From the NCBI GenBank assembly GCA_031292275.1, contig JARLHL010000005.1:1-63171 (forward strand): a DNA stretch of 63,171 nucleotides, written 5' to 3'. Under the pieces are notes generated by a model. That model saw only the letters and a list, made by a program, of their open reading frames with translations, made no database searches and had not been told where the DNA came from. The translations under genes and the position numbers were made by a program. Shown here piece after piece: positions 1 through 63,171 of this stretch (positions within the stretch are counted from its first letter, which is position 1; each line of letters opens with the position of its first letter). The DNA is from Desulfocapsaceae bacterium. Its GTDB lineage: Bacteria > Desulfobacterota > Desulfobulbia > Desulfobulbales > Desulfocapsaceae.

Positions 1-95
1 AGGTGAAAAGCGAGGCCGGCAAGGGATCAACATTTTCTGTCATTCTCCCCATAAAGAGCATAAGCGATGAACAAGAAATCGATACTGCTGGTTGA
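1..95 (+). CDS. Histidine kinase, C-terminal end (partial)
   Basis: This reading frame enters from outside the window and ends at TGA 93-95. It reads GEVKSEAGKGSTFSVILPI before a short tail. That is the G2-box and last strand of a GHKL/HATPase domain, the ATP-binding part of sensor histidine kinases. It overlaps the start of the following response regulator by 29 bp in another frame, which suggests the two are translationally coupled partners. Only the last 30 or so residues are visible, so the sensor type cannot be given. Confidence 0.75.
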   Translation, partial: VKSEAGKGSTFSVILPIKSISDEQEIDTAG

Positions 96-1062
96 CGATG
101 AGGAAAACATCCTGACTTCCCTGAGTTGGGCTCTGGAAAAAAATAATTTTACAGTCACGACCGCGGCCAACGGTCAGGAGGCCATTGATTGTCTCCGGAC
201 AACGCGATACGACCTGGTCATAACCGATCTGCTTATGCCCAAGATCGACGGCATAGGGGTCTTGGAGCAGGCAAAGGATCGTTATCCGGATATCAGCGTC
301 ATCATCCTGACCGGATACGGTGATATCGGCTCGGCGGTGAAAACACTGCAGATGGGGGCAGATGATTATCTCCAGAAACCTTGCGATGTTGACGACCTGC
401 TCTATAAGGCCAAAAGAAGCTTTGAAAAACAAGATCTGACCGCCAAACTTCAAATTCAGAACATTCAACTTAAAAACGAAATCGGCGCCCGCAAAACCGT
501 TGAGATGAGGCTCCAGGAATCTCAGGCCAACCTGGAACGGCAGGTAGCGGACAGAACGGCAGAGTTGAGTCACACCGTTGACGAGTTGGAAATCGCCCTG
601 AAGACATTGCAGACAAGAGAAAAAGAACTGCAGGAGAAGAACCGGGAGCTCAATGATATAAATACGACCTTAAGCATCATACTGAAGAGAAGGGAGAAAG
701 AACATAATGAAATAAGGCAAGAAATTGCCGAAAAAACAGTAGGAATGGTACTCCCTCTGCTCAAAAAGGCACAAAACCAGGCAACCGGCACAACAAAAGA
801 CTATATGGAGACCGCACAGGCAAATTTACTGGAGGCCTTCTCAAAGCATTCTCATGACAGTGTCCTGACAAACGCCAAACTTGCGCCCCGGGAATTGCAG
901 ATTATTCATTATATCCGGCAGAACAAGAGTACAAAGGAGATTGCCGATCTCTTGAGCCTCTCCGTCAGGACGGTAGAATCCTATAGAGAGAACATCAGGA
1001 AAAAACTCCGAATAACAAATCAGAAAAAAAGCCTCAAAAAATTCATCACATCACTCCTTTAA
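67..1062 (+). CDS. Response regulator, REC + coiled coil + LuxR HTH
   Basis: A 331-residue two-component regulator. Residues 1-120 form a receiver domain with the acidic pair DDEE near the N-terminus, the phospho-acceptor Asp in VITDLLMP and the conserved Lys in LQKPCD. Residues about 130-230 are heptad-rich and Glu/Lys-rich, predicting a long coiled coil that may dimerise the protein. The C-terminal 60 residues (APRELQIIHYIRQNKSTKEIA ... SVRTVESYRENIRKKL) are a LuxR/GerE-type DNA-binding helix-turn-helix. It overlaps the end of the upstream histidine kinase, its likely cognate sensor. The long coiled-coil linker is unusual for NarL/FixJ-type regulators. Target genes are unknown. Confidence 0.9.
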   Translation: MNKKSILLVDDEENILTSLSWALEKNNFTVTTAANGQEAIDCLRTTRYDLVITDLLMPKIDGIGVLEQAKDRYPDISVIILTGYGDIGSAVKTLQMGADDYLQKPCDVDDLLYKAKRSFEKQDLTAKLQIQNIQLKNEIGARKTVEMRLQESQANLERQVADRTAELSHTVDELEIALKTLQTREKELQEKNRELNDINTTLSIILKRREKEHNEIRQEIAEKTVGMVLPLLKKAQNQATGTTKDYMETAQANLLEAFSKHSHDSVLTNAKLAPRELQIIHYIRQNKSTKEIADLLSLSVRTVESYRENIRKKLRITNQKKSLKKFITSLL

Positions 1063-1857
1063 TACGGCAATGCATTACCATATTGCACGCTTGGCGCAAA
1101 AATAAACTCTTCCGCGGCTGCGGGAGGATATGACGACATACCGGGATGAGGTGCAGAAGCCGTGATGCCGAAAACTGCATTTGTACTTAATGCCATCGGC
1201 AAAGAGAACAGGGATAAAAATGCCCCTCCCGGGACTGGATTATCCCCGCGATGTCTGGCTGAAAAAGGAAATAAAATCCAAAAAAATCCCGGATCATCAA
1301 ATCAAAATAAATCTTTAATAATCATCATGTTGATCGACAAGACACGGTATTTTCCTACCGGATTCCGGTGTCGATTGCAGTATTGTTTTTTTCGCTTTTT
1401 CCATGCATTGTTCATAACAGTTTAACAGAATTGTCCGCCCGCAATACGAACGCATTCACTCTGTTGGCAGGGAGGGGAAATTGCCTCTCCCGTCTTCGAG
1501 AAAATGAAATCTTGCGTATAACCAAGATCCGGGAGATGGCCTCTTCCAGACAAACCGCCATGGCTGGATCAAGACTCACTGCATGTTGTGAAATCTTCTG
1601 CCCCAGGCAGATCAGGAGCCCAACTTCTACAGAGCATCCATATAACCACCAGCCAGCTATCATTTAAGGCGTTCCACCCAGATCTCATCAGAAGGATTCA
1701 GACCGAGAAAGGAAACCATCCCAGTTTCCAAATATGCGGTGGTTCGTGAGATCAAATTACCTGTTGCCGGCGAAAAGACTGTTTGTGACCTGAACCGGGT
1801 GAAGAGCCGACACCTCTGCAGGGCAAACGCGTCTCCAACGCCGCAGGAGATCCGGAA
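1063..1857. other. Intergenic stretch, no supported gene
   Basis: About 800 bp between two response-regulator genes. Short open frames occur on both strands, but none has a credible ribosome binding site, composition or family resemblance. I see no RNA gene or clear mobile-element end here. It may hold the promoter of the next gene or degenerate coding sequence. Confidence 0.5.
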
Positions 1858-2451
1858 ATGCGCAGAAAAGCCGTCCTTTTGGTCGATGATGAGGAATCTA
1901 TCCTTGAATCTCTGGGAAACTATCTTGAGCGGAGCGGTTTTAACGTTGAAACTGCGCGGTCCGGCAAAGATGCCCTGGCTGCATTCAGCTCCTCTCCCTT
2001 TGACCTGGTCATAACCGATCTGGTCATGGGCGGAATCAACGGGATCGATTTGTTGAAAGAGATCAAAAAAATGAAGGCTGAATGCGGCGTATTCATCCTG
2101 ACCGGCCAGGGAAATATGACATCGGCTCTTGCAGCGCTCCGTTCAGGAGCTGACGATTTTATCCTTAAACCCTGTGATGCAGATGAGTTGGTCCTGAAGA
2201 TGGAACGCTTAATTGAAAAACAGGATGCACTGAAAAAAATCAAGATCTACGAAAATTTTCTCCCGATTTGTATGTATTGTAAAAAAATCAGAGACGACGC
2301 GGGTAAACAGCCGGGAACCGGGACATGGCTGGGCCTGGAAGAATTTCTGCTCACGAAAAGCAAAGTTGCACTGAGCCATGGTTGCTGTCCCGAATGTTTC
2401 GACAAACAACTCCTGGATTTACCGACAAATAATGAGTTAAAGAGGAAATAA
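1858..2451 (+). CDS. Response regulator, REC + Cys-rich C-terminal module
   Basis: A 197-residue protein. Residues 1-120 are a receiver domain (VDDEES, VITDLVMG with the phospho-Asp, and the ILKPCD Lys motif), similar to the regulator at 67-1062. The tail (residues about 135-190) has the pattern LPICMYCKKIRDD, a conserved Trp, then SHGCCPECF. This four-cysteine module is common in environmental response regulators and PAS kinases and probably binds zinc. There is no recognisable DNA-binding or enzymatic output domain. The start is supported by an AGGAGA-like site a few bases upstream. The output of such proteins is not established; they may act through protein contacts. Confidence 0.85.
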   Translation: MRRKAVLLVDDEESILESLGNYLERSGFNVETARSGKDALAAFSSSPFDLVITDLVMGGINGIDLLKEIKKMKAECGVFILTGQGNMTSALAALRSGADDFILKPCDADELVLKMERLIEKQDALKKIKIYENFLPICMYCKKIRDDAGKQPGTGTWLGLEEFLLTKSKVALSHGCCPECFDKQLLDLPTNNELKRK

Positions 2452-2685
2452 TGGCCTGCGGGGATGGCCTTCTTTTTGACAGCAAGACTGAGCCCGAACA
2501 CTCCATCACCCCAATCAAGGGAAGAAGTTCTTTCGAAATGGAGGATTACCGGGTCGCACAGCCATGCGCCTCTTAGGCGCTTCAATGTTGAATTCCTTGG
2601 GCCTGACTCTTTGCCCAGGGATATCCGCGACAGTAAAATAGTTGGAAAATTTTCCTAACATCAGGGTTTAAGGAGGAAAAAGCAA

Positions 2686-4401
2686 ATGTCCCAGCCACGA
2701 TCCCTTGCTGAAATTGATCTCGCGCCGACTCCGGGGAAGACGTACTGCAGCATTGACCGGGAATGGCGGGAGGAATTCATCTATTTTCTCATGGTAGACC
2801 GCTTCCATGACAGTGAATGGCGGGAACCGGTATTGTCTCCAAACCGGTGCAGGGGAGTGACTCCGCCCGACAATGCCTTTTACGGCGGGACAATCAAAGG
2901 GATCACCCAGAATCTCGACTACATTGCCGGTCTCGGTTGTACGGCAATCTGGCTTTCACCGGTCTTCGGCAACAACGACGGGGCCTACCACGGGTATAAT
3001 ATCAATAATTATCTCGACATCGATCCGCGGTTCGGCACCAGCCAGGACCTGATCGATCTGGTTGACGCCGCCCACAGGCACCAACAGGACGGGCGTCCCT
3101 TTCCCCTCCGGGTCATCCTCGACATCGTCATCAATCACTCGGGAGACAACTGGTCCTATCCCGGCGGATACAGCTACAACTACTGTAATGACCAGCAGTT
3201 CCCCTTCGGCTATTGGCGGGATGCTGAAAAGCCTTTTCCTACCGAACTCCGCAATCCGGACTCCTACCACCGTCGGGGCAATATCAATAATTGGGACACC
3301 CCGCCGGAAAACCAGAACGGCGACCTTTGCGGCCTCAAGGATTACGCCAACGATGACGACCCAATAGGATCAGACGTCATCAACGCCCTGATCAAGATCC
3401 ACTCATTCTGGATCAAGGAGGCCGACCTGGACGGGTTTCGGGTGGATGCGGTCAAGCATATGGGAGATGTCTGCTGCTCACGTTTTTGCTCAGGCATCCG
3501 CGAATTCGCCTACTCCCTCGGGAAACGCGGCTTTTTTCTGTTTGGTGAATTGGCTGTTCCCGATGACAATATCATTGATCGCTATATCGGGCCAAACACC
3601 TCCAGACAGGACGATCAGACCGTTTTCTTCGGGATTGACTCAGTCCTCGACTTCCCGCTGGCCGAAGGCAAATACGGTGACCCGAGCCACCGTCCGCTCC
3701 GCGATGTCATAAAAGGATACGCCGGTCCGGAGACGCTTTTCAACCGTCTTGAGGCTCAGCGTCAACGGGCGCTGAACCGGGGGGAGTTGGGGCGCTACCT
3801 TGTTACATTCGTTGACAATCACGATTCGTTCTGGCAACCGGACGGGCGAATCGGGGCCGGGCCGGCACCCGATGAACAGATTATCGGCGCGGTCGGCTTT
3901 CTGCTTTGCGCGCTAGGCACCCCGTGTCTGTATTACGGTACCGAGCAGGGCTTTGAAGGAAAGGGAGGAGATAACGATATCCGGGAGGCCATGTTTGACA
4001 CCTCCCGGCCAGGAGTCAACCTCCTCAATACGGACTGCCTGATCTACAGTGAGATTTCTGCAATCGCTCGGGTAATGCGGTCCACCGAGGCACTGCGGTT
4101 CGGACGGATGTATTACCGCCAGATCTCGGGAGACGGGGAGCATTTCGGCTTTCCCTACGGGACAGACTACACGCTTGCCTTTTCCCGGCTCCTCTACGGC
4201 TCTGAGGTCCTGGTGGCATACAATGTCTCCAGCCAGGCCCGCAGCGATTACATCATCGTGGATGCCGCATATAACGGTCCGGCAAGCAAAAAAAACTTTC
4301 TCTACGGCGGTGCCGGAAGCGTGGAGGTGCAAAGCGCACCGGACGGCGCGCAATTCGTCCAACTCCATCTCGCTCCGTATCAGTTTGTGGTCTTGCAGTA
4401 A
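2686..4401 (+). CDS. GH13 alpha-amylase family glycoside hydrolase
   Basis: A 571-residue cytoplasmic enzyme (no signal peptide) of the alpha-amylase clan, acting on alpha-glucosidic bonds or transferring glucosyl units. The (beta/alpha)8 signature regions are visible: VILDIVINHS (region I), GFRVDAVKH with the nucleophile Asp254 (region II), FGELAV with the acid/base Glu288 (region III) and VDNHDS with Asp380 (region IV). The N-terminal EEFIYFLMVDRFHD is typical of amylases and trehalose/maltose enzymes. The start is fixed by AGGAGG about 9 bp before the ATG. The exact substrate cannot be read from sequence. It stands alone, with no glycogen genes beside it. Confidence 0.88.
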   Translation: MSQPRSLAEIDLAPTPGKTYCSIDREWREEFIYFLMVDRFHDSEWREPVLSPNRCRGVTPPDNAFYGGTIKGITQNLDYIAGLGCTAIWLSPVFGNNDGAYHGYNINNYLDIDPRFGTSQDLIDLVDAAHRHQQDGRPFPLRVILDIVINHSGDNWSYPGGYSYNYCNDQQFPFGYWRDAEKPFPTELRNPDSYHRRGNINNWDTPPENQNGDLCGLKDYANDDDPIGSDVINALIKIHSFWIKEADLDGFRVDAVKHMGDVCCSRFCSGIREFAYSLGKRGFFLFGELAVPDDNIIDRYIGPNTSRQDDQTVFFGIDSVLDFPLAEGKYGDPSHRPLRDVIKGYAGPETLFNRLEAQRQRALNRGELGRYLVTFVDNHDSFWQPDGRIGAGPAPDEQIIGAVGFLLCALGTPCLYYGTEQGFEGKGGDNDIREAMFDTSRPGVNLLNTDCLIYSEISAIARVMRSTEALRFGRMYYRQISGDGEHFGFPYGTDYTLAFSRLLYGSEVLVAYNVSSQARSDYIIVDAAYNGPASKKNFLYGGAGSVEVQSAPDGAQFVQLHLAPYQFVVLQ

Positions 4402-4826
4402 GAAGAGAGGCCTTGGCTGTGCAGAGTCCGCTGCTGCAGCTCGGTTCAATGAATTGGTTCAGGCCCGGCAGCAGGTGTATCCGCCAACTGCCGCCCGCAT
4501 CAAAATTTTCCATAAGATTTCTGTATGTTCAATAGAATACTAAACACGTTTTCCAGACAGAAACAGTATCATTACGATATCATATTGATAGAAAATAAAT
4601 ATCTCTACCACGAGAGACATTGTCGGGGAAAACCGCACAGCCTCCGATTTGCTCGCAGTATTTTTCAAGAGGACCGCTCACATCTGACACGCCTCTCAAG
4701 AGCCATGCCAGGCTGCCTTTTCCTGGCGGAACCATGAACGATAGGCCCGCAGTCGGCTGAGTTTCGCAACTGACCATATGCCGCCTGACTATACGTCAGG
4801 CGGCAACAACCTCTCAAGGAGCTCCC
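4402..4826. other. Intergenic stretch with hairpin 4780-4804
   Basis: No supported gene. A perfect 10-bp inverted repeat (GCCGCCTGAC, 5-nt loop, GTCAGGCGGC) lies at 4780-4804, about 20 bp before the next start codon. No T-run follows, so it is more likely a leader hairpin or factor-independent structure than a simple terminator. Confidence 0.6.
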
Positions 4827-5621
4827 ATGAACGCACAGTACAAATTGGGTAAAATGCCCGCGACCTATGACAAACGCGACCTCCAGTTCAGCAATTACCG
4901 CACCACCGCCCCCCTCCCGCCCTATCCAAAATATTTCGGCCACGAACAGCTTATTCCGGCGAAAGGCTGGCAAATGCTCGGCAACGGCCCGGACAATACG
5001 GTGTCGCCGGGGTTCCAAGGGGCCGGAGACTGTGTTTTTGCAGGCGGAGATCACGAGACCATGCTTTGGACCCTGGAGGGTGGAAAGCCGGCGGTGTTTA
5101 CCGGTGCCAACTCCATTGCCGATTATTCCGCGGTAACCGGCTACGATCCGGCCAATCCTGCCTCCGATCAGGGAACTGACGTCCGCACAGCCTTGGCGTA
5201 TAGGCAGAATACCGGCCTGATAGACTCTACCGGCAATCGCCATAAGGTCGCAGCCTATCTCGCCCTTGAGCCAGGGAACACTGACCATCTCTACGAGGCT
5301 CTCTACCTGTTTGGAGTCGTAGGAATCGGCATCCAGTTCCCCAGCTCGGCTATGGATCAGTTCAACGCCGGCAAGCCTTGGAGCGTCGTCAGCGGCGCCT
5401 CCGTGGAAGGGGGCCACTATATCCCCCTGGTGGCAAGACGGACCAACCTGGAATGCGTCACCTGGGGCCAGATTCAACAGATGACCTCTGGGTTCTACAA
5501 GAAATACTGCGACGAGGCCTGGGCCATTCTTTCCCCTGAGGTATTTAAAAACGGTACGGACCTGGAGGGCTTTAATTTTGCCCAGCTCCAGGCCGATCTG
5601 AATGCACTCTCGGGACAATAG
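4827..5621 (+). CDS. Papain-like (C1-fold) cysteine peptidase-like protein
   Basis: A 264-residue protein without signal peptide. The segment QGAGDCVFAGGDHE places a Cys in a small-residue context like the C1 peptidase active-site helix. EGGHYIPLV supplies a matching His strand, and WAILSPEVF follows about where the family end-strand lies. This arrangement resembles standalone papain-fold proteins seen in phages and many proteobacteria. No prodomain is present. The start is supported by AAGGAG 8 bp upstream. Whether it is catalytically active, and on what, is not known. It has no obvious operon partner. Confidence 0.6.
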   Translation: MNAQYKLGKMPATYDKRDLQFSNYRTTAPLPPYPKYFGHEQLIPAKGWQMLGNGPDNTVSPGFQGAGDCVFAGGDHETMLWTLEGGKPAVFTGANSIADYSAVTGYDPANPASDQGTDVRTALAYRQNTGLIDSTGNRHKVAAYLALEPGNTDHLYEALYLFGVVGIGIQFPSSAMDQFNAGKPWSVVSGASVEGGHYIPLVARRTNLECVTWGQIQQMTSGFYKKYCDEAWAILSPEVFKNGTDLEGFNFAQLQADLNALSGQ

Positions 5622-5969
5622 GAAGAGGCTGTCGCCGTGCTGAAGGAACTTGTCCCTCCGTTACCAATCATCCGGAATGGAGGGACAGGTTGGTCAACGC
5701 AGGATGGCGCCCCAGGGCAGCAGCGCAGGTCCGGGCAAGTCCAGGCGCGGGAGACGTCAACGGACTGTCCCCTTCCCGGCAGGACTGTGGCCGCTGTCCC
5801 CAGGGGAGGAAGCATATTAATTTCCGGGGAGAACATCAACGAACAGCTTGCAAAAAGGAAGGCAATAGGGGTATTCTGCCGGGGATGTCTATCAAATACT
5901 TGGCGGAGAAAAGACAGCCCGTCACGATTCCGTCTCAATATATTTTACCCGTGAAGTTACCCGATACGT
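5622..5969. other. Intergenic stretch, nothing recognised
   Basis: About 350 bp between the papain-like gene and the L,D-transpeptidase gene. No supported coding sequence, RNA gene or strong hairpin was seen. Confidence 0.5.
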
Positions 5970-6494
5970 ATGATTCACCATCTCTTTGCAGGCTTTCTTG
6001 TCCTAGGCTCTCTCCTGCTCTCAGCTCTTGACGCCGCTGCTGCTGAGCTTGTCATTTCAAAAGGAAACCGTCGTCTTGAATATAAGGATGGCGGGCTGAC
6101 CCGAGTCTTCCCCATCGGCCTTGGGGCGACGCCTGCAGGGAAGAAACTCCGGAAGAACGATCAAAAAACCCCCGAGGGACTGTATTATATCACCCACAAG
6201 AATACCGACAGCAAATTCAATCTCTCGCTGGGGATCAGTTATCCCAATCTTAATGATGCCAGGGCCGGATTTCGATCAGGGCTGATCTCCAAAGCCGAAT
6301 ACGCGGCCATTGAGAAGGCCCTGTTGCTTGGACACCTGCCGCCGCAGCAGACAGCACTGGGCGGCGATATATCCATTCACGGCAACGGCGCAGAAAACGA
6401 CTGGACCCGTGGCTGCATAGCCCTGGATGATAACGACATGAAATTTCTCTTCGAACACGTGCAGGTTGGCGACATGGTCACAGTTCTCAAATAG
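5970..6494 (+). CDS. L,D-transpeptidase (YkuD family)
   Basis: A 174-residue exported enzyme that forms or edits 3-3 peptidoglycan cross-links or attaches proteins to the wall. Residues 1-25 are a signal peptide (hydrophobic run, then LDAAAAE). The rest is a YkuD domain: the catalytic motif HGNGAENDWTRGCIAL contains the His, Arg, Gly and nucleophile Cys of the family HGx(n)S/TxGC(I/V)xL signature. The domain is short, with no LysM or peptidoglycan-binding module. It is monocistronic as far as can be seen. Confidence 0.9.
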   Translation: MIHHLFAGFLVLGSLLLSALDAAAAELVISKGNRRLEYKDGGLTRVFPIGLGATPAGKKLRKNDQKTPEGLYYITHKNTDSKFNLSLGISYPNLNDARAGFRSGLISKAEYAAIEKALLLGHLPPQQTALGGDISIHGNGAENDWTRGCIALDDNDMKFLFEHVQVGDMVTVLK

Positions 6495-6629
6495 AAGGTT
6501 GCGTCAGAAAAAAACGTAATTCCAATGCGGCGCCTCAGCCCCGGGGTTTTTTACGGGCATGCCGTTATAATTTCAGGCCCAGACAATTGATTCCGGGAAG
6601 ATCTTGTCCTATAATTTCTCGCAGAGAAC

Positions 6630-7343
6630 ATGGACATCCTCCAGACCAATACTTCGGGGTTTGACGTGCAGATTCCTCCTTCAGCATATAGTTCCCGGAA
6701 CAATCAGCCGGCCTCCTTCACGTCTCAGGATGGCGGGAACGGAAATCTGCAGTCTGCAACGGACAGCAGCACTCAGCAGCCGGATACCGTAAGCCTCTCC
6801 AATCAGGGAAAAGAACTGTCTGCCGGCGTCAATCCTGACCAGAATCAAAAAACTCTTGGGAGTACTCCCGCCCATCCTCCTGCGACAGGAACCGAGAGCC
6901 TGGATGCGCATGACCAGGAAGTGATCCAGCAGCTCAGGAATCGGGATGCCCATGTCAGGGCCCATGAGGCGGCCCATATGGCTGTTGCCGGACAATATGC
7001 GGCCGGACCGGCCTCCTTCACCTACGAAACGGGCCCGGATGGCGTAAAATATGCGATAGGCGGAGAGGTTCCCATCGACACCTCAGCGGAGAGAACGCCG
7101 GAGGCCACCATCCGGAAAATGGAAGTCGTACAAAGGACGGCATTGGCCCCTGCCGATCCCTCATCCGCAGACAGGCAGATCGCAGCGGAGGCCTCGGCAA
7201 AGCAACTTCAGGCCGAGCAGGAATTACAGGCGGAACAGCAGGAAAAAACAAAACCGCAGGCCTCATCGTCTCCGCGGACGACTTCCGGAAGCAGTCCGGG
7301 TCAGGCGAGTCAGGCCTATCAGGCCGTGGCCTCCCTGGCCTGA
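6630..7343 (+). CDS. Putative metalloprotease-like protein, SprA-related family
   Basis: A 237-residue protein. The N-terminal third is low-complexity, rich in Gln, Ser, Thr and Pro. The core (residues about 90-200) holds RNRDAHVRAHEAAHMAVAG, an HExxH-like zinc-binding pattern (HEAAH), followed by GPASFTYETGPDG and AIGGEVPIDTS. These are hallmarks of the SprA-related / CJM1_0395 family. The C-terminus is Gln/Ala-rich and probably disordered. No signal peptide is seen. The family is annotated as putative metalloprotease but its substrate is unknown. Confidence 0.8.
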   Translation: MDILQTNTSGFDVQIPPSAYSSRNNQPASFTSQDGGNGNLQSATDSSTQQPDTVSLSNQGKELSAGVNPDQNQKTLGSTPAHPPATGTESLDAHDQEVIQQLRNRDAHVRAHEAAHMAVAGQYAAGPASFTYETGPDGVKYAIGGEVPIDTSAERTPEATIRKMEVVQRTALAPADPSSADRQIAAEASAKQLQAEQELQAEQQEKTKPQASSSPRTTSGSSPGQASQAYQAVASLA

Positions 7344-7437
7344 CGGCATAATTCTTCTTTCCCTCTGCAAGAGGCAATCCACAGCCAGCCTCATCCGCTT
7401 CGCAATCAATCGGGAGAAACCACTCTCCGAACTGCTG

Positions 7438-8055
7438 TTACAACGCCAGAATGGTTGCAGTCCTGACGAATTGAGGATCGAGGATGACCTCCTCTTCCTG
7501 GCGGTCTTTCAGATAGACGAGGATATCCTTTTTGGTCGTTTCCGTTACATAGATCTTGCCCCTGCCGATGCCCTGCTCTTCCCAGCGGTCCTCAAAAGCC
7601 TGGATCTTTTTCCGGCTCAAGGTCCAGCTGAGCCCTTTTTCAATCGCCGTTATGGCGATCCTGTACACCCGCGCCGATTCAAAGGGAAACGGGCCTCCCA
7701 GGGCACGGAGATTTTCCCTGTCGCAGGATTCGAACAGCTGATCCCATACCTGGGGATCACCTTCGGAGACAAAGGGGGAATTAGTCAGGGTATAGAGCCT
7801 GAGCACCGCGGCCTCAAATCGTCCGGCCTCCCGAAAGGCCCGGTCGTTGTTGAAAAGAAACTGAATCCGGTCACGCTTGTGGAGCCTCATCATCGCCTCC
7901 AGGGGATCCCTCTCGGCCTCGACGGCTTTTCGCAGGCCGTCCAGCTTTTTCTGCTTCATCTCCTCATGCCGGGCCTGCATTTTCGGGTTATCGAAGGTCC
8001 CCATATACACATCCGGAGGATATAAAAATTCAATCGCCTCAAAATTCCAGCTCAT
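7438..8055 (-). CDS. Conserved hypothetical protein
   Basis: A 205-residue soluble protein that I do not recognise. It is charged and predicted mostly helical, with no signal peptide or membrane segment, no cysteine clusters and no nucleotide-binding motif. It is convergent with the SprA-related gene. An AAAGGAGA-type ribosome site precedes the ATG. Codon use matches the GC-rich neighbours, which supports a real host gene. Confidence 0.65.
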   Translation of the reverse strand: MSWNFEAIEFLYPPDVYMGTFDNPKMQARHEEMKQKKLDGLRKAVEAERDPLEAMMRLHKRDRIQFLFNNDRAFREAGRFEAAVLRLYTLTNSPFVSEGDPQVWDQLFESCDRENLRALGGPFPFESARVYRIAITAIEKGLSWTLSRKKIQAFEDRWEEQGIGRGKIYVTETTKKDILVYLKDRQEEEVILDPQFVRTATILAL

Positions 8056-8299
8056 TACATCTCCTTTCCTCTACAGAGCACCCGAAGCCATCCTTTCACT
8101 CTTCCTGACAGACACCGGCTCAGCCTCGGGTCTGGTATCCGGCTCCCTGAAGATATACAGAGTCCCTGAGGCCTTGTAAAGCACTCACACACAGCGGACC
8201 TTAATCCCGCGCTTTCACCGGACAACAGATGCCTAAGCCGCGGACAGGGAAGCCGGGGGCAGACATGGACCGCCTGGACCCGGCCTGCCCGCCGTGCGA

Positions 8300-8839
8300 T
8301 CACGCAATCATGCAGTTTTGGTCGATTTTAAAGACCTGCATCATGATGGAGTGATCGATCATGCTGACTCCCTGGGAGAGGGCGTCAACCATATCCCTGT
8401 CCTCCCAGCCCAAATCCCTGAGTCCTCTGATATCATCCTCGGTAATTGAGGCCGGGTCCTGCACAGCCCTGACCACAAAGGCCAGCATCGCCCCTTCATT
8501 TTCCTCCAGCAGCGACTGTGAGGGGTCGGCCTCCACCCTTCTAAGGTCCTCGTCCCCGACACCCTGCCTTTTCAGGATATGCCGATTAAAATCCATACAA
8601 AACGAGTAGTTGAGCCTGTGAGACACCAGATATCTGATATGGGCGAGAAGGGAAAAACTGAGAGTGGGATGCCTGGAAAAATAGCGAATCCGCTGGTACT
8701 GAATATCGAAGAGGGCCGGGCTCGCGCTCATCATTTCCATGGGTTTGGGAATAATGCCAATATTTTTCATAAACATCTCATATCCCTCCTTGACGGAACC
8801 TTCTGCCTCTGCCAATGAAACTGTGTTGATCAGTGCCAT
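8300..8839 (-). CDS. AhpD-like / carboxymuconolactone decarboxylase-fold protein
   Basis: A 179-residue all-helical protein of the AhpD/CMD superfamily, related to the peroxidase-associated subgroup. RYLVSHRLNYSFCMDFNRHIL matches the helix that normally carries the redox E-x-C-x2-C-x3-H motif. Here only one Cys (SFCMDFNRH) is left and the other is replaced, so classical AhpD disulfide chemistry is unlikely. An AAGGAG site precedes the start. It is divergent from the LysR gene at 8989 across an AT-rich promoter region, so it may be that regulator's target. The substrate is unknown. Confidence 0.75.
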   Translation of the reverse strand: MALINTVSLAEAEGSVKEGYEMFMKNIGIIPKPMEMMSASPALFDIQYQRIRYFSRHPTLSFSLLAHIRYLVSHRLNYSFCMDFNRHILKRQGVGDEDLRRVEADPSQSLLEENEGAMLAFVVRAVQDPASITEDDIRGLRDLGWEDRDMVDALSQGVSMIDHSIMMQVFKIDQNCMIA

Positions 8840-8967
8840 GCGCTTCTCCTTTTGCAGGTGTTTTTTCTAGAGTGCCGCAGATGAAAATGCGGGTTTGAGC
8901 TGAATATGCTTGGAAACTACCGCAAATTATATTATCAGTGAAATTAATTAATATTATTATATCAATA

Positions 8968-8982
8968 AGAATTCATAATTCT
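8968..8982. promoter_or_regulatory. Palindrome at LysR-type gene start, possible operator
   Basis: AGAATT-CAT-AATTCT is a perfect 6-3-6 palindrome of the T-N11-A kind bound by LysR-family proteins. It lies in the very AT-rich divergent promoter region, 6 bp before the preferred start codon. Binding there could give autoregulation. This is inference from position and symmetry. Confidence 0.4.
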
Positions 8983-8988
8983 ACAGCG

Positions 8989-9891
8989 ATGAACCACCTT
9001 GAAATAAAGCATTTACGAATGATCCGAGCCATAGCTGAGACCGGCAATATGACCAGAGCGGCAGATCTTCTGTTTCTCTCACAGTCCGCCCTCAGCCAGC
9101 AGCTCAAAGACATCGAAGGCAAATTGAAGGCCGACCTGTTCTTCAGAACCCGCAAAAAAATGGTCCTGACCCCAACCGGCAGACACCTGCTGCAGACGGC
9201 CGGGCATATCATCGACACCCTCGAGGAGGCAGAACTTGAAATTGCCAGACGGGTGGCCGGCGAGCGGGGGGAACTGAAGGTAGGCACCCGGTGCGTCTAC
9301 TGCTACAAATGGCTTCCCGGGGTCATGACGGTCTTTCAGGAAAAATTCCCCAACATCGAATTTGAACTGGGAAACTCAGAAGACCCGGCCAGGGAACTCC
9401 AGGAAAAGAAATATGATCTGATCATTAACGCCGCGACGGCATCGCCTCCTGACGAGACCTTCTCCCATACCCCGCTCTTCAGGGATGATTTTGTCTGCAT
9501 CCTGCCGGCAGAGCACCCGATCGGCACCCAGTCCTTTATCCGCCTCCAGGACTTCAGCCGGATGCGCCTTATATCCCATGCAGAAAAGACCAGGAATCCA
9601 TTCTATAAGACCATGCTGAAACCGCAGGGCATTGAACCGGAGCGATACATGGCGGTGAGCCAGCCCCAGGCGATTGTGGAAATGGTGTCATCAGGATTTG
9701 GAGTCAGTATTTTCCCTAGATGGGCCATTAAATCCCTCTTATCAACTTCTCAGATTATTTCCCGCCCTATAACCAAAAACGGCCTGCAACTCACCTGGTA
9801 TATCTCATCCTTACAAAAAATGACCAAATCACTCTTCCATAAAGAATTCATCCATATCATCAATACGCTCACCCCAACCGACTCGGCCTGA
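8989..9891 (+). CDS. LysR-family regulator, MetR-like
   Basis: A 300-residue transcription factor. The N-terminal winged HTH (EIKHLRMIRAIAETGNMTRA, then LSQSALSQQLKDIE) and the linker helix LTPTGRHLL are standard LysR. The opening HLEIKHLRMIRA and the later CYKWLPGVMTVF resemble MetR, which controls methionine biosynthesis using homocysteine as co-inducer. Residues about 95-300 form the periplasmic-binding-like effector domain. An upstream GTG would add 17 AT-encoded residues. I chose the ATG at 8989 because it starts where LysR proteins normally begin. No methionine genes lie adjacent, so the target is open. Confidence 0.82.
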   Translation: MNHLEIKHLRMIRAIAETGNMTRAADLLFLSQSALSQQLKDIEGKLKADLFFRTRKKMVLTPTGRHLLQTAGHIIDTLEEAELEIARRVAGERGELKVGTRCVYCYKWLPGVMTVFQEKFPNIEFELGNSEDPARELQEKKYDLIINAATASPPDETFSHTPLFRDDFVCILPAEHPIGTQSFIRLQDFSRMRLISHAEKTRNPFYKTMLKPQGIEPERYMAVSQPQAIVEMVSSGFGVSIFPRWAIKSLLSTSQIISRPITKNGLQLTWYISSLQKMTKSLFHKEFIHIINTLTPTDSA

Positions 9892-10390
9892 AACGATATT
9901 TGCAGAAAAACATCACTCTGTCAGCGGCCATTCATCGGCAATCAACTGCGGCCGTAAAAAAGAAAATGTATTTTATAATTTGACATCGCAATCCACATTG
10001 TGATACCGGTTTTCTTAGACATTGTGACTTTTATGTTATGTGTTTCCTGATTGCAAGGAACAGAAGAACAGTATTGAAGTCTCTCTATCAGTCCTGTTTT
10101 TATCATTATAATTTCATATAACATGCATCTGATTTTTTAAAAATTACGTCCAGGCAGGCACTAACCGAAGGACAAAAAGGAGAAAGTAGCCCAATATTTT
10201 TGTCCCTTATCATTGCAATTTTATCAAAAACACATCGCACCGCACCGGTCAGGATCCTGACCGGGAGAACAGCGGTCGGACCAACGATTAAGCGCACCAG
10301 ATATCTCAGTACACATGTCGAACACAACATCGGTTATCTTATTCGGGGAATGCTGTTTAATTTTTTTGATGTCAACGAGGGAACGGAAAA
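9892..10390. other. Intergenic stretch with 20-bp perfect palindrome
   Basis: About 500 bp with no supported gene. At 10245-10264 there is a perfect palindrome, CCGGTCAGGA and its exact complement with no loop. No T-run flanks it, so it is not a classical terminator. It could be a protein-binding site or a cruciform. Confidence 0.55.
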
Positions 10391-10846
10391 GTGACAAAGT
10401 TACAGGACGCCCGGTTCAGGAAAACAAATTTTACCGCCAAAGATGACACAGTATTTGACACAAGCATGCTGACGATTCTGATGGCCATTGATGAGAACAA
10501 GCCAATCCTGCAGATCGCCAAAGAACTCAAAATGGACCCGGCGGTCTTCAGAGAGGGGTTCTTGCGGCTGTACAAACTAAAATTCATTGAAGAGGTAAAA
10601 GAACAGCTGGTCTTTGCAGATGATAAATTCATCCAAGATCTTCAGGATGCACTGGTGAGCATGGTGGGTCCCCTGGGAGAATTGCTGCTGGAAGAGGCAG
10701 CGGAGATGATGAATTTTCAGGTCTCGAAAATCCCCAAGTCACGTATTGCCGATTTTGTTCTCCAGATCTCCAAAGGGATCCCCGGAACAACGGAGCAGGA
10801 AGAATTCAAAAAAATTATGCTGCAAAAGATAAAGAGCATGGATTAG
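10391..10846 (+). CDS. Small helical protein with winged-helix-like N-terminus
   Basis: A 151-residue soluble protein with GTG start and a GAGG-like site upstream. Residues about 20-80 look like a small winged-helix fold (SMLTILMAIDENKPILQIAK, then LYKLKFIEE). Residues about 85-145 (LQDALVSMVGPLGELLLEEA ... SRIADFVLQISKGIP) resemble the short C-terminal domain attached to response regulators and other signalling proteins, tentatively the DUF8082 type. No catalytic motif is visible. It lies upstream of two genes for periplasmic sensor-domain proteins and could be a regulator associated with them. Confidence 0.65.
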   Translation: MTKLQDARFRKTNFTAKDDTVFDTSMLTILMAIDENKPILQIAKELKMDPAVFREGFLRLYKLKFIEEVKEQLVFADDKFIQDLQDALVSMVGPLGELLLEEAAEMMNFQVSKIPKSRIADFVLQISKGIPGTTEQEEFKKIMLQKIKSMD

Positions 10847-11029
10847 GCACCGCTCTGCCATTTCCCAAATCAAAAAGTATAAAGGAAACGAATGCTTCAG
10901 ACATATACCCTATCGCAGACCACAACGCCTGTTCCCGGTTGCTGCGCACCTATGGCTCGGTAAGATCCGAGGCAACGGTCTCAAACGGGCACGGGGGACG
11001 CCCCGGCTCATTACCTGAAGGAGATAAAA

Positions 11030-11650
11030 TTGACACATGCGAAACTGATTTCCATACACCTTGCGGGCCTGTTGTTTTTCGTCGCGACTCTCTCGCTGTT
11101 CAGTCCTTCCGCCAAAGCGGACCCGCCGCTGGAGCTGACCGGTTTCGATCTCCAGGTAAAAGACATTGCCGTGAAATGCAGGGATGAAATCACCAAGGAA
11201 TTTGAAAGGCTCCTGGCAATGAACCGGCTGAACCAGGCCCAGCTCTTCGATACCTTCTATGTCCCGATCCCGAACACATATCCGCAAAAATACCATACCC
11301 AGTACGATCAGGTGACCGACGAAACCCTCAGGGTCATCCTCGATAAGTATCTGGACATGGACAAACGATTTATTCAGGTAATAGCTGTCGATGTCAACGG
11401 GTATATCCCGACGCATAATTCAAAGTATACCAAGCCGTTAACCAATGATGCAGACTACAATACGGCCAACAACCGCACCAAGAGGATAGTCGATCATATC
11501 GCGGCCCTGGCAGCGGCAAGGAGCACCGAGCCCTATATTCTGCAGAAATACAACCGGGACACCGGCGAACAGCTCTACGACCTCTCCGTGCCCATCGTCA
11601 TTGCCGGAAAACACTGGGGGGCCGTCCGTATTGACTATAAGCCAAAATAA
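11030..11650 (+). CDS. Exported single-domain sensor (MCP-type periplasmic domain)
   Basis: A 206-residue secreted protein with TTG start and AAGGAG 6 bp upstream. Residues 1-30 are a signal peptide ending SPSAKAD. The rest contains DTFYVPIPNT, YHTQYD, VDVNGYIPTHNSKYTKPL, NNRTKRI, NRDTGEQLYDLSVPIVIAGK and HWGAVRIDY. The same motifs occur in order in the next gene product and in the ligand-binding region of many deltaproteobacterial chemoreceptors. It lacks any transmembrane helix after the signal peptide and any signalling domain. It may be a free periplasmic ligand-binding protein that works with a receptor. Confidence 0.75.
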   Translation: MTHAKLISIHLAGLLFFVATLSLFSPSAKADPPLELTGFDLQVKDIAVKCRDEITKEFERLLAMNRLNQAQLFDTFYVPIPNTYPQKYHTQYDQVTDETLRVILDKYLDMDKRFIQVIAVDVNGYIPTHNSKYTKPLTNDADYNTANNRTKRIVDHIAALAAARSTEPYILQKYNRDTGEQLYDLSVPIVIAGKHWGAVRIDYKPK

Positions 11651-11776
11651 CATATGTAACCGGATATTCCTGCCGGTGTATTGAGCATGCGACAATGCGT
11701 CGCAATGCATGCCGGTCATACCGCACCATAACAGCGAAGGCGGATTTTTCGTATACATTACAAGAGGAAGCGCACA

Positions 11777-12682
11777 ATGATTCATTTTATTAGAGGGAAA
11801 ATCGGAGTCAAAGTTGGAATTTCAGTGAATTTTTTCATCCTGCTCTCCATGATTCTCGGGACCTACATTCTCATTCAGAAGCAGAGTGCGAGCCTGGAAG
11901 GGGAACTGCTCAAATACGGACAGAACCAGTCGCGGGTGGGCGCCAACATGATCAGCAAGATCCTCGAAGAGGCCATAGACAACAACGTTTTTTCGGTCGA
12001 TGACGCCTTCGACACCAACTATGTCCCCGTCGGCAACTTCTCCCCTCCGAAATTTCACACCAAATATGATGTCTATCTGGATAAATCCATCCTCAGCCTG
12101 CAGGACGAATTTCTACAGGAAAAGAGCATCGAGTATGCGGTAACAGTTGATCGAAACGGCTACCTTCCCACCCACAACTCGGTCTACCAGCAGCCGATCA
12201 CCGGCGATGTCGAGAAGGACAAGGTCGGCAACCGAACCAAGCGGGTCTTTAACGACCCGGTGGGACTGCAGGCCGCGCAGAATACCGAGAAGGGCTTCCG
12301 GCAGATCTATAAGCGGGATACGGGGGCGACCATGTGGGATATCTCTTCTCCCATCATGGTCAAGGGAAAGCACTGGGGAGGATTCAGAATCGGCATCGAC
12401 CTCACCACGATCGAGGCCGCCAAGAAACAGCTGATGTTGACCCTGCTTGCAATAATGGGCACTATTCTTTTTCTTTCCATTCTCCTGACCACCATCATCG
12501 TCGGACGTTCTCTGGCTCCGATCAGGGTACTCTCGGACAGGGCCGATGAACTTGCCCACGGCAAGAATCTCCAGGAGGAGATAGCAGTAACCAGGCACGA
12601 CGAGATCGGCGAACTGCAGGGATCGTTGAACCGCCTGCGCATGAGTATGCTCATCGCCTTGAGAATGAAGAAAAAAAGCTAA
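11777..12682 (+). CDS. Membrane sensor with HAMP domain but no output domain
   Basis: A 301-residue protein: TM helix at residues about 12-32, a periplasmic sensor domain (FDTNYVPVGN, FHTKYD, VDRNGYLPTHNSVYQQPITG, NRTKRVFNDP, YKRDTGATMWDISSPIMVKG, HWGGFRIGI), TM helix at about 222-245 and a HAMP domain (LAPIRVLSDRADELAHGKNL ... DEIGELQGSLNRLR). It then stops with a basic tail where a chemoreceptor would continue into its signalling coiled coil. It shares the sensor domain with the preceding gene. It could be a truncated chemoreceptor or a genuine short transducer acting through a partner. Confidence 0.85.
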   Translation: MIHFIRGKIGVKVGISVNFFILLSMILGTYILIQKQSASLEGELLKYGQNQSRVGANMISKILEEAIDNNVFSVDDAFDTNYVPVGNFSPPKFHTKYDVYLDKSILSLQDEFLQEKSIEYAVTVDRNGYLPTHNSVYQQPITGDVEKDKVGNRTKRVFNDPVGLQAAQNTEKGFRQIYKRDTGATMWDISSPIMVKGKHWGGFRIGIDLTTIEAAKKQLMLTLLAIMGTILFLSILLTTIIVGRSLAPIRVLSDRADELAHGKNLQEEIAVTRHDEIGELQGSLNRLRMSMLIALRMKKKS

Positions 12683-12797
12683 TTCTCCCGGGGCATCGTC
12701 TGCAGCAGAGCAGGGCGGTGCCCCGGCAAGCCAGGCCCATGGCGAAGGAGACTGAAGGATATTTCTCAGGAGCCAGGGGTTCCCGGAAACTGGATCC

Positions 12798-13049
12798 TCA
12801 CTCCTCCTCCGCCTCCTTTCTCATCTCAATATACTGCCGGGATTCCGTAACCTTTTCGCTATCGATACGATCGATTTCCTCCCGGTTGAGATGGAACATT
12901 CCGCAGGACGGGCAGGTCGCGTCGAATTCATCGCCAACCGCACACTCCTTCAATTCATCTATCGTCATATGATCAATAAAACCGCAGGCCCCGGTGGGAT
13001 TCTCCGCCCTGACCTTGGTTCTTCCGGACCTTCCGTGTCGCGTTGCCAT
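12798..13049 (-). CDS. Small Cys-containing protein downstream of hydrogenase operon
   Basis: An 83-residue soluble protein with CGF and CPSCG segments (GACGF near residue 22, TCPSCGMFHL near residue 46) that may form a small zinc site, and an acidic helical C-terminus. It starts 76 bp after the end of the selenocysteine hydrogenase gene on the same strand, so it may be the last cistron of that operon. I do not recognise the family. An accessory role in hydrogenase assembly would be a guess. Confidence 0.55.
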   Translation of the reverse strand: MATRHGRSGRTKVRAENPTGACGFIDHMTIDELKECAVGDEFDATCPSCGMFHLNREEIDRIDSEKVTESRQYIEMRKEAEEE

Positions 13050-13125
13050 TTTTTGCCCTGCCTATAAAAAAGTAAATTCCAATATATCTTGGTCGTTCAA
13101 AGGATCGCCCGCCTCAGGCTGGAGT

Positions 13126-14574
13126 TCATTCTCTCAGCCCGTCCACCTCGACTCCACGGGCATCGATGATCCGTATCTCAATGGGTTGACCGCCATCCAG
13201 GCGGTGCGTCGCACAGGACATTCAGGGGTCGTAGGCGCGGACCGCCATCTCTATCCGGTTCAATATCCCCTGGTCGTAGACGCCGCCCCGTATCAGAGAG
13301 GTTGCGGCCTGTTTGACGCTCATATGCATCGGCGCAATGTTATGGGTGGTACCGACGATCAGATTGGCCTTGGTGATACAGCCATTCCTGTCGGTGGTAT
13401 AATCATGGATCAGGGTTCCGCGCGGCGCTTCGACAATGCCGACGCCCCTGCCCGCCTTCGGGCCGGCCTCCGCCCGGATCCGGGTGTCGGTGACCTCTGG
13501 CCTCTGCAGCAGTTCCATGACACGCTCACAGACATAGATCAGTTCAATGAGACGGGCATAATGATAGAGTATGGTCTGCTGGGCCGGCCTGCCGAAGGCC
13601 ATGCGGAATTCCTCCAGGGCCGCCTGAGCCCTCGGGGTGGATATCCCGTCGCAGACATTGATCCTGGCCAGGGTATTGGCCCGATATATCCCTGCAGGTG
13701 CAGCGGGATCCAGAGAGAAGCCTTCCTGCCACGATTTGGCGTAGGGCATTTTCCCGAAGCTCCAGGCTTCCACATGCTCGCCGATATGATCGGTATAGCT
13801 GTCGCCCTCGAAATTCGTGCAGCTGCCGTCGGCCTTCATCAACCGCTGCCGGCCGTCATAGAGCCTGAGCGCCCCGCTGGTCCTGTCCACGGTCCCGAGG
13901 AAGCCGGTAGTAATGGTCCCCATTTCCTGAAAGACATCCATATATTTGGCAAAGACGGTATCTTTGGCAAAATCAAGGGCATAACAGGAGAAATCCAGCA
14001 GGGTCCCCGCATCCCGCAAGAGTTCCTGACGCTCCTGCTCCAGCATCGGCCGGGAAAAACCACCGACGACGCCGGCCACAGGATGGATGGCCCTGCCGGC
14101 AAAACGCTCCAGCATCATCTGGCCCAGCTGGCGCATCTTCACTATCCTGGCCGCCAAATCCGGCGCCGCCTTGACAATCCCCATCACATTGCGCACCGAA
14201 TAGTCGGCATCGGGGCCAAGGACGAAATCGGGGGCCGCAAGGAAGAAAAAATGGAGGATTTTATCGCTGATATGGGCGAGCAGCTGGCATATCTCCCTGA
14301 GGAGACTCCCTGCAGGCGGCGGCGTGACCCCAAAGGCCGCATCCACCGCCTTGCTTGCGGCCAGATGATGCATCCATGGGCAGATGCCGCAGATCCGGGT
14401 GACGATGCGGGGGATCTCCTCGGCAGGCCTGCCCTCGACAAACTTTTCAAAACCCCGCAGGGAGGTGATGTGCAGGAAGGTGTCCCGCACGTCACCTCGA
14501 TCATCGAGATGGATGGCAATCTTTGCATGCCCCTCGATGCGGGTGATCGGTGATATCTGGATAACCTTTCCCAT
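13126..14574 (-). CDS. mvhA: NiFe(Se) hydrogenase large subunit, MvhA-type, with in-frame TGA as selenocysteine
   Basis: Large subunit of a group 3 (Mvh/Frh-type) cytoplasmic hydrogenase that splits H2. TRIEGHAKI and RICGICPWMHH (Cys62, Cys65) give the N-terminal nickel ligands. The conventional frame stops at RAYDP-TGA (13222-13224). Every hydrogenase of this family needs a C-terminal DPCxxCxxH here, and reading on gives DP-U-MSCATH and then 25 more residues to a real TGA at 13126. I therefore read codon 451 as selenocysteine and Cys454 as its partner ligand. The extension after His457 is the peptide normally removed by a maturation protease, and one is encoded at the head of this operon. 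Total length is 482 residues, typical of the family. It starts 1 bp after the end of mvhG. Confidence 0.92.
13189..13221 (-). promoter_or_regulatory. SECIS-like hairpin downstream of the UGA codon
   Basis: Sixteen bases after the TGA, the mRNA reads ACCGCC-UGGAU-GGCGGU: a perfect 6-bp stem with a 5-nt apical loop whose second base is G. The loop begins 22 nt after the UGA. Bacterial SECIS elements bound by SelB are short hairpins just 3' of UGA with a G in the first two loop bases and roughly this spacing. The element lies inside the coding sequence, as expected in bacteria. Confidence 0.75.
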
Positions 14575-14575
14575 C

Positions 14576-15520
14576 CTAACCTCGTTCCCGGACCGGCCTG
14601 GTCCGGATCTGCCGCAGCAGACCATGCGCCCCGGAAAACCGCAACAGGGAGCGACGATCCACCACTGACTTGAAATCAATACCATTACTGGCCAGGGCGT
14701 TCATCATATCCAGCATCTGATTGCCATCCCTGCGGACCGGCCCGAAACATCCCCGGCAAGGGACACCGACCCTGATGCAACTGGGCGGCAGACCTGCCGC
14801 CGCACAGCCGGCAGCGGTAACCGGCCCCATACACATGAAACCCTGCTCCAGCAGACACCGCATCCGCTGGACCGGTTCTTCGGCGTTATAGTCCGCATTG
14901 ACCAGAAAACGGCGGACCTTTGAGACCGCCCCCTTCCCCTCCCGCAGGACCTGGCAGGTATCGCAGACGCTCTTGCCGGGCTGGACCGGATCCCGGCCCT
15001 GAGCCACGGCCGTCAGGACCTCGGCAATCAGGGCCGGGTTGGGCGGACAGCCGGGCAGGAAAAGATCGATTCTGACCTTCTCGTCACAGGCGTAGACGCG
15101 ATCCAGGGCCGCCGGGACCCCGACATCGGGCACGGAACAGGGATCAGTGCCCGATGTTGCAAAGACGCCCTTGATGCCCTCCCCTAAACCCTGCCCGTTC
15201 ATCAGGGCAGGGATCCCGCCATGGGTGGCACAGGTGCCGAGCGCAATCAGCAGCCGGCATTTTTCCCGCATCGCAAGCAGGACCTCCAGATGCTCGGTAT
15301 TGGCCACCCCGCCGGAGACAATGCCGATATCCGCCTCCGGAATCTCAATTTCGCTGCCCTCCCCGCACTGCCCCAGACATTTATGGTCCATGAGGATCGG
15401 TGCATGGACAATATCCAGATGCTCGCTGACAAGCGGGATCAGCGCCTCTCCGATATTCAGGATGGCGATCTCGCAGCCCGAGCAGGAGTTGAGCCATTCC
15501 AAGACAGCACGTACAGCCAT
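14576..15520 (-). CDS. mvhG: Hydrogenase small subunit, MvhG-type
   Basis: A 314-residue iron-sulfur subunit that carries electrons from the NiFe(Se) site. NSCSGCEIAIL near the N-terminus supplies proximal-cluster cysteines, and GTCATHGG and LPGCPPNP complete that site. Additional cysteines (CDTCQVL, CLLEQGFMCMG, CIRVGVPCRGCFGPV) are positioned for the medial and distal clusters. There is no Tat signal, so the enzyme is cytoplasmic, as in the Mvh/Hdr complex. The gene sits between mvhD and mvhA on the same strand with very short gaps, so co-translation is likely. Confidence 0.92.
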   Translation of the reverse strand: MAVRAVLEWLNSCSGCEIAILNIGEALIPLVSEHLDIVHAPILMDHKCLGQCGEGSEIEIPEADIGIVSGGVANTEHLEVLLAMREKCRLLIALGTCATHGGIPALMNGQGLGEGIKGVFATSGTDPCSVPDVGVPAALDRVYACDEKVRIDLFLPGCPPNPALIAEVLTAVAQGRDPVQPGKSVCDTCQVLREGKGAVSKVRRFLVNADYNAEEPVQRMRCLLEQGFMCMGPVTAAGCAAAGLPPSCIRVGVPCRGCFGPVRRDGNQMLDMMNALASNGIDFKSVVDRRSLLRFSGAHGLLRQIRTRPVRERG

Positions 15521-15538
15521 AGTCTTCTGCTCCCGAAT

Positions 15539-15958
15539 CTATTGTCCTGCAGGGTTCTGAAGGTCAACCGGCCCCATTTTCCTGATACGTTCGGTCATAT
15601 TCGTGAAGGCCCTGGCCAGTCTGTCGGGCTCGGAGGACGAGACCCAGGATATGGAATAGCGCTCATTTTCATAGCCCATATCATCCAGCAGTTCCGTAAT
15701 CATGTCGGAACGGGCCAGGGCCTTATGGTTGCCGTCCTGGTAATGGCATTCACCCAGATGGCAGCCGATCACCATGACGCCATCGGCACCATGCGACAGG
15801 GCATCCAGCACCAGCTCAGGGTGAACCATGCCCGAGCACATCACCCGGATGATCCTGACATTATGAGGATACTGTATCCTGGAGGTCCCGGCCAGATCAG
15901 CCGCGGCATACGAGCACCAGTTACAGCAGAAGGCGATGATTTTCGGTTCAAACCCCAT
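15539..15958 (-). CDS. mvhD: MvhD-type iron-sulfur protein
   Basis: A 139-residue protein of the methyl-viologen-reducing hydrogenase delta subunit family. It bridges the hydrogenase and HdrA. The family cysteine pattern is complete: FCCNWCSYAAAD near residue 10, VMCSGMV and IGCHLGECHY, coordinating a [2Fe-2S] centre. The start is supported by AAGGAG upstream. It is located between hdrA and mvhG, the classic order. All positions expected to be Cys are Cys here, in contrast to the large subunit. Confidence 0.93.
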   Translation of the reverse strand: MGFEPKIIAFCCNWCSYAAADLAGTSRIQYPHNVRIIRVMCSGMVHPELVLDALSHGADGVMVIGCHLGECHYQDGNHKALARSDMITELLDDMGYENERYSISWVSSSEPDRLARAFTNMTERIRKMGPVDLQNPAGQ

Positions 15959-16044
15959 CCGGCTGACTCCTTTTCATTGATCGTTCATTCCACCCGCAGA
16001 GAGCGCTCTCGAAAGACCGCTCCGCACAAAAGACGGTGTCCTCC

Positions 16045-19000
16045 TCAGGCCTGCAAGGCGGCCCGTACCTGGTCCCGCAACTGATCCAGAGTAAAGCCGG
16101 CAATAGAGACCCCTCTCTTCGGGCATGTACCCTGGCAGAGGCCGCAACCCTTGCACTGCGCCTCGTTGACAACGACGATCTTTACGGCCTGCGCCCCTTT
16201 TGCCGCCTTCTCCAACAGGGTAATGGCATGGTAGGGACAGACATCGATGCAGAGCCCGCAGCCGTCGCAGAAGGCAGGGTCGACTATGGCCTTTATGGCG
16301 TCCAGGGTCACCTCCTGCCTCGACAGGATCGTTGCCGCCCGCGCCGATGCCGCCAAGGCCTGGGCCACCGACTCGTCAACAGGCTTCGGATAATGGGCTA
16401 TGCCCGCAACGAACATGCCGTCAGTGGTGCAGTCAACGGGCCGCAGTTTCGCATGCGCCTCCTGGAAAAAGCCGTTCTGCTCCAAGGGGATCTTGTAGAG
16501 TCTGGCCAGATTTTCGGCATCCCGGTTGGCAACGATGGCAGCGGCCAGGATCACCATGTCGGCCTTGATCAGGAGCGGGCGGTGCAGGACATGATCCCAG
16601 AGCTCCACATCGATGGATTTTCCGTTGGATGTCACCCTGGGCTTCCCGTGCAGCTCGTAATTGATAAAGACCACGCCCATCTGCCTGGCCTTCTTGTACA
16701 GAGACTCCCGTTCGCCATATGTCCGCATGTCGCGATAGAGGATATAGACATTGCGGGAGGAATCCTCCCTCTTCAGCTCGATGGCCGACTGCACCGAATG
16801 GGTACAACAGACCTTGGAACAGTACATCCGCTCCTCATCGCGGGAGCCTACACACTGGATGAAGACGAACGATTTTCCCCGTTTGACATGGGTCTCCTTC
16901 AGATCATGCAGTTTGTCGAACTCAAGGGAAGTGACCACCCGCTGGATGGTCTTATAGCCGTATTCGTCGGGGGCATAGATCTTCCCGCCGGTGGCGACGA
17001 TGCCGATGCCGTGTTCGACGGTCCTGGACCTCCCGTTGGCGTTCTTCAGGGTGGTCTTGAAGTTGCCGACATGCCCTTCGACCCCGCTGACCACGGTCTC
17101 GCTGTGCAGAATTATATGTTCATTAACCAGGACCCTGTCGATGAGCTTGGCCACCTTCATCGGCACGTGCTCACCCGTATAAGTGTGCTTGAGGTTCAGG
17201 GAATTACCGCCAAGCCTGTTGGTTTTTTCAACAAGATGGACAGTAAACCCCTGTTCAGCAAGACTCAGGGCCGCCGTCAGACCGGCAAGCCCCCCGCCTA
17301 TGACCAGCCCCTTCTGGATTATGGGCACGGTAATGGGGGCAAGGGGGACCGACAAGGCTATCTTGGCCACAGCCATCCGGACCAGATCACAGGCCTTGGC
17401 TGTGGCGGCCTGGGGATTTCCCGGATGGACCCAGGAAGTATGATTTCGGATATTGGCGATCTCCACCATGTACTCATTAAGACCTGCCGCCCGCAGGGTC
17501 GCCCGGAAGAGATACTCATGGGTCCGGGGGGTACAGGCGGCTATGACAATACGATTCAGGCCCTTTTCCCGGATGGCGTTGATCAGGACCTGCTGGGTAT
17601 CCTCGGAACAGGCGAAAATATTCCGCTGGACATGGACCACACCGGCAAGGGTCGCGGCATACCTCTCCACCGCCACCACGTCAATAAGGCCCGCGATATT
17701 GGAACCGCAGTGGCAGATGAAGATCCCGGTTCTCGCGGGCTCCCCCCGGACCTCCCTCTCCTGCGGCCAGGACAATTTCCGGACCATCTCCCCCCTGGCA
17801 GGAGCCAGAAACCCGGCCACCGCCGCGGCAGCGGCCGACCCTTCAATGACCGACTGGGGAATATCCTTTGGCCCGGCGAAGGTCCCGCAGGTGAACACGC
17901 CTTCCTTGGAGGTGGCCACTGGGGAAAAATCCGAGGTGGCGGCAAAATTACTGGGAGTCATCTGGATGCCGACAAGGTCGGCCATGTCCAGCATGTTGGC
18001 GGGTGTACCGAGACCGACGGAGAGGACGACCATGTCATAGTACTCCTCGACCTGCCGCCCCTGCTCGTTGATATACCGCAGCCGCAGGTCGCCATTCTTT
18101 CCTTGGGGTTCGACACCATGGACCCGGCAGCGGACAAAGCGGACGCCGAGTTCATTTTTGGCCTTTTCGTAATACTGGTCAAAGCCCTTGCCGTGGGTGC
18201 GCATATCCATATAAAAAATGGCAGCGGCAAGGCCGGGAACATGCTCCTTGGCCACGGAGGCCCCTTTTATGGCCGCCATGCAGCAGATCGAAGAGCAGTA
18301 CCCTTTTCCGCATTTATTCTCGTCTCTGGAGCCGACACACTGGAGGAAGGCTATCCTCCTGACAGGCTTGCCGTCGGAGGGCCTGGCCAGGTTCCCCTCT
18401 GTGGGTCCGGTTGCCGACAGGTACCTCTCAAGCTGCAGCGAAGTGATAACATTTGGAAATTTACCAAACCCCCAGATTCCGGCGGGTTCAGGATCGAAGG
18501 GTTCAAATCCCGGCGCAAGCACCAGTGCACCGACAGAGAGGGTGTGCGTCTTTTCCGTATCGGCAAAATTGATGGCAGCGGCATCGCAGACCGTTTCACA
18601 GAGACCGCAGCTGCCGGGCCTCTTCAACTGCAGACAACTCTCGGCATCGATCTGATATTTCAGCGGGACAGCCTGGGGGTATTTGAGAAAGATGGCCTTG
18701 CGCCTGCCGGTCCCGGCATTGTAGGCGTCCGGCACATTCTTCGGGCATTTTTCCGCACAGAGGCCGCAGGAGATACATTTATCGAGATCTACAAATCGAG
18801 GCTGCTCCTTGACCGTGACCGTAAAATTCCCAGCCGTACCGCTTATGCCGGCAAGCTCCGAGAGGGTCATTATCCGGATATTCAGATTCCTGCCGCATTC
18901 CACCAGTTTCGGGGCGATGATGCACATCGCGCAGTCGTTGGTTGGAAAAGTCTTGTCAAGCTGAGCCATTGCCCCGCCTATGGCCCCAGATTTCTCGATC

Positions 19001-19107
19001 AGATACACGAAGTATCCGGCATCGGCCAGATCCAGCGCCGCCTGGATTCCGGTGACGCCTCCGCCAACCACCATCACCGAGCCGATCTTTCTACTTTCCA
19101 GTATCAC
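16045..19107 (-). CDS. hdrA: HdrA-like flavoprotein, double-length fusion
   Basis: A 1020-residue cytoplasmic flavin and iron-sulfur protein, central to flavin-based electron bifurcation. The N-terminal half has a dinucleotide fold (VMVVGGGVTGIQAAL), KCISCGLCAEKCPKN and SCGLCETVC. It then has FLQCVGSRDENKCGKGYCSSICC. The second half repeats the plan (GLVIGGGLAGLTAALSLAEQ, FIQCVGSRDEERMYCSKVCC) and ends with two ferredoxin motifs (CDGCGLCIDVCPYHA, CKGCGLCQGTCPKRG). So two HdrA-like units are fused in one chain, about 1.5 times the usual length. I prefer the GTG at 19107 over the one at 19113 because AAGGAGG then has proper spacing. It lies between the HdrCB-like gene and mvhD. Confidence 0.9.
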   Translation of the reverse strand: MILESRKIGSVMVVGGGVTGIQAALDLADAGYFVYLIEKSGAIGGAMAQLDKTFPTNDCAMCIIAPKLVECGRNLNIRIMTLSELAGISGTAGNFTVTVKEQPRFVDLDKCISCGLCAEKCPKNVPDAYNAGTGRRKAIFLKYPQAVPLKYQIDAESCLQLKRPGSCGLCETVCDAAAINFADTEKTHTLSVGALVLAPGFEPFDPEPAGIWGFGKFPNVITSLQLERYLSATGPTEGNLARPSDGKPVRRIAFLQCVGSRDENKCGKGYCSSICCMAAIKGASVAKEHVPGLAAAIFYMDMRTHGKGFDQYYEKAKNELGVRFVRCRVHGVEPQGKNGDLRLRYINEQGRQVEEYYDMVVLSVGLGTPANMLDMADLVGIQMTPSNFAATSDFSPVATSKEGVFTCGTFAGPKDIPQSVIEGSAAAAAVAGFLAPARGEMVRKLSWPQEREVRGEPARTGIFICHCGSNIAGLIDVVAVERYAATLAGVVHVQRNIFACSEDTQQVLINAIREKGLNRIVIAACTPRTHEYLFRATLRAAGLNEYMVEIANIRNHTSWVHPGNPQAATAKACDLVRMAVAKIALSVPLAPITVPIIQKGLVIGGGLAGLTAALSLAEQGFTVHLVEKTNRLGGNSLNLKHTYTGEHVPMKVAKLIDRVLVNEHIILHSETVVSGVEGHVGNFKTTLKNANGRSRTVEHGIGIVATGGKIYAPDEYGYKTIQRVVTSLEFDKLHDLKETHVKRGKSFVFIQCVGSRDEERMYCSKVCCTHSVQSAIELKREDSSRNVYILYRDMRTYGERESLYKKARQMGVVFINYELHGKPRVTSNGKSIDVELWDHVLHRPLLIKADMVILAAAIVANRDAENLARLYKIPLEQNGFFQEAHAKLRPVDCTTDGMFVAGIAHYPKPVDESVAQALAASARAATILSRQEVTLDAIKAIVDPAFCDGCGLCIDVCPYHAITLLEKAAKGAQAVKIVVVNEAQCKGCGLCQGTCPKRGVSIAGFTLDQLRDQVRAALQA

Positions 19108-19172
19108 AGGCACCCCTCCTTGTTCTCATATCACGGTCTCCGGCCACCGTCCCCCTGCTCCCGCCTGCAGCG

Positions 19173-20639
19173 TTATTCCAGACTTCTCCGCCCCGGCAGG
19201 ATCAGGGAATCAGCCACCAGCTCCCACATATATTTGACCTCAATGCCGAGGTTATACTCCTGATTCAAGGATTTCTTAAACTGATCCCTGCAGTTATGAC
19301 AGGAGGCAATAACCAGCTTCGCCTCACTCTCAGACACCTGCCTGGCCTTCATCCGCCCGTAATAGACACGTTCATCGGCAAAAGGCATAGCCCAGGCCCC
19401 GCTCCCGGCACCGCAGCAGTAGTTAGAGCCGCGATTGGGCTCCATCTCCACCAGATCCGGGCAGCAGGCCCGGGTGATCTCCCGGCCTTCTTCATAGTAG
19501 GCCTGCCCGAATGCACGCATTGACTTCCGCCCGTAATTGCAGGAATCGTGAAAGACGGTCCTTTTGGTGTGGATTGTATTATCCACCCTGATCCTGCCGG
19601 TATGGAGGTATTCCAGCAGAAGGTCGAAAACGGTGCATATCTTAAATTCCTTCAAGGCCTCGGGATACCAGCGGTTCAGGCAGAAGCGGGTCGCGTAGTA
19701 GGCATGACCGCATTCAGGCAGCAGCAGGGTCTCGCAATTCAGCCGCCGCATATTGTCGACGATCCTCCCAACCACGGCGCGCATGGCCTCATCGTCCCCC
19801 GAAAACAGCCCCCAGTTCACCCCCTCCCAATTCTCGGAGGTCAACGTCCAGGACTCGCCGGCGGCATAAAAGATCTTCCACCACCACTTCAGGTCATCAG
19901 GCTCGGCAAAAGGCTCCCGGGAATTCACCGTCACCATGAGCCTGGCGCCATGGATGTCCACCGGCGTCACGAAGCCCGGACAGCAGCCTTCCGCCAGCTC
20001 ATCACCCAGCTCTTCCATAAGGTGGAGGAAATCCTCCTTGGGGATACCGATGTTGTTGCCCCGCTCAAGACAGGTCATCACCCCACGGTGGATGGGCCCC
20101 GGCACCTTGTCCCTGTCCCGCCTGGAGCGAAGCCGCCGCATCAGATTGACGATCTGGATATTGGCAGGGCACACATCCTCGCACTTGGCACACATGGTAC
20201 ATTTCCAGGCCCAGTCCGAGTCGATCAGATCGTCCTCCAGGCCGAGAATGGCCATCCTGACAATCTTCCTCGGATCAAGCCCGTCAACCCCTGATATCGG
20301 ACAGGCGCTGGCACAGGTACCACAGGTCAGGCACTCATCGGCCCACTGGCTGTCATCATACAGAGTCTTGACCTTTTTGCCCAATTCCAGCACAGGCACG
20401 ATCTTTTTCTCGGTCTCGAGCGTGGATACCGTCCGCAGGTCCACGTTGCTGTCCGGCCTGATCAGGGGTTCGCGACCGAACTTCTCACAGAGCATCTGGT
20501 AATCCTCAAACTTCATCAGATATTTCCGTCCCGGTCCCTCCTGGGCCACCAGGGTACCGGCGTTGATCCAATTTCTGATGGTATTCCTGTGAACCCCAAA
20601 CTCTTCCGCTATTTCACTGACCTTGAATTCATACATCAT
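19173..20639 (-). CDS. HdrCB/HdrD-like iron-sulfur protein with N-terminal HTH
   Basis: A 488-residue protein. Residues 1-50 (FKVSEIAEEFGVHRNTIRNW, then GRKYLMKFEDY) form a MerR/excisionase-type helix-turn-helix. Residues about 103-115 (CLTCGTCASACP) and 147-159 (CTMCAKCEDVCP) are two [4Fe-4S] sites like HdrC. The rest is HdrB-like: one degenerate CCG domain (LLPECGHAYY) and one complete (DSCNYGR, NYCCGAGSG, ASCHNCRDQF) for a noncubane cluster. It would be the disulfide-reducing partner of the HdrA-MvhADG module. Its ATG overlaps the stop of the upstream protease gene (ATGA). The DNA-binding-type domain on a redox enzyme is unusual. Confidence 0.85.
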   Translation of the reverse strand: MMYEFKVSEIAEEFGVHRNTIRNWINAGTLVAQEGPGRKYLMKFEDYQMLCEKFGREPLIRPDSNVDLRTVSTLETEKKIVPVLELGKKVKTLYDDSQWADECLTCGTCASACPISGVDGLDPRKIVRMAILGLEDDLIDSDWAWKCTMCAKCEDVCPANIQIVNLMRRLRSRRDRDKVPGPIHRGVMTCLERGNNIGIPKEDFLHLMEELGDELAEGCCPGFVTPVDIHGARLMVTVNSREPFAEPDDLKWWWKIFYAAGESWTLTSENWEGVNWGLFSGDDEAMRAVVGRIVDNMRRLNCETLLLPECGHAYYATRFCLNRWYPEALKEFKICTVFDLLLEYLHTGRIRVDNTIHTKRTVFHDSCNYGRKSMRAFGQAYYEEGREITRACCPDLVEMEPNRGSNYCCGAGSGAWAMPFADERVYYGRMKARQVSESEAKLVIASCHNCRDQFKKSLNQEYNLGIEVKYMWELVADSLILPGRRSLE

Positions 20640-21148
20640 AGGAAATCACCCCGGGTCCTTGCGCTTCCGGAAAGAAGCTGCAGAATTTTCTCGCATGCCA
20701 CAGAGATTGCGCCGGCCATGGCAATGGAAAGTCCGGGAGAAATCTCCTCCGGGATCCTTTCCACCTGGGCGGCCAGGATATCCACACGCATCCCCGTATG
20801 CTCCTGCAACTCCTGAAGCAGATTGATCGTAGGGAACTGGTGGAGGGAAAAATCAGAGATTTTTTGGGCGGGGATGGAGAGGACATCAATGGCAAAGACC
20901 TCACCGGGCCTGCGATCTGGAATATCGACGGCGTCCAGGATGATGATCCTTCCCGGCCTGGTTTCAGGCGCAAGGAGATAATCAAAGAGATACTCCCGAA
21001 CCCCGGTACCGGCATCCACGGCAGAAACAGCGTCAGGCAGCAGCTGGCGGGCAGCAAGCGTTTCTATCACCGCAGGCCCGAAACCGTCATCGCCCATTAT
21101 TGCATTGCCGCATCCAAAGATGACAGTGGAGTTTTTGACGTGTGTCAT
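20636..21148 (-). CDS. Hydrogenase maturation protease
   Basis: A 170-residue endopeptidase of the HycI/HyaD/FrcD family that removes the C-terminal peptide of a NiFe hydrogenase large subunit once nickel is in place. GCGNAIMGDDGFG carries the metal-binding Asp/Glu-type motif, and ILDAVDIPDRRPG and SLHQFP match the second and third conserved regions. It is the first gene of the minus-strand operon ending with mvhA, whose 25-residue tail after His457 is the likely substrate. It overlaps the next gene by 4 bp, so it is translationally coupled. Confidence 0.9.
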   Translation of the reverse strand: MTHVKNSTVIFGCGNAIMGDDGFGPAVIETLAARQLLPDAVSAVDAGTGVREYLFDYLLAPETRPGRIIILDAVDIPDRRPGEVFAIDVLSIPAQKISDFSLHQFPTINLLQELQEHTGMRVDILAAQVERIPEEISPGLSIAMAGAISVACEKILQLLSGSARTRGDFL

Positions 21149-21205
21149 TGTGCAAACTATGCCCCATTAATTGACAAGAAGCATAGGTACCACAGCAGAG
21201 CAAAG

Positions 21206-21221
21206 AAATCAAGATTGATTT
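21206..21221. promoter_or_regulatory. Perfect palindrome upstream of hydrogenase operon
   Basis: AAATCAA-GA-TTGATTT is a perfect 16-bp palindrome 58 bp upstream of the protease start. TTGTGCAAA-type sequences flank it on both sides (near 21150 and 21225). The position fits an operator controlling the hydrogenase operon. It does not match the FNR, HcpR or Rex consensus in orientation, so the regulator is unknown. Confidence 0.4.
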
Positions 21222-21339
21222 TGCACAATTTGCATAATAACATCAAATCACAAAGAACAAAGGGCACTTACGAAGGTCACCCCTTCTCCCGCGCCGGAAG
21301 ATACGGCATAGGCATCAGGGCATAGCCGGGCACCCTCCT

Positions 21340-22347
21340 TCAATATCCGTCGGGGTTCTGGACCTGCCAGCGCCAGGCATCCTCACACATCTCCCCGATC
21401 CCGCGCTCCGCCTTCCAGCCCAAATCGCGCAAGGCCTTCCCCGGATCGGCAAAGCAGGCGGCGATATCCCCCGGACGTCTGGCGACGACCCGGTACGGTA
21501 TCTCCCTGCCCGAGGCCGCCGCAAAGGCCGCAATCATATCCAGCACGCTGTAGCCCTGACCGGTGCCCAGATTCCAGACGAAGACCCCTGGCGCCAGGCC
21601 CTTCTCGATGGCCTTGACATGTCCCTTTGCCAGATCGACGACATGGATGTAATCCCGGACGCCCGTCCCGTCCTTGGTGGGATAGTCGTTGCCGTACACC
21701 GACAGACAAGCCAGTTTTCCAACTGCCACCTGCGAGACATAGGGCATAAGATTATTAGGGATACCCCGGGGATCCTCCCCGATTCTGCCGCTCTTATGCG
21801 CCCCCACGGGATTGAAATAGCGCAGCAGCGCAATACGCCACCCGGCATCAGCCACAAAGAGGTCACTGAGAATCTGCTCGATCATCAGTTTGGTATGGCC
21901 GTACGGATTGGTACAGGAGAGCGGAAAATCTTCGGTGATGGGCACCGTCGCCGGATCGCCGTAAACCGTGGCCGAAGAGCTGAAGACGATGTTCTTGACC
22001 CCGTACGCGGCCATCACCTGGCAGAGCACCAGAGTGCCGGTGATATTGTTATGGTAATAAGCAAGCGGCATCTGCACCGATTCGCCCACGGCCTTGAGGC
22101 CGGCAAAATGGATGACGGCGTCAACACTGCCGCAGCCGGAAAAGACCGCCGCCAGGGCCTCCCTGTCCAGCAGGTCCACCTTATGAAAACGGATACCCTT
22201 TCCGGTCAGCTGCCTGACGCGGCATAGAGACTCCTCCTTGGCGTTGCTCAGGTTATCGACCACCGTGACCTGATGCCCCGTCTCCAGAAGTTCAAGGCAG
22301 GTATGACTGCCGATATAACCGGCGCCGCCGGTAACAAGGACGTGCAT
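21340..22347 (-). CDS. galE: UDP-glucose 4-epimerase
   Basis: A 335-residue NAD-dependent short-chain dehydrogenase that interconverts UDP-glucose and UDP-galactose for surface polysaccharides. [15 protein letters not shown] is the Rossmann GxxGxxG motif, SSSATVYG gives the catalytic Ser, and NPYGHTKLM holds the YxxxK pair. [18 protein letters not shown] and [12 protein letters not shown] are GalE signatures. I start at the ATG 22347, which has AAGGAG 9 bp upstream and the expected MHVLVTGG N-terminus. The gene runs toward the hydrogenase operon but is separated from it by about 190 bp. Confidence 0.95.
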
Positions 22348-22434
22348 AGAATGACTCCTTTCTGCTAATCCAGTCATAGACGAAAACAGATACGATCGAG
22401 ACGAAAACAAGAATAGTCCGATTCTCCATTTTGA

Positions 22435-24768
<2,334 letters not shown>

Positions 24769-24772
24769 CTTT

Positions 24773-26491
24773 ATGCAAAACATACTCATCGTAGAGAACA
24801 ATCCGGTCATTACCAGGCTCCTGTCTCATTTTTTTGAAATGGAAGGATGCGAAGTGCATCATGCTGAAAACGGCCTCCAGGCCGTCGTCATGCTCGACAC
24901 CTTCATCCCCGATATCATCTGCACGGATATCATCATGCCGAAGATCGGCGGGGACCAGCTCTGCCAGATCATCAGGAGTTCTCAAAAGTATAAAGATATT
25001 TTTATCGTCGTCTATTCGTCAATCGCCCTCGAAGACGAAAAGCGCCTCTTCCAACTGGATGCCGATCTGTATATAGCCAAAGGTCCGGAGACCGGCGTCA
25101 GGAACCACGTTCGGCACATTCTCGACCAGTACCAAAGCGGCAAACGCCGGGAAAACATCCTGCACGGCGTTGAGGGACTCTATCCCAGGACAATCACGAA
25201 AGAACTCCTGATGTCCCGCTATCACAACAGCATGATCTTCGAAAACCTGGCCGAGGCCGTCATCGAGATGGACAAGACCGGCAAGATCGTCCGGGCCAAC
25301 AGGGCGGCGCAGGATCTCCTGAACAACGACCTGCCGACCCTGATGGGAGGCCAGCTCACCGACCATCTCGCCGGCCCGGATTTCCCCCAGATCCAGCAGT
25401 GGTTTGCGGAGGCCGCATCGGAAGAATCCCTCCACTTTCAATCCAGCTACGAGCGCCCCCTCCTGGTCGGAAAGAGCCAGATTCTCCTGAAGCTGGTCAA
25501 GTTCACGGAAAAACGGGAATCTTTCAACATAGCCATCCTGCAGGATATCACCACGCTGAAGGAGACGGAAAGACAACTCACCGAGACTGTAAACGAATTC
25601 AACGCGGTAATGGAATCCATCGGTCACGGGGTTCTCTTCATGGATTCCGATCTGCGGGCCCGCATCGCCAACCGGGCTTTCCGCGAGATGTGGAATTTCC
25701 CCAACGAGTTGTTCTTCAAAAATTCGACCTTCAAGGATCTGATCTACTTCAACCGCTACCGGGGAATGTACGACGTGACGGACGAGGAGTTTGACAGCTA
25801 TGCGGAAAGACGGGTGATGGAGGTCAGAAAAGGCGGGATAGGACCGGAGGAATTTCGCCGCAAGGACGGCATCGTCTATCAGTATCAGTGCGTGGTGCTG
25901 CCCGACGACGGCAGAATGGTGACCTATTTCGACATCACCAGGCATAAAAATACCGAAATGGAACTGGCAAAGGCTCTGGATACGGTGTCCAACCTGGCCA
26001 ACAGGGATGCGCTCACAGGCCTGCCCAACCTGAGACTCTTCCAGGAGCGATTCCTCAGCACGCTTTCGATGTCCAAGCGCAAGGGCTGGAAGATAGCCAT
26101 TATGTTCATCGATCTGGACGGTTTTAAGAATGTCAACGACTCCCTGGGCCACGAGGCAGGCGACAGGATCCTGAAGATGGTGGCCCAGCGCCTCCTGAAG
26201 ACCGTCAGGAAGTCCGACACGGTGGCCCGCATAGGCGGCGATGAATTCCTGATCATTCAGACCGAGGTCGAGGGCAGGTCAGCGGCGGCCTATGTAGCCA
26301 ATAAGATCATTCAGCAGCTCTCCATTCCCTTTGATCTTGACCGAAACGAAATCAAGATCGGCGCCAGCATCGGCATCGCCATGTATCCCGAGGACGGAGA
26401 CACCAGCAAGGATCTGCTCAAAAAGGCCGACAAGGCCATGTACAAAACCAAAATCCTGGGCAAACAGGGGTACACCTTCGTCAAGGAATGA
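24773..26491 (+). CDS. Diguanylate cyclase, REC-PAS-PAS-GGDEF
   Basis: A 572-residue cytoplasmic signalling protein producing cyclic di-GMP. Residues 1-125 are a receiver domain (IICTDIIMP with the phospho-Asp). Residues about 170-290 and 305-415 resemble two PAS domains separated by a short helix. The C-terminal 170 residues are a GGDEF domain with an intact ARIGGDEF active-site loop. RKSD lies exactly five residues before it, which is the RxxD inhibitory site, so product feedback inhibition is expected. The ATG lies 4 bp after ligA ends. The partner kinase is not evident here. Confidence 0.93.
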   Translation: MQNILIVENNPVITRLLSHFFEMEGCEVHHAENGLQAVVMLDTFIPDIICTDIIMPKIGGDQLCQIIRSSQKYKDIFIVVYSSIALEDEKRLFQLDADLYIAKGPETGVRNHVRHILDQYQSGKRRENILHGVEGLYPRTITKELLMSRYHNSMIFENLAEAVIEMDKTGKIVRANRAAQDLLNNDLPTLMGGQLTDHLAGPDFPQIQQWFAEAASEESLHFQSSYERPLLVGKSQILLKLVKFTEKRESFNIAILQDITTLKETERQLTETVNEFNAVMESIGHGVLFMDSDLRARIANRAFREMWNFPNELFFKNSTFKDLIYFNRYRGMYDVTDEEFDSYAERRVMEVRKGGIGPEEFRRKDGIVYQYQCVVLPDDGRMVTYFDITRHKNTEMELAKALDTVSNLANRDALTGLPNLRLFQERFLSTLSMSKRKGWKIAIMFIDLDGFKNVNDSLGHEAGDRILKMVAQRLLKTVRKSDTVARIGGDEFLIIQTEVEGRSAAAYVANKIIQQLSIPFDLDRNEIKIGASIGIAMYPEDGDTSKDLLKKADKAMYKTKILGKQGYTFVKE

Positions 26492-26505
26492 TCGGTGCCA
26501 GCCGG

Positions 26506-28359
26506 TCAGGATGCCCCGTCCAGCTTTTTCTTTTCAAGCTCATCCCATCGCCCGTACAGGCCATCGATCACCTCCTGGACCCTCTGCAGTTCCTGCCAGC
26601 ATTCGTGAAGAGCCCCGGGGTCGGCAAGGGTCTCGGCAGAATCCATCCTCTGCTGGACCGCTTCAAGCTCAAGCTCCACCTCAAGGATCCGTTCCTCCAT
26701 CCCGTCGTACTCCCGCTGGTCGATATAGGAAAGCTTGCCGCTCTTCTTTTTGGCGGCCTGCGGCAGCGGCTTATCGCTTTTTCCGGTCTTCTCTGCAGAT
26801 CCGGCCCCATTCTCCCTTTCCCGCATCGCATCCAGCCACTGTTCATAGTCGGCAAAGTACGCGACACCGCCATCCCCGTCGAAACCGATAAGCCTGTCAC
26901 AGACCCGGTCCAGGAGAAAACGGTCGTGGGTCACCAGCACAAGGGCCCCGGGAAAACTGTGCAGACTTTCCTCCAGCACATCCAGGGACGCAATATCCAG
27001 GTCGTTGGTGGGCTCGTCCAGGAGCAGGATGTCTGCAGGCTGCCGCATCAGGCCGGCAATGAAGACCCGGGCACGTTCGCCCCCGGAAAGCTGGCCCACC
27101 GGGGTCTCCAGCTGATCGGGCCTGAAGAGAAAGCGCTTGGCCCAGGAGACCACATGGACAGACCCGCCCTGGTATATCACCGAGTCTCCCTCCGGCGCCA
27201 GGGCCCGGCGCAGGGTTTGTGCCGGGTCGATATCCTGTCGCCTCTGATCGAAATGGACAATTCTAACACCATCTGCCGTTTTGATGGTCCCGGTATCGGC
27301 TCGGAGCCCCGTCTCGTCGGCACTGGCCGCCAGCAGACGCATCAGGGTGGATTTCCCGCAGCCGTTCCTGCCCAGAAGCCCCAGCCTGCTGCCCGGCGAC
27401 AGCACTATATCAAGATTTGCAAAGAGCCTTTTATCCTCGTAACTCTTACCGATACCCAGGGCCTCAAGAAGCTTTTTCGTCTTGCGCTGCGTCGCCTCAA
27501 AATCGATGCGGACATTGGATATGGCCCTGTTCCGTTCCTTGACCTGGGCCAGATCATCCTGCAGCCGGTAGGCCTCATCAATGCGGTAACGAGCCTTGGT
27601 CGCCCTGGCCTTGGGGCCGCGCCTGAGCCATTCGGTCTCCCTCCGGACCTTATTCTGCAGACGTTCCTCATCCTGTTCCTGCTGGTGCAGAAACCTTCCC
27701 CGCTCTTCAAGGAAATCGCTGTAGCGGCCCTTTACCTCGAAGGAACCCTGAGGGTAGACTGGAGACAGCTCGACAATACGGTTGGTGCAGTTCTCCAAAA
27801 ACGTCCGGTCATGGCTGACCAGGATATAGGTCGAAGGGCTGTCGGCCGAGGTCCCGGACAACATCTTCTCCAGCCAGAGGATACCCTCGATATCCAGGTG
27901 ATTGGTGGGCTCATCCATGATCAGCACATCGGGACGGGTGAGAAGAGACCGGCAGATGGACAGGCGCTTGCGCAGCCCCCCGGACAGCATCGCCGCCGTC
28001 CTGCCATCATCGGTGAACTCCGCGCGGGAAAGCATCGTATGAACCCTGTTGTACTTTTCTATTTCGTCTAGATCAGCCCCTTCAAGAGACAGGAAAAGAT
28101 TGTCAGAAACCCCCTTCTCTTCATCGAAAATATCGATCTGGGCAAGATAGCCGACCCGGACATGCCTCTGGCTGACAACCTTGCCCCTGTCTGCGTCCTC
28201 AAGCCCGCAAAGGATCTTCAGCAGGGTCGACTTGCCGGCGCCGTTAGGGCCTATCATGCCGATCCGGTCACCATAGCTGATGACCAGATCCACATTTTTA
28301 AAAAGCGTCTGGGCCCCAAAGGCCTTAGCCAGAGACTGGCAGGAGAGAAGATTTGACAT
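26506..28359 (-). CDS. ABC-F family ATPase, Uup-like
   Basis: A 617-residue soluble protein with two ABC cassettes and no membrane domain. Walker A motifs are GPNGAGKST and GRNGCGKST. Signature motifs are LSGGLRKRL and LSGGERARV. Walker B ends DEPTNHLD and DEPTNDLD. The interdomain linker is charged (RRETEWLRRGPKARATKARY), as in Uup/EttA-type ABC-F proteins that act on ribosomes. A long coiled-coil C-terminal extension (YDGMEERILEVELELEAVQQ) matches Uup, which also binds branched DNA. Convergent with the diguanylate cyclase gene. Confidence 0.92.
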   Translation of the reverse strand: MSNLLSCQSLAKAFGAQTLFKNVDLVISYGDRIGMIGPNGAGKSTLLKILCGLEDADRGKVVSQRHVRVGYLAQIDIFDEEKGVSDNLFLSLEGADLDEIEKYNRVHTMLSRAEFTDDGRTAAMLSGGLRKRLSICRSLLTRPDVLIMDEPTNHLDIEGILWLEKMLSGTSADSPSTYILVSHDRTFLENCTNRIVELSPVYPQGSFEVKGRYSDFLEERGRFLHQQEQDEERLQNKVRRETEWLRRGPKARATKARYRIDEAYRLQDDLAQVKERNRAISNVRIDFEATQRKTKKLLEALGIGKSYEDKRLFANLDIVLSPGSRLGLLGRNGCGKSTLMRLLAASADETGLRADTGTIKTADGVRIVHFDQRRQDIDPAQTLRRALAPEGDSVIYQGGSVHVVSWAKRFLFRPDQLETPVGQLSGGERARVFIAGLMRQPADILLLDEPTNDLDIASLDVLEESLHSFPGALVLVTHDRFLLDRVCDRLIGFDGDGGVAYFADYEQWLDAMRERENGAGSAEKTGKSDKPLPQAAKKKSGKLSYIDQREYDGMEERILEVELELEAVQQRMDSAETLADPGALHECWQELQRVQEVIDGLYGRWDELEKKKLDGAS

Positions 28360-28914
28360 GTTTATCGATACCGTTTAGCGCACCGTCACGGGCTTTTCGT
28401 CGTTTCTTAAGAATTTCAGGGCACTTGCAATCATCTTTTTCGGTTGCTTATTTCATGACCTGCTGTTATAAGACACCAAGAATAAGAGAAGGGGACGGAG
28501 TTTACGTTACAGGATCTGATTCTCAGGCTGCCAGTTTTATACTATCAATCACCGGAAACTGCAATGCAGGAACAGCCAGGAAGCTTCAGCGCCTGCAGCT
28601 CCCCTCCTTGTCATACAAAAAAGTCATATCTTTGCCATCTTCCCAAGCGCAGCATGCGTCACCCCACGGACTCCGGGAAGTATCGCTGCTCAAGGAATTC
28701 TGTTCGCGAGCCTTTCAGGCGACTTGTGAGACATTCTAAAAATTCCCGGTCTGATAATTTATTTTTTCTTCTACAGACCCCGGAAGGCTCAGACAGGGAG
28801 AGCAGGACAGATGTGAGCGAAAAGCCTCCCTGCAGGATGATATGCAGAAAGCATGAATACAATCCGGCAATCAAGCCGGACAACCAATATATTGAACATC
28901 AGCCAGGTTTTCGT
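28360..28914. other. Intergenic stretch, nothing recognised
   Basis: About 550 bp between the ABC-F gene and a small zinc-ribbon gene. One long open frame continues upstream of the latter, but its translation looks non-coding (low complexity, out of character with the conserved end). No RNA gene or strong hairpin was seen. Confidence 0.5.
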
Positions 28915-29160
28915 ATGTCAAACAACGAACCCACTATCGCCAACCGATTGACGTGCCCTTTCTGCGGCAACGATATTGATTTTTTTCAGATTGCCGAAGA
29001 CGCCATTATTACAACCCATTTCACCCAGAATGGAGATGGAAGCTTTACTCAGGAAGTCAGCGATTCCCAAGTCCTCGGAGAGGTAAAGCTGTTTTGCGGG
29101 GAGTGCGAGGAAGAATTGCCGCCCGAATTCTTTGACCGTTTCAACGAGATGGTATTCTGA
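28915..29160 (+). CDS. Small zinc-ribbon protein
   Basis: An 81-residue soluble protein. CPFCGNDIDF near residue 13 and LFCGECEEELP near residue 60 provide four cysteines for a zinc ribbon. The middle is a beta-rich segment (TTHFTQNGDGSFTQEV). The start ATG at 28915 was chosen because upstream translation in the same frame is not protein-like. Function unknown. It sits beside dsrC but on the opposite strand. Confidence 0.65.
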   Translation: MSNNEPTIANRLTCPFCGNDIDFFQIAEDAIITTHFTQNGDGSFTQEVSDSQVLGEVKLFCGECEEELPPEFFDRFNEMVF

Positions 29161-29287
29161 CCAGCCGCACCGGCTCGGCATTGCGGAGCGAGGGGAAGAA
29201 AAACATCTTTTCCAGAAATCGGAGCCATGTCAGTGAAGTGGGGACCGGGAGAGTCTGAGACCGGGCCATCAAGTCATAACTTTTCAT

Positions 29288-29331
29288 AAAAAAAAAGGGG
29301 AAGCACCTTGTTTACAGGCGCCTCCCCTTTT
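29288..29331 (-). terminator. Rho-independent terminator of dsrC
   Basis: On the minus strand, GGGGAGGCGCC pairs with GGTGCTTCCCC (two G-U pairs) around a 9-nt loop, followed by a run of nine Ts. It lies 31 bp after the dsrC stop. A clean terminator for a highly expressed monocistronic gene. Confidence 0.88.
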
Positions 29332-29361
29332 CCAGCCGGTCAAAACCAATGTACAGGGTAA

Positions 29362-29682
29362 TTATACGCAACCTGTCGGTTTAGGAAGTCCAGCCATTTT
29401 ACAGGCTCCCTTACCTGGTCCGGAGGGGAACAACTCATAGATGCGCTTCAACGGAAAGCCGGTGGTCTTGGAGAGAATACGAACCATCGGAGCGATACCG
29501 TTTTTCTTATAGTACTCCTGAAGGGCATCGATAACTTTATTGTGCTCGTCAGTCAGCTCGGCAATACCCTCAACGCTTTTTACATAGTCAATCCAATCAG
29601 CATTGAATTCTTCCATTCCTTTAAGCAGGAAACCATCTTCATCCACCTGAAAGCTGGATCCATTGTGTTCGAGTGTCGGCAT
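29362..29682 (-). CDS. dsrC: DsrC, sulfur-carrier subunit of dissimilatory sulfite reduction
   Basis: A 106-residue cytoplasmic protein. It carries the sulfur atom made by DsrAB as a trisulfide between two C-terminal cysteines, then hands it to the membrane DsrMKJOP complex. The C-terminal arm GACKMAGLPKPTGCV has both cysteines in the canonical spacing with the penultimate Cys, distinguishing it from TusE-type proteins. AAGGAGG lies 8 bp upstream of the ATG. Its own strong promoter and terminator show it is monocistronic, as is usual in sulfate reducers where dsrC lies apart from dsrAB. This is the best evidence in the window for sulfur-based respiration. Confidence 0.95.
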   Translation of the reverse strand: MPTLEHNGSSFQVDEDGFLLKGMEEFNADWIDYVKSVEGIAELTDEHNKVIDALQEYYKKNGIAPMVRILSKTTGFPLKRIYELFPSGPGKGACKMAGLPKPTGCV

Positions 29683-29754
29683 TTCATACCTCCTTGAAAA
29701 ATATTATTTTATGGCTTTCACCGTTCTTAACTCAAGCTCTGAACTAACGAAGTT

Positions 29755-29783
29755 TAAATACTACAGGACAAAAGGTTTGTCAA
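29755..29783 (-). promoter_or_regulatory. Sigma-70 promoter of dsrC
   Basis: On the minus strand a perfect TTGACA (29783-29778) is followed after exactly 17 bp by TATTTA (29760-29755). The start of transcription would lie about 65 bp before the dsrC ATG. This strength fits the high expression of dsrC in sulfate reducers. Confidence 0.75.
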
Positions 29784-30417
29784 GCGAATGACGAATATTT
29801 CTCACCATATGAATGTATACCGCAAGTAGTCGTAATTCAACAATGTATCCTCAACCTCGAGACTGCTCAGCCAAGGACCTTCTGAGGATTTATAGAGAAA
29901 AATCCAATTGTTAATCGAGAAGAACTCGCTCCTCCGGTATCGGCTGCAGCCTGCGCTGCAAGCATTCTTGCAGTCGAGAAGAGCTGACACGCTGCAGCCA
30001 TCACATAGCATACCAGCAGGCCTGACGATCCTCATGCAGAGACCGCCTGGAGAGACGGCCGTTTTAACGGACGGAATTTTTGAGTATTACGTATTTTTTT
30101 TAAAAGTGCAATACAAAGTAGACACCGATCTTGCCTGGATTCAGGGTCCCCACATCCGTCCGCCCTCCCTTTTTTCTCGGTTTTTTCTTGCATGGAGGAA
30201 AGAGAAAGGGTAAATCCATCCTATTTATAGATGATCGTCCTTTTTCCCGCCGCAGATAGGCGGGACACATCAGGAATACTGCGGAGAGACCATACTCTAG
30301 AGGTATTCCTTGTATTGTGTTTGCTGCCAATGGCACATGCCGGTGTCGTTCATTCCTTCTGATCCGGAATCTTGGTGTCCTCTGCAGGCTTAACCATTAC
30401 CAACATTATGAGTTTTT
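29784..30417. other. Intergenic stretch, nothing recognised
   Basis: About 630 bp between the dsrC promoter and the PpiD-like gene. Short open frames are present on both strands but have no family resemblance or good start sites. No RNA gene was seen. Confidence 0.5.
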
Positions 30418-32307
30418 ATGCTTCAAATACTCAGGAATAAAGCCCAATCCACCGTCATGCAGGCAATTGTCGTGATTATTGCCCTGGTCTTCATTTTCTG
30501 GGGAGTCGGATCGCGGATGATGACTGGCGGCCAATCGGCAATAAAGATCAATAGTGAAGAGATCACCTTTCAGCAGTTTCAAAAGGCCTATGACCAGGCT
30601 CTTGCCCATCTGAGGGACCAGTTCAACGGTACGATTCCCCAGGGTCTAGCAGAAAAAATCGGCATTAAACAGCAAGTTATCAGCCATTTTGTCCAGGAGT
30701 CGCTTCTTCGTCAAGGCGCTGTGAAAATGGGGGTTGTCATCAGTCCCGCTGAGGTCCAGGAATCCATCAAAAAAATGGAGGCATTTCAGGACAACGGCTC
30801 TTTCAGTCTCGAAAAATACAAGGCCCTTCTGGCAAAGAACAGCTACACTCCTCATAAATTTGAGGCCTCTATTCAATATGACATGCTCACCCAGCGCGCC
30901 CTAATCGATATCGGCAATTTTGCTTCCATAATCACGGACCGCGAGTTGGAGGATCTCTACACCCTTGAGAAGGAAACCGTCACCGTTGCCTTCGCAAAGA
31001 TTTCCCCCGAACTGTTTACCGGCAAGGTGCATGTCACGGACCAGGACCTCGGAGCCTGGTTTGATTCGAATAAGGAGTCCTATAAGACCGACCCGCAATT
31101 GAAACTGCAATACCTCTCCTTCGACTTCAATCAGATTGCCAAAAAGATCACTATCGACGATGCCTCGGTACAAAAGTATTACGAATCCAATAGCTCCAGC
31201 TTTACCGTCCCGGAGCAGAGGCATGCCCGTCACATCGACTTCAGGGTGGACAAGGACGCTCCAGAAGGAGTCGACGCAGCCCAGCGGCAAAAGGCCGAAG
31301 AGATCCTGAAGATGGCGAAGGCCGGGAAAAATTTCGCCCAGCTAGCGGACCAGTATTCCGACACTAAAACCCCGGGCGGGGATCTGGGTCCTCTCACCAA
31401 GGGCAAGATCATCGAACCCCTCGACGACACGATTTTTTCCATGCAGCCGGGGAATATCAGCGGCATAGTCAGATCGCCCTTCGGCTATCATATCCTCAAG
31501 CTTGACGGAATCACCCCGGAAGTTGTCAGGCCGCTTTCCGAAGTGCACAACGAAATCGTCAAGCACCTGCAGATGGAACAGGCCAAATCCATGGCTTTTG
31601 AGCTGGCCAACCAGTGCTATGAGGGAATCATCAGTGCCGGAAGCCTGAAATCCTACATCGAAGGCCATCCTGGCACCGCCGTTACGGAAACCGCCTTTTT
31701 CACTCAGAGCGCCCCGCCTGAAGGGATCAAAGGCGACAAGACGCTTCTCAGCACCGCCTTCGCGCTGAAGCAGGGTGAATTGAGCTCGCTGATCGAAACC
31801 GGCACGGGGTATGCCATTCTCTTTGCTGAACAGATCATGGCTCCCGTCATCCCCCCCCTGGAGGAGATTAAAGACCGGGTGACCAAGGACTATATCGCCA
31901 GCCAGGCGGCCCAGATGGCCAGGCAGGCAGCAGAAAACATACTTGCCCAGGCAAAGACCGGCGGAGACTTCGCCAAACTGGTCACCCAGACAGGGATATC
32001 CAGCCAATCGTCGGGTCCGCTGTCTAAAGGCGGTGCAGACCAGAAGTCTCCCTTCCCGCCCTCTCTGCTGGAACATGTCTTTCAACTCTCCAGTGTCTCC
32101 CCCTATCCCAGTGAGCCCGGCCAGGTCGGAGGCGATTATTTCGTCTATAAATTTGCGGACAGGTCCATACCGAAAATGGATCTCAGCGCCGCCGAGCGGG
32201 AAGAATACCGAAATGCCCTCTTGAAGCTCAAGCAGCAGCAGATCATCACCGCCTGGATAAACAATCAGAAAAGCCAGGCAACGGTAACGACCCATAAAGG
32301 TCTGTGA
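30418..32307 (+). CDS. PpiD/SurA-like periplasmic peptidyl-prolyl isomerase chaperone
   Basis: A 629-residue protein anchored by one N-terminal TM helix (AIVVIIALVFIFWGVGSRMM). A SurA-like N-terminal chaperone region follows (about residues 35-250). Then comes a parvulin domain (RHARHIDF, FAQLADQYSDT, GGDLGPLTKGKI, FGYHILKLDG). The C-terminal region (about 380-629) resembles a second, degenerate rotamase unit. PpiD assists outer-membrane and secreted proteins emerging from the Sec translocon. The gene appears monocistronic. Confidence 0.9.
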   Translation: MLQILRNKAQSTVMQAIVVIIALVFIFWGVGSRMMTGGQSAIKINSEEITFQQFQKAYDQALAHLRDQFNGTIPQGLAEKIGIKQQVISHFVQESLLRQGAVKMGVVISPAEVQESIKKMEAFQDNGSFSLEKYKALLAKNSYTPHKFEASIQYDMLTQRALIDIGNFASIITDRELEDLYTLEKETVTVAFAKISPELFTGKVHVTDQDLGAWFDSNKESYKTDPQLKLQYLSFDFNQIAKKITIDDASVQKYYESNSSSFTVPEQRHARHIDFRVDKDAPEGVDAAQRQKAEEILKMAKAGKNFAQLADQYSDTKTPGGDLGPLTKGKIIEPLDDTIFSMQPGNISGIVRSPFGYHILKLDGITPEVVRPLSEVHNEIVKHLQMEQAKSMAFELANQCYEGIISAGSLKSYIEGHPGTAVTETAFFTQSAPPEGIKGDKTLLSTAFALKQGELSSLIETGTGYAILFAEQIMAPVIPPLEEIKDRVTKDYIASQAAQMARQAAENILAQAKTGGDFAKLVTQTGISSQSSGPLSKGGADQKSPFPPSLLEHVFQLSSVSPYPSEPGQVGGDYFVYKFADRSIPKMDLSAAEREEYRNALLKLKQQQIITAWINNQKSQATVTTHKGL

Positions 32308-32485
32308 CGGTAGGCAGGCACGTGTCTTCCCGCCGGGTCGGCATCCGGAGGCCTGCTTGGAGAGAATAGAGTGCGCCTCAGGCTGCGGGCTGGCGCAGAC
32401 CGGGAAAGAACGAAGGCCGTGAATGCTGTCTTCGAGTGGCCGGCGGCCTGTGTTTGGCTCCTGTCGAAGGAGACAGGGAGGCGAT

Positions 32486-33226
32486 CTACTGGGCCTGAGA
32501 TGGTATTTTATCGCTTGCCCCTCTTTTCCTCTCCTCTTCTTTTTTCCTGGAATTGCTTGCCAGAATCCTCCGAATCCCCTCATGGGACAGCTGTATGCCG
32601 TACTCCTCTTTTAATTTGCCGGCAATATCCCTATAAGACCAGCGGTCAAGCCGCAGTTGCATGATATCCTGTATGATCTGCTGTTGTTTCTGGTCCTGGA
32701 CCAGATATTCCCCCTCTACACGCCACCCGAAGGGAACCGGTCCTCCCAGGTATTTTCCTTCCTTTTTCTGATGCCTTTTGGTCGATTTGATGGTTTCCCC
32801 CTGCCTGCTGCCATCGCAGGCTGCCAGAGCCGTCAAAACAGCCATGATCAGGGGGGCACCCCCTTCTGAAACGACCAGCTTTCTCTCTGCCGCCACGGAC
32901 AGGTTTTCATCCAGGTCAACACAGTACAAAGAAACGGACATCTCCTTCAGGGCCTGCAGCAACCGGACAGCCTCTCTGGCAGAGCCCAATACCCATTCAG
33001 CCTTCATCGCTATCAGGGCATCGCCGGCACGCAGGCCTGATAGCGCCGCTGCCCCCTGTTTTCGCTCCCTCAGGGGCGACTTCATCGAATACCCCTGCTC
33101 AATGAAGAAGTCGTCCACCATCAGGCCGCGGGTCTTTCCGTAGGCCTGAATTGCCCTCTGCTGTTCTGCAACCGCAACAGCAGCCGTTTTGTCCATCGTC
33201 AAAAATATATACCCCAACACCCTCAT
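32486..33226 (-). CDS. Serine-recombinase homologue lacking catalytic residues
   Basis: A 246-residue protein with the resolvase-fold N-terminus (MRVLGYIFLTMDK) and a Recombinase domain (GGPVPFGWRVEGEYLVQD, then YRDIAGKLKEEYGIQLSHEG). In active resolvases the N-terminus reads GYxRVS. Here Arg8 is Phe and the nucleophile Ser10 is Thr. The LDRLGRS motif with two essential arginines is AEWVLGS. All core catalytic residues are therefore lost, so strand exchange is unlikely. It is probably a domesticated DNA-binding protein. It is divergent from the SNF2 ATPase gene, with phased palindromes in between that may be its binding sites. There are no flanking element ends. Confidence 0.8.
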   Translation of the reverse strand: MRVLGYIFLTMDKTAAVAVAEQQRAIQAYGKTRGLMVDDFFIEQGYSMKSPLRERKQGAAALSGLRAGDALIAMKAEWVLGSAREAVRLLQALKEMSVSLYCVDLDENLSVAAERKLVVSEGGAPLIMAVLTALAACDGSRQGETIKSTKRHQKKEGKYLGGPVPFGWRVEGEYLVQDQKQQQIIQDIMQLRLDRWSYRDIAGKLKEEYGIQLSHEGIRRILASNSRKKEEERKRGASDKIPSQAQ

Positions 33227-33253
33227 AGCATCCTCTCACTCAATACCCCCGAT

Positions 33254-33354
33254 GTCACCTCTTTCCCATGATCACTTGACAAGACGTCAACAACACATAA
33301 TCGTCTCTTGACATACTGTCAATCATTTATCATACGTTATTTACATACAGTCAA
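33254..33354. promoter_or_regulatory. Array of palindromes phased at 32 bp
   Basis: Three 15-bp elements of form TTGAC-N5-GTCAA start at 33276, 33308 and 33340 (the last reads TTTAC on its left arm), so the spacing is exactly 32 bp. A fourth right-arm remnant (GTCAC) fits the same register at 33254. The middle element contains TTGACA and could overlap a -35 box. The array lies between the dead-recombinase gene and the SNF2 gene, so cooperative operator binding on one helix face is likely. Confidence 0.7.
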
Positions 33355-33631
33355 CATATTCAAATAATATTTTATAGTTGAATAACAAACAGCCCTGCTT
33401 CTTTTTCTCCTCATATCCAGACCGGATCCAAAAAAACTGGTCCGCTTGGAAGCAGGACAGTCCTTCAATCGTCCAGGCAGGATGTCTGAAAAAAAGAATC
33501 TGCCGATTTTTGTTCTTTTCCCGGTCAGACATGCTATAGTACAATGTTCGTTCCCGGTCATTTTCCTGTTAAATTATAACCAAATAGTCGTTAGGCTCGG
33601 ACAGAACTCCTGCGGCACACAACAATTTACA

Positions 33632-36600
33632 ATGACAATTGAAAACGATCTACTGCAGCAATACCGCAATCTCAGCCACTTTGAACAGACGCTTCTGCAG
33701 TTCCTCTCCATCGTTTATGAGCCTGCGAACATCCCTCTGGTTGTCAGCTGTCTGAACAGACTTGAGCTCCGCAGCGCCCGCGGACAACGGCCTACGGCAG
33801 CGAATCTCAACCATTACCTGGCAAAATTCCAGCAGCTGAACCTGCTCAGCGCCGATCGTCAATGCGCTGTTGAAATTGTCGAAACCTTAAGCAGATATTC
33901 CGTGGCCCAAGGCACCTTCCCGCTCTTTGCCAAAATCATCCGGGAAGAGGCGCCGGTCTCCTATTACTATGGGAAATGGACTACCCGCTGCTGGCGGGCC
34001 ATGCGCGAATTGCGCATCGGCATTTATATGCAGCAGCTGGACCTGATTGACGATGCATCAGCCTTTATCACATCCCAATGCCGCGGGATGATGCCGGGTC
34101 TGCCGCTCACCATCCGCGTCACCGCCTGTCCCTTTGATCTCCAGTGGTTCCGCGGCCTGTCGACATCATTCCAGTTTTATCTGCTTGACAATGTCCTTCG
34201 ATATTCCCAGGCCCATCTGATCGCCTTTCCTGAAATTCTGTATTTCCTCAGCGACAGAAGTGAATTCGAAAATTTGAGCATTGATGAGCAGCTGCCCTTT
34301 AAACGCCTGCTCTTCAACCAGCTTCTTCTTCAGGGAAAGCTGGTTGAGGCGGAAAGCCTGACAAGCAGCCATCCGGAACTTTTTTCCGGCACCGGTTCGC
34401 TGGGAACCCTGCATTTTCTGCGGGGAAACCAGGACAAGGCCCTGGCGGCCTATGCAGACGATATCGCCTTCCTCCAGAATCTGAGCGGTTCCGAGAAGGT
34501 GGCCTTTTTCGGTCCTTCCGGACTCTTCTATATCCTGGCCCAATTGCAGCAGCGGGATATCCCCCGGCAGGAAATTGCGCAGACGATCGGGCTTGCACAG
34601 ACCCTGTTCCCTGCATCGATGGAGCAGAAGGCCTACTCCTACCTCACCATGGTCCTTGACGACGGAGTCAGCACGGCCATGCCTGCGGACAGTCTTTCAA
34701 TTGGAGAAGAGGAAGACGTCCAGAGCCTGACACTTCTCTTTGCAGGCCTCTGTCAATACTGGCTGAACAGTTCGCTCCAGCCCGAGGTGAAAAAAAAGAT
34801 CACCGTTCTCTACACTGAAGCCCTGAAGAACGGCTACCTCTTCTTCGCCCTTATTTTTGCTGAAATCCTGGAAAAGATCGCCGACACCACCGACGAATAT
34901 CAAACCATCGTGAAGCAGCTGAGGCAGGAGACCGGCATCGTCCCCCTGATTGCCATCCTGGAGCCGGAGGAGCCCTGGAAGAGGAGCCTGCAGGCCCTGA
35001 TCCAGGCAACAGCCATCCAGACAAATCCGGCTCAGTCTGTCAGGATGGCCTGGATGATCGAGTTTGAACGGGGGATCATGGAGATCAGCCCCAGGGAACA
35101 GAAGCTGACCCCCGCAGGAGAGTGGACCAAAGGCCGCCCCCTCTCCCTTGCCCGGCTGGCTGCCGCCCATGCCCTCCCCTACCTCAGCGTCCAGGACCGC
35201 AAGGTCTGTCTGGCCATCGACAGGATCGCACATCCGGACAGTCGGGGTGTCGCTTACAAACTGGATATGGACAAGGCCCTTGTGGCCATGATTGGCCATC
35301 CGCAGCTGTTCCTGTCCAGTTCCCCGACGACTCCGGTGGAATTTATCGCAGGCGAGCCCGAACTCCTGGTCCAGGAGAAGGGCAATCACCTCCATATCCG
35401 CTTTGCCCAGAACATCACCTCGGACAAGGTCACCGTATTCCGGGAGACCCCGACCCGGTTCAAGATCATCACCATCAACGATAATCATAGAAGAATCGCC
35501 CAGATCACCGGCAAGGACGGGCTGACGGTCCCCCTTGAGGCCAGCGAGCAGGTCCTCACCGCCATCGGCAACATCTCCTCTTTCATGACGGTCCACTCGG
35601 CCATTGCCGCCGATGCCTCTACGGACAAGGACGGCAATATCAACTTCGTCGAAGCGGACCCCTCTATTTATATGCACCTGCTCCCCTACGGGACCGGGTT
35701 CAGGCTGGAGATGTTCGTCAAACCCTTCAAGGATGGGGTCCATTACCTGAAACCAGGGCAAGGTGTGGAAAACATCATGGCCGAGGTGGGCGGCAAGCGG
35801 CTGCAGACCCGCCGCAACCTGGCGCTGGAGGAGGAGCACGCCCGGAACATCGAAGAACTCTGCCCGATCTTTGACCTGGCTATCGACCTTGAACACGAGA
35901 CCGACAGGGAATGGCGGCTGCTCGACCCCGACGACTGCCTCCAGGCCCTGCTGGAACTGCAGGCCATCAAGGATCAGGTCATCATCGAATGGCCGGAGGG
36001 TGAAAAACTGACTGTCTCCCATCAGGCCAGCTTCAAGAATCTCAACCTGAAGATCAGGACCAATCGCCAGAACTGGTTCTCCATGAGCGGCCAGCTCGTC
36101 CTCGACCAGGAACACATCATCGATTTGAAGGAGCTTCTGACCAAGGTCAAAACCGCCAGCGGCCGATTCATCCAGATTGGGGAAGGCCAATTTCTGGCCC
36201 TGACTCAGGAATTCAAGAAACGTCTTGAAGATATCAATATCTATGCCGAAGAGTTCAGCGAGGTCACCGGCGACGAAATCCAGATCCACCCTCTGGCCGC
36301 CATCCCCCTGGAGGAACTTGTCAACCAGGCATCCACCTTCGCCGATGCCGGCTGGAAGAACCAGTTGTCCCGGATCAAGGAAATCCAGAATTTTGTGCCC
36401 GAGATGCCGTCGACCCTCCAGGCCGAGCTGCGCGACTACCAGACGGAAGGCTTCAACTGGCTTGCCCGCCTGGCACAGCTGGGAGTCGGCGCCTGTCTTG
36501 CCGACGATATGGGTCTGGGAAAGACCTTGCAATCGCTGGCCATTATCCTGAAGTATGCCGCCGACGGCCCCTCCCTGGTGGTCGCCCCGACCTCGGTCTC

Positions 36601-37795
36601 GACCAACTGGCTCTCCGAGGTAAACCGGTTCACCCCGACCCTGAACATTATCTCCCTGCCCGGCAAGGACCGGGCCAAGGCCATTGGCGAGCTCGGCAGA
36701 TTCGATCTGCTGATTACGACCTACACCCTGCTGCAGCAGGAGACCGAACTCCTGGCCGGTGTCAAGTGGCAGACCATCATCCTGGATGAGGCCCAGGCCA
36801 TCAAAAATGCCGCCACCAAGCGCTCCAGGGCCGCGATGTCCCTGCAGGCCAGATTCAAGCTCATCACCACGGGCACCCCCATCGAAAACCATCTGGGTGA
36901 GCTATGGAACCTGTTCCATTTCATAAACCCCGGACTGCTGGGCACCATCGGCGTCTTCAACGAACGCTTCGCCATCCCCATCGAACGGTATCATGACCGG
37001 GATGCAAAGATGAAGCTGAAGAAACTGATCCGTCCCTTCATCCTGCGGCGGATCAAGTCTCAGGTCCTAGACGAGCTGCCTCCGCGCACGGAGGTCACCC
37101 TGGAAGTGGAGATGAGTCCGGAGGAGGCCGACTTCTACGAAGCGCTGCGGCAGAATGCCCTTGATATACTTGAAAGCAATAAAGAAAGGAAGGGTCGCCA
37201 TCTGCAGATCCTAACCGAGATCATGAAGCTCCGGCAGGCCTGCTGCAACCCCCGTCTGATCACGCCGGACCTCGATATTCCCAGCTCGAAGCTCGAAGTC
37301 TTCTCAGGGCTTGTCGAGGAACTTATCGGCGGTCGCCATAAGGCTCTGGTCTTCAGCCAGTTTATCGGTCATCTGAAAATCATCCGGGAATACCTTGATG
37401 CAAAGAATATTCCCTACCAGTATCTTGACGGATCAACCGGATCAAAACAGCGCCAGCAGAGAATCGAGGCCTTCCAGTCCGGCGAAGGCGACCTTTTCCT
37501 CATCAGCCTGAAAGCAGGAGGACTCGGCCTGAATCTGACGGCGGCCGATTATGTGATCCATATGGATCCCTGGTGGAACCCGGCTATTGAGGATCAGGCC
37601 TCGGACAGGGCCCACCGTATCGGCCAGACCAGACCCGTGACCATTTACCGGCTGGTCTGCAAGAACTCCATTGAGGAAAAAATCGTCAAGCTGCACGAGG
37701 AAAAGCGCGATCTTGCCGGCAGCCTGCTGGAGGGCAGCGACATCAGCGCCCGGATGAATTCCAATGAATTGATGGATTTGATCAGGGAAGGGTAA
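33632..37795 (+). CDS. SNF2-family ATPase with very long N-terminal region
   Basis: A 1387-residue protein. The C-terminal 480 residues are a Swi2/Snf2 double-stranded-DNA translocase: ADDMGLGKTLQSLA (Walker A), LDEAQAIKN (Walker B), TGTPIENHLGELW, then VFSQFIGHLKIIREYL, SLKAGGLGLNLTAADYVIHM and DRAHRIGQTRPV. The first 900 residues have helical repeats and a SNF2-associated region, similar to bacterial standalone Snf2 proteins that remodel protein-DNA or RNA polymerase complexes. I start at the ATG 33632, because the upstream frame looks non-coding. It is divergent from the catalytically dead recombinase and probably shares its operator. Confidence 0.88.
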   Translation: MTIENDLLQQYRNLSHFEQTLLQFLSIVYEPANIPLVVSCLNRLELRSARGQRPTAANLNHYLAKFQQLNLLSADRQCAVEIVETLSRYSVAQGTFPLFAKIIREEAPVSYYYGKWTTRCWRAMRELRIGIYMQQLDLIDDASAFITSQCRGMMPGLPLTIRVTACPFDLQWFRGLSTSFQFYLLDNVLRYSQAHLIAFPEILYFLSDRSEFENLSIDEQLPFKRLLFNQLLLQGKLVEAESLTSSHPELFSGTGSLGTLHFLRGNQDKALAAYADDIAFLQNLSGSEKVAFFGPSGLFYILAQLQQRDIPRQEIAQTIGLAQTLFPASMEQKAYSYLTMVLDDGVSTAMPADSLSIGEEEDVQSLTLLFAGLCQYWLNSSLQPEVKKKITVLYTEALKNGYLFFALIFAEILEKIADTTDEYQTIVKQLRQETGIVPLIAILEPEEPWKRSLQALIQATAIQTNPAQSVRMAWMIEFERGIMEISPREQKLTPAGEWTKGRPLSLARLAAAHALPYLSVQDRKVCLAIDRIAHPDSRGVAYKLDMDKALVAMIGHPQLFLSSSPTTPVEFIAGEPELLVQEKGNHLHIRFAQNITSDKVTVFRETPTRFKIITINDNHRRIAQITGKDGLTVPLEASEQVLTAIGNISSFMTVHSAIAADASTDKDGNINFVEADPSIYMHLLPYGTGFRLEMFVKPFKDGVHYLKPGQGVENIMAEVGGKRLQTRRNLALEEEHARNIEELCPIFDLAIDLEHETDREWRLLDPDDCLQALLELQAIKDQVIIEWPEGEKLTVSHQASFKNLNLKIRTNRQNWFSMSGQLVLDQEHIIDLKELLTKVKTASGRFIQIGEGQFLALTQEFKKRLEDINIYAEEFSEVTGDEIQIHPLAAIPLEELVNQASTFADAGWKNQLSRIKEIQNFVPEMPSTLQAELRDYQTEGFNWLARLAQLGVGACLADDMGLGKTLQSLAIILKYAADGPSLVVAPTSVSTNWLSEVNRFTPTLNIISLPGKDRAKAIGELGRFDLLITTYTLLQQETELLAGVKWQTIILDEAQAIKNAATKRSRAAMSLQARFKLITTGTPIENHLGELWNLFHFINPGLLGTIGVFNERFAIPIERYHDRDAKMKLKKLIRPFILRRIKSQVLDELPPRTEVTLEVEMSPEEADFYEALRQNALDILESNKERKGRHLQILTEIMKLRQACCNPRLITPDLDIPSSKLEVFSGLVEELIGGRHKALVFSQFIGHLKIIREYLDAKNIPYQYLDGSTGSKQRQQRIEAFQSGEGDLFLISLKAGGLGLNLTAADYVIHMDPWWNPAIEDQASDRAHRIGQTRPVTIYRLVCKNSIEEKIVKLHEEKRDLAGSLLEGSDISARMNSNELMDLIREG

Positions 37796-37831
37796 GAGAT
37801 TTCCCCGATCGGCCGCCGACGGTTCAGCGCC

Positions 37832-38278
37832 TTAGAAATCTCCGGCCAGCCTGTTTCTTATCAGCCCGTAAAAGGCTGAGACACCGGACTCATACAGCCA
37901 CCCCACATGGATGAAGCACTTGCCGCAGAAGGCCAGACGCCAGGTAAAACCGGAAAACCAGGAAAATTGGCTGCTGGGAGGGCCGTCGACATCGCAACCT
38001 GGGGCCTGTGAGAAACAGACCACCTCAAAGACGATGCCTGCAGGGTTGAAAAACATGTGATCGCTGGAGCCGTCGACGGAAAATATAGCAGCAGCGGCAG
38101 TTATCGGGTGGCCGCAGCCCCGGCAGACCACGGCCTGTTCCTCTTCTTCCTGCAGGGACTGCCCGGCGGTAGGTTGAGAGCGGCGATCGCCCTTTTCCCG
38201 CCCTTCCCGCAGTTGCAGAAAGAAGAAACCCGACCCTCTGACAGCAGCATCCCACGGATTACAAATACTGTTCTGCAC
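37832..38278 (-). CDS. CULT-domain (cereblon-type) protein
   Basis: A 148-residue protein. The C-terminal 100 residues match the CULT domain that in human cereblon binds thalidomide-type glutarimides. Zinc ligands are Cys52/Cys55 (CRGCG) and Cys118/Cys121 (CGKC). The aromatic cage is complete: Trp107, Trp113 and Trp127, with Tyr129 behind. The spacings (6, 14 and 2) equal those of cereblon Trp380, Trp386 and Trp400. FNPAGIVFEVVCF and HVGWLYE fit too. The first 45 residues are charged and probably disordered. GTG start with GGAGG 8 bp upstream. The bacterial role of CULT proteins is not established. Binding of cyclised Asn/Gln or uridine-like ligands is an inference from homologues. Confidence 0.88.
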   Translation of the reverse strand: MQNSICNPWDAAVRGSGFFFLQLREGREKGDRRSQPTAGQSLQEEEEQAVVCRGCGHPITAAAAIFSVDGSSDHMFFNPAGIVFEVVCFSQAPGCDVDGPPSSQFSWFSGFTWRLAFCGKCFIHVGWLYESGVSAFYGLIRNRLAGDF

Positions 38279-38388
38279 GCTTCAACCTCCAGAAACCCGA
38301 GTCAGGGCCGGGCGCAGAGGGCGGGACGGCCTGAGCACCATGCTTCGGCACGCCGCCGGTCCGAGCTCAGGGGGAGAGGGCCGACAGC

Positions 38389-39942
38389 CTACTGCCGATA
38401 GGACTCGATGATGGCCTGAACCATCTCGGGAATCCTGTGCACATCGGGCTGTACATCCACTGTCAGGCCATTATCGGTCACCGTCTTTGCAGTAATCGGA
38501 CCGATGGCGGCAATCCTGACCCCTTTGAACAGCCGCCGCAGCTCTTCCTGGTCGGCGGCATCAACCATGGTCAAAAAATGCCTGACAGTCGAAGAGCTGG
38601 AGAAGGTCACCATGGACACCCGGCCGGCCTCCAGCGCATCGCGCAGGGCCTCCTTCCTCCCCTGAGGCGGTACATTCTTATAGACCGGCGCCACAGTGAC
38701 CTGGGCACCGGCGCCGCGAAGGGTCTCAGGCAAAAATTCTCTTGCCTTGGAGGCCCTGGGGATCAAGATATTTCTCCCTTCGACGCCTTGGTCGAGCAGA
38801 CTTTCGGCCAGCCCTTCGCTGGTGAAGGTCGAGGGAATCAAATCAGCGTTGACCCCGTATTCAAACAAGGTGTCGGCGGTGCTCCTGCCGACCACTGCTA
38901 TGGAAGGTCCCTTCAGGTCCCTGGCATCCATCCCCTTAGCGAAAAGCCTTTTGAAAAAGTATCTGACACCGTTGATGGAGGTGAACAGGATCCAATGGTA
39001 TTCCCGCAGGCGTTCCAGTTCGCTGTCCAGGATTTCATAGGAATCTGTCGGCTCAATCTGGATGGTAGGATACTCGTAGCAGTCAGCACCGGCCTCTTCC
39101 AAACCCGCGATCAACTCGCTGGCCTGTTCTCTGGTCCGGGTAACCACGATCCGCTTGCCGAACAGCGGCCGTTTCTCAAACCAGTTGATGGTCTCGCGCA
39201 GTTTGACCACCTCGCCTACGATAACCAGGGACGGCGGTTTGATCCCGGCCTCCCTGACGACCTCGGTGATGGTCTCAAGGGTCCCGACCACGGACTGCTG
39301 TTCGGGGGTTGAGGCCCAGCGAACAACGGCCACGGGCGTCTTCGGATCCCTGCCGTAACGGATCAGCTTCTCGACGATGATCGGCAGGTTTTTGATCCCC
39401 ATGTAGATGACTATGGTCCCGGCCCCGGTAGCGATATTTTCCCAGTTGATCGTGGAATCTTCCTTGGTCGGATCCTCATGTCCCGTCAGAAAGGCGACGG
39501 AGGCTGTATAATCGCGGTGGGTGATCGGGATGCCGGCATAGGTGGCGGCCGCGGTGGCCGAAGTGACACCGGGGACCACCTCGAAGGAGACCCCGGCAGC
39601 GGCCAGCTCCTGCACCTCCTCGCCGCCTCTGCCGAAAATGAAGGGATCGCCGCCCTTGAGACGGACGACGTTTTTACCTGCAAGTGCATGATCCACCAGC
39701 ATCTGGTTGATCTCTTCCTGGGTATGGGTGTGCTTGTCGCCCCCCTTCTTGCCGGCATAGATCAGTTCCGCCGTCGGCGGTACATGCTTGAGGAGCTTCG
39801 GACTGGCCAGGTAATCATAGACCACGACTTCCGCACGTTCCAGAAGATATTTGCCGCGCACGGTTATAAGACCGGGATCCCCCGGACCTGCACCTACCAG
39901 ATAGACCTTTCCGGGTCTCTTTTTCTTATTCTGTTCTTCCAT
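38389..39942 (-). CDS. cobA-hemD: Uroporphyrinogen-III C-methyltransferase / uroporphyrinogen-III synthase fusion
   Basis: A 517-residue bifunctional enzyme. Residues about 10-250 are SUMT ([54 protein letters not shown]), methylating uroporphyrinogen III at C2 and C7 toward sirohaem and cobalamin. Residues about 255-515 are HemD ([50 protein letters not shown]), which makes uroporphyrinogen III. The fusion is common in anaerobes. In a sulfate reducer it supplies sirohaem for sulfite reductase, the partner of DsrC. Confidence 0.95.
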
Positions 39943-40207
39943 AATCTAAAGGGACAGGCTCACAAAGCAAGCCGCCGGTTACAACCTCCTTTGAATCTGA
40001 AATACTTTTGCCGCCAGGAGAAGGATACTACCATATTCACGTTCAGTTCATCAAGCAATCAGTCGCTGTCAACCGGAGGCGCCATGGACCGGCTCAGGTT
40101 CAGACAGCCTGATCGGTGGCCTGAAAAGGCGAAAGGCATGCCTGTTCAGCCAGACATGCCTTTCATTTTAACGCCGCAGAATCAAACGAAAAACAAACTT
40201 TTTCTTC

Positions 40208-40888
40208 CTACAGCTCTTTCATGATCAATTCGGTAACCTGGCCGATTGAGACGGAGCCGTCAACCGAAATGACCTTGACGCCGCCGGCCTCTTTAAAGTA
40301 GTTGACCGCGGCCATGGTTCCGGTTTTGGTATCATAGTAGATTCCATGACGCTTATTGATGGCATCCTCGTCCTGATCATCGGCACGGACCTTGAGATCG
40401 CCGCCGCAGACGCGGCAGACAATCTTACCGTCCTTCTCGACGGGTTTGATGGCCTCGAAGGCGATGTGATTGGGATGGTTGTTATCGTTAACGCAGAGCC
40501 TGCGGCCCATGATGCGCTCCTTGGCGATCTCACGATCAAGAACGATCTCGATGACATAATCAAGGGCGAGACCGGCATCTTTCAGGTTTTTTGCCAGGGT
40601 GATGGCCTGCTCCTTGGAGCGGGGGAAACCGTCGAGGATCCAGCCGTCCTTGCAATCGGGCTTCTGCAGGCGGGCAATCATCATCGGGATGGTGATATCA
40701 TCGGGAACCAGGTCTCCCTTATCGATGAAGGCCTTGGCCTTCTTGCCAAGCTCGGTACCGCCGCCGATATGCTCCCGGAAAATGGCGCCGGACTCAATAT
40801 GAGGAATATTGAATTTTTTCTGTACGATGGCGCCCTGAGTTCCTTTGCCGCTTCCGTTCGGTCCGAAAACCAGAATATTCTTGCCCAT
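40208..40888 (-). CDS. adk: Adenylate kinase
   Basis: A 226-residue cytoplasmic enzyme interconverting ATP + AMP and 2 ADP. VFGPNGSGKGTQ is the P-loop, DGFPRSKEQA the AMP-binding and catalytic segment, and RIMGRRLC begins the lid. The lid has Cys and His residues (RRLCVNDNNHPNH, CRVCGGDL), suggesting an unusual zinc site rather than the standard four-Cys form. It is somewhat longer than E. coli Adk (214). A GGAGAGG-like site precedes the start. Confidence 0.93.
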   Translation of the reverse strand: MGKNILVFGPNGSGKGTQGAIVQKKFNIPHIESGAIFREHIGGGTELGKKAKAFIDKGDLVPDDITIPMMIARLQKPDCKDGWILDGFPRSKEQAITLAKNLKDAGLALDYVIEIVLDREIAKERIMGRRLCVNDNNHPNHIAFEAIKPVEKDGKIVCRVCGGDLKVRADDQDEDAINKRHGIYYDTKTGTMAAVNYFKEAGGVKVISVDGSVSIGQVTELIMKEL

Positions 40889-41358
40889 AAGTCCTCTCCT
40901 TAATAGATAATGAAATGCATCAACAGCACATTAACAGTACGATCCCGGACGGATAAGGCGTAGTCCCCTCCGGCGGGGTATATGAACAGATGCCTCAGAC
41001 CCGGTTATTGCCGATCACGGCCCCTGAATGAAGGTCACTCATAACAAACAGCACAGGCATCCGCCGGCGCCCCAAGGGACGGCAACTGCAGCCAGACGCC
41101 ATCATTTCCCCTGCCGGGGCAAGCGCTGCGAGTCCGATCCTCTATCCCGGAACGGGATACCTGCACCGGAAACGGCAGACCAGGCGACGAGCTACTATAT
41201 ACTAAAAGGTGCCTTGAGGCCAGAAAAAATAACTTTCCTAAATTTTTGACTTTCAGATGGAAAGCGGGTATTTTTCCGCAGAATATACGCCTGTAATGAT
41301 CCGTCCTGAGCTGTGATTCCGGACCCTTTCAGATAACCATATACCACTTCGACAGACT
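40889..41358. other. Intergenic stretch, nothing recognised
   Basis: About 470 bp between the divergent adk and hom genes. It should hold promoters for both, but none is strong enough to place. No RNA gene or long hairpin was seen. Confidence 0.5.
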
Positions 41359-42672
41359 ATGATGAAAGAAATACGCGTTGGCCTCATCGGCTTCGGTACC
41401 GTCGGCAAAGGACTGGCGGCGACCCTTCTGCAGCAGAAAGATCGACTCAGGCAGCGGGTCGGAGCCGCTGTGACTCTGAAGCGGGTTGCCGATATCCATG
41501 TCAAAAGCCTGCCCGAAGAATACTGCGGCGTCACGCTCTCCCAGGATGCCGGCGATATCCTGACCGATCCCGAGATCGACATCGTGGTCGAACTGATCGG
41601 AGGTATTGAGCCCGCCAAGTCCTTCATCCTGGCCGCCATCGCAGGCGGCAAACATGTGGTCTCGGCCAACAAGGCGCTCTTTGCCAACCACGGCAGGGAG
41701 ATCTTCGCCGCAGCCGTCAAGAACAATGTGGAAATAGGCTTTGAGGCCAGCGTCGGCGGCGGCATCCCGGTGATCAAATCGCTCAAGGAGGGTCTGGTGG
41801 CCAACCGCATCGAGGCCATCAGCGGCATCCTGAACGGGACGGCCAACTACATCCTGACCCAGATGACCGACCACGGCTCCCTCTTTGCCGAGGTGCTCAA
41901 GGACGCCCAGGCCAAAGGGTTTGCGGAGGCCGATCCCACCTATGATATAGAAGGGATAGACACCGCCCACAAACTGGCCATCCTGATGTCCATCGCCTAC
42001 GGTCTCCATGTCCAGATAGGCGACATCACCACCGAGGGCATCAGCACCATCGAGCCCATCGATATCGATTTCGCCCGGGAATTCGGCTACAGGATCAAAC
42101 TGCTGGCCATCAGCCGCAACCACGGCGACCATGTCGAGGCCCGCGTCCATCCGACCATGGTCCCCGAGGACCATATGCTGGCCAATATCAACGGGGCCTT
42201 CAACGCCATCGAGTTCACCGGCGATACGGTGGGAGACATCCTGCTCTACGGCCAGGGCGCGGGCATGATGCCCACCGGCAGCGCCGTGGCGGCGGACGTA
42301 GTCGACATCGGCCGGAACATCCTCTCAGGTTCCGTCAACCGGGTCCCGGCCCTGTCCTTTCTGCCCGAATTTATCGGCGAGCCGCGCATCACTCCGATGA
42401 GCAGCCTCACCTGCCCCTACTATTTCCGGGTCACCGCCCTGGATAAGCCCGGCGTCCTCTCCAGGATCTCCGGGATCTTCGGACAGCACAACATCTCGAT
42501 CAAGTCCGTGATCCAGAAGAGCCGGCATGCCGACGAGCCGGTGCATATCGTCCTGATGAGCCACCAGGCCTCTGAGGCCGATGTAATAAAGGCGCTGGCC
42601 GAGATCGACGGACTGGAGATCTGCACGGCTCCGACCATGAAGATCCGCATCCTTGTCGATGAGCAGGATTAA
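41359..42672 (+). CDS. hom: Homoserine dehydrogenase
   Basis: A 437-residue NAD(P)-dependent enzyme reducing aspartate semialdehyde to homoserine for Thr and Met synthesis. RVGLIGFGTVGKGLA is the Rossmann motif. VSANKALFANHG and GFEASVGGGIPVIK carry the catalytic Lys/Glu region, followed by GILNGTANYILTQM and FAEADPTYDIEGIDTAHKLA. The C-terminal 85 residues are an ACT domain (YYFRVTALDKPGVLSRISGI), predicting feedback by threonine. It forms a likely operon with the ApgM-like gene, which starts 42 bp downstream. Confidence 0.96.
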   Translation: MMKEIRVGLIGFGTVGKGLAATLLQQKDRLRQRVGAAVTLKRVADIHVKSLPEEYCGVTLSQDAGDILTDPEIDIVVELIGGIEPAKSFILAAIAGGKHVVSANKALFANHGREIFAAAVKNNVEIGFEASVGGGIPVIKSLKEGLVANRIEAISGILNGTANYILTQMTDHGSLFAEVLKDAQAKGFAEADPTYDIEGIDTAHKLAILMSIAYGLHVQIGDITTEGISTIEPIDIDFAREFGYRIKLLAISRNHGDHVEARVHPTMVPEDHMLANINGAFNAIEFTGDTVGDILLYGQGAGMMPTGSAVAADVVDIGRNILSGSVNRVPALSFLPEFIGEPRITPMSSLTCPYYFRVTALDKPGVLSRISGIFGQHNISIKSVIQKSRHADEPVHIVLMSHQASEADVIKALAEIDGLEICTAPTMKIRILVDEQD

Positions 42673-42714
42673 TCTCTTCAACCCTCTGCTCCTGTCCGGG
42701 GAAGGCGGTCCAGC

Positions 42715-43947
42715 ATGAAATATCTGATACTCGTTGGCGACGGCATGGGCGATCTTCCTATTGCCGAAATCGGCAACCGCACCCCTCTGCAGGCGGCGGC
42801 AACGCCTGCGATGGACGAACTCTGCAGCCGCGGAGAGGTCTTTCTGAACCGGACGGTTCCCGACGGCTTTCCGCCGGGCAGTGATGTCGCCAATCTGTCC
42901 CTGCTGGGTTACAGCCCCAGACTTTACTATACGGGCAGGGCGCCGCTGGAGGCCGCGGCCATGGGCATCAACCTCAAGGACGATGAGACGGCCTTCCGCT
43001 GCAACATGGTGACCCTGGATTTTTCCGTGGCGGATCACGTCCGGATGGTGGATTTTTCCGCAGACCATATCAGCAGTCAGGAGTCCCATGCCCTGATCGC
43101 AGCCCTGGATGAGGGGTGCGGCACCGAGGTGTTCCGCTTCAAGGCCGGGGTCAGCTACCGGCACATCCTGATCGTCAAGGGACCGTATCCCGATATGGGC
43201 ACCGCCCCGCCCCACGACCATACCGACAAAGATGTGACCGGGCTGTGGAATACATACCTGGCCGATCCCGGCTGGGCCGCCCTGCTGGCCGGGGCGCGCC
43301 GGATCCTGGAGGGGCATCCGGTCAATGCCAGGCGCATGGCGGAAGGAAAGAATCCCGCCAACTGCATCTGGCTGTGGGGCGAGGGAAGACCGCCCTCCAT
43401 GCCCACCCTGCCCCGGCGTTTCGGGATCAGCGGCAGCATGATCTCGGCCGTTGATCTGCTCAAGGGACTGGGCGTCAATGCCGGCCTGTCCGTCATCGAT
43501 GTCCCCGGCGCCACCGGTTATCTCGATACCAACTACCGGGGCAAGGCCCAGGCGGCGCTGGATGCGCTTCTCACCCAGGACTTTGTCTTCGTCCATGTGG
43601 AGGCGCCCGACGAGACCGGCCATCAGGGGCTTCTGGACAAAAAAATCCAGGCCATCGAAGACTTCGACAGCCGCATCGTCGCCCCCATCATCGCGGGGCT
43701 GCGGGCCAGGGGAGAAGACTTCCGGGTGGCGGTAACCATGGATCACTTCACCCCCATCGCCCTGCGCACCCACACCAGCGATCCGGTGCCGGTCTGCCTC
43801 TACGACTCCAGGGAAAGTCTTGAAGGATCAGGCATGCCCTTCTCGGAAGACCTGAGCATCCCTGACGGGAGCGGCATCGCCCTCTTTGAAGAGAGCCATC
43901 AGCTCATCGAGCGGCTCTTTGAACAGAAGGAAAAGCAGGCCTCATGA
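42715..43947 (+). CDS. ApgM-type phosphoglycerate mutase / proposed homoserine kinase
   Basis: A 410-residue alkaline-phosphatase-fold metalloenzyme. The N-terminus KYLILVGDGMGDLPI holds the first metal ligands. The phospho-acceptor Ser lies in PPGSDVANLSLLGY, and HVEAPDETGHQGLLDKKIQAIEDFD supplies further ligands. Its family is cofactor-independent 2,3-BPG phosphoglycerate mutase (archaeal type). A subgroup always found beside threonine-pathway genes has been annotated as a proposed homoserine kinase. The position directly after hom, with no classical thrB here, favours that second role, but it is not proven by sequence. Confidence 0.88.
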   Translation: MKYLILVGDGMGDLPIAEIGNRTPLQAAATPAMDELCSRGEVFLNRTVPDGFPPGSDVANLSLLGYSPRLYYTGRAPLEAAAMGINLKDDETAFRCNMVTLDFSVADHVRMVDFSADHISSQESHALIAALDEGCGTEVFRFKAGVSYRHILIVKGPYPDMGTAPPHDHTDKDVTGLWNTYLADPGWAALLAGARRILEGHPVNARRMAEGKNPANCIWLWGEGRPPSMPTLPRRFGISGSMISAVDLLKGLGVNAGLSVIDVPGATGYLDTNYRGKAQAALDALLTQDFVFVHVEAPDETGHQGLLDKKIQAIEDFDSRIVAPIIAGLRARGEDFRVAVTMDHFTPIALRTHTSDPVPVCLYDSRESLEGSGMPFSEDLSIPDGSGIALFEESHQLIERLFEQKEKQAS

Positions 43948-44378
43948 TCAGCAGCCTCACCGAACCCATTCACCGGAGCACCTGCCGGGTCATCTACGGC
44001 GACACCGATGCCGGCCGGGTCGTGTACAATGCCAACTACCTCCGCTATTTCGAGATAGGCCGAACCGAATTCATGCGGGAACTGGTCTGCTCCTACCGCG
44101 ACATCGAAGAGTTGGGACTCGTCCTGCCGGTGACCGAATGCTATCTCCGTTTCAAGGCTCCCGCTTTCTATGACGACCTGCTCACCATCGAGACCTCGCT
44201 CACCGAGCTGAAAAGCGTATCCTGCCGGTTCTGCTATAAAATCACCCGTACTGAATCTGAGCGGAAACGCCCGGTGCTCCTGGCAAAGGGCTTTACCGTC
44301 CACGCCGCGGTCAACAGAGAAGGCCGACTTGCAAAACTGCCTGACGAGATCGTAAAAAGGCTTAAGGAACTGCTCTGA
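43944..44378 (+). CDS. Acyl-CoA thioesterase, YbgC/4-HBT family
   Basis: A 144-residue hotdog-fold hydrolase of acyl-CoA thioesters. YGDTDAGRVVYNANYLRYFE contains the family catalytic Asp (D-x-A/G-x-V-Y motif). RFKAPAFYDDLLTIETSL and FCYKIT follow as in YbgC. The ATG overlaps the stop of the previous gene (ATGA), so it is translationally coupled to hom-apgM. The link to threonine synthesis is not obvious. Confidence 0.9.
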   Translation: MISSLTEPIHRSTCRVIYGDTDAGRVVYNANYLRYFEIGRTEFMRELVCSYRDIEELGLVLPVTECYLRFKAPAFYDDLLTIETSLTELKSVSCRFCYKITRTESERKRPVLLAKGFTVHAAVNREGRLAKLPDEIVKRLKELL

Positions 44379-44426
44379 TCCGGATCGGCAAGCCTTTGCA
44401 ATCGGCAGGGACACAGACGATAGCTC

Positions 44427-44454
44427 TTGACAATCAAAATTCAAGGTGTATAAT
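44427..44454 (+). promoter_or_regulatory. Sigma-70 promoter of tRNA-fMet
   Basis: TTGACA (44427-44432), a 16-bp spacer and a perfect TATAAT (44449-44454) lie 11 bp before the mature tRNA 5' end. This is the strongest consensus promoter in the window. Confidence 0.88.
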
Positions 44455-44465
44455 AAATCACTCAA

Positions 44466-44543
<78 letters not shown>

Positions 44544-44553
44544 ATAAAATCAA

Positions 44554-44586
44554 GGGCTTACGAAGAATCTTCGTAAGCCCTTTTTT
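44554..44586 (+). terminator. Terminator hairpin after tRNA-fMet (element side)
   Basis: GGGCTTACGAAGA pairs perfectly with TCTTCGTAAGCCC and is followed by six Ts. It lies just inside the element, so the element supplies a terminator to the tRNA transcript it interrupts. A related but different hairpin sits at 60711-60745 outside the right end. Confidence 0.88.
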
Positions 44587-44593
44587 GTTGTTT

Positions 44594-44611
44594 CTAACCT
44601 ATTTCTAACCA
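44594..44611 (+). repeat. CTAACC-type repeat, copy 1 (left end)
   Basis: An 18-bp double repeat of form CTAACC-TATTT-CTAACC-A, 50 bp inside the left attachment core. Identical or near-identical copies occur at 60512-60529 and 60751-60768. The positions suit integrase arm-binding sites. Confidence 0.6.
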
Positions 44612-44631
44612 GCACAAAAAATCCTACTTCA

Positions 44632-45792
44632 TTACAGTTCTGTGCCGCGGCTCATTATCTCAACATATTCTGTATAACTGAACAGTCGATTTCGTTTCTG
44701 TGCTGTCAACTCTCGCACGATGCCGAGTTGTTCCAAGTGGGCAAGAGCTTTATTTACAGTGGCTGGGGAAATGCCGGTTTTTTTCACCAACCGGCCCGAG
44801 GTGGTAATGGGATGTTCCATCAGCACTCGATGAATCTGCAGGGTTGACGTTGCCGCACGACCGAGACCTCTGATCTTCTCCCGGTCCTGATCCGACAAGT
44901 CGAGAAGTTGCTGCGCCGTTTCGACAGCCTGAGTGGCGGTTACGACAATGGCATCAGCGAAGAAATCGAGCCAGGCTTCCCAGTCTCCGGTCAAGCGCAC
45001 ATTGTTCAGCAGTTCATAATAATACTGACGGTGCGTCTTGAAATAGAGGCTAAGGTAGAGCATCGGCTCCTGCAGCACTTTCTGTTCACATAGCAGCAAC
45101 GTGATCAGCAAACGGCCAAGGCGGCCGTTGCCGTCAAGGAATGGATGGATCGTCTCGAACTGCACATGGGCCAGCGCCGCCTTGAGCAGAACTGGAGTCG
45201 GTTCGGGTTGGTCGTGGAGGAACAGTTCAAGCTTGCTCATACACTCCATCAACTCTTCCGTCGGAGGTGGAACGAAGGCCGCATTGCCAGGCCGGGTGCC
45301 GCCGATCCAATTCTGGCTACGGCGAAATTCACCGGGAGTCTGGTTGCTGCCTCGCCCTTTGGTGAGTAATACACCATGGATTTCCCGGAAAAGCCGGAGT
45401 GACAGAGGTAACCCTTCTTTTAAAAGACGCAAGCCATGTTCGAGTGCCGCGACATAGTTACTGACCTCCCGCACATCGTCCAGAGGGACGCCCGGCTCCT
45501 GATCCAGCTCGAACAACAACAGATCCGAAAACGATGACTGGGTGCCTTCAATCATGGATGAGAGCACCGCTTCTTTGCGGACGTACATATAAAGGAAGAG
45601 GGAGGTATCCGGCAGTAGGGCCGAGACGCTATTTAGTCGACCCAGCGATAGCAGTGCCTGGTCGAACTTATTACGCAACTCCGGTGTCCATTCGATGGGT
45701 GGACGAGGTGGCAACGGCGCAGGCACAAAGGCCTGAGCCTTCTCACCCACAGTCGTTATGGTCACGTACTTCCCTTGAAGCTTTCGATTCAT
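44632..45792 (-). CDS. Fic-family protein with C-terminal winged helix
   Basis: A 386-residue protein. The Fic motif HPFLDGNGRLGR is intact, so it should transfer AMP from ATP to hydroxyl groups of target proteins. An N-terminal inhibitory helix motif (SSMIEG, fitting S/TxxxEG) marks it as a class II Fic with autoinhibition. The last 60 residues (TSGRLVKKTGISPATVNKAL) are a winged HTH. Such Fic-HTH proteins are common in genomic islands. An operator-like repeat set lies just upstream at 45810-45861, suggesting autoregulation. Targets are unknown. Confidence 0.9.
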   Translation of the reverse strand: MNRKLQGKYVTITTVGEKAQAFVPAPLPPRPPIEWTPELRNKFDQALLSLGRLNSVSALLPDTSLFLYMYVRKEAVLSSMIEGTQSSFSDLLLFELDQEPGVPLDDVREVSNYVAALEHGLRLLKEGLPLSLRLFREIHGVLLTKGRGSNQTPGEFRRSQNWIGGTRPGNAAFVPPPTEELMECMSKLELFLHDQPEPTPVLLKAALAHVQFETIHPFLDGNGRLGRLLITLLLCEQKVLQEPMLYLSLYFKTHRQYYYELLNNVRLTGDWEAWLDFFADAIVVTATQAVETAQQLLDLSDQDREKIRGLGRAATSTLQIHRVLMEHPITTSGRLVKKTGISPATVNKALAHLEQLGIVRELTAQKRNRLFSYTEYVEIMSRGTEL

Positions 45793-45809
45793 CCTGGCTG
45801 CTTCGAACC

Positions 45810-45861
45810 TAAAATAAGATTTATCTTTATTTTATCTTTATACCATATTCTAAAATAAAGA
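45810..45861 (-). promoter_or_regulatory. Repeated operator-like motif upstream of fic
   Basis: The 11-mer TAAAATAAAGA or a one-to-two-base variant appears three times: direct at 45810-45820, inverted at 45824-45834 and direct at 45851-45861. The first two form an imperfect palindrome. They begin 18 bp upstream of the fic start codon, so binding would block its promoter. The HTH of the Fic protein is the obvious candidate ligand. Confidence 0.5.
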
Positions 45862-46502
45862 CCCAAAGAGAAAAAGCAATTGAATTTCCCGAGGTGAGTT
45901 CAACGCATGCAGATTATTGTTGAAAGCTGAGACAATTCGGTGGATTTGTTGTCTTGAACGGCGGATCCGAAGAATGCAGAGTGGGGGTTTTCCTTTGTTG
46001 AGTTGAAGTATGTTAAGGTGAACGGTGGGTGTGGAGTCGATTGTGAACTTTATATGAGCCAGTTCCAAAAATTCGAAAATGTAAAAGATCAAATTAGATA
46101 CTTTTACTAATAGAAAAAAGGGAGGAGACGGGCCCTTTCGTGTGTGCTGCTAATGATAATGAAACGAACTACCATCAACAGTCATCAGCTTTCATTAATA
46201 ACCGTTACAGCTATAAATCGAGCCTGACCGCAGTAATCTCTAGGGAGATACACAAAAATGATAACCAATCACTAAATCTTTACTTATGCTGCCTCAATCC
46301 TCTGGTGAACGAGAATTTGTGCAAGACAACCAAGATCCAGATTATGCACCTCTCACAAAATTCAACGTAATGTATTTCCACCTGGTTTTCCGTCATAACC
46401 CTTCAGGTCCAGGCACAGGGCTGAGTCCTAAACTGACCTTACCGTCTCCCTTTTACGGAAAATCTCAAGAAATTACTTTCCGCACGAAATCATTATAAAT
46501 TA
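45862..46502. other. AT-rich intergenic region between fic and the RT genes
   Basis: About 640 bp without a convincing gene. An 80-codon minus-strand frame (45850-46092) has no family resemblance. The segment 46113-46260 holds the candidate ncRNA end described separately. Confidence 0.5.
46113..46260 (-). ncRNA. Candidate DRT3-associated ncRNA (3' part)
   Basis: On the minus strand, downstream of the second RT gene, the sequence CACACAC (46146-46140) is followed at once by a terminator-like hairpin: GAAAGGG pairs with CCC and a T-run at 46139-46113. Upstream are possible stems, such as AATGAAA with TTTCATT. DRT3 systems need an ncRNA, and recent work reports an ACACAC template in it. This is the only ACACAC on this strand near the two genes. 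The 5' end is not determined and the assignment is inference. Confidence 0.4.
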
Positions 46503-48521
46503 TCAGTATGCAGTTCGCAATTCCTTTTTGATAAGTAGTTGGCCCAAATTATTCTCGGCTCCTCGCCAGTTGAAAAACCAGTCTTCTCCATCTAGTAATT
46601 TATATATTTTATTTTTATTTTTATTTAAACTTTCTTCAGTTTGGAAAACAAATGACATCGCTTTAGCTATGAGATTGCTCTTTTCAGATTTTCTAATATA
46701 TGGACAAGCAATTAAATCAAAAAATAGCAGTATCTTCTCAGATTCCTCCAAAGAGAAATTGTCCGCAATAATTTTCTCCATTGAAACATCGTATAAAAGA
46801 CGTCTAATTATTTTGTATTCCTTATTCTTTCCGATATAATGCAATAGAGAGACAATATCAAAATAACCCAAGGAAGAAGCGGAAGGTTTATCCATATTAA
46901 TTTCGAACAAATCAGCAATATACCCTTCGTTAAGTAAATATTTTTTGCCTAGTACTTTTGAGACGATCAATAAATTTTGAATTTCAATTTTGCTTTCTTT
47001 GTTGATTTTTTTTAACACATCAAAACTAATTACGATTTCATCAAAAATGGATTTGAATATGACTTCTGTTTCTTGTTTAAGACTTTCATTGTAAAAACCC
47101 TTTATAATAAAAATGAGCTGTGATATCAAGTACGTAGATCTAACACGAGGGCACATACAATATACAAAAAAACATACCTCAACAAATAAAATTGTCAATT
47201 TTGATAAATCACGAATTTCAATCGGATCTGATTTTTTTCGAGCATTTATAATAACCTTTGCCAAGACCTTCAAAATTGAAGATAAAACATAATTGACAAC
47301 GCTATCAAATTGAATTCCGTTTTTATGAACAATCGCTTTTAAATCACGAATAAAGGAGTTGGACAAACGGCTTTTGTTCCAATTCTCCTTTATTAAACCT
47401 GTACCATTTGAGTTATTACCAATCGATTTAGAATGTTTCTTTAAAGTTTCTAAATTAATAACTGAAGAAAACAAACGCTCCAGCAATCTGGCTATTTCAC
47501 TTTTTGCTGCTGTTTCGCCAGTAGTAAAAGGTCTTGATAGTGTTTGTTCTTTTGCATCATTCAGAAAGAGCTTGTAATGTGATAATTTTTCAACAATTGT
47601 TCTCTCGATAGTACCTACTACGCTATTATCATTATAAAAAACGAAATAGTCATCTATATATCTTCTAATTGAATAGTCCTTGGATATTCTAATATCTTTA
47701 TCCTCCAAGCACTTTTGAATTTCAATATCAATTGATTGTAAAATTATTTCGGCAAATATCCTTGATACTTCTGGTCCTACTATTATTCCATTCGTTTCAT
47801 TGTAATTGCACTTTTGCATTAGAGAATCAAACACCATATCAAAAGGCCCGTTTTTGAATGTGTTGTTTTTTGCAAACCTTTTGTCTTTAATAGCCCAAGA
47901 TACAGTGTGGGTATAAATGTGATAAAAGCATTTTGATATATCAAATCGTTTTAGATATAAAAATTTTCGTTCTAACCGATGAAATTCGTATGATTCGTAA
48001 AATTTATATAGAAAATCATATTTAGCATATTTATAAAAAGAGGAGGCTCCTTCATACTGTTGTTTAAAACCCTCCCGATCGAACTCTACATTGCCTACAG
48101 ATAAAAAAATTTCGCTCTTTGATAAAGCTTTTTCGTAATAGTAATTGGCAATATCCTCTGGATATCTTAGCGAGAAATTGCTTTTACTACATAGACTTAA
48201 AATTAGTGTGGCATATTTTTTGTAAAAATCTGTAAATTTGATTTGTGCAAATGGATGTATAACCCCTAATTCTCTATAAGATTTAGAATTCTTCTTAATT
48301 TTGTAAGTGTATGGTATTGTGTATATTTCTGAGTTGCTTTTCATGATTTTGGCAAGCTCTGAGCCCAAAGTAGATGGCATTTTTTTTAAGTCTTCTCGTT
48401 TGATTCTTAAATAAAACCCTATATTATTGAACAAAAAAGGGACCTCATATGGTATAGTCTCTGTAATTAAAACTCTATCGTAGTCATTCTTTTTTATTAC
48501 CAACCGATCATTTTTAGACAT
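46503..48521 (-). CDS. drt3b: Reverse transcriptase, Drt3b-like (UG8 type)
   Basis: A 672-residue protein with an RT core in its first half: RFDISKCFYHIYTH (Asp194, motif A), GIIVGPEVSRIFAEI (motif B) and RRYIDDYFVF (Asp290/291, catalytic motif C). It has a long helical C-terminal part (about residues 340-672) of the kind seen in UG/Abi-type RTs. It follows another RT gene with an 8-bp overlap. Two adjacent RTs of about 410 and 670 residues match the DRT type 3 antiphage system. The gene is very AT-rich. The type call rests on size and pairing, not on alignment. Confidence 0.85.
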   Translation of the reverse strand: MSKNDRLVIKKNDYDRVLITETIPYEVPFLFNNIGFYLRIKREDLKKMPSTLGSELAKIMKSNSEIYTIPYTYKIKKNSKSYRELGVIHPFAQIKFTDFYKKYATLILSLCSKSNFSLRYPEDIANYYYEKALSKSEIFLSVGNVEFDREGFKQQYEGASSFYKYAKYDFLYKFYESYEFHRLERKFLYLKRFDISKCFYHIYTHTVSWAIKDKRFAKNNTFKNGPFDMVFDSLMQKCNYNETNGIIVGPEVSRIFAEIILQSIDIEIQKCLEDKDIRISKDYSIRRYIDDYFVFYNDNSVVGTIERTIVEKLSHYKLFLNDAKEQTLSRPFTTGETAAKSEIARLLERLFSSVINLETLKKHSKSIGNNSNGTGLIKENWNKSRLSNSFIRDLKAIVHKNGIQFDSVVNYVLSSILKVLAKVIINARKKSDPIEIRDLSKLTILFVEVCFFVYCMCPRVRSTYLISQLIFIIKGFYNESLKQETEVIFKSIFDEIVISFDVLKKINKESKIEIQNLLIVSKVLGKKYLLNEGYIADLFEINMDKPSASSLGYFDIVSLLHYIGKNKEYKIIRRLLYDVSMEKIIADNFSLEESEKILLFFDLIACPYIRKSEKSNLIAKAMSFVFQTEESLNKNKNKIYKLLDGEDWFFNWRGAENNLGQLLIKKELRTAY

Positions 48522-49758
48522 ATTTCCAACATTTCCTCATTTGCTTGATCTGTTTTGGTAAAAACTTTTTTGTCTTTCGATGTTCAAACCCAGCCAAAAA
48601 AGAAAGATTCGAAATAATTCTTCTTTGGTTATTTTTTATAAATCCAGACAATTTACTTCCAATCGAGCCTTTTCTGTTCCATATTTGTTTATTTAAAAAC
48701 TCATCCAATTTCTTCAGTTGGGATTTGACAAAGTCGTACCCATCTAACAAGGGATAGCTGTAAAAAATACCAGCTTTAAGGTCACTGCTAAATGAAGCGT
48801 TCCTTCTCTCTTCAATTGAATAATTGCATGTTAGAAATTGTATTCTGTTATATAACAACTCAAAATTGTTATTAATATTATAATCCTTAATTGTAAGAAC
48901 AATTCTTTGTTTAGTTCTATTAATTTTTTTCTGGGATATCCCCAAATCTATCTTCCTCTTGCTCTTCGACGACAGATCTATTTTAATTTGATACCCAAGG
49001 TATGTGACTGTATTATTGGGGCAATTATTTTTCTTTACCGCATTTTTTGAGTCAATTTCTATCCAGCAAGTCTTATCGTCATTGAATATCATTTTTTCAG
49101 GAAGACAATTTGCTGCAGCTTGTATTGTTTCCAATGCAGATTTAGTGGTCATTATCACAAGATCATCTACATACCTAGCATAGTAGTACACTCCTGGTAT
49201 CTGTTTGACCTTTTTGTCAAACGACCTCATAAACAGTTCAGAGAGAGTAGCACTAATACTTAATCCTCTCGGTATTCCTTTAGCACTATTCACACTGCTA
49301 TTATAAAATATTGATTTGATGATTTTTTTGGTATCATTTGACGGCAAAGTATCCGATAAAATTTTCTCTACAAGGTCTTCTTTATTTATCGATTCATAAA
49401 ATGATCTTAAATCTAACTTTACAAGGGTGTAAGGTACTGGTTCTTGAGACAATATTAATAGTTGAGAAACTACCTTATTTCTATCTGATTGCTTAACCTT
49501 GTATATTCTTCTGAGATTATCGTTTGTTTTCCTAATTGCAAAATCATCTACTGCTCTAGAAGTTATAAATACATCTCGATTTTTAATAATAACCTTCCTT
49601 AACCCCCCTAAAGAAAAATTTGGACTTGATATTTGGCTAGACAAATTTGATAAAAACGCCTTGTAATCAGACCTCTCACGCCCCATTCTGTACTTTCCGG
49701 GATCGGATTTCTTCATTAGTCGAAGTAAGTTTTCAACAGAATACGTTTGATCTAGCAT
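48514..49758 (-). CDS. drt3a: Reverse transcriptase, Drt3a-like (UG3 type)
   Basis: A 414-residue RT. Motif A is VKLDLRSFYESI (Asp116), motif B is GIPRGLSISATLSE, motif C is YARYVDDLVIM (Asp198/199), and YLGYQI follows as motif E-like sequence. The C-terminal 130 residues form a basic thumb-like helical region. It resembles retron/UG-type RTs without an integrase or maturase module. It is the first gene of the pair. In DRT3 this RT is thought to copy the ncRNA. A plausible promoter lies at 49943-49971. Confidence 0.85.
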   Translation of the reverse strand: MLDQTYSVENLLRLMKKSDPGKYRMGRERSDYKAFLSNLSSQISSPNFSLGGLRKVIIKNRDVFITSRAVDDFAIRKTNDNLRRIYKVKQSDRNKVVSQLLILSQEPVPYTLVKLDLRSFYESINKEDLVEKILSDTLPSNDTKKIIKSIFYNSSVNSAKGIPRGLSISATLSELFMRSFDKKVKQIPGVYYYARYVDDLVIMTTKSALETIQAAANCLPEKMIFNDDKTCWIEIDSKNAVKKNNCPNNTVTYLGYQIKIDLSSKSKRKIDLGISQKKINRTKQRIVLTIKDYNINNNFELLYNRIQFLTCNYSIEERRNASFSSDLKAGIFYSYPLLDGYDFVKSQLKKLDEFLNKQIWNRKGSIGSKLSGFIKNNQRRIISNLSFLAGFEHRKTKKFLPKQIKQMRKCWKYV

Positions 49759-49942
49759 AATAAGAATTCTTTAAAATACTTAATCTTGCTCAAAACAACC
49801 TGAGCCAGCTCTATAATCGGATAATGAATCATAAAAATTCTATACAATAAAACAGTCCGAGGTAAGCACGACCATTTTCTCGGTGAAAACGAACGATAAT
49901 TTCTTCGTCGTATCCAATCGAAACTCCGTAACCTTCTTCTCA

Positions 49943-49971
49943 ATTATACTGATAAAGAACTACCACAACAG
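49943..49971 (-). promoter_or_regulatory. Possible promoter of the RT pair
   Basis: On the minus strand CTGTTG (49971-49966), 17 bp and a perfect TATAAT (49948-49943). Transcription would start about 180 nt before drt3a, leaving a long leader that could also be structured RNA. The -35 match is weak. Confidence 0.4.
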
Positions 49972-50032
49972 AGTTTTTTGTCAATGAACGAAATTTAGAT
50001 GAAATCATCAGGAAAAATATTTAAGAAAACTA

Positions 50033-51595
50033 TCACCGCCCTCTACTACCTGACCGTCTGCCAAGACGGGCACGGGCTAATTTTGTTGCAATACGTTGTT
50101 CAAATGCCTTAATAGTGACTCCAAGGCTGTAAATGAGTTCTGTAACCCGCTCAAGTGCGCTTCGGTCTGAAGCTGCCGAGCTTCCAGGCTTTTGATCCTG
50201 TTCTCCAATTCGTCCATCCCCATGGCGCAAGCTGTCAGCTCGGCCTCGGAATTCCGCCTCCAATCTATCAGTGTGTTTTTGATGAACCGTTCCAATTCGC
50301 TCATAAAATGTCTCCTCGTTTATTCTAACTCCAGGGCCTGTCGCCCGTCCCTGGTGGTCGCCGTGGTCGTTATTTTTGACCCTTTGGCGATAATGATGAA
50401 TCTCTTCCCCTCTATTGTCTCTAACTGAACACCCCAAGTCTTGCCTTGGAGTTTTGCCAAGGTTTGCTGTTCGACCTCCTTGGTCTGACGTAACGCGGAG
50501 ATTTCCTGGTGTAATGTCTGGACCTTGCTGCCCATCCACGCCATCAATCCCCAACTTCCCACCGATAGACCCGTCAACAAGGCAACCCCCAGCAAACACG
50601 TTTGCAGCAATCTGCTCCCGAACGGCAAGCTCACCGTGCTGCAACGCGCGGTCAATCGTGACTGCATCGCCTCGATCTCGCGGACGATATCTGATTCGGT
50701 TGTAGTCAGTGCGTTTTTTGATGATATGCTCAAGCTCTTGCTCAAGGTTTTGAACTGATCGTCGGTCAACTTCTCGATCTCCTGCCGGGTCTGTTCGGTT
50801 TTGGTCTGTAGTTTTTCCACCAGGGAGCTCATGTGCCCCGGCGAAGTTCCAAGATTCTCCATATATTCCTCCTTTAAGACGTATCTTCTCGCCGCTTTCC
50901 GGATCTTTGACCGTGATATAGTCCTTGCCGGCACGATTGATGGCAAAACCGATCTCTTGCAATGCGGTCAGGATATCCTGCCGATCATGAATGAGGCCTT
51001 CAGACAATAGTTTCTCGACATATCCATGGATGGCCGCCTTTGCTTCCGCCCGTTCGTCCTTGGCAGGTTTTTTGCCCCAACGGAGAAGGCGGGCAGTGAA
51101 GATTTCGGCATGCTCGGGCGTGTGTAAACGCCTGCGTGCCGGATCGTCAGGTCTGGCCCAGTTTTCCCGGAAATTATGAAGATCCCGGAATACATCAAAA
51201 TCCTTATGCCACCCGGGTGGGCAGGGATTGAAGGCCTTTCCCGTAGTCAGCTCAACACGAGGAATAACGAAATGCAGCTCATGGTGCCCGGCATGGCTAT
51301 GACGAACCCATAAAATGCTGTAGGCATCCCGATCCAGCCCGGCAAAAGCAATACGCTCGAAGTCCTCGATAACGTTATCTTCCTGCTGGGGCGATACGAT
51401 GTCGTCCGGGTGCCATGAAAGAGCTCCAGAGGTAAATTTCCACTTCGTATCGAGCGAATTGATGATCGTCAGCACCGCGTCCGGATCGCCACGCACGACT
51501 TCAGGTGATTCCTTCTCACGCCCAGGGTAATCAGTCCGGATCAGGTAGTGGATGGCCGCATTCCCTGTCCCTGTACCATGTGAGAAGACTTTCAT
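50033..51595 (-). CDS. mobA: Relaxase / mobilization protein, MobA-MbeA type
   Basis: A 520-residue DNA-nicking relaxase. The N-terminal 160 residues form the relaxase domain: FSHGTGTGNAAIHYL, then HSHAGHHELHFVIPRVEL with the metal-binding His/Glu (HxE...N-like) pattern and GKAFNPCPPGW. The second half is basic, Gln/Arg-rich and low in conservation. Two other mob genes are encoded inside it in a different frame. The ATG at 51595 overlaps the mobC stop (ATGA) and is preferred to an upstream TTG. It cuts at an oriT probably just upstream of mobC. Confidence 0.87.
   Translation of the reverse strand: MKVFSHGTGTGNAAIHYLIRTDYPGREKESPEVVRGDPDAVLTIINSLDTKWKFTSGALSWHPDDIVSPQQEDNVIEDFERIAFAGLDRDAYSILWVRHSHAGHHELHFVIPRVELTTGKAFNPCPPGWHKDFDVFRDLHNFRENWARPDDPARRRLHTPEHAEIFTARLLRWGKKPAKDERAEAKAAIHGYVEKLLSEGLIHDRQDILTALQEIGFAINRAGKDYITVKDPESGEKIRLKGGIYGESWNFAGAHELPGGKTTDQNRTDPAGDREVDRRSVQNLEQELEHIIKKRTDYNRIRYRPRDRGDAVTIDRALQHGELAVREQIAANVFAGGCLVDGSIGGKLGIDGVDGQQGPDITPGNLRVTSDQGGRTANLGKTPRQDLGCSVRDNRGEEIHHYRQRVKNNDHGDHQGRATGPGVRINEETFYERIGTVHQKHTDRLEAEFRGRADSLRHGDGRIGEQDQKPGSSAASDRSALERVTELIYSLGVTIKAFEQRIATKLARARLGRRSGSRGR
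50077..50304 (-). CDS. MobD/MbeD-like coiled-coil protein nested in mobA
   Basis: A 75-residue protein read in another frame inside the 3' end of the relaxase gene. It is helical with heptads (MDELENRIKSLEARQLQTEA), resembling the entry-exclusion/mobilization protein MbeD of ColE1-type plasmids. GAGGAG lies 7 bp before the ATG, which argues for real expression. Its location relative to mobA matches ColE1-type mob regions. Confidence 0.6.
   Translation of the reverse strand: MSELERFIKNTLIDWRRNSEAELTACAMGMDELENRIKSLEARQLQTEAHLSGLQNSFTALESLLRHLNNVLQQN
50320..50862 (-). CDS. MobB/MbeB-like membrane protein nested in mobA
   Basis: A 180-residue protein wholly inside the relaxase gene in another frame. 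AAAGGAGG lies 6 bp before the ATG, one of the best ribosome sites in the element. The N-terminus MSSLVEKLQTKTEQTRQEIE resembles the MbeB/MobB N-terminal domain. A TM helix follows (LLQTCLLGVALLTGLSVGSW) and then a coiled coil (QTLHQEISALRQTKEVEQQT). MobB proteins help the relaxosome reach the transfer channel. The frame upstream of this ATG is relaxase shadow. Confidence 0.72.
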   Translation of the reverse strand: MENLGTSPGHMSSLVEKLQTKTEQTRQEIEKLTDDQFKTLSKSLSISSKNALTTTESDIVREIEAMQSRLTARCSTVSLPFGSRLLQTCLLGVALLTGLSVGSWGLMAWMGSKVQTLHQEISALRQTKEVEQQTLAKLQGKTWGVQLETIEGKRFIIIAKGSKITTTATTRDGRQALELE

Positions 51596-51924
51596 GTACA
51601 ATGCTCTTCCCCTTTTTCTCCGGTCGGCACGGTTTCTGAATTTTTCAGCTCACGTTCCAGGGACACGAGCGCAGCGAGGATGGCCATTGCCTCGGCACGA
51701 TCCTTATAGGTATTGGCCCAACGGGCAAGCTGGTTCAGGTTGTTACCAATACGGGCAAGTTGGCGGATCCGTTCTTTCTCATCCTGGCTCTTCCTCAACC
51801 GGTAATTCAACGCCCTCTGGCGGAGGAAATCGGCAAGGGTCTGCGACTGAACCGATGCCTTTTCCAAGATGGCAGCTTTTTCCTCCGGAGAAACCCGGAA
51901 ACGAATTATACGGTCTCGTTTCAT
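51592..51924 (-). CDS. mobC: MobC/MbeC-like relaxosome accessory protein
   Basis: A 110-residue DNA-binding protein. The N-terminus RIIRFRVSPEEKAAILEKA is a ribbon-helix-helix start. The C-terminal half IRQLARIGNNLNQLARWANT is the MobC signature. It binds oriT and helps the relaxase open the strand. The start ATG at 51924 was chosen because the frame upstream runs through the probable oriT. It overlaps mobA by 4 bp. Confidence 0.87.
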   Translation of the reverse strand: MKRDRIIRFRVSPEEKAAILEKASVQSQTLADFLRQRALNYRLRKSQDEKERIRQLARIGNNLNQLARWANTYKDRAEAMAILAALVSLERELKNSETVPTGEKGEEHCT

Positions 51925-51949
51925 GACTTTTTCTTTTTGGTTTTTAAGG

Positions 51950-52045
51950 GGGATTGAAGGGGGCGAAGTCCCCTCACCAGCCCCGAGGTGAGACACACGC
52001 AGTGTGGCCACATCGGGTAGGCTGGCTTTCCTTCCCGGCGATGAC
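51950..52045 (-). other. Candidate oriT region
   Basis: Directly upstream of mobC the sequence packs three hairpins: GGGG/CCCC near 51965, CTCACC/GGTGAG near 51975-51995 and CACAC/GTGTG near 51997-52010. It also has a CTGGCTT near 52024 that resembles the ColE1-type nic core (CTGG/CTTA). Position and structure fit an origin of transfer. The nic site is not proven. Confidence 0.42.
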
Positions 52046-52095
52046 ATAGAATGGAATACCTCCCTTTCTTCTACTCCCTCATCGCCACATCTTTG

Positions 52096-53214
52096 TTACA
52101 AACCGGGCCAGACATGTTCCTTGAAATACAACTCCAACCTCACTTCAACCGGTATCAATCGTTCTTCCGGAGGGAGGGAGGAGGTGTCCTTTTCAGGCGC
52201 GATGCCCTCACGCTCTTCCGGAGACAAGCCTGCAAGCCAGAGTGCATACTCAGATACGAATCTGGCCTGTCGTGCCTTTTGGAGACGCTCGGCTTCTATT
52301 GCCGCATCTTGTTCCATCTTCTCCTCCGGGGAAACATACCCCGGAGGCCGGGGATAGTATCCCTGTCTAGCCAGGATGCTGAACACCCAATTGACGGGAT
52401 TGCCAACCGGTTCTCCCTTTGCATCCTTCATACAGCCATTCTCAAGTGCCCATTCCGCATGGTGGAGACCGCTGATAACCTTGTCCGTTTTGACATCGAT
52501 CTGTTCAAGCCGCTTGATTATCTGCCCAATCTGTTCCATTCCAAAACCCTGTTTGGCAAGCTCCGGCCAATGAAAGGCCAATGCTTTTTCATCGAGGAGC
52601 TGCAACTTGCACTGCTTCGCAATTTTTTCGTAAGAGATAGATAGATCTTTTCTATCTATCTTATCTTTTAGACTAGATAGAGGTCCGTTTATCGCGGAGT
52701 GTACGTCCGGCTGTGCTTCCGACTGCATGGCGGACTGTATCGCGGACTGCATGCTCTTTTTCCAAGAAGGTATCAGAGGGCACGGTTCGCGGTTCAGGGC
52801 ATAGCAATTACCTTGCATCCTGCCCTTGCTGCCTCGTTCGCGGACGAGAAATCCCCGGCGCGAAAGGCGCGCCATTGCTCCTCGCACAGAGCCTTCACTG
52901 GCAAGCATTCCGAAGCATTTAGTTAAAATGTCCGACACCTGCCAGTAGGCGAGAATATCCCGGTATCCTTTGATGATGGAGAGGATATTGATCTGTAGGT
53001 CGGAAAGCCCTTGCGAACACATCCCTTTCCTTGTTGGGAATGGAGAGGACTGTACCTCCGGCTGTTCGGCTGTCTGCACGTCCGACTGTATGTCCGCCTG
53101 TACTGTCGACTGCATGCATGCACGACTGCATGCCGGACTGCATGGTCGGGTGTTCATTGGAATGTTCGGGTGTATGCTCGGGTGCATGGCAGAGTGCATG
53201 GCGGACTGTATCAC
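52096..53214 (-). CDS. Rep-like winged-helix protein with tetrapeptide repeats
   Basis: A 372-residue protein starting at a GTG that overlaps the stop of the excisionase gene (GTGA). Residues about 1-55 are a run of four-residue repeats of form x-x-hydrophobic-Gln/His (SAMH, SAMH, PSIH, ... ADIQ, SDVQ). A second block (SMQSAIQSAMQSEAQP) lies near residue 150. Between them is a winged helix (LSDLQINILSIIKGYRDILA ... SVRGAMARLSRRGFLVRERG). The C-terminal half is helical. Position after xis and before mob genes suggests a replication initiator or element regulator. The assignment is by context. Confidence 0.6.
   Translation of the reverse strand: MIQSAMHSAMHPSIHPNIPMNTRPCSPACSRACMQSTVQADIQSDVQTAEQPEVQSSPFPTRKGMCSQGLSDLQINILSIIKGYRDILAYWQVSDILTKCFGMLASEGSVRGAMARLSRRGFLVRERGSKGRMQGNCYALNREPCPLIPSWKKSMQSAIQSAMQSEAQPDVHSAINGPLSSLKDKIDRKDLSISYEKIAKQCKLQLLDEKALAFHWPELAKQGFGMEQIGQIIKRLEQIDVKTDKVISGLHHAEWALENGCMKDAKGEPVGNPVNWVFSILARQGYYPRPPGYVSPEEKMEQDAAIEAERLQKARQARFVSEYALWLAGLSPEEREGIAPEKDTSSLPPEERLIPVEVRLELYFKEHVWPGL
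52636..52660. repeat. Perfect 10-bp hairpin inside the rep-like gene
   Basis: GATAGATAGA, a 5-nt loop and TCTATCTATC form a perfect stem. A further TAGATAG follows near 52673. It sits in coding sequence at the junction of the winged helix and C-terminal half. It could be an origin or protein-binding structure. Confidence 0.5.
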
Positions 53215-53423
53215 TGCCTGCGTGCAAGCTGCGGAGCCGTTTCCTTGGTATACACCGAGCAGGAAATGAAATAAGTTTCCAAATCGTTGAGGTCGTAAAG
53301 AACGCGTCGACCGATCTTCGAATACTTGGGACCCCGTTTCTGGCATCTCCAGACTTCAAGGGTGTTCGGCTTCACGCCAAGGAATGTTGCTGCTTCCATG
53401 GTATTGAGTTTTTGCTGTGTCAT
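53211..53423 (-). CDS. xis: AlpA/excisionase-type HTH protein
   Basis: A 70-residue DNA-binding protein: KLNTMEAATFLGVKPNTLEV, then WRCQKRGPKYSKIGRRVLYD, the typical MerR-like wing of excisionases. It would bend attachment DNA and direct the integrase toward excision, or regulate the element. The start has AAGGAG 9 bp upstream. Its TGA overlaps the GTG start of the rep-like gene. Confidence 0.87.
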   Translation of the reverse strand: MTQQKLNTMEAATFLGVKPNTLEVWRCQKRGPKYSKIGRRVLYDLNDLETYFISCSVYTKETAPQLARRQ

Positions 53424-53529
53424 AGAGAAGACTCCTTTCTTGATAATTGACAGAGGACGGTTCAGTCTGGTGCAATTTGAAAGAATCGTATCCATCTTGG
53501 TGAGAAGAAAAAGAGCAACTTCTATCCTC

Positions 53530-53572
53530 GACAAAAAGAAAACCTCCCAGTTCTATAAAGAACGGGAGGTTT
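53530..53572 (-). terminator. Terminator downstream of the toxin-antitoxin genes
   Basis: On the minus strand AAACCTCCC pairs with GGGAGGTTT, with an inner stem GTTCT/AGAAC. It is followed by TTTTCTTTTT. It closes the minus-strand transcript of the TacA/TacT-type pair. Confidence 0.8.
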
Positions 53573-53700
53573 CTGAAAAAAGTATCGCGTTACAACAAAT
53601 TAGACGTTGTTGTCTTTGACGGCACTACCTATTTTTTTTCAATAGAACTCAGAGGTTTTTGGAGGATTTTTCCCTCAGCTATTGAAAAACTGAGAGGATT

Positions 53701-54219
53701 TTAACGCAAGGGGTTGTTCTGCATCTCAAGGGCACAATGTATATCCTGCAAATTCAGCATTAGCGTCATCGGATCTAGAGGCGATATTATGAAACCATGG
53801 CGAAGGTAAAATGCTTTTGCCTCCTCCGACAATGCGTGAACCAGCAGAGCACGAACACCCACCTGTTGAGAAACATTATAGGCTCGAAGCAATGCGTCTC
53901 GCAGCAAACCCCTGCCGAGGCCAGATCCCTGCCATTTCCGATCAACAGCCAGGCGACCCAATACCATTACTGGGATGGGTTCAGGCATTTCACGTTTGAT
54001 TTTTCCGGGGGCTTGCTGGCGGAGTATGCTTCCCGTGGCCAAAGCGTAATAGCCAACCACTTCATTACCTACGCAAACGACAAAAGTCCGGGATGCGCCT
54101 GATGCCTCATTCTTTAAGGCCTGCCGCTGAAGCCATTGATTAAGGGAGGAAATCCCGCAATCAAAGTTGTCAGCAATATGCACCGTATCAATTGGTGCCG
54201 GTGCCGTCAGCTTTCCCAC
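53701..54219 (-). CDS. GNAT acetyltransferase toxin, TacT/AtaT type
   Basis: A 172-residue N-acetyltransferase. VMVLGRLAVDRKWQGSGLGR holds the acetyl-CoA binding R/QxxGxG/A loop. AKAFYLRHGF gives the conserved Tyr. The N-terminus ends in the substrate-binding region (FDCGISSLNQWLQRQALKNE) typical of TacT/AtaT toxins. These toxins acetylate aminoacyl-tRNA and stop translation. It overlaps the upstream DUF1778 antitoxin by 13 bp, the classic order. Confidence 0.9.
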   Translation of the reverse strand: MGKLTAPAPIDTVHIADNFDCGISSLNQWLQRQALKNEASGASRTFVVCVGNEVVGYYALATGSILRQQAPGKIKREMPEPIPVMVLGRLAVDRKWQGSGLGRGLLRDALLRAYNVSQQVGVRALLVHALSEEAKAFYLRHGFIISPLDPMTLMLNLQDIHCALEMQNNPLR

Positions 54220-54485
54220 GGTGCTTTCTTGGCTAAAAGCTTTCGAAGCCCAGGATTGTCACTGACAGGGGCTTTCATCGCTGATTCAAAAGCATCATAG
54301 TCTTCATCTTTGAGATGGAATAACCGCCTATCCAATAAAACATTCTCTGCTTCTTGGCAGGCAGCTTCAAGCATGAAATCAGAGCGGGTTTTGTTTCGCA
54401 CTGCCGCAGCCTTGTCAATCAGATCCCTCTGCGCACGCAAGGCACGAATATTAATCAAAGCCTCACGAGTTTCCATATGTTGCAT
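54207..54485 (-). CDS. DUF1778 antitoxin, TacA type
   Basis: A 92-residue ribbon-helix-helix protein. REALINIRALRAQRDLIDKA and AVRNKTRSDFMLEAACQEAE form the DNA-binding domain. The C-terminus, rich in acidic and aromatic residues (DRRLFHLKDEDYDAFESAM), wraps the toxin active site in homologues. It is expected to repress its own operon with the toxin. The first of two ATGs has GAGGTG 7 bp upstream. Confidence 0.9.
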   Translation of the reverse strand: MQHMETREALINIRALRAQRDLIDKAAAVRNKTRSDFMLEAACQEAENVLLDRRLFHLKDEDYDAFESAMKAPVSDNPGLRKLLAKKAPWES

Positions 54486-55175
54486 AATGACACCTCACTT
54501 GTATTTACAATCAATATACATTAGCGTATATCTATTGTCAACACATGGTGGTTTGATGACAGTACGAACGCAGAGAATGAATCCGACCCACCAACTCTGG
54601 ATAACATCCCGAGCTGTTCCCGCATTTGAAAACAAGCCTGAATTTCGGCGGTAAAATATATCCTTTGGCACCCGTGGCCGCGAAATGTATATTCAACCTG
54701 AGATGCTTCTGAACATTGGGGTTTTGGTAAACAGTAGACTTCTCTCGCTGGGGTTCTGTTGCACTTTTGAGAGGTGTTCTTTGGTAATCTACAATTGGCT
54801 GTTGCTCCATTTTATAACAATTTCGAAGAAATAGGCGCAAAAACCCTCTTCAGGAGAGGTTTAGGATAATCTGAAAAATTCCTTTTTTTCTGCCGTTTCT
54901 CTGTTATGATCAATTGGAGCTATGACTTTTGATCGAACATAAAAAAGTATTAAAAATAATGCCATTCGACTGTTTGTAAAACTAGAGACAAAAGGGAATT
55001 GGGAAGAATTTTGTGATTTTTGAAGAATGCATAATTTGAGCAATGGCTATTAATCACAGTTTCCGATTTGATACATTAATTTAGGCACGAGGTCTGATTG
55101 ATTTGAACCCATGATAAATCGATATTCCTGACTATTTTTATTGGCATATTTTGAACAAGATACTATTACAATAAT
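54486..55175. other. Intergenic stretch, nothing recognised
   Basis: About 690 AT-rich bases between the toxin-antitoxin pair and the beta-propeller gene. One 100-codon minus-strand frame (54538-54840) has no family resemblance. No RNA gene or strong hairpin was seen. Confidence 0.5.
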
Positions 55176-56456
55176 ATGAAATTAATAAATCTTTCAACTC
55201 GAATATCTCTTGAGCCTTGGAAGGTGATTCTCATTGTCATGGTTATCGCGTTGTTTTGTTGGACACACCCTTCATTGGCTTTGAATTTCGGGAAAACCGG
55301 CGCATTTTTCGGCATTCAACCAAGTTGCCCTCTTGCCAAACCCTATGCAGAACTGCACGAGGCTTTCATTCCCATGTCTGTTGTATGGAGTCCTGACGGA
55401 AAATACATTGCCGACATGGGAATGTACGATGACGTCATTCATATCTGGGATGTAGATAAGAAAAAGATTGTACATATTATTCAGGAGAAAGGTTTTCACA
55501 GCCCAAATGTTGCACCAGACCGACACGCCATAGCATGGAGCCCGGATGGGCGCTACCTGGCTGCTTGCACTTTTAAAGAAGTGATGACCAGAATATGGGA
55601 TACAACAACATGGCAACAGGTAGCAACCACCCCATTACCAAAAGACAGGGCAGGAAGCTGCATTTCGCCAATTTTTAGCCCGGACGGGCAATATTTTGCC
55701 TACGCCGATGATTACCAAGGTGACGTCTTTGTCTATTCCACAGCAACCTGGCATCTTTTCGCACAAACAAGTTTCAAAAAGCCTGACAATGACAAATCGC
55801 TTCCCAAGGTATCTCATAGTGTATATAGCGGCGAAAGGATCACATTTGAGCCGAATGGAAATATTATCGCAATTGCAGGTCTAGAATATGTTAACGATAA
55901 TATTGATAAAGATATAAGCGGGGTGGTCTTTTGGGACGTCCGTCAGCCTCCTTCAAATGTTGGTCCGTCATTTCCGGGACAGATTTTTAAGGTATCAGGA
56001 TCAGGGCCTTTGATCTCCAACCCCTCTTACCCTAGCGGCCTTCCTTCTCCCAGGCTCCATCTACAATATCCCTCCCATATCAGGGACATAGCCTTCAGGC
56101 CAGATGGTCAAGAATTGGCCATTGGAACAGCAGCACCCTCCACCTTCATCTGGGATGTAAACAATGAAAAATTAATCGCTTCACCGCTACCTGAGATGCT
56201 TAAGGTGGAAGGTGAAATAAAAACCTTGGTATATACAGCCGACGAACGATATTTGATTGCTAATAGGGAAGGGAATGGTTGTCTGCCCTATCCTGGAGAA
56301 ATCTATTTCATTGACGCCAAGAAACATGAAGTTATCGACTCGCTAACGGTTTCCAATTATGGAGGTCTCGGCTATAACTCTGCTCGCAACGCCATCGCTG
56401 TAGGAAACTATTCTTTATTAGGTGGTTTCAAGCTATATATCTGGCAAATACAGTAA
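55176..56456 (+). CDS. Exported WD40-like beta-propeller protein
   Basis: A 426-residue protein with an N-terminal hydrophobic segment and likely signal sequence (VILIVMVIALFCWTHPSLAL). At least four propeller blades are visible by repeated WSPDGKY, WSPDGRYL, FSPDGQYF and FRPDGQELAIG motifs, each followed by a Trp-Asp-like end (IWDVD, IWDTTTW, FWDV, IWDV). Such propellers bind proteins or ligands. It is followed within 30 bp by another gene. Neighbours give no clear function; composition is AT-rich, as in the rest of the element. Confidence 0.75.
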   Translation: MKLINLSTRISLEPWKVILIVMVIALFCWTHPSLALNFGKTGAFFGIQPSCPLAKPYAELHEAFIPMSVVWSPDGKYIADMGMYDDVIHIWDVDKKKIVHIIQEKGFHSPNVAPDRHAIAWSPDGRYLAACTFKEVMTRIWDTTTWQQVATTPLPKDRAGSCISPIFSPDGQYFAYADDYQGDVFVYSTATWHLFAQTSFKKPDNDKSLPKVSHSVYSGERITFEPNGNIIAIAGLEYVNDNIDKDISGVVFWDVRQPPSNVGPSFPGQIFKVSGSGPLISNPSYPSGLPSPRLHLQYPSHIRDIAFRPDGQELAIGTAAPSTFIWDVNNEKLIASPLPEMLKVEGEIKTLVYTADERYLIANREGNGCLPYPGEIYFIDAKKHEVIDSLTVSNYGGLGYNSARNAIAVGNYSLLGGFKLYIWQIQ

Positions 56457-56485
56457 TAAAATAGGACTAATGGAATGAGACAAGA

Positions 56486-57238
56486 ATGAAATGCCCTCAA
56501 TGTAAGCATATTCAGCAAGGAACTGTTGAATGCGAATCCTGTGGAATCATCTTTACCCGATATTATAAGCATCTTGTTAAAGTGAAATTTAATCAAGCAG
56601 TTCAGAAATATCATGCTCAGGAATTTGACGCAGCTCTTAAGATTTTCAATGCCATTGTTGGTGTTAAGATTCCTAAGGACAAAGAAATAGTTAGGGAATG
56701 TAGGGATTATATCTCATTAATTAATGGTAACTTAGCGCAAAAGACACATGGATTGGGGAATCAATCACTTTCGGAGATTCAGAATACAAGTCAGGAAACA
56801 GGTGCTCAAGCAGACATTGATCTAAGCATCCAGGAACCAACAGTGATGGATTTCAAGGATTCGTTTCTACATTCCCAAGTAAATCTTCATGGGATGAATA
56901 AGAAGTTTAAATACCTTGATATTACAATTCGTTTTATGGCTTTTATATCTCTTATTCCATTATTTTGGGCGGCACTGATACTTAGTGCGATGACCTCAGG
57001 TGGACCAAAGACAGAAATATTCAGAGGACACACGATCTTAAGCATCGCAGGTATATTAATATTTTTGATTTTATTCTCAATTCTAAAGCCAGAAATACTT
57101 TCAGTACCATTTTCCAGATTTGGACAAATCAGACATGCAATTGGACGAGCACCTGCGTATATTTATGCACCAATTGGGTTATATTTGGGCATAAGAATTA
57201 TTATTGAACCTATATATTACCATATAATGAGCCAGTGA
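56486..57238 (+). CDS. Membrane protein with N-terminal zinc ribbon
   Basis: A 250-residue protein. MKCPQCKHIQQGTVECESCG at the N-terminus gives a four-cysteine zinc ribbon. Residues about 35-70 look like a short helical repeat. Three or so TM helices occupy the C-terminal half (FMAFISLIPLFWAALILSAM, TILSIAGILIFLILFSIL). It probably forms an operon with the propeller gene. I do not recognise the family. Confidence 0.6.
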   Translation: MKCPQCKHIQQGTVECESCGIIFTRYYKHLVKVKFNQAVQKYHAQEFDAALKIFNAIVGVKIPKDKEIVRECRDYISLINGNLAQKTHGLGNQSLSEIQNTSQETGAQADIDLSIQEPTVMDFKDSFLHSQVNLHGMNKKFKYLDITIRFMAFISLIPLFWAALILSAMTSGGPKTEIFRGHTILSIAGILIFLILFSILKPEILSVPFSRFGQIRHAIGRAPAYIYAPIGLYLGIRIIIEPIYYHIMSQ

Positions 57239-57372
57239 TTTAAGTGTTAATTCAAATACTTTTTGTTTTTATAGTGCTCTGAATATTCTTTGCAACTACT
57301 GATCCTCAGGCTTGAAGCGATGATGCAACTCCATCTTTTTTTTATGGATAGTGACGGTTCATTCCTGATATA

Positions 57373-57831
57373 TTGAGGCCGCGAAAACGGATGATTTTTA
57401 TAGTCATAATATATGGAAGCATCCTAATTGGAGGCATTGCATTACTCGCCGTAATAATCTATTTCTTTAAGAAATATTGGCGCAGGGTTTTTTTGAGTCG
57501 TGACTTGCTTGTCCCTTTTTTTATCTCGCTCATCATTTTGCCACCTCTCATTGGAATAATTGCTTGGCCGTTTATTTCCCTGTTATCATTTATGGCATTC
57601 GACGCTCCAGGATCGGATAGCAGTCCCTTTACTGTTGGACTTGTTTTATCAATCCTTATGTATCCATTGCCAACTCTCGCCGGCGCATGGTTTACATATC
57701 AGGACATCAAGAAGAGAGACTTTTCTCACTGTTTTTTAACAGTATTTCTTACATATTGCGGGTTATTTGCCATCATTATTTTGATCGAGGCGATCAAAAT
57801 TTTTTGTGGAAATAGTTTTGCATGTAGGTAA
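57373..57831 (+). CDS. Small membrane protein, unknown
   Basis: A 152-residue protein with about four hydrophobic segments (IFIVIIYGSILIGGIALLAV, FISLIILPPLIGIIAWPFIS, LVLSILMYPLPTLAGAWFTY, FLTYCGLFAIIILIEAIKIF). No motif is recognised. Its plus-strand position after two other membrane or exported proteins suggests a linked cargo set. Confidence 0.5.
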   Translation: MRPRKRMIFIVIIYGSILIGGIALLAVIIYFFKKYWRRVFLSRDLLVPFFISLIILPPLIGIIAWPFISLLSFMAFDAPGSDSSPFTVGLVLSILMYPLPTLAGAWFTYQDIKKRDFSHCFLTVFLTYCGLFAIIILIEAIKIFCGNSFACR

Positions 57832-58083
57832 CGTATTAGGTTCAATCCAAGAATCTACAATAACTCATATGGGGGAAGGGGGACGTTCACGTCGAATATT
57901 GTCAGGCAATACTTACGTATACTCCATGAGCACCTTTACATCAAAGGATTGAAGGCAATGTTGAGGTGTTTCCTGATTTCCTTGATAGTAAGTATTGGGA
58001 TATCTTTTTATAATCTCTCTTTGAAAAGCCATATACAAGAGGTATGCTTATACGGTTTTTATCTCTATTTTTTTCCTTAAAAT

Positions 58084-59109
58084 TCAAATGCTTTTTTGAG
58101 GACTCCGTCCCCCTGTACTGACAAGGCCTGGGAGCTCACTTCTGATGGCCTTCATAAAGGCCTCGGGAAGAGTTAATTCTTTACTATCGAAGATTTCTTG
58201 AAGTGTACCTTTCATGTCCGGTTGTCGTTCAACCTCGGCAAGAAAAGCTGACTGAATGTCTGGCCGAGTGTATTTGTTGGCTGTGGCTCTCTGTTTAAGA
58301 CGTTCAATAAGTGGCAAGGCGACGCGGGCAACAACAAAAGCTTCTCGTACAGTTACAACCGCTTTACCTACGCGAGCTCCAAAGGTTTTCATCTGAACTT
58401 TTAATTCATTGTTTTCCCGCTGCAATGCATCGTTTTTTTCCATTTCAGTCTTGAGTGCGCAGGTGAGTGCCACTACTTCCTGATTTTTGGCTTCAAGCTG
58501 TGTTTTGTCTGCCAGGCAGGACTGCTGAAATTGCTCTTCAATGACATGCTGATAATCATCAGCATTCAGACAAAGCGTCCGCTTACCAATGTTTTGGGAA
58601 TAAACAGAAGATGAGGTCAAATTTCCCCTTGAAAATGGATAAAGCTTTGCCTTTATATTCTGGATTTCATCTCCAAGAATTTCAGTTGTGGCAATAAAGA
58701 CGGGTAGTTTGTACTTCTTTACAAACTGCATCTGATCTGCTGGACGGAGAACACCAATTTTTCGTAAAGCATTTGAGAATTCAACGGCACGAGGCAAGAT
58801 AACGTGTTGTACAAAATCGAAGTTCGCAACCTTCAACATGATTTTATGAGTTATCGCGACAAGAATTCCCATCACAAAAATAATAATGACTGCATCACTC
58901 AGATCAGTGTTCTTGACGAATTGTACGACCTGCAAAAATACATCGTTTGTTATGCCATTAGATGCCAATTGTCGATCAGCTTTAGCGATGTATACTGCTT
59001 TAATCAATATGCTGATAATGTAAGTATTCCCTGTCATGCACAGCAAATAAGCAAAAAAGGCAAAAAAATATTGCAGGAAACCTCGTTGAAGCATGTTCAT
59101 TTTCTTCAT
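58084..59109 (-). CDS. Membrane-anchored coiled-coil protein, unknown
   Basis: A 341-residue protein. Two hydrophobic stretches lie near residues 12-40 and 70-92 (FLQYFFAFFAYLLCMTGNTY, DAVIIIFVMGILVAITHKIM). Then comes a soluble domain and a heptad-rich coiled coil at about 195-240 (KTQLEAKNQEVVALTCALKT). No enzyme motif was seen. It is transcribed toward the plus-strand cargo genes from the opposite side. Family not recognised. Confidence 0.55.
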   Translation of the reverse strand: MKKMNMLQRGFLQYFFAFFAYLLCMTGNTYIISILIKAVYIAKADRQLASNGITNDVFLQVVQFVKNTDLSDAVIIIFVMGILVAITHKIMLKVANFDFVQHVILPRAVEFSNALRKIGVLRPADQMQFVKKYKLPVFIATTEILGDEIQNIKAKLYPFSRGNLTSSSVYSQNIGKRTLCLNADDYQHVIEEQFQQSCLADKTQLEAKNQEVVALTCALKTEMEKNDALQRENNELKVQMKTFGARVGKAVVTVREAFVVARVALPLIERLKQRATANKYTRPDIQSAFLAEVERQPDMKGTLQEIFDSKELTLPEAFMKAIRSELPGLVSTGGRSPQKSI

Positions 59110-59274
59110 ATTTTCTGCTGTTGCGTTATTGTTTCGATTTTATAGATATTTCGATACGAGATTGTATTGTGTTACTCACCGCCACCTAACTTTCTAGTGC
59201 AATAATAAAAATGGCAGAAAAATTCCAGGAATTTCAACAAATCCTGATCAAAAATTGGAGATAATCATTTTTTT

Positions 59275-60411
59275 CTATTTTCCAACAAGAATATTTGCAG
59301 CAGCATTACTAGCGGCAGTGAGCGTTGCTGGCAAAAACTGGGCGTATTTTTTTCGTGTAAAGTCTGCATTCTTATGGGTGAGCAAGTCGGCAATAATATT
59401 CATGCTGAATTTGCCGCTATTGGCAAGAGTAACTGCAAAATGATGACGAAGGCCATGGAAAGGACGAAACTTTGGAGGGAGTCCAGCTTCTTTCTTAAAA
59501 CGGTCCACAGCGGAACAATCTTTACGGATTTGTCCGTTCCGGCCGGGAAAGAGATAGGGACTATCAGGATATTTTTCATTTCTCCACGCCATTTCTTCCC
59601 GGATTATTTCTTCTGACAACACACTCAAACCGATGGACATGGATTTCTTGCCTTTCGGACCACGGATACGGAGTAATTTCATTTCAAAATCCACATCACT
59701 GTCCTCCAACTTAAAAATTTCTCCTCTCCTCATCCCGGTGAAAAAAGCAAGCATCAGCATATTGCCCACATCACGGGCGGGCCAGAGCCGCGCAGTTTCT
59801 AGAAAACTGTTCACCTCTTCTATGGTCAAATATTCGATCACCTCATTATCTTTGACAGGCATGTCGATCCGAAAGGACAATTCTGGGCAACGGTTGGTCT
59901 TATAGCCGAAATTTATAATTCGACGCATAAGCTCCAGGACGTTCCACACTGTGGCAGGCTTTCGCTCATTGAGCTGCTTTTGAAGATCCTCCACCACCTG
60001 AGGAGTGATTTCAGAAATATGAAGACCATCTAACACGGGAGCGAGATGCTTTTCATAACGATTTCTGTCCGTGACAATGCCTTTGAGAGTGGCACCTTTG
60101 ATATCAAAATAATCAGTTGCCACTTCATGAAAAGACTTATCCCTTTGCAGCCTCTCCTGGCGGATTTCCTTGTGAGTTTTGACCTGTTCGCCGTGCCGCA
60201 CAGTCTTGACCCGTTCAGCCCGGATTTCTGCTGCAACAGGTGCACTGTATCCTTCCGAAAGCTTGCCGATTTTTTCCCATACAAGACGCCTGCCCAGTCG
60301 GAAATTGATATAGAAACACAAATCTTGTCTGCCCTTGAAAAGCTCGTCGAGCTCATAGACGTAGACTCCCGTCCATTTATTCGGATGATACCGTATCTTT
60401 TTTTTGACCAT
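59275..60411 (-). CDS. int: Tyrosine integrase of the element
   Basis: A 378-residue site-specific recombinase. The catalytic set is complete: Arg in TGMRRGEIFKL, Lys in RGPKGKK, HxxR in HGLRHHFAVTL, a second His in LLTHKNADFT and the nucleophile Tyr in RKKYAQF. N-terminal arm-binding (AP2-like) and core-binding (SAM-like) domains precede it. It lies 240 bp from the right-hand repeat, the usual place for an integrase targeting a tRNA gene, and should recombine the 51-bp cores. Confidence 0.94.
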   Translation of the reverse strand: MVKKKIRYHPNKWTGVYVYELDELFKGRQDLCFYINFRLGRRLVWEKIGKLSEGYSAPVAAEIRAERVKTVRHGEQVKTHKEIRQERLQRDKSFHEVATDYFDIKGATLKGIVTDRNRYEKHLAPVLDGLHISEITPQVVEDLQKQLNERKPATVWNVLELMRRIINFGYKTNRCPELSFRIDMPVKDNEVIEYLTIEEVNSFLETARLWPARDVGNMLMLAFFTGMRRGEIFKLEDSDVDFEMKLLRIRGPKGKKSMSIGLSVLSEEIIREEMAWRNEKYPDSPYLFPGRNGQIRKDCSAVDRFKKEAGLPPKFRPFHGLRHHFAVTLANSGKFSMNIIADLLTHKNADFTRKKYAQFLPATLTAASNAAANILVGK

Positions 60412-60511
60412 ATTGCCCCCTAAACAACTCCAGGCCTATAAAATCGGCTAATAAAAATTGTTTTACTGAGTCTAACTAGCCTTTATCGGGTGAAAAATCA
60501 GTCATATTTTT

Positions 60512-60529
60512 CTAACCTATTTCTAACCA
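60512..60529 (+). repeat. CTAACC-type repeat, copy 2 (inside right end)
   Basis: Identical over 18 bp to the copy at 44594-44611. It lies between the integrase start and the right attachment core, as expected for an arm site. Confidence 0.6.
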
Positions 60530-60651
60530 CAATGTCAATATTGAAACAAATGTATCGGGTAAAATAAAAGTTGAATCGTTTATATCTTGTTGATATATTA
60601 GCTTAATAAAGTTATATAAAAGTTAGAAAAACAAGGTAAAACGGCGTTAAT

Positions 60652-60702
60652 TCGGGCTCATAACCCGAAGGTCGCTGGTTCAAATCCGGCCCCCGCTACC
60701 AA
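60652..60702 (+). repeat. attR-type direct repeat (51 bp)
   Basis: Perfect copy of tRNA-fMet from the anticodon stem to CCA plus A. The 5' half of the tRNA is missing, so this is an attachment remnant, not a second tRNA gene. Confidence 0.93.
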
Positions 60703-60710
60703 CAAATTCA

Positions 60711-60745
60711 AAGGCTTAGGTCGTCTCGACTTAAGCCTTTTTTGT
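60711..60745 (+). terminator. Terminator hairpin outside the right end
   Basis: AAGGCTTAxGTCG pairs with CGACTTAAGCCTT and is followed by a T-run. It has the same distance to the attachment core as the hairpin at 44554-44586 but a different sequence. Confidence 0.8.
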
Positions 60746-60750
60746 TTTTC

Positions 60751-60768
60751 CTAACCTATTCCTAACCA
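60751..60768 (+). repeat. CTAACC-type repeat, copy 3 (outside right end)
   Basis: Differs by one base from copies 1 and 2. It lies 48 bp after the right core, the same layout as copy 1 relative to the left core, but outside the element. Confidence 0.6.
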
Positions 60769-61018
60769 GGACCAATTTATTTATAAAAAAAGGGTATAGC
60801 GTGTCGGAAGGTTTGAAAGTAATTTCACAGCAACATCCCACCGTTTAATTCACCCCTGTCAGAGAGATTAGATTTTGAATTTATGCTCTACCTTATGGCA
60901 GGGATAAATCAATTTTCATAGAACGTCATGAAGAATAAAATCAAGAAACTTTTTCGGTGATTTAAATCAATTAATGTATTAGCTTCTACGAAAAGTAAAT
61001 TGAATCTTCTGGTGACAT

Positions 61019-61903
61019 ATGAATTCTGAAATTTTACCACGATTTCATCGACAACGTTTTTTGCTGCAATTTATTGAGCTGGCGGGTAACCGTTTGTCGA
61101 AAATCGATCTACAAAAACTCCTTTTTCTAGCTCATCAAGAAAGAAATTTCCGATATTTCGATTTTGTACCGTACCACTTCGGATGTTATTCATTCCAAGT
61201 TGCATCTGACCTGGAAACCCTTGATCAAGATGGTTGGGTCAAGGTGATGAAAAACGAGGTTCTCCTCCTGAAAACCTTTAAAGGAAAAGATCCTATCTCA
61301 AATACTGACAGAAATGAAACACAACGGTTTTTGAGTAGCCATATGGGACTTCGTGGTGAATCATTATTGAGATATGTCTATGAACGCTTTCCGTATTATG
61401 CTAGAAACAGCAGAATGGCGCATCGTTTCTTAAAAGGTGTTAACCTTGGTTCAGGTACGACTGATGACGATACTTTGTTGTATACCATTGGTTATGAAGG
61501 ACTTACATTTGAAGCTTATTTGAACAAGTTAATACAGCACAAAGTGCAGGTGCTTTGTGATGTCCGCCAGAACCCTTTGAGTAGGAAGTTCGGGTTTTCA
61601 AAATCCGCACTATCACGGATTTTACCAAAGTTCAATATTTCCTATCTCCATATCCCAGAACTCGGCATAGTATCTGAGAAGCGAAAATCCCTTACTACCA
61701 GGATGGATTTTTCCAGGCTATTTAATGAATATAGTCAGCAATTACCGCAAAAAGAAAGATATATATTCGCATTAGACAATTTAATTAAAGAGGGGAAGAG
61801 AGTAGCGCTGACCTGCTTTGAACACGAACCGAGTTCCTGCCACCGTAGTTATCTCAGCAATTATCTTTGTGAACAGCATACTGTTCCTGTCGAACATCTA
61901 TGA
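61019..61903 (+). CDS. DUF488 protein with Panacea-like N-terminal domain
   Basis: A 294-residue protein. Residues about 10-75 (FIELAGNRLSKIDLQKLLFL, VPYHFGCYSFQVASDLETL) resemble the SocA/Panacea antitoxin-type domain. Residues about 150-290 are DUF488: YTIGYEGLTFEAYLNKLI, CDVRQNPLSRKFGFSKSAL, and a late CFEHEPSSCHRSYL Cys/His motif. DUF488 proteins often lie in defence or mobile regions; their activity is not established. The stop overlaps the start of the next gene by 4 bp. AT-rich, like the island to its left. Confidence 0.78.
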   Translation: MNSEILPRFHRQRFLLQFIELAGNRLSKIDLQKLLFLAHQERNFRYFDFVPYHFGCYSFQVASDLETLDQDGWVKVMKNEVLLLKTFKGKDPISNTDRNETQRFLSSHMGLRGESLLRYVYERFPYYARNSRMAHRFLKGVNLGSGTTDDDTLLYTIGYEGLTFEAYLNKLIQHKVQVLCDVRQNPLSRKFGFSKSALSRILPKFNISYLHIPELGIVSEKRKSLTTRMDFSRLFNEYSQQLPQKERYIFALDNLIKEGKRVALTCFEHEPSSCHRSYLSNYLCEQHTVPVEHL

Positions 61904-62730
61904 CACAAATCAGGAAAGTTTTTATTACAGTCAAAACCTACCCTACAATTTCTAAAAAATACGATGAACTTGTCTGTACTGCTGGAATTTTGGACGATGG
62001 GTCTTGGGTTCGGATATATCCATTACCATTCAGAAAGCTCGATTACGAAAAACGATATAAAAAATATCAATGGATTGAATTGCCTTTAAAAAGGAACTAT
62101 TCCGATGTCCGCCCTGAGAGTTATCAAATAGAAAATCTTAGTAAGATCAGTCTAGTTGACGAACCAGTTGGTACTGGTAATTGCTGGCATAAAAGAAAAC
62201 AAATCATTTTTTCGAAAAACCAAATTTACAACGACCTCAGTCAACTGATTAACAAGGCCCATGAAAACCATCTATCATTGGCAATTTTCAAACCTGCTCA
62301 ATTGATAGCGTTTGACGTCGAATCGACTGACCGCGAATGGAGTAAAGAAAAACTACGAATCTTGGAGCAAAAAGCAAAGCAACTTTCACTTTTCCAAACA
62401 GCAGAGGAGGTGAAAAAAGAATTCATGGTAGTTGATAAATTGCCATATAAATTCTATTACCGTTTTCTGGATTCACAAAAAAAAGAAAGCCGATTAATGA
62501 TTGAGGACTGGGAAATAGGCGCTCTTTATTTTAATTGTCTAAAAAATTCTAATGGTGTCGAGGAGATAGCCCTATCCAAGGTACGCGAAAAATATTGGGA
62601 CAAATTCAGTAAAACAGATCTTCACTTTTTTCTAGGGACAACCAAACAATTCCATGGTTGGGCTAAAAATCCTTTTGTAATTATTGGTGTTTTTCCACCT
62701 CCCAAGCAGAAGCAACTCTCACTTTTTTAA
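61900..62730 (+). CDS. DUF488-partner protein with two clamp-binding motifs
   Basis: A 276-residue soluble protein starting at an ATGA overlap with the DUF488 gene. I do not recognise the enzymatic family. The N-terminal half is beta-rich (KVFITVKTYPTISKKYDELV, CTAGILDDGSWVRIYPLPFR). The pentapeptide QLSLF occurs twice, at residues 161-165 and as the very last five residues. QL(S/D)LF is the consensus by which many proteins dock on the DNA polymerase III beta clamp. The partner role with DUF488 is inferred from coupling. Confidence 0.65.
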   Translation: MTQIRKVFITVKTYPTISKKYDELVCTAGILDDGSWVRIYPLPFRKLDYEKRYKKYQWIELPLKRNYSDVRPESYQIENLSKISLVDEPVGTGNCWHKRKQIIFSKNQIYNDLSQLINKAHENHLSLAIFKPAQLIAFDVESTDREWSKEKLRILEQKAKQLSLFQTAEEVKKEFMVVDKLPYKFYYRFLDSQKKESRLMIEDWEIGALYFNCLKNSNGVEEIALSKVREKYWDKFSKTDLHFFLGTTKQFHGWAKNPFVIIGVFPPPKQKQLSLF

Positions 62731-63171
62731 TCCACTTGGAACTTGTTTCCAGATTTTTTCCATTCGAAAAAATTTTATGCCACTCTATATCATAAAATGA
62801 CATATCGGACGGGGAGAACCAAGTTTGGCTGTTTTCGGAGTGGCGCCACTTTTATTCAGGCAACGCAACACAAGACTATGTTTATTTTATTTTGTAAGGA
62901 CGTCCCCTATTTGACACAATCTTTTCAACTGGCTGAAGAAGCATAAAATTGAGTATCTTTAATATCTCTCGGTTTCGATGATCTTTTTCGTTAGGAGAAA
63001 ATTATGGATAGCTGCAAGAATGGCCCTAACTAGAGTCTCCTCAAAAAACGACTACTCCAAAAGCATGCTCATTGCTGGAAATCTGAGCATACCATGAAGA
63101 ATAGCGGCAATTCGAGTAAAGCAGATATGAAACAAGAAGAGACACACATTTCTTCCCCGAGAAAGGAGCTC
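62731..63171. other. Terminal stretch, nothing recognised
   Basis: About 440 AT-rich bases to the window end. No supported gene or RNA gene is visible. A gene could start beyond the edge. Confidence 0.5.

Follow-up and report, generated by a model that had tools for sequence, protein, structure and literature searches.

A predicted selenocysteine at the nickel site of an Mvh/Vhu-type hydrogenase in a Desulfocapsaceae genome, with a candidate SECIS hairpin in the propeptide

A hydrogenase gene cluster with an in-frame TGA

The window (the whole stretch of DNA analysed, 63,171 nucleotides of a Desulfocapsaceae contig) encodes a hydrogenase large and small subunit together with mvhD and hdrA, the gene set of an Mvh/Vhu-type enzyme. 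The cluster, which is presumably co-transcribed, has the following features:

13126..14574, minus strand: mvhA/vhuA-like [NiFeSe] hydrogenase large subunit, 482 residues with a predicted selenocysteine (Sec) at 451 (VhuA/VhuU, PF00374 and fold matches)
13222..13224, minus strand: TGA codon 451, predicted Sec at the first Cys position of motif L2 (DPUxxCxxH); TGA in 110/110 loci
13189..13205, minus strand: candidate bacterial SECIS hairpin, 6-bp stem and UGGAU loop
13129..13203, minus strand: C-terminal maturation propeptide, residues 458-482, holding 15/17 hairpin bases; predicted cleavage after H457
13126..13128, minus strand: terminating TGA, followed by no 6-bp hairpin; the only one there has 4 bp and sits at the outer end of the allowed spacing
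14576..15520, minus strand: mvhG/vhuG-like hydrogenase small subunit (NCBIfam/Pfam profiles)
15539..15958, minus strand: mvhD/FlpD, with Cys66 at 15763-15761; TGA in 65/81 readable loci
16045..19113, minus strand: double HdrA, with Cys64 at 18924-18922; TGA in 47/53 readable loci
19173..20639, minus strand: GlpC/HdrCB-like Fe-S protein with an N-terminal HTH and Cys310 at 19712-19710; TGA in 5/5 relatives read

The large-subunit frame runs from an ATG at 14574 to the TGA at 13224-13222, codon 451, immediately after the residues DP. Past this triplet it continues as MSCATHRLDGGQPIEIRIIDARGVEVDGLRE to 13128-13126, that is for 31 codons before a second TGA. A preliminary description of this DNA had placed the halt of the frame exactly at the cysteine of DPCxxCxxH, and both its coordinates and its motif are correct. 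The read-through product it gave, MSCATH plus 25 residues, also stands, although what it called a real stop is itself a TGA. Among the 110 homologous loci introduced below, the second stop is TGA in 48, TAA in 31 and TAG in 30, with one locus unfinished.

Both motifs of [NiFe] large subunits, L1 (RxCGxC) and L2 (DPxxxCxxH), are present, and the Sec codon at the first L2 cysteine position makes the enzyme [NiFeSe] by codon. The protein is matched by Pfam PF00374 (nickel hydrogenase). Its best NCBIfam profile is VhuA (NF041785, 467 bits against a curated cut-off of 800), and VhuU (NF041786) matches its C-terminal end with 38 bits, under the cut-off of 70. Since the NF041785 cut-off is not reached, the subunit is VhuA-like and not a VhuA equivalog. 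The closest solved chains by sequence are 9sfi chain g (426 bits over 418 residues), 9sw2_F (378), 7t2r_D (373) and 5odc_F (364). The predicted model has a mean pLDDT of 86, with segment 458-463 below 50, and its best fold match is 5odc_F, from a methanogen Hdr/[NiFe]-hydrogenase complex (TM 0.88). C62, C65, position 451, C454 and H457 are invariant in a 29-row alignment in which TGA was written as C and three rows are true Cys homologues.

Conservation of codon 451 and the selenocysteine machinery

A search of the phylum covered 395 genomes, 126 of which gave a match at 1e-60. The best 45 matches (60-100% identity, 43 genomes) contain exactly one TGA each; among the matches listed at 60%, that of G188 has TAG and the partial one of G308 has Cys. 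Codon 451 was then read in 110 loci of at least 62% identity, made up of 30 from the phylum search (the window's own included) and 80 named loci. Some genomes occur in both sets and proteins repeat: with 17 further tree rows, 115 of 127 are different. The codon is TGA in all 110 loci and Cys in none, and SCATH follows it in every one. L148, at 61% identity, likewise has TGA. The more distant homologues carry TGC or TGT in 13 cases, TGA in L144 (about 42% identity), TAA in L133 and TAG in L132. A search of plasmids returned no homologue of at least 60% identity, only ones of lower identity.

A quick tree (LG+G4 without a mixture model), on which counts of changes carry no direction, gives two changes at this site over its whole extent and none within the 110 close loci. 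The Cys-bearing L135 falls at the root of the Sec group without a resolved position, the partial L147 was left out of the tree, and L132, L133 and L134 enter the count without a Sec or Cys state. These last three (genomes G188, G136 and G038) terminate at codon 451 or soon afterwards and have no L2, and L134 has also lost Cys65; L132 and L133 belong to a neighbouring lineage. L144 (G181) reads DP-TGA-ISCATH plus a short tail and is a divergent candidate for Sec at L2; its genome has tRNA-Sec and selA, and on the tree its branch is 2.32 long, a placement that is not to be trusted.

The genome from which the window comes, a draft assembly of 114 contigs rated 99.98% complete, encodes the full set expected of a bacterium that makes selenoproteins. 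More specifically, selA (630 bits) and selB (370 bits) exceed their curated cut-offs, tRNA-Sec (selC) reaches 73.3 bits, the gathering score being 47, and selD is present in two copies over the cut-off (G000, C64:33414-34343 and C2:38365-39288). One SelD reads LARTCG-TGA-AAKIGP, with TGA at UxxK, a site listed for selenoprotein SelD in the portions of two reviews available to us (PMC9312934, PMC13188914); the other has Cys (GGCSAK). The objection foreseen at the outset, a genome lacking selA, selB, selC and selD, thus falls away. As a discriminator of TGA-bearing genomes selA was rejected: among the 80 of the 126 matching genomes covered by the test, it exceeds the cut-off in 43/44 with the L2 TGA (all except G392) and also in 31/36 of the others.

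Because the window is one contig of a 114-contig draft, the TGA might be a sequencing or assembly error for TGC or TGT. The same triplet is found in separate assemblies, among them L062 and L081, whose records are titled complete, and the isolates Desulfopila aestuarii (L057) and Desulfofustis glycolicus (L087). Its occurrence in 110 loci from many assemblies speaks against a local error, which we regard as improbable in the extreme.

A covarying hairpin in the disposable tail

Downstream of codon 451 the transcript can form the hairpin ACCGCC-UGGAU-GGCGGU, in which G is the second loop base and the distance from UGA to loop is 22 nt. The 6-bp stem had been described correctly, and we place the hairpin at 13205-13189. 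According to the accessible part of PMC13188914, bacterial SECIS elements have a loop of 3-9 nt with G in the first two positions, a stem of 4-16 bp, a spacing of 16-37 nt and an MFE of at most -7.5. The window hairpin, at -10.5 kcal/mol taken alone, lies within these limits, a comparison with a bacterial SECIS model that had been suggested earlier, and so do all 110 loci for loop, spacing, stem and energy when the energy is computed on 45 nt. By itself the 17-nt hairpin ranges from -7.3 to -10.5 kcal/mol over the loci, the weakest missing the -7.5 limit; in 100/110 it is part of the best fold of the 45 nt. Neither a SECIS nor any other Rfam model matches the hairpin region.

Considered alone the hairpin is weak evidence, since 79 of the 2302 TGA triplets on both strands of the window have a hairpin of at least 6 bp in the allowed place. 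Homology (TGA 451 in 110/110 loci) and two compensated base pairs raise it above chance. The 110 loci contain 93 distinct 45-nt tails, over which 519/558 stem cells are paired, compared with a maximum of 508 in shuffles and 93 to 383 for slid versions of the stem. Pair 22-32 is GC in 87 tails and AT in 6, and pair 20-34 is CG in 80, TA in 12 and TG in one, neither with a mismatch; on the tree these pairs changed at least three and at least five times, respectively. The outermost pair, 19-35, is unpaired in 39/93 tails. The 13 Cys homologues form one to four of the six stem pairs.

These substitutions can be read in the protein. The switch at pair 22-32 replaces Arg458 (CGY) by His (CAC) jointly with a GGC to GGT change on the other side of the stem. 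Where His457 is CAC, residue 462 is Gly in 80/80 tails; where it is CAT (13 tails), residue 462 is Asp in 11, Glu in one and Gly in one, the last with a U-G pair. The base changes are compensatory, and therefore the changes in propeptide sequence follow the RNA. The nearest Cys homologues that have a propeptide (L137, L138, L139 and L147) carry Ala, Asn or Lys at 458.

NiFe hydrogenase large subunits are cleaved after the L2 histidine, here H457, during maturation. Propeptide codons contain 15 of the 17 hairpin bases. The demands of the hairpin should therefore constrain the tail that is cut off more than the mature enzyme, and the discarded tail would itself carry the recoding signal. The covariation shows that such a signal can reside in a disposable propeptide. 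L135, L136, L143 and L145 are Cys-type large subunits that stop right at ATH, STH or ATM, with no propeptide.

Could UGA 451 simply terminate, leaving a truncated subunit without L2, the product of a decaying gene or a non-catalytic protein? Some relatives do end here, L132 with TAG and L133 with TAA at codon 451 and L134 shortly after. A dead tail would neither keep its codons nor covary, and here SCATH is kept in 110/110 loci, 25 to 37 residues follow before the next stop or contig end, and the hairpin covaries. Termination is accordingly very improbable. Reading of the codon by near-cognate suppression with another amino acid, a possibility raised by the fact that codon analysis cannot name the inserted residue, is set against the complete set of Sec genes, a bacterial SECIS that covaries, and TGC or TGT at the same position in distant homologues; we consider it very unlikely as well.

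The original proposal that the large subunit is a selenoprotein is thus supported by the machinery, by the TGA in 110/110 loci and by the covarying SECIS candidate, and we predict, with near certainty, that TGA 451 encodes a selenocysteine of the metal site. SelB with Sec-tRNA would bind the mRNA hairpin at 13205-13189, UGA 451 would be decoded as selenocysteine, and Sec451 would become the terminal nickel ligand of L2. The next TGA, lacking a 6-bp hairpin downstream, would end translation, and the propeptide beyond His457 would be removed on nickel insertion. The mature product would be a cytoplasmic Mvh/Vhu-type [NiFeSe] hydrogenase passing electrons from H2 via MvhD to the double-HdrA/HdrCB-like complex; electron bifurcation and the physiological electron acceptor are predictions of the same kind. 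Standard gene calling would end this catalytic subunit ahead of its L2 ligands, and the hydrogen metabolism of bacteria of this kind is misread as a result.

The window contains 145 TGA-flanked open stretches, and six of these read-through frames were scanned against Pfam, with no second selenoprotein seen among them. Five have no match; the sixth encodes a DNA ligase and was rejected as a selenoprotein, as every domain precedes its TGA.

Selenocysteine at partner sites, in known systems and at L1

Only one of the four Sec/Cys sites of the window operon, that of the large subunit, has TGA; MvhD 66, HdrA 64 and GlpC 310 are all TGC. Among the 110 loci, the MvhD site is readable in 81 (65 TGA, 16 Cys) and the HdrA site in 53 (47 TGA, 6 Cys), the latter count leaving out 5 of 58 rows (ACC, CCC, CCT) whose alignment apparently fell on the wrong half of the duplicated HdrA. 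Where both partners are readable (n=53), 42 loci have Sec in both, 6 have Cys in both and 5 have Sec in HdrA only. The GlpC site is TGA in three loci and in L205 (G357) and L206 (G339), from genomes of the same family. L074 and L102, taken as coming from these same two genomes because their contigs match in length, have TGA at the MvhD and HdrA sites, and by codon all four operon sites are predicted to be Sec in the two.

Counted within the Sec group, the tree gives at least seven changes at the MvhD site and two at the HdrA site. Cys is shared by MvhD and HdrA throughout one supported clade, which consists of the window, L052, L086 and L110. Since most surrounding clades have Sec, loss of Sec at the partner sites would be the simpler reading. 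The unequal use of Cys, in 0/110 loci at the nickel ligand, 16/81 at MvhD and 6/53 at HdrA, makes the indispensability of selenium testable site by site.

Two side observations concern the same operon. The protein at 19173-20639 joins an excisionase-like HTH to an HdrC/HdrB-like Fe-S protein, a fusion kept in L205 and L206. The mvhG genes of L125 and L036 have an in-frame TGA at residue 157; this is a Gly position (GGC in L119), so the triplet was rejected as Sec and is probably a nonsense change.

Operons of this type have been described before. In the part of Zhang 2006 accessible to us, a Sec-containing FrhA is reported in a glpC-hdrA-frhD-frhG-frhA operon of Syntrophobacter fumaroxidans and Desulfotalea psychrophila, with FrhD, HdrA and GlpC likewise selenoproteins, and transfer between archaea and Deltaproteobacteria is argued for (PMC1794560). 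The mention of Sec-containing large subunits in deltaproteobacteria in the preliminary description is borne out by these two genera (PMC1794560). As far as that text describes them, the window resembles them in gene set and order, in a doubled hdrA and in a Sec codon in the alpha subunit, but differs in having Cys at the GlpC, HdrA and MvhD (FrhD) sites; the likeness is one of description, the sequences not having been aligned (PMC1794560). The window gene is therefore a further member of the bacterial type reported from sulfate reducers in 2006, not a new kind, and the word 'hidden' holds for automatic gene calls but not for the field, where, on the accessible text, the type has been known since then (PMC1794560). 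In Desulfobacterium autotrophicum HRM2, MvhA2DG is given as a cytoplasmic hydrogenase that contains selenocysteine and is encoded in a cluster with hdrA1; the MvhD subunits and HdrA1 are named selenoproteins and MvhA2 is not outright so named in the portion available, and the main text does not contain the term SECIS (PMC2702500).

Methanococcal Vhu (VhuA/VhuU), on partial sources, has Sec at the same UxxC site as the window protein. Its Sec-containing part is a separate small subunit and its SECIS is archaeal, whereas the window protein is one polypeptide with an in-frame candidate bacterial SECIS. In the periplasmic [NiFeSe] hydrogenase HysA of Desulfovibrio, Sec is the terminal nickel ligand of L2; HysA belongs to another hydrogenase group and matches with 131 bits, compared with 426 for the best chain.

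Four homologues, L150, L152, L156 and L168, have TGA at residue 65, the second L1 Cys (CGV-U), and Cys at both L2 positions. L141/L150 (G065), L142/L152 (G028) and L140/L168 (G192, its TGA taken from translations) share 40-45% identity with the window protein, and L156 (G405) shares 82% with L150. All four genomes have selB over the cut-off, and tRNA-Sec is present in the three tested (G065, G028 and G192). Past the L1 TGA the frame stays open for more than 420 codons under strong constraint: for the pair L150/L152 dN is 0.023 and dS 0.65, and for L150/L156 dN is 0.13 and dS 1.6, the latter close to saturation. G068, considered as a further case, was rejected, its L1 codon being TGC.

A 5-bp hairpin with loop CGUUGA or CGGGUA lies at the right spacing after the L1 TGA, with all five pairs formed in 4/4 rows; the 45-nt stretch of L168 has a different structure as its best fold. 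As proof of Sec at L1 this hairpin was downgraded: 6 of 46 distinct Cys homologues form all pairs too, because the coding sequence for MASxKA tends to make a hairpin.

In [NiFe] hydrogenase structures the second L1 Cys forms a bridge between nickel and iron. Selenocysteine there, if confirmed, would be new coordination chemistry for a hydrogenase as far as the literature was searched, and this by-product may matter more than the L2 case. For the hydrogenase family, the tables of two selenoprotein reviews, in the parts available, give only UxxC (PMC9312934, PMC13188914), and a literature search that covered mainly titles and, thinly, subscription journals found no report of Sec at L1 in hydrogenases. 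We consider it somewhat probable that Mvh-type hydrogenases use Sec at two metal-ligand sites, L2 and the second Cys of L1, and that the window operon represents a late stage in the loss of selenium, with Sec left at the nickel ligand alone. What makes the locus interesting is the clean covariation of the SECIS within a tail that is discarded, the one Sec of four, and this lead to a second Sec position.

G065 and G028, both single-contig genomes, each hold a near-identical Cys copy of the L1-TGA gene (L158 and L159). The copies of G065, with a third partial copy (L161), lie near contig ends, where an assembly effect is possible; those of G028 lie inside the contig. On partial sources, these Sec/Cys copy pairs resemble the Vhu/Vhc pair of Methanococcus voltae.
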